Below, piece by piece: positions 1-14,351 of a stretch of 14,351 nt of DNA; positions within the stretch are counted from its first letter, which is position 1; the number at the start of each line of letters is the position of its first letter. A model generated the notes under the pieces. The model searched no databases. It had not been told where the DNA came from and saw only the letters and a list, made by a program, of their open reading frames with translations. The position numbers and the translations under genes were made by a program. Where the stretch lies: the NCBI GenBank assembly GCA_004298675.1, contig SCRI01000032.1, forward strand, positions 1-14,351, read 5' to 3'. Source of the DNA: a bacterium. GTDB lineage: Bacteria > Vulcanimicrobiota > Vulcanimicrobiia > Vulcanimicrobiales > SCRA01.

Positions 1-1086
1 GCCGCGAATCGTCAACTGGTCGTCGATGCGCCCGTAGACGCCGCGTGGCAGACGCGGGTAGGTGCGTCCGCAACTGCACGACTCGTCCGTCCACGTGGTG
101 AGGTCGCCCGCGGCGAAGCGGATCATCGGCATCGAAGTGCGCTCGAGGTGCGTGTAGACGGGCGTTCCCTCACAACCGTACGGCACGGGGAGCAGCGTCT
201 CGACGTCGCAGACTTCGGTATACACGATGTCTTGCCAGAGGTGCATTCCGCGCCGCTCACTGCACTCGCCGTTGGTGATCCACGGCGTCATCTCCGCGGT
301 CGAGCCGCTATCGAAGACGGCGGCACCGAACGTCTCCTCCAAGCGCGCTTTGACCGACGGGATGCCGGCGCCCGGCTCGCCGGAGAAGAACATCTTGCGG
401 AACCCGAGCGCGCGCGGATCGAGACCCTCCTGGCGCGCAACTTCGGCCAGGCGCAGCGCGTACGAGGGCGTGCCGTAGAATCCGCTTGGCTGGACTTCGC
501 GTAGCCACGGCAGCGCCTGCCGTGTCATGCCTGGGATCCCCGCTCCGAACGGAAAACACGTCATGCCCAGGCGCTCTCCGCCGGCAAGCGCACCCCACGA
601 GCCCATGTAGAGCGAAAAGAGCGAGGCCACGAAGAGGGTGTCCGATGGCCTGAAGCCCATCGACCACATGACGCGCGCCCCAGCCTCCGCGATGCGCGAC
701 CAATCGCCGCGGGAGACGATGAACCCGGTGGGCTTACCGGTGGTGCCGCTGGTGCCATGAATGCGCACCCAGGTCGAGGGCTCGTCGCACGTGTAGCGGC
801 CGAACGGCGGATGGGCGGCCTGCTCCGCCCGCAGCTCTTGTTTGCGCAAGATCGGCATGCGGGCGAAATCCGCAAACGTGCGCAAATCGCCGGGCTCGAA
901 GCCCGCCGCACTCCACTTCTCGCGATAGAACGGCGAGCGTTCCCAGCACCACGCTACCTGCGCCTTCAACTTAACGAGAATCAGCTCGTTGCGCTGTTCC
1001 GGCGCCATCGTTTCAACGCCGCGATCCCAGTAGGGTTCCTCCGGCGCGGGCACATAGGACCCATCAAAGAGCGGCGGCCAGAGCAT
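1..1086 (-). CDS. PaaK-type acyl-CoA ligase, C-terminus cut off by window edge
   Basis: This is an adenylate-forming CoA ligase related to phenylacetate-CoA ligase. It activates a carboxylic acid with ATP and joins it to CoA in the cytoplasm. The visible 362 codons are open to base 1. The nucleotide-binding loop HGTSGTTGKPTGF lies at residues 110-122, and an early segment with SPFYREKW (51-58) is typical of PaaK. The last visible residues, GRIDDQLTIRG, match the GRSDDMLIIRG hinge of the family, so roughly 70-80 C-terminal residues are missing. The ATG at 1086 lies 8 bases after the mutase small-subunit stop, with no strong Shine-Dalgarno sequence, which suggests coupled translation in one operon. 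From context the likely substrate is the free acid of the mutase substrate, such as 2-hydroxyisobutyrate. The sequence alone does not show this, and an aromatic acid is possible. The family call is firm and the substrate is inferred. Confidence 0.86.
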   Translation of the reverse strand, partial: MLWPPLFDGSYVPAPEEPYWDRGVETMAPEQRNELILVKLKAQVAWCWERSPFYREKWSAAGFEPGDLRTFADFARMPILRKQELRAEQAAHPPFGRYTCDEPSTWVRIHGTSGTTGKPTGFIVSRGDWSRIAEAGARVMWSMGFRPSDTLFVASLFSLYMGSWGALAGGERLGMTCFPFGAGIPGMTRQALPWLREVQPSGFYGTPSYALRLAEVARQEGLDPRALGFRKMFFSGEPGAGIPSVKARLEETFGAAVFDSGSTAEMTPWITNGECSERRGMHLWQDIVYTEVCDVETLLPVPYGCEGTPVYTHLERTSMPMIRFAAGDLTTWTDESCSCGRTYPRLPRGVYGRIDDQLTIRG

Positions 1087-1094
1087 CGTCTGCG

Positions 1095-1526
1095 TCACGC
1101 GAGTCCAAGCCTCGCGCGACGCTCGCCGGCATGCTCTCTCACCGCCGCCACGAGCGCTGCAAGCGGCTGTTCTGCGTCGTAGACCGCCGCAACACCCATC
1201 TCGATCAGCTTGGGCACATCCGTAGCCTGGATGACGCCGCCCGCGACCACCGCGATGTCCTGGGCGCTCTGGCTGCGCAGCAGCTGGAGGATCTTCGGAA
1301 AGATCGTCATGTGGGCGCCGGAGAGAATCGAGATACCGATGACGTCGGCATCCTCTTGAATGGCCGTCTCGACCACCTCTTGCGGCGTTTGATGGAGGCC
1401 CGTGTAGATGACCTCCATGCCGGCATCGCGCAGCGCGCGTGCAACGATCTTCGCGCCACGGTCATGCCCGTCCAAACCGGCCTTGGCCACGACGATGCGG
1501 AAATTCTGTGCCGATGTCGTCATCAT
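1095..1526 (-). CDS. hcmB: Acyl-CoA mutase small subunit, cobalamin-binding (HcmB-like)
   Basis: This is a separate B12-binding subunit of an adenosylcobalamin-dependent acyl-CoA mutase, 143 residues, close to the length of free-standing small subunits. The base-off/His-on signature D-x-H-x-x-G is present at D19, H21 and G24 (GLDGHDRG), where H21 is the lower axial ligand. The S-x-L motif (S66, L68) and the glycine pair G96-G97 complete the cobalamin fold. Two consecutive ATGs are possible starts. The first overlaps the large-subunit stop (TGATG), so the subunits are translationally coupled and made in similar amounts. The sequence alone cannot separate HcmB from the small subunits of methylmalonyl- or isobutyryl-CoA mutases; the assignment follows its partner. 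No MeaB-type G-protein chaperone is seen in the window, but it could lie beyond base 1. Confidence 0.9.
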   Translation of the reverse strand: MMTTSAQNFRIVVAKAGLDGHDRGAKIVARALRDAGMEVIYTGLHQTPQEVVETAIQEDADVIGISILSGAHMTIFPKILQLLRSQSAQDIAVVAGGVIQATDVPKLIEMGVAAVYDAEQPLAALVAAVREHAGERRARLGLA

Positions 1527-3202
1527 CAGAAAATCGCCAGCTCCTTGTAACGGCCGAAGAGCGGCACGAGCGTGTTGACCACCTCTCCGGCGGTCGCGCG
1601 CGCGCGCACGGCATCGATCGTGTACGGCATGAGGTTCTCTCGCTCGTCCTTGGCCGCATTCGCCAGGCGCTCGAGCGCCGCGGCCACGGCACGCTGGTCC
1701 CGTGCGGCTTTGGTCCGGTGCAGCCGCTCGATCTGGTTGCGTTCCCAGGCCGGGTCGACGCTATGCAGATCGAGCTCCGGCGACTTGCCGTTCTCGCTGC
1801 GGTATTTCGTCACGCCGACGAATTCGAACTCGTGCGCGTCCTTCTTACGCGCGAGCTCGAAGGCGGAGTCGGCAATCTGCTGTTGGAGCCAGCCCTGCTC
1901 CACGCACGCGATGGTGCCGCCGCGCTCTTCGATCTGCCGGAAGTACTCTTCTACCTGCCGCTCGATGCGGCCGGTCAGCGACTCCACCGCGTAGGAGCCG
2001 GCTAGCGCGTCGATCGTCCCCGCCACGCCGGACTCTTCGAGCAGGATCTGCTGCGTGCGCAGCGCGATCTTCATCGCCGTCTCCGACGGAATCGAGAGCG
2101 CTTCATCGTAGCCGTTGGTATGGAGCGACTGCGTGCCGCCCAACACCGCGGCCAGCGCCTCGATGGTGGTGCGGACGATGTTGTTCAGCGGCTCGCGCGC
2201 GGTGCACGACGCACCCGCCGTCTGGGTGTGGAAGCGCAGCCGCATCGACTCCGGCTTGCGCGCGCCGTACTTCTCCTTCATCGTACGCGCCCAGATACGG
2301 CGGGCGGCCCGGAACTTCGCCACCTCTTCCAAGAAGTCGATCTGCGAAACGAAGAAGAACGACAGCCGTGGCGCAAAATCGTCGACGGACCCGCCGGCTG
2401 CGATCACTTCTTCCACGTAGGCCATGCCGGCGGCGAGCGTAAACGCCACTTCCTGCGCCGCGGTCGAGCCGGCTTCGCGAATGTGGTAGCCGCTGACGTT
2501 GACCGGGTTGTAGTGCGGCATGCGGGCGGTGGAGTAGAGAATCGAGTCGCGCACCAGACGCATCGCAGGCCGAGGCGGATAGATCCACTCCTTCTGAGCG
2601 ATATACTCCTTGATGATGTCATTTTGCACGGTGCCGGCTAGGCGCTCGAGCGGGATGTTACGCTCTTGGGCAAGCACGACGTACATCGCCAACAGGATCC
2701 ACGCCGTCGGATTGATCGTCATCGAGACGCTGATCCGATCGAGCTCGATGTCTTTGAAGAGCTCGTCCATGTCATCGACGGTGTCGATCGCGACCCCCTC
2801 GCGCCCGACTTCGCCTTCACTGCGCGGGTCATCCGAGTCGTAGCCCATGAGGGTGGGCATGTCGAAATCGACGGAGATGCCGGTCTGACCCTGCGCGATC
2901 AAGTAGCGAAAGCGCGCGTTGGTGTCCGCGCCGGTCCCGTAGCCTGCGATCTGGCGCATCGTCCAGGGCTGGGCCCGGTACATGGTGGGGTAGGCGCCGC
3001 GCGTGAACGGATAGCGCCCCGGAAATCCAAGGTCGCGAGCGTAGTCGACGTCGACGTCCGCCGGCGTATAGAGGCGCTCGTGCTGCTCGCCGCTGAAGGT
3101 TTCGAAGCGCTCCCGGCGCTCCGGCCGGCGGCGGGCAAACTCGGCGACGTCCTGTTGCTCCCAGGCGGCGCGCTCCGCCGCGATCCGCTCGCGATCACTC
3201 AT
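1526..3202 (-). CDS. hcmA: 2-hydroxyisobutyryl-CoA mutase-type large subunit (HcmA-like)
   Basis: This is the catalytic large subunit of a B12-dependent acyl-CoA mutase, 558 residues, without a fused cobalamin domain, close to HcmA in length. The TIM-barrel landmarks are present: TRGAYPTMYRAQPWTMRQ (67-84), SVDFDMPTLMGYDSD (110-124), and the catalytic His in SGYHIREAG (H240). Three pocket positions decide the substrate. Methylmalonyl-CoA mutase has Tyr, Ala and Arg; isobutyryl-CoA mutase has Phe, Ala and Gln; HCM has Ile90, Asp117 and Gln208. This protein has I85, D112 and Q203, with exactly the HCM spacing (27 and 91). The predicted reaction is 2-hydroxyisobutyryl-CoA to (S)-3-hydroxybutyryl-CoA or a close homologue. 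The ATG at 3202 was chosen because AAGGAG lies 7 bases upstream; a TTG 6 codons earlier has no such support. The gene starts 4 bases after gntR. Confidence 0.9.
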   Translation of the reverse strand: MSDRERIAAERAAWEQQDVAEFARRRPERRERFETFSGEQHERLYTPADVDVDYARDLGFPGRYPFTRGAYPTMYRAQPWTMRQIAGYGTGADTNARFRYLIAQGQTGISVDFDMPTLMGYDSDDPRSEGEVGREGVAIDTVDDMDELFKDIELDRISVSMTINPTAWILLAMYVVLAQERNIPLERLAGTVQNDIIKEYIAQKEWIYPPRPAMRLVRDSILYSTARMPHYNPVNVSGYHIREAGSTAAQEVAFTLAAGMAYVEEVIAAGGSVDDFAPRLSFFFVSQIDFLEEVAKFRAARRIWARTMKEKYGARKPESMRLRFHTQTAGASCTAREPLNNIVRTTIEALAAVLGGTQSLHTNGYDEALSIPSETAMKIALRTQQILLEESGVAGTIDALAGSYAVESLTGRIERQVEEYFRQIEERGGTIACVEQGWLQQQIADSAFELARKKDAHEFEFVGVTKYRSENGKSPELDLHSVDPAWERNQIERLHRTKAARDQRAVAAALERLANAAKDERENLMPYTIDAVRARATAGEVVNTLVPLFGRYKELAIF

Positions 3203-3206
3203 CGAT

Positions 3207-3863
3207 CTACTCCTTCTCAAGGCGCCCGATGACGGCTGAGAGACTGGCGGCCAAATGTTGGCGCAAGAGGCGCCGCGCCTGCGCGCCCTTGCCCTGCTCG
3301 ATCGCCAGGCCGATCTCGTGATGCTCGGCCCAGACGTGCTGCGGGAAGTGCTCGAAACGCAGGTATTCGTGCATCACGCGCTCGATCTGACTCCAACACT
3401 GCGCTTGCCAGCGCTCGACGTATTCGTTGCCGCTGGCTTTACCGATGGACTGGTGGAAGGCGCGGTCGAGCCGGATCAGCGCCGGCAGATCACCGCGCTT
3501 TGCCGCCGCCTCGCCGTCGGCTCGAAACGGTGCCGCGAGGTTGCGGACTTTCGCCCGCGCAGCCTGCTCGGCTGCCACCTCCTCCAGCGCAACGCGGACG
3601 CGATAGAGGTTGCTCACGCCCGCGCTGGTGAGGTGCGTGACGATGGCGCCGCGATTGCGCTCGAAACGAACCAAATCCTCGGCTTCCAAGGTCCGCAAGG
3701 CCTCACGCAGCGGGATGCGGCTCACGCCCAGCTGTTGCGCGAGCTCTTCCTGGACCAGGCGCGCGCCGGCGGCTAGACGGCCCGATACGATCGCCTGGCG
3801 CAGGGCATCGAGGACGACGTCGTAGGTGGAGGCGCGGTCCACCGTCTTCAGGTTTAGAACCAT
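3207..3863 (-). CDS. GntR-family regulator, FadR/FCD subfamily
   Basis: This is a one-component transcription factor of 218 residues. An N-terminal winged helix-turn-helix spans about residues 10-78 and contains QQLGVSRIPLREALRTLEAE (43-62), the recognition-helix region of GntR proteins. The C-terminal all-helical FCD domain keeps a likely metal or ligand site: D133 and H137 in DRAFH, H182 in AEHHEI and H203 in RQHL. Many FCD regulators sense small carboxylates and repress neighbouring catabolic genes. It is the first gene of the mutase-ligase operon, and a perfect palindrome overlaps its start, so autoregulation is likely. The ATG at 3863 lies inside that palindrome and has no Shine-Dalgarno sequence. 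A GTG at 3842, giving 211 residues and keeping the whole DNA-binding domain, is a reasonable alternative start. The effector, possibly a 2-hydroxyacid or its CoA ester, is inferred from context only. Confidence 0.9.
   Translation of the reverse strand: MVLNLKTVDRASTYDVVLDALRQAIVSGRLAAGARLVQEELAQQLGVSRIPLREALRTLEAEDLVRFERNRGAIVTHLTSAGVSNLYRVRVALEEVAAEQAARAKVRNLAAPFRADGEAAAKRGDLPALIRLDRAFHQSIGKASGNEYVERWQAQCWSQIERVMHEYLRFEHFPQHVWAEHHEIGLAIEQGKGAQARRLLRQHLAASLSAVIGRLEKE
3210..3215 (-). promoter_or_regulatory. Shine-Dalgarno site for hcmA, inside the gntR 3' end
   Basis: On the minus strand AAGGAG is the last sense sequence of the GntR gene, directly before its TAG stop. It lies 7 bases upstream of the ATG at 3202. 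It fixes the mutase start and implies that hcmA translation follows termination of gntR. Confidence 0.8.
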
Positions 3864-3877
3864 ATTGTATACAATAT
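3862..3877. promoter_or_regulatory. Operator palindrome O1 at the gntR start
   Basis: The perfect 16-bp inverted repeat ATATTGTATACAATAT overlaps the ATG of gntR. The same 16 bases recur exactly at 5653-5668. The GT...AC half-site arrangement matches the general form of GntR/FadR operators. It probably binds the adjacent GntR protein and controls gntR-hcmA-hcmB-ligase. A TACAAT element within it could also serve as a -10 box, which would let the repressor block the promoter directly. Confidence 0.75.
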
Positions 3878-3901
3878 ACGAAGTTCGGTCACGATTGTCC
3901 A

Positions 3902-3924
3902 GCCCAGGCCGGCCCTGGCCGGGC
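3902..3924 (-). terminator. GC-rich hairpin after the lyase gene, possible weak terminator
   Basis: GCCC and GGCC (3902-3905, 3907-3910, separated by a bulged A) pair with GGCC and GGGC (3917-3924) around a 6-base loop. It starts 13 bases beyond the lyase stop codon in the reading direction. No T-run follows, so it may only partly stop transcription, and some read-through into gntR is possible. Confidence 0.35.
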
Positions 3925-3937
3925 GGCGTGCGCGCTG

Positions 3938-5647
3938 CTAGGCCCGCCAGCGGCGCTCCGCCTCGTCCCATGCGGCTAGCGGCTGCAGATCGGGCACGCC
4001 GGCTAGTCCGGATTTGGCGTCGGACGAGACGGCCTCGGGCGTGACGATGACGTCGAGCAGCGCGGGTCGCTGAGCAAACGCCCGTGCCAGGGCGCCGGCC
4101 AGGTCCTCCGGCCGCTCGACCCGCTCGCCATACATTCCAAAGGCGCGCGCCATCGCGGCGTGATCGGAAAACTGCAAACGCGTACCGGCCACCTTACCGT
4201 ACGTGACCTGCTGGTCGTGTGCCTCGATCTGCCAGGCGCCGTTGTTGGCGACGACGATCACCACCGGCGCACGATACCGGGCAGCCGTGTCGAGCTCGAT
4301 CGCATTGAAACCGAAGGCACCGTCGCCTGTCGCCACCAGCACGTTGCGGTCCGGACAGGCGAGGGCGGCGGCGATGCCATAGGGGACGCCCACGCCGATG
4401 CAGCCGAGCGAGCCGGGATCGAGCATGACCGGAGCCGAGAGGCCGACGCGCGCGAAGCTGAGGAAGTCGCCACCGTCGATCACGGCGATGCCGGCGCCGT
4501 CAAGTTTTTCCTGTAATGCCGAGAGCACGCGGTACGGATGCATGCGGCCGTCGCGCCCTGCAGGTGCGCCGGCCATCTCCGCACGCAGCCTCGCCGCTCG
4601 CTCCTCGTGACGGCGACGCAAGGCGGAAGTCCACGCGCGATCGGTAGCGGGGATGCGATCGCCCGCCGCCGCGACGAGCGCGGTCAAAGTATGGGCTGGG
4701 CTAGCGAGGATCTCTACCGCCCCGCGGCGGTTATCACGCAGCTCCGAGGGCGTATCGGCGATGCGCACAAAGGCTGCCTCGCCAAAAACCGCGGGCGAAC
4801 CGAAGGCCAGTTGAAAGTCGAGCCGCCGCCCGACGGTGACCACGACGTCGGCTTCGGCCATCGCCGCACCGCGGACAGCCCCCACAAATGATTCGTGCTG
4901 CGCCGGCACGAGCCCGCGGCTCTCACCCGTGTCGAGATAGAGCGCGCCCAGCGCGTCGAGCAACCGCATGAGCTGCGGACCGGCGCCGCGCGCGCCGCGC
5001 CCGGCCACGACCAGCGGGCGGCGCGCCGACCACAGCAACTCCACGGCCTCCGCGACAAGCTCGGGAGACGGCAAGAGCACGGGAGCGGGTTTGCGACGCA
5101 GCCGCTCTCCCAATTGCAGAGGTCGCGGCACCTCGGCGCGCAGCGTATCGGTGGGAAAGTCGAGATAGGCGGGCCCAGGTTCACCGCCCTCGCCTAGCGC
5201 ACGCGAGATTGCCTCGTCGAGCTCCTGCAGCACCAGCGCCGGTTCGCGCACGGTGCGCGCGTAGCGCGTGACGGAGCGCAGCAGCTGCGTGTGGTCGAGG
5301 TCTTGGAGCGCGCCGCGATTCTCTTGCGGACGCGGCGGCGTTCCCGAAAGCACCAGCACCGGCGCACGGGAAACGTGGGCGTTGACGATGCCGGTCATGG
5401 CGTTGGTGACGCCCGGCCCCGCCGTCACGAGGGCGACACCGAAACCGCCCGTGACCTCGGCATGGGCCTGCGCCATATGCACCGCCGCGCGCTCGTCACG
5501 CACGCCGACGATCGCGATACCCTCGGCATCGAGACACATCCAGATCGGCATGATGTGACCGCCGCAGAGCGCAAAGACGCGCTCGACTCCCCGCGCGCGC
5601 AGGAGACGCGCAATCAAGGCCGCGGCGCTATCGCCAAGGAGTTCCAT
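3938..5647 (-). CDS. ThDP-dependent 2-hydroxyacyl-CoA lyase-like enzyme
   Basis: This is a thiamine-diphosphate enzyme of the acetolactate synthase/oxalyl-CoA decarboxylase superfamily, 569 residues and full length. The N-terminal Pyr domain has the cofactor-activating Glu (E53 in VRDERAAVHMA) and TAGPGVTNAMTGI (75-87). A central Rossmann-like domain follows. The C-terminal PP domain has the metal and diphosphate motif GDG (441-443) leading to NN at 468-469. The family also includes acetolactate synthase, benzoylformate decarboxylase and 2-hydroxyacyl-CoA lyase. I favour lyase because of the adjacent CoA ligase and HCM-type mutase and because the C-terminal tail (SSDAKSGLAGVPDLQPLAAW, 541-560) resembles the active-site lid of actinobacterial 2-hydroxyisobutyryl-CoA lyase as I remember it. 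That enzyme splits 2-hydroxyisobutyryl-CoA into acetone and formyl-CoA. The ATG at 5647 matches the family N-terminus; no Shine-Dalgarno sequence precedes it. The superfamily is certain, the lyase role probable. Confidence 0.8.
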   Translation of the reverse strand: MELLGDSAAALIARLLRARGVERVFALCGGHIMPIWMCLDAEGIAIVGVRDERAAVHMAQAHAEVTGGFGVALVTAGPGVTNAMTGIVNAHVSRAPVLVLSGTPPRPQENRGALQDLDHTQLLRSVTRYARTVREPALVLQELDEAISRALGEGGEPGPAYLDFPTDTLRAEVPRPLQLGERLRRKPAPVLLPSPELVAEAVELLWSARRPLVVAGRGARGAGPQLMRLLDALGALYLDTGESRGLVPAQHESFVGAVRGAAMAEADVVVTVGRRLDFQLAFGSPAVFGEAAFVRIADTPSELRDNRRGAVEILASPAHTLTALVAAAGDRIPATDRAWTSALRRRHEERAARLRAEMAGAPAGRDGRMHPYRVLSALQEKLDGAGIAVIDGGDFLSFARVGLSAPVMLDPGSLGCIGVGVPYGIAAALACPDRNVLVATGDGAFGFNAIELDTAARYRAPVVIVVANNGAWQIEAHDQQVTYGKVAGTRLQFSDHAAMARAFGMYGERVERPEDLAGALARAFAQRPALLDVIVTPEAVSSDAKSGLAGVPDLQPLAAWDEAERRWRA

Positions 5648-5650
5648 GTC

Positions 5651-5670
5651 GAATATTGTATACAATATTC
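5651..5670. promoter_or_regulatory. Operator palindrome O2 between the lyase and larA-like genes
   Basis: GAATATTGTATACAATATTC is a perfect 20-bp inverted repeat. Its inner 16 bases (5653-5668) are identical to O1 at 3862-3877. It ends 3 bases before the lyase ATG and lies 51 bases upstream of the larA-like ATG, so one bound dimer could control both divergent genes. Two identical AT-rich palindromes in this GC-rich sequence, each at a gene start and one at the gntR gene itself, make a GntR regulon the simplest explanation. Confidence 0.8.
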
Positions 5671-5685
5671 GCGACGCAGTGTCCA
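5657..5685 (-). promoter_or_regulatory. Candidate promoter for the lyase gene, overlapping O2
   Basis: On the minus strand TGGACA (5685-5680, 5 of 6 matches to TTGACA) is followed by a 17-base spacer and TATACA (5662-5657); TACAAT two bases further on is an alternative -10. Either predicts a transcript beginning about 1-3 bases before the ATG at 5647, which would be a leaderless mRNA and would explain the missing Shine-Dalgarno sequence. The -10 lies inside the palindrome, so repressor binding would exclude RNA polymerase. Confidence 0.45.
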
Positions 5686-5721
5686 GGGCTGGGACAGCCC
5701 CGCCTCCGTGGAAAGGCACCC

Positions 5722-6972
5722 ATGACGTATCCGACGCTTCACCCTCTGCGCGACCTCCGCGAGAACCGCGGGCTTGAGGATATCGCCGCCACGACGGCCG
5801 CCGCCTTGGAAGCGTGCGGCCTGGGCGCCCGCATCGTGCCCGGTGCACGCATCGCGATCACCGCCGGCAGCCGCGGTATCACCGATATCGCCGGGGTTTT
5901 GCGCGCGGTGGCCGCTTTCGTCCGCGCGCGCGGTGGCGAGCCCTTTGTGATTCCAGCGATGGGTTCTCACGGCGGGGGAACTGCCGAGGGTCAAGTGACG
6001 ATCCTGCGCGAGCTCGGCATCACGGAAACGAGCATCGCCACGCAGATCCACGCGCAGATGGACGTGGTCGACATCGGCACAGCAGGCGGCATTCCCGTCG
6101 TCTGCGACGCCCTCGCGGCGGCAGCCGACGGCATCATCATCGTCGCTAGAGTCAAGCCCCACACCGATTTCACCGGCACCATCGAGAGCGGCATCTTGAA
6201 GATGAGCGCGATCGGGCTGGGGAAAGCAGCCGGCGCCAAGATCTACCATTCGGCCTTCGCACGTGACGGCTACGAACGCGTGATCCGCGCCGTCAGCGCG
6301 GTCGCGCTCGAGCGCCTTACGATCCTCGCGGGGGTGGCGATCGTCGAAGACAATCGCGGCCGCACGCATACCATTGAAGCCAGCGCGGCTCCGGACGTGG
6401 TTGCCATGGAGGAGCGGCTGCTCTGTCTTGCCCGTGAGCTCATGTCGACACTGCCGTTCCCGGAGTTAGATCTGCTCATCGTCGACGAGATGGGCAAGAA
6501 CGTCTCGGGCACCGGAATGGACACGAACGTCACCGGGCGCGCCACCGACGGCCGCTCTCAGAAGGTCCCCACGCCGCTGGTCAAGCGGCTCTTCGTCCGA
6601 GATTTGACGGAGGCTTCACACGGCAACGCCACCGGGATCGGACTGGCTGACTTCTGCAGCCAGCGCCTCGCCGACAAGATCGACTGGCAGGCCACCTACT
6701 TGAATGCCCTGACGGCCGCGCAACCCGCAGCCGCACGCCTGCCAATCGTCTGCCCGAACGATCGCTTCGCCGTCGACAACGCACTCGTTGCCGCCGGAAT
6801 CGAAGATGGCGCCGCGGCGCGCATCGCGAGGATACACAACACGCTGCACATGGAGGCGATCTACGCCTCACCGGCGGCGCTACGCGACGTCACCGATCGC
6901 GAGCGCTACGCTGCCGGCGACGAATGCGATGCACTGACGTTCGACCAAGACTCGAACCTGCTACCTCTGTAA
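5722..6972 (+). CDS. LarA-like protein (nickel-dependent lactate racemase family, DUF2088)
   Basis: This 416-residue protein belongs to the LarA/DUF2088 group, whose known members racemise or epimerise 2-hydroxyacids with a nickel-pincer nucleotide. Motifs seen are PAMGSHGGGTAEG (78-90, with H83), VKPHTDFTG (144-152, with H147) and ESGILKMSAIGLGKAAGAK (155-173). H147 and a Lys in the last stretch (K160 or K168) would correspond to the Ni-ligand His and the cofactor-linking Lys of LarA. The usual N-terminal SDxTRP-type motif is replaced by ITAGSRGIT (46-54), so this is a divergent branch and racemase activity is not proven. The ATG at 5722 has AAAGG 7 bases upstream. The leader carries a short GGGCTG/CAGCCC hairpin (5686-5700). 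It is divergent from the lyase with O2 between them. No larB, larC or larE cofactor genes are visible. Confidence 0.75.
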   Translation: MTYPTLHPLRDLRENRGLEDIAATTAAALEACGLGARIVPGARIAITAGSRGITDIAGVLRAVAAFVRARGGEPFVIPAMGSHGGGTAEGQVTILRELGITETSIATQIHAQMDVVDIGTAGGIPVVCDALAAAADGIIIVARVKPHTDFTGTIESGILKMSAIGLGKAAGAKIYHSAFARDGYERVIRAVSAVALERLTILAGVAIVEDNRGRTHTIEASAAPDVVAMEERLLCLARELMSTLPFPELDLLIVDEMGKNVSGTGMDTNVTGRATDGRSQKVPTPLVKRLFVRDLTEASHGNATGIGLADFCSQRLADKIDWQATYLNALTAAQPAAARLPIVCPNDRFAVDNALVAAGIEDGAAARIARIHNTLHMEAIYASPAALRDVTDRERYAAGDECDALTFDQDSNLLPL

Positions 6973-7003
6973 CCCAGCTAACGAGGACCGAAAGGGTACG
7001 ATC

Positions 7004-8137
7004 ATGCGACGACTCCTCTCTTCATTCATGGCCATGGCCGCGGTGACCGGCGCGGTTGGATTAGCGACCTCGAGTATGGCGGCCACCCAGCCAACGCTCA
7101 AATGGACTGCGGTTTTCGACGCGACCGGGCCCGCCGGGCCTTACGGTTCCGTACAGAAGAATGCGTTCGAGCTGGCGATCTCCGATATCCAAAGCGGGAA
7201 GATCGACACCGGAAACCAGCCCATCTCCATCGCACTGCAAGATTCCGCAACCTCGCCCGCTCAAGTGATCAACATCATACAGCCGGCGCTAGCCGACGGG
7301 GCGTCGTTCATCATCGGACCAACGCTCTCGAGCGAGTTCTTCAAGGCGGCGCCACTCGCAGTGGGGGCACACGTCCCAGAGATGGGCGTCTCAACGACCG
7401 CAAACGGGATCCCCGCACTCGGGCCTTGCGTGTACCGCGACGCCCTCTCGGAGGCACAGATCGTACCCGACGTCGTGAAGGGCGTGGTGGCTGCTTGGCA
7501 CGCGAAGACGGCCGCGATCGTCTACGGTGACGACGACTCGTTCACGAAAAGCGACTACACGCTCTATAACGCCGCCCTGCAACGGGCCGGCATCCGCATC
7601 GCCGACGTCGAGACGTTCCACAAAGGCGACGTCGACTTTCGCGCCCAGCTGACCAAGGTCAAGCAGCTGAAGCCTGACATCGTCGTCTACGGCGCGGATA
7701 TCGCCGAAGGGGCTAAGCTTCTGGAGCAGGCGCACGAGTTGGGCATGACCGCGCATACCATTGGCGGCAACGGATTCAACACGCCGAAGGTCGTCGCTCT
7801 CGCGGGCAAGGCGGCCGACGGCGTCGTCGTCGGGTCGGCTTGGTACAGCGGCGAGGAGACCAAGGGCAATCAAGCCTTCGTTAGCGCCTATAAAGCGCGC
7901 TTCGGGCAACTGCCCGATCAGTTCGCGGCGCAGGCCTACGCGGGCGTGCAGATCGCAGCGGCTGCAGTGAAACGCTCCCACCCCGCCAACGCTGCCGCCA
8001 TGTGTGAGGCGCTGAGGAACGTCGGTACGGTCGAAACGGTGGTTGGACCATTCCGTTTCGCGCCATCCCGGGATGCGGATGCACACGGTGCAGTCGTACA
8101 GATCAAGAACGGGGTCTTCGTCAAGTTCGAGGGTTAA
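7004..8137 (+). CDS. ABC transporter substrate-binding protein, branched-chain amino acid type
   Basis: This 377-residue protein is exported and belongs to the periplasmic-binding-protein type I (LivJ-like, Peripla_BP_6) family. A signal peptide is clear: MRRLL, a hydrophobic run to about residue 24, and a likely cut after SSMA (26). The mature part starts with WTAVFDATGPAGPYG, then IIGPTLSSEFFKAAP, KTAAIVYGDDDSFTKSD and KPDIVVYGADIAEGAKLLEQ, the expected order of the two lobes. GAAAGGG about 10 bases upstream is the ribosome site. It follows the larA-like gene by 31 bases on the same strand, so the two may share a transcript and the O2 control. No permease or ATPase gene is adjacent, so it must work with a transporter encoded elsewhere. 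The ligand is unknown; family members bind amino acids, amides, aromatic acids and other small carboxylates. Confidence 0.9.
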   Translation: MRRLLSSFMAMAAVTGAVGLATSSMAATQPTLKWTAVFDATGPAGPYGSVQKNAFELAISDIQSGKIDTGNQPISIALQDSATSPAQVINIIQPALADGASFIIGPTLSSEFFKAAPLAVGAHVPEMGVSTTANGIPALGPCVYRDALSEAQIVPDVVKGVVAAWHAKTAAIVYGDDDSFTKSDYTLYNAALQRAGIRIADVETFHKGDVDFRAQLTKVKQLKPDIVVYGADIAEGAKLLEQAHELGMTAHTIGGNGFNTPKVVALAGKAADGVVVGSAWYSGEETKGNQAFVSAYKARFGQLPDQFAAQAYAGVQIAAAAVKRSHPANAAAMCEALRNVGTVETVVGPFRFAPSRDADAHGAVVQIKNGVFVKFEG

Positions 8138-8146
8138 CCGTCAGGA

Positions 8147-8187
8147 GCGCATCGCCCCGAGTTCAGACGATCGGCTGCGGCGAGCGC
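8147..8187. terminator. Imperfect stem between convergent genes, possible shared terminator
   Basis: GCGC, a bulged A and TCGCC (8147-8156) pair with GGCGAGCGC (8179-8187) around a 22-base loop. It lies between the ends of two convergent genes and overlaps the last base of the minus-strand stop codon. There is no T-run on either side, so this is a weak call. Confidence 0.25.
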
Positions 8188-8624
8188 TACGGTTTCATGA
8201 CGCCGTAGCCGGCGGCCGAAAGCACCGCCATCACGAACATCAGCACGCCCATCGTCGCCCCGACGCCGCGGACGTAACGCTCGCCCGCGGCGACGGCGAC
8301 GTATCCAAGCGCGGCCAGCACGAGGTGCTCGAGGGCATGCAGCGACGCGTGCGCGTCGAGATAGTCGTACAACGACGGCCACATGACGAACATCATCGCG
8401 ATCGGAGCAAGCACCGTCAGCACGAGCCAACGCGCACCGGAGGCGGGTGAGCCTTTCGCACTGGGATCACGCACGAAGAACGCCGCGGCGGCACCCAGGA
8501 GCACCAGCCCGCTGTGATCGAGGTGATGAATCGCGATTGGTTCGTCCACGCCGGCAAAAGCCGGGATGACCGAAGCCAGGACGGCGATGATACCGAGGGT
8601 CCATGCAATACCGCGGCGCGTCAT
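8187..8624 (-). CDS. Small His-rich membrane protein of the heme-copper operon
   Basis: I do not recognise a named family. This 145-residue protein has about five hydrophobic segments: roughly residues 7-24 (possibly a cleaved signal ending AFA), 38-51, 66-83, 95-112 and 118-140. Two histidine clusters stand out: HHLDH (33-37) at the start of the second segment, and H92, H96, H100 (H-x3-H-x3-H) leading into the fourth, with E99 beside them. Such spacing places the second set on one helix face and could bind copper or heme, as in the CtaG type of oxidase assembly factor, but homology to CtaG is not established here. Its ATG overlaps the subunit I stop (ATGA), so it is coupled to the oxidase-type genes. 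A third subunit, an assembly factor and a copper-delivery protein are all possible. Confidence 0.7.
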   Translation of the reverse strand: MTRRGIAWTLGIIAVLASVIPAFAGVDEPIAIHHLDHSGLVLLGAAAAFFVRDPSAKGSPASGARWLVLTVLAPIAMMFVMWPSLYDYLDAHASLHALEHLVLAALGYVAVAAGERYVRGVGATMGVLMFVMAVLSAAGYGVMKP

Positions 8625-10093
8625 GCCGTACGCCTCCGTGCGATAGCGGCCAAGCGTATCGCTTCAACGAGCACGATGACGAGCGCGATCAAGAGGATGA
8701 TCACGCCCACCGACGCCAGGCCCGATAGCTCCGGACCGGGCGCGGGCTGCACGGCATACCGGCGCGGCACCCCTTCGGCGCCAGCGATGTAGAAACCGAG
8801 CAAGAACAAGCCGCCGCCGCCGAAGAAACCCAACCCCACCAGCCAGCGCACGGCGGCTGAGCTGATGCTGCCGCTGCGTTCCTCCAGCATCATGAACGTC
8901 CAACCCAGCACGAAGAGCACCACGCCCTCCAACAGATAGGTGTGGAAGTGCGCCGGCACCCAGAGCGTGTTGTGCAGATCCGAGTTGATGGGAATGGTGG
9001 CGTCGAGCACGGCGCCAAAGCCGCCCACGATCCATCCCACCAGGCCGCCGAACATGAAGAGCGATCCGAGACTCCAGCGCATGCGCGAGCGGTAGACGAG
9101 CATGAGGCTACCGTACACGGTCACGAGCGCCGTCGGAATCGAGGAGAGGTAGGAGGCGGCCTCGCCGATGTACTGCAGCGCGCGAATCTGCACGAAGTCC
9201 ATGTACAGATGGTGGAAGTATGCGATGGCGACGAACACCAGCGTCCCCCACCAGGCCACGGCGAGCGCCACCGAGGTATGGTACTCGCGATCCGCGTAGC
9301 GCGGCATCCCCACGTAGACCCCCGCCACGGCCATGTAGATCGTGAGGTTCGCGAAGGCGTGACCGAAGAAGTACGTGAGATTCTTGGCCCAGAGGGGGTC
9401 GATCACGACGCTTGGTGAGATCCAATGCACGATCAGCGCGACACCGATGATCATGCCGATGGTGCCGGTGAGCACACCGTCGACCGCGGCCACGAGCGCC
9501 GCGTATGCCTGCGGCGGCGGCGGCGTCCGGCCACTCTGCTCAAAGGCGCGGCGGTGAAACACGTAGTCCCAGCCGAGGGCGCCGCGGAAGCCGCCATAGC
9601 GGCTGAGCACGCATCCCAGCATTTGCGTGCACCACATCATCCAACCGATCGTCACCAGCGCGACGCCGATCAGATAGAAGCCGGTGGCCCATGACGGCCA
9701 CCACGTCCCCACGAACGGCAGGGGATAGAGGAACGTCCACGCGGCTCCGAATTGGCCGGCCAGCACGCTGATGACGACAGCGATGGCGCCTGCGACGATA
9801 AAGCCCCAGGCCCAGTACGCCAGCCGCTCATCGAGGACGGTCTCCAAGCGCATGAGGTACCAGAGCTCACCCATCGACGCCACGGCGACGGCGGTGATCA
9901 TGCCGATCCCGTGCAGCGTCATGAGCGAGTAGAACGTCTGCGGCGCATACGCGATCCAGCCGGCCTGCTCCATGCGCATACTGAAACCGATTAGGATCAT
10001 GAGCGCGAAGATGGCGAATCCGGTGATGAGATACGTCCACATGACGCGGCGAGCGGCGCTCAGCTCGCGTGGATCAAGCGTCGTCGTCATCAT
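8621..10093 (-). CDS. Heme-copper oxidase superfamily subunit I, B-family-like, Tyr-to-Asn (candidate NO reductase)
   Basis: This is a polytopic catalytic subunit of 490 residues with about 12-13 membrane helices. All six metal-binding His are present: H61 (low-spin heme, TLHGIGM), H245 and HH294-295 (CuB, FFGHAFAN and YFHHLYMDF), and H382 and H384 (VPAHFHTY, high- and low-spin hemes). HNTLWVPAHFH and VPRRY match the B (ba3) family. The residue four after the helix VI His, which is the His-cross-linked Tyr in A- and B-family oxygen reductases (HPEVY, HPIVY), is N249 here. This Tyr donates an electron and a proton when O2 is split, and its loss is typical of NO reductases. Two adjacent ATGs are possible starts, 10093 or 10090. 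The first overlaps the subunit II stop, and GAGG lies just upstream. The superfamily is certain; the NO reductase role is an inference. Confidence 0.9.
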   Translation of the reverse strand: MMTTTLDPRELSAARRVMWTYLITGFAIFALMILIGFSMRMEQAGWIAYAPQTFYSLMTLHGIGMITAVAVASMGELWYLMRLETVLDERLAYWAWGFIVAGAIAVVISVLAGQFGAAWTFLYPLPFVGTWWPSWATGFYLIGVALVTIGWMMWCTQMLGCVLSRYGGFRGALGWDYVFHRRAFEQSGRTPPPPQAYAALVAAVDGVLTGTIGMIIGVALIVHWISPSVVIDPLWAKNLTYFFGHAFANLTIYMAVAGVYVGMPRYADREYHTSVALAVAWWGTLVFVAIAYFHHLYMDFVQIRALQYIGEAASYLSSIPTALVTVYGSLMLVYRSRMRWSLGSLFMFGGLVGWIVGGFGAVLDATIPINSDLHNTLWVPAHFHTYLLEGVVLFVLGWTFMMLEERSGSISSAAVRWLVGLGFFGGGGLFLLGFYIAGAEGVPRRYAVQPAPGPELSGLASVGVIILLIALVIVLVEAIRLAAIARRRTA

Positions 10094-10611
10094 TGTACCT
10101 CAAAGCTCGACTGCATCTGAGCATGCGCAACGCCGCAATACTCCAAGCAACGCACGACATATTTTCCAGGCGTGGTGAAATCGACCCGAAGGTGATTGAC
10201 GTAGTCCGGCATGGCCTGGACTTGGGCCACGAGTTTACCGGCCGGGTCGTAGATGCCGAAGCCGTGGTTGACGTCGGTGGCAGTAACGTCGAAGACGATC
10301 GGTGTCTTCGACGGCACAGAAGGCGGCAGCGTGAAGCTGAACTGCTGCGCCACCACTTTGAAATGCTGTTCCGAGCCGAGCACTTTCGCACCCGAGTAAG
10401 GGAACCACGGTACGGAGACCGCGAAGGCGATGATAACGGCCACGCCGAGGATGCGCGCCCACCATTTGCGCGCGGCGTAACCCATGCGGGACACCTCGGC
10501 CTGCGGCAGCGGCTTGCCTAGTGAGCTCAGCGCGACCGCCGTCATAAACGCGATGATGCACCCGGCGCCGATCAAGAACACCACCAGAACGATGGTCGTA
10601 GTCTCAGCCAT
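10090..10611 (-). CDS. CuA-containing subunit II of the heme-copper enzyme
   Basis: This 173-residue membrane-anchored cupredoxin accepts electrons from cytochrome c or a cupredoxin and passes them to subunit I. Two N-terminal hydrophobic segments (about 5-27 and 53-70) precede the external beta-barrel. The binuclear CuA site is complete: H116 in VNHGFGIYDP, then C155, E157, C159, H163 and M166 in CLEYCGVAHAQM. It is short, like ba3-type subunits, although those usually have only one helix. AGGAGAGG lies 8 bases before the ATG at 10611, a strong ribosome site. It is the first gene of the operon. A weak promoter (TTGCCT, 18 bases, TACGAT) can be drawn about 45-75 bases upstream. CuA does not rule out an NO reductase, since CuA-bearing NO reductases are known (qCuANOR and NorSY types). 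Confidence 0.9.
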   Translation of the reverse strand: MAETTTIVLVVFLIGAGCIIAFMTAVALSSLGKPLPQAEVSRMGYAARKWWARILGVAVIIAFAVSVPWFPYSGAKVLGSEQHFKVVAQQFSFTLPPSVPSKTPIVFDVTATDVNHGFGIYDPAGKLVAQVQAMPDYVNHLRVDFTTPGKYVVRCLEYCGVAHAQMQSSFEVQ

Positions 10612-10689
10612 ACAGCGCGCCTCTCCTGTGGATCCAGCAAGGAGCGTTTCGAGACTATCGTACCGTAAGAAGGCAAGCCCAGGCAAATC

Positions 10690-10726
10690 GATCGCCGCCG
10701 ATACCCTCCACGGCCCGGCGGCGATC
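10690..10726 (-). terminator. Strong hairpin downstream of the VOC gene
   Basis: An 11-bp perfect stem, GATCGCCGCCG (10690-10700) with CGGCGGCGATC (10716-10726), encloses a 15-base loop. It begins 14 bases after the stop of the minus-strand VOC gene and is followed there by GATTTGCC, a poor T-run. Its position between that gene and the heme-copper operon promoter supports a terminator. Confidence 0.5.
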
Positions 10727-10740
10727 AGGTAGTGAAATCG

Positions 10741-11118
10741 TCAGTTCGCGTGCTTACGCTGGTGGATTCCGAACGAATTGCCGTCCGGATCCTGGCCAAA
10801 GGCGATGAAACAGACCGGCGTTTCCATCGGATCGCTCAACTGAGCGCCGTTGGCGCGAAAACGCGCGACGGCGGCGTCGATATCGCCGACGGCGAAGAGC
10901 GCCCCGTAGCCCTGACCGGGAGATGCGTCTTCGGGCGCATAGACGCCGAACGTCGCGCCGTCGGGAAGCTCGAACTCCGCACCCGACTCTTGGACCTTGG
11001 TGGGCGTCATGCCCAGCACGTCACGATAGAAAGCGATGAGCCGAGATGCATCCGTTGTCGCGGGGCCGAGGATATCGACGCCGATAATCGACGCACCGGA
11101 AGCGATGGTAGATGTCAT
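10741..11118 (-). CDS. VOC (glyoxalase/bleomycin-resistance) superfamily protein
   Basis: This 125-residue single-domain vicinal-oxygen-chelate fold protein would act as a dimer. The module order beta-alpha-beta-beta-beta shows as VDILGPATTDASRLIAFYRDVLGM, then FELPDGATFGVYAPE, then GALFAVGDIDAAVARFRANGAQ, then FGQDPDGNSFGIHQ. DPDGN near the end is a hallmark of the superfamily. The metal ligands of true glyoxalase I are not all evident: the first-strand His/Gln position looks like Asp in GVDILGP, and only a late His (FGIHQ) is clear. Catalysis therefore cannot be assigned; ligand binding or detoxification is possible. GAGGAGGG lies 7 bases before the ATG at 11118, a very good ribosome site. 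It is divergent from the FAD oxidase gene across 186 bases that hold a GGCGCGC/GCGCGCC hairpin (11192-11211). Confidence 0.85.
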   Translation of the reverse strand: MTSTIASGASIIGVDILGPATTDASRLIAFYRDVLGMTPTKVQESGAEFELPDGATFGVYAPEDASPGQGYGALFAVGDIDAAVARFRANGAQLSDPMETPVCFIAFGQDPDGNSFGIHQRKHAN

Positions 11119-11304
11119 GGACGAACCCTCCTCATTGGGCGGATGGCAAGACCGGCCTAGAGCATACCCCGGTCACGCGTCACCTAAGCCTGGCGCGCGG
11201 GGCGGCGCGCCCACAAGGTGGCGGCCCGCGCGCAAGTGAACGGGAACCGGACAGAGCGCCGATCGCATCGTGGCCGGTCGACGTGCCGACAAGAGGCGGT
11301 TCCA

Positions 11305-12723
11305 ATGAAGACGGAAGTGGTTAGCCAAGAAGCGCGCCGGACGATTCCCGACGGATTCTTCGATCCCATCGAGCAGCGGTTCGGCTCGCGCTTCTCGCGC
11401 GCGGAGGCGGTTCGCGATCATCACGGTCGCGACGAGTCGCCATACCCTCCCGTGCTTCCAGATGCCGTGGTGTACGCACACGGAACGGAAGACGTGGCGT
11501 GGCTGGCACGCCACTGCAACCAGCACGGCGTGCCGCTGATTGCCTTCGGTGCCGGCTCGTCGCTGGAGGGGCACCTGCTGGCCGTGCAGGGCGGGGTCAC
11601 CGTTGATCTTTCGGAGATGAACAAGATCGTCTCCATCGATGCCGAGGACCTCACCGCCACGGTGCAGGCGGGCGTCACGCGCGAGGAACTGAACGAGCGA
11701 CTGCGCCACACGGGCCTGTTCTTCCCCATCGACCCCGGCGCCAACGCCAGCCTGGGCGGCATGTCGGCAACGCGTGCGTCCGGAACCAACGCCGTACGCT
11801 ACGGCACCATGCGCGAAAACGTCATGAATCTCGAGGTGGTCACGGCCGATGGACGCGTAATCAAGACGGCGAACCGGGCGCGCAAGTCCTCGGCGGGCTA
11901 CGATCTCACGCACGTCTTCGTCGGCAGCGAAGGCACCCTGGGCATTATCACCGAGGTCACGGTGCGTCTGTACCCGCGGCCGGAGGCCACCTCCGCGGCC
12001 ATCTGCAATTTCCCAACGGTGGAGTCCGCGGTGGACAGCGTGATCGAGATCATCCAGATGGCGATCCCGGTGGCGCGCGTGGAGTTCATGGATACGCGGG
12101 CGGTCAAGGCTACCAACGCGCATAGCCATCTCACGTTGCGCGAATCGCCCTTACTGTTGTTCGAGTTCCACGGCAGCACCGCAGCCATCAAGGAGCAGGC
12201 CGAGGCGGTCCAGAGCATCACGCACGAGCACGGCGGCATGGATTTCGAGTGGGCCGAGCGGCCCGAAGAGCGCAGCCGCTTGTGGAAGGCGCGGCACGAC
12301 GCCTACTTCGCCGGACTGCAGTTGCGTCCGGGCTGCCGCTCCAGTACCACCGACGTCTGCGTGCCCATTTCGTCTCTGGCTCGCTGCGTGACGGAGACCG
12401 CCGCCGAACTCGACCAAGCCAGCTTCCCCTACACCATCGTGGGCCACGTGGGTGACGGCAACTTCCACGTGCTGATGCTGCTCGATCCCAACAACCCCGC
12501 CGAGTGGGAAGAGTCCGAGCGCATCAACGCCAACCTCGTGCGCCGGGCCATCGCCATGGACGGCACGTGCACCGGCGAGCACGGCGTGGGGTTGCACAAG
12601 ATGGAATTCATGGTGGCCGAGCACGGCGAAGACGCGCTCGACCTCATGCGCAGCTTGAAGCGCGCGTTCGACCCCAACAACATCCTGAATCCGGGCAAGA
12701 TCATCCCTCCCCACGCCGGGTAA
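11305..12723 (+). CDS. FAD-linked D-lactate dehydrogenase / 2-hydroxyacid oxidase (LDHD/GlcD type)
   Basis: This 472-residue flavoprotein oxidises D-2-hydroxyacids, such as D-lactate, to 2-oxoacids. The N-terminal PCMH FAD domain has FGAGSSLEGH (81-90), PGANASLGGMSATRASGTNA (144-163) and FVGSEGTLGIITE (205-217). The C-terminal FAD-oxidase cap has TTDVCVPIS (348-356), GHVGDGNFH (380-388), GTCTGEHGVG (420-429) and NPGK (462-465). GTNAVRYGTMRENVMNLEVV is nearly the version found in eukaryotic-type LDHD, so I prefer D-lactate dehydrogenase over glycolate oxidase GlcD; no glcE or glcF genes follow. The ATG at 11305 was chosen because AGAGG lies about 9 bases upstream and the family N-terminus begins here; the open frame further upstream is GC-rich and unlike the family. 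A partner role with the upstream larA-like racemase is possible but is not shown by linkage. Confidence 0.92.
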   Translation: MKTEVVSQEARRTIPDGFFDPIEQRFGSRFSRAEAVRDHHGRDESPYPPVLPDAVVYAHGTEDVAWLARHCNQHGVPLIAFGAGSSLEGHLLAVQGGVTVDLSEMNKIVSIDAEDLTATVQAGVTREELNERLRHTGLFFPIDPGANASLGGMSATRASGTNAVRYGTMRENVMNLEVVTADGRVIKTANRARKSSAGYDLTHVFVGSEGTLGIITEVTVRLYPRPEATSAAICNFPTVESAVDSVIEIIQMAIPVARVEFMDTRAVKATNAHSHLTLRESPLLLFEFHGSTAAIKEQAEAVQSITHEHGGMDFEWAERPEERSRLWKARHDAYFAGLQLRPGCRSSTTDVCVPISSLARCVTETAAELDQASFPYTIVGHVGDGNFHVLMLLDPNNPAEWEESERINANLVRRAIAMDGTCTGEHGVGLHKMEFMVAEHGEDALDLMRSLKRAFDPNNILNPGKIIPPHAG

Positions 12724-12745
12724 CGTGGGGAGCAACCTCCCCACG
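12707..12745 (+). terminator. Three-arm hairpin region at the end of the FAD oxidase gene
   Basis: CGTGGGGAG (12724-12732), directly after the TAA, pairs perfectly over 9 bp with CTCCCCACG at 12737-12745 (loop CAAC). It also pairs with an identical CTCCCCACG at 12707-12715 inside the last codons (8-base loop containing the stop). The two stems exclude each other. There is no T-run. It is probably the gene's 3' end structure, whose fold may depend on whether ribosomes occupy the last codons. Confidence 0.5.
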
Positions 12746-12797
12746 GCGGAGCGGCTCTGCGATGCCGGCTCACCTCGTCTAACGTCCGGTTCGATCG

Positions 12798-13205
12798 TCA
12801 TCCAAGACGCTCGCCAAGGGCACGGAGCAGACGTGCCCCGTTGCCGTGCCAGGCCGGCCCGTGCATGCAGGCCAATGTTTCAGGTTCCGTGGCGGCAAGC
12901 CGCTCGAGCATCCCGGACGCGTTTTTGGTGTGTGAGTAGTAATCCATGTGCGCGCGGAACGATTCACTGGGTTCCAAGATGTCGCCCTTCGTCAGCGCGG
13001 GATGACTCGCACCGCCTTGCGTGAAGAGATCGCCGCACAAGAGGGTACGCGTCGTTTCCTCCATCAGGAAGCCGCACTCCCAAGCGTGCGGAAGATGCGG
13101 CGTGAAGAACCAACGCACACGACGGCGCCCGAGCGTTACCACCTCTCCGTCATCCAGCGCTTGCGGCGCGCGGTCCGCCTGATCTCCGTCCCCGAGTTGG
13201 TCACT
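12798..13205 (-). pseudogene. 5'-truncated metallo-beta-lactamase-fold hydrolase remnant
   Basis: The readable frame holds the C-terminal half of an MBL-fold protein of the type with LLCGDLF: TPHLPHAWECGFLMEETTRT, then LLCGDLFTQGG (the Asp is a metal ligand), and a late His in CMHGPAWHG. It ends normally at 12798. Going upstream, family-like sequence (ADRAPQALDDGEVVTLGRRR) continues past the GTG at 13142, which is therefore not a natural start. It stops at an in-frame TAA at 13206-13208 without reaching the H-x-H-x-D-H zinc motif that must lie in the missing half. No such motif is visible in the other minus frames just upstream. The gene has lost its 5' half by deletion or rearrangement and cannot be an active hydrolase. 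A short protein could still be made from GTG 13142 (114 codons), but without the metal site. Confidence 0.7.
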
Positions 13206-13571
13206 TTAGCATAGTCGTAAGGACAGGTTCGGCGCCTCACTCATACGGGAGAACGTCTACGCGTGACTCGCAAAACGCTCCCGGCTTCGCGAATCAAAGT
13301 GGCCGACCCTAGGCGCGTGCGAGAGATGGCATCCGGACAGCGTAGTAGTTATGTGACCCGGAAGCAATGCCTTTTCCTTCGGAGTCGCCGGTAGCGTGAG
13401 TCATGGTAAAAGTACACTAGCGCAGCACCCCGATGCCCCATCCGGAGCGACTCAATCCGCCTGTGTATCTTGACGTGCTGCATCGTGCAAACCTTCAGCG
13501 CTAGTGGAGGTGGCGCATCGGCGTGCCGCTAATCGGCGAGATAGATCGGGATTGTTGCGAGGATAACGTGC
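13206..13571. other. Intergenic stretch without a recognisable gene
   Basis: About 366 bases separate the MBL remnant from the nitronate monooxygenase gene. Stops occur in the frames I translated here, no conserved domain is recognisable, and no tRNA or clear terminator was seen. The sequence looks less constrained than its neighbours and probably contains the debris of the event that removed the MBL 5' half, plus the promoter of the downstream gene, for which I see no convincing -35/-10 pair. Confidence 0.55.
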
Positions 13572-14351
13572 ATGGCTTTTCGCACTGCGCTCACTGAGCT
13601 GCTGGAGATCCGCCACCCCCTTCTTCTCGCTCCTATGGCCGTCGTTTCCGGGGGAGCACTGGCCGCGGCCATCAGCGATGCCGGCGGCTTGGGATTCATC
13701 GGCGTGGGTTACGCCGATGAACGCTGGATCGAGGCGCAGTTCCAGGTCGCTGGCAAGTCGCGCGTCGGCATCGGCTTCATCACCTGGCATCTGCACCAGC
13801 AGCCGCGGCGGCTCGACGTTGCGCTTGCGCACAAGCCGGCGGCGGTCATGTTCTCCTTCGGCGATTACGCACCGTTCATCGAGCGCGTGAAGCGTGCTGG
13901 CGCGAAGGTCATCGTGCAGGTGCAGACGCTGGCGGCGGCGCGGGAGGCGGCTCGCCTTGGCGCCGATGCCATCGTAGCGCAGGGCACGGAGGCCGGCGGG
14001 CATGGCGCGAGCCGCGGCACGCTGCCGCTCGTTGCAGCCGTGGTCGATGCCGTGACTCCGATCCCCGTGGTGGCAGCCGGCGGCATTGCCGATGGGCGCG
14101 GGTTGGCGGCGACACTCATGCTCGGCGCCACCGGCGTCATGATGGGCACGCGCTTCTACGCCAGCGCTGAGGCGCTGGGCTCAGCTGACGCCAAAGCGCG
14201 CCTCCTGTCAGGTGAAGGCGACGCGACGGTGCGGACGACGATCTTCGATCGCGTGCGCGGATATGCGTGGCCCGCGCCCTTCACGGGCAGGGCGCTGACC
14301 AACGACTTCATTCGCACGTACCACGGCCGCGAATCCACGCTCGAGGAGGAA
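13572..14351 (+). CDS. Nitronate monooxygenase family protein (NPD), C-terminus cut off by window edge
   Basis: This FMN-dependent TIM-barrel enzyme belongs to the 2-nitropropane dioxygenase/nitronate monooxygenase family, which oxidises alkyl nitronates to carbonyl compounds and nitrite; some relatives are enoyl-ACP reductases (FabK). 260 codons are visible to the right edge, and perhaps 50-80 residues are missing. Landmarks are HPLLLAPMAVVSGGALAAA (15-33), DAGGLGFIGVGY (36-47), QGTEAGGHG (137-145) with the likely catalytic His144, VVAAGGIADGRG (166-177) and MLGATGVMMGTRF (183-195), the phosphate-binding end of the barrel. The ATG at 13572 has GAGG about 9 bases upstream and gives the normal family N-terminus. 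Nitronate and nitroalkane handling would fit loosely with nitrogen-oxide chemistry near the heme-copper operon, but no operon link exists. Confidence 0.88.
   Translation, partial: MAFRTALTELLEIRHPLLLAPMAVVSGGALAAAISDAGGLGFIGVGYADERWIEAQFQVAGKSRVGIGFITWHLHQQPRRLDVALAHKPAAVMFSFGDYAPFIERVKRAGAKVIVQVQTLAAAREAARLGADAIVAQGTEAGGHGASRGTLPLVAAVVDAVTPIPVVAAGGIADGRGLAATLMLGATGVMMGTRFYASAEALGSADAKARLLSGEGDATVRTTIFDRVRGYAWPAPFTGRALTNDFIRTYHGRESTLEEE

Follow-up and report, generated by a model that had tools for sequence, protein, structure and literature searches.

Identity of the mutase

This locus raises the question of whether a gene that automatic annotation would name methylmalonyl-CoA mutase (MCM) encodes a 2-hydroxyisobutyryl-CoA mutase (HCM), and of what the genes around it would then be doing. 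Judged from its sequence, the hcmA product is most probably the large subunit of HcmAB in a regulon for breaking down 2-hydroxyisobutyrate or some other tertiary 2-hydroxy acid very close to it. In the window, by which we mean the whole stretch of 14,351 nt that was analysed and which coincides with the complete contig C15, the mutase genes and the ligase gene beside them are arranged as follows.

1526-3202, minus strand: hcmA, B12 mutase large subunit (4r3u_A match, trees, I85/D112/Q203)
1095-1526, minus strand: hcmB, B12-binding small subunit (top PDB match 4r3u_C, 145 bits; PF02310)
1-1095, minus strand: HCL-like 2-HIBA-CoA ligase, truncated on its 3' side where the contig stops (6hdw match)

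The hcmA open reading frame is complete (ATG at 3202, stop at 1528-1526, 558 aa), and the Ile, Asp and Gln that the original prediction had placed at 85, 112 and 203 can all be read in it, in the contexts TMRQ-I-AGYG, GISV-D-FDMPT and EYIA-Q-KEWIYPP. The predicted spacing proved exact: I85 and D112 are 27 residues apart and D112 and Q203 are 91 apart, and because the phmmer alignment to 4r3u is ungapped across the pocket region, this equals the spacing of I90/D117/Q208 in Aquincola tertiaricarbonis HcmA. The segment SMTINPTAWILLAMY, which had been called HCM-like, is present as well, its counterpart in HcmA being SFTINPSAWILLAMY. Against PDB sequences (phmmer), the product scored 712 bits with 4r3u_A vs ~450 bits with MCM. 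The AF2 model of HcmA had 4r3u as its nearest fold (E 4e-50); its mean pLDDT was 76 and I85 lay within a low-confidence stretch, and the model was therefore left out of our reasoning on pocket geometry. The pocket by itself is unable to tell 2-hydroxyisobutyryl-CoA from its C5 analogue.

The misleading label that the original prediction expected was indeed what the curated models gave, since the only families over their cut-offs were Pfam PF01642 'Methylmalonyl-CoA mutase' and TIGR00641 'methylmalonyl-CoA mutase N-terminal domain', and the PM1 plasmid HcmA, near-identical to 4r3u in the tree, is likewise annotated 'methylmalonyl-CoA mutase family protein'. These Pfam and NCBIfam names, together with ~42% identity to MCM and 50-59% identity to proteins resembling isobutyryl-CoA mutase (ICM), speak for taking the hcmA product as an MCM or an ICM, as automatic annotation would have it, a reading that we consider extremely improbable. 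Its triad is neither the Tyr/Ala/Arg (YAR) of MCM nor the Phe/Ala/Gln (FAQ) of ICM, as had been pointed out, and it was placed outside both groups in two trees. Moreover, the genome encodes three other mutases, one FAQ (L002) and two YAR (L003 and L004), from which the hcmA product is distinct as a fourth; since these remaining mutases carry the FAQ and YAR triads, the hcmA product is not the housekeeping MCM. Taken together, triad, trees and paralogues led us to reject an MCM or ICM identity.

Among 120 distinct homologues drawn from named genomes, same-phylum genomes and plasmids, the triad was FAQ in 77, IDQ in 38, YAR in three and VDQ in two. A tree had been proposed as a check on the prediction, and our main tree was built from 70 sequences after removal of the three pocket columns and the NPTAW segment. 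In it the IDQ and VDQ sequences formed one clade with 4r3u (support 100/95), the single IDQ exception being a long-branch haloarchaeal protein just beyond the clade. The hcmA product fell with 4r3u, outside the MCM clade and outside an ICM-like group that was set by triad, in trees that included neither an RcmA reference nor a characterised non-fused ICM; a bigger, quick tree agreed on the HCM-clade placement. Because the IDQ/VDQ sequences match, with that one exception, a clade recovered without the pocket columns, the IDQ signature does not appear by chance.

Two outlying cases deserve mention. The Sinorhizobium plasmid mutases (L131 and L133) carry VDQ and sit on a long branch inside the HCM clade; L133 has an enoyl-CoA hydratase and another AMP-ligase as neighbours in place of HCL, and the two mutases possibly use a different substrate. 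The Natrinema zhouii plasmid (L117) encodes an IDQ mutase beyond the main clade, with NSPAP replacing NPxAW; the same cluster contains HCL and also an HACL-like lyase that scored 543 bits vs a cut-off of 600.

Linkage of mutase and ligase genes

The start codon of hcmB overlaps the hcmA stop, and hcmA is adjoined by a separate B12-binding subunit that is nearest to the HCM small subunit. The ligase has as its top PDB match 6hdw, a 2-hydroxyisobutyryl-CoA synthetase (465 bits over 365 aa, vs 193 for phenylacetate-CoA ligase); its C-terminal part is missing, and the orthologue in a same-genus genome (G029) extends beyond the point at which the ligase of the window is truncated. With the GntR-family regulator gene listed below, the locus thus has the form of an operon of mutase, 2-HIBA-CoA ligase and GntR. 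For loci with sufficient flank, and scoring an HCL-like ligase if it lay no more than 4 kb from the mutase, such a ligase adjoins 33 of 36 IDQ mutases vs none of 46 other mutases (Fisher p 8e-20, a value made too strong by related sequences), and the linkage extends over several phyla and one haloarchaeon. Tree, adjoining ligase, clade-wide ligase linkage and the triads of the paralogues therefore all support the HCM identity that was predicted, at the level of sequence.

No meaB gene lies in the 14,351-nt window. In one same-genus genome (G030) hcl is followed by meaB and then a cobalamin adenosyltransferase gene, and in the other (G029) the run is gntR-hcmA-hcmB-hcl-hacl. We considered whether the cluster could be a product of misassembly or contamination, which is unlikely because the order hcmA-hcmB-hcl is repeated in these two same-genus genomes.

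A lyase gene beside the same operator-like palindrome

Upstream of hcmA, the window contains the following features.

3207-3863, minus strand: GntR/FCD-family regulator, gntR (PF00392 and PF07729), with a likely, sequence-inferred ATG at 3863
3864-3875, no strand: operator-like palindrome ATTGTATACAAT, copy 1, inside a 19-nt repeat at 3862-3880
3938-5647, minus strand: ThDP-dependent 2-hydroxyacyl-CoA lyase, Actinomycetospora type (HACL) (7pt1, NF058623)
5655-5666, no strand: operator-like palindrome ATTGTATACAAT, copy 2, its 19-nt repeat 95% identical to that of copy 1
5722-6972, plus strand: LarA-like nickel-pincer-nucleotide isomerase, group 22 (NF052515, 468 bits, cut-off 400)

The original prediction had read the locus as one of a mutase only, and this part did not hold: a 2-hydroxyacyl-CoA lyase is co-located beside the same operator motif, and the picture therefore changes from a single route to a branch point. 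The lyase scored 589 bits with 7pt1, vs ~211 bits with the remaining HACL and oxalyl-CoA decarboxylases (OXC), and 816 bits with NF058623, whose cut-off is 600. It keeps E65, L127, Q128, I492 and E493 as well as the C-terminal size-limiting lid, which are the catalysis and size-selection residues and the lid reported for AcHACL (PMC8760513). With the cut-off passed and both the E493 helix and the C-terminal lid in place, the protein belongs with the AcHACL-type lyases.

Copy 1 of ATTGTATACAAT abuts the likely gntR start, ahead of gntR-hcmA-hcmB-hcl, and overlaps the -10 hexamer of the best-scoring promoter-like site, a sigma-70-like TGGACA-17-TATATT at 3901-3873 on the minus strand. Copy 2 precedes the likely lyase start by 7 nt and the start of the LarA-like gene by ~55 nt. 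These are the only two copies in 3.03 Mb of genome, where ~0.008 would be expected. Each of nine same-order genomes has exactly one ATTGTATACAAT, always directly upstream of hcmA; the exact sequence is absent from both same-genus genomes scanned, and G029, where the lyase gene lies within the operon, has one degenerate operator site at the gntR start. The motif thus goes with the genes, a lyase gene that stands apart having its own copy. Since ATTGTATACAAT precedes both gene sets here, and hcmA in the nine same-order genomes, mutase and lyase are probably members of a single regulon and act on a common intermediate. The operator also seems to be confined to this GntR subfamily, because the TGTATACA core is missing at the 21 scanned HCM/HACL loci that have other regulators. 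The GntR protein would presumably bind and repress at the ATTGTATACAAT sites.

Lyases over the NF058623 cut-off were found in six of 149 genomes of the phylum and HCM-clade mutases in 22, and all six lyase genomes also hold such a mutase (hypergeometric 5e-6, not phylogenetically corrected). The two genes are clustered in four of the six, namely this genome, G029, G118 and G125, the last two with the order hcmA-meaB-hcmB-hacl-hcl. Because the other 16 of the 22 mutase-bearing genomes are without a lyase over the cut-off, the pathway does not depend on the lyase. Elsewhere, the PM1 plasmid cluster holds mutase, ligase and an AcHACL-type lyase over the cut-off (742 bits); divergent lyases below it occur in the mutase clusters of Natrinema zhouii, one Terriglobia MAG and one Rokubacteria MAG, and a Chloroflexi MAG cluster has a lyase fragment at the end of a contig. 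A different arrangement was observed in G095, where the neighbours of HACL are an aldehyde dehydrogenase, a PQQ alcohol dehydrogenase and a ligase that is divergent (L124), resembling a locus on an Azoarcus KH32C plasmid (L116), and HCM is located on a separate contig (L191).

In the case of the LarA-like gene, a score over the NF052515 cut-off and a larC gene elsewhere in the genome (G000:C62) indicate that the product belongs to the LarA superfamily; it had no match among PDB sequences, and a second LarA-like gene is present at G000:C67. The known LarA-type mechanism needs a C2 hydrogen. As 2-HIBA has none, the isomerase would be incapable of acting on it by that mechanism. It is possible that the gene is a regulon member; the idea that it is a core member of the pathway is unsupported, no LarA homologue having been detected beside the HCM clusters of relatives. 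Further along, genes for cytochrome oxidase subunits I and II (8621-10608) lie between the HACL/LarA region and a gene for a GlcD-like FAD oxidase (11302-12723), and the cytochrome oxidase genes gave no sign of regulon membership.

Proposed pathway and alternative readings

Our analysis shows sequence identity and phylogeny, the pocket residues, the conserved catalytic residues of the lyase, gene linkage and how specific the operator motif is across the genome; substrates, GntR binding and repression, catabolic direction and division of labour we infer. It can be envisioned that the ligase would convert the free acid to its CoA ester, and that HcmAB would turn 2-hydroxyisobutyryl-CoA into 3-hydroxybutyryl-CoA by B12 radical chemistry, leading on to acetyl-CoA. 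The product would probably be (S)-3-hydroxybutyryl-CoA because Asp112 is present, this Asp being responsible for the (S)-form preference in HcmA. The co-regulated lyase would offer a second exit, from 2-hydroxyisobutyryl-CoA to acetone and formyl-CoA (and on to formate), or to butanone and formyl-CoA with the C5 analogue, and GntR acting on the ATTGTATACAAT operators would control both the mutase operon and the lyase. The lyase may relieve a block at B12 shortage, or it may handle the C5 acid.

Candidate sinks are found in the genome, one being a 3-hydroxybutyryl-CoA dehydrogenase homologue (45% identity). Another is a formate-dehydrogenase-like gene (L202, G000:C87:14000-18500) that has an in-frame UGA, the residues around it (ENQARI*HSSTVPGL) being typical of selenocysteine; formate-dehydrogenase-like matches with an in-frame TGA likewise occur in G029, G118 and G125, and the lyase route of Actinomycetospora is accompanied by selenium-dependent formate oxidation (PMC7176365).

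The direction of flow could also be the opposite one, in which the lyase joins acetone or butanone with formyl-CoA, the mutase linearises the product, 3-hydroxybutyryl-CoA goes to acetyl-CoA and the ligase does no more than salvage leaked acid, a scheme already put forward for sulfate reducers. Such enzyme logic equals that of the acetone pathway of Desulfococcus/Desulfosarcina (PMC7888143), the lyase reaction is reversible (PMC8760513), and the operator motif is found at both lyase and mutase. We nevertheless regard this assimilatory direction as quite unlikely: HCL is a conserved member of the cluster, and the sulfate reducer D. biacutus, which runs that direction, is without HCL (PMC7176365); there is no clear source of formyl-CoA, with no dedicated formyl-CoA transferase (Frc) over the cut-off in this genome (G000); and the formate dehydrogenase fits formate disposal equally well or better.

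A further alternative is that the main substrate is another short 2-hydroxyacyl-CoA, such as 2-hydroxy-2-methylbutyryl-CoA (C5) or lactyl-CoA, and that 2-hydroxyisobutyryl-CoA is secondary. Not only does the lyase lid admit C4-C5 (PMC8760513), but AcHACL also cleaves the C5 ester as well as the C4 (PMC7176365), one known HCM is slowly active on lactyl-CoA (PMC11599936), and the LarA-like isomerase, of a kind for secondary 2-hydroxy acids, adjoins the second operator copy. We think this unlikely, given that the ligase, over the part that is present, is nearest to a 2-HIBA-specific enzyme, that the triad of the hcmA product is identical to that of HcmA, and that LarA went undetected at the HCM clusters of relatives. 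More speculatively, lyase, mutase and ligase might make up a bidirectional hub, taking short ketones and formyl-CoA through 2-hydroxyisobutyryl-CoA to 3-hydroxybutyryl-CoA, with the LarA-like isomerase adding secondary 2-hydroxy acids; the likelihood of this seems low to us, and, if true, it would mean natural one-carbon-dependent ketone assimilation via an AcHACL-type lyase in an uncultured phylum.

The reading that we prefer, catabolism of 2-hydroxyisobutyrate or a close analogue, would bring a metabolism that has been known mainly in degraders of fuel oxygenates and in a few isolates to a group of uncultured bacteria. These probably belong to Candidatus Eremiobacterota, since paralogues from the same order group in the trees with MAGs of that name; we found no paper on a 2-hydroxyisobutyrate locus in that phylum in the literature searched. 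The rule of residues plus neighbours re-annotates 'methylmalonyl-CoA mutase' genes in many phyla, and the common operator motif poses the question of why one cell would retain two enzymes for one intermediate, a mutase that conserves its carbon and a lyase that splits it. Fresh orthologues of both enzymes would be useful given the purification difficulties with the known ones, as one study succeeded in purifying only three of six HCM homologues (PMC11599936), and AcHACL precipitated when first prepared (PMC7176365).

Comparison with known systems

The mutase resembles HcmAB of Aquincola tertiaricarbonis (4r3u) and Methylibium petroleiphilum PM1 in its split subunits, I/D/Q triad, NP(S/T)AW motif and clade, and in having HCL and a GntR regulator adjoining the mutase genes. 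However, it is 57-58% identical to these and sits on a sister branch within the clade, and the order here is gntR-hcmA-hcmB-hcl, whereas theirs is hcmB-hcl-meaB-hcmA. The lyase is like Actinomycetospora AcHACL (7pt1) in its NF058623 membership, E65/L127/Q128/I492/E493, lid, and linkage to HCL and GntR; unlike A. chiangmaiensis, which is without a mutase (PMC7176365), the genome studied here has lyase and mutase under a common operator motif. In the acetone pathway of Desulfococcus/Desulfosarcina (PMC7888143), a ThDP enzyme and a B12 mutase are likewise arranged around 2-hydroxyisobutyryl-CoA, but those organisms are anaerobic, their mutase is RcmAB-like, and their ThDP enzyme is ~22% identical to AcHACL and comes without HCL (PMC7176365, D. 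biacutus).

Clusters of mutase with HCL and of lyase with HCL have already been described (PMC7176365), and the combination of all three is already known from Mycolicibacterium sp. ELW1. Its ibc cluster 2 brings together, as does the present locus, mutase, HCL, a TPP lyase and a GntR-type regulator (PMC13188929), and also encodes a MeaB-like protein beside the FadR/GntR regulator (PMC13188929; 2026). The ELW1 cluster differs in being plasmid-borne in an isobutylene degrader, where the lyase was termed a possible minor route (PMC13188929).
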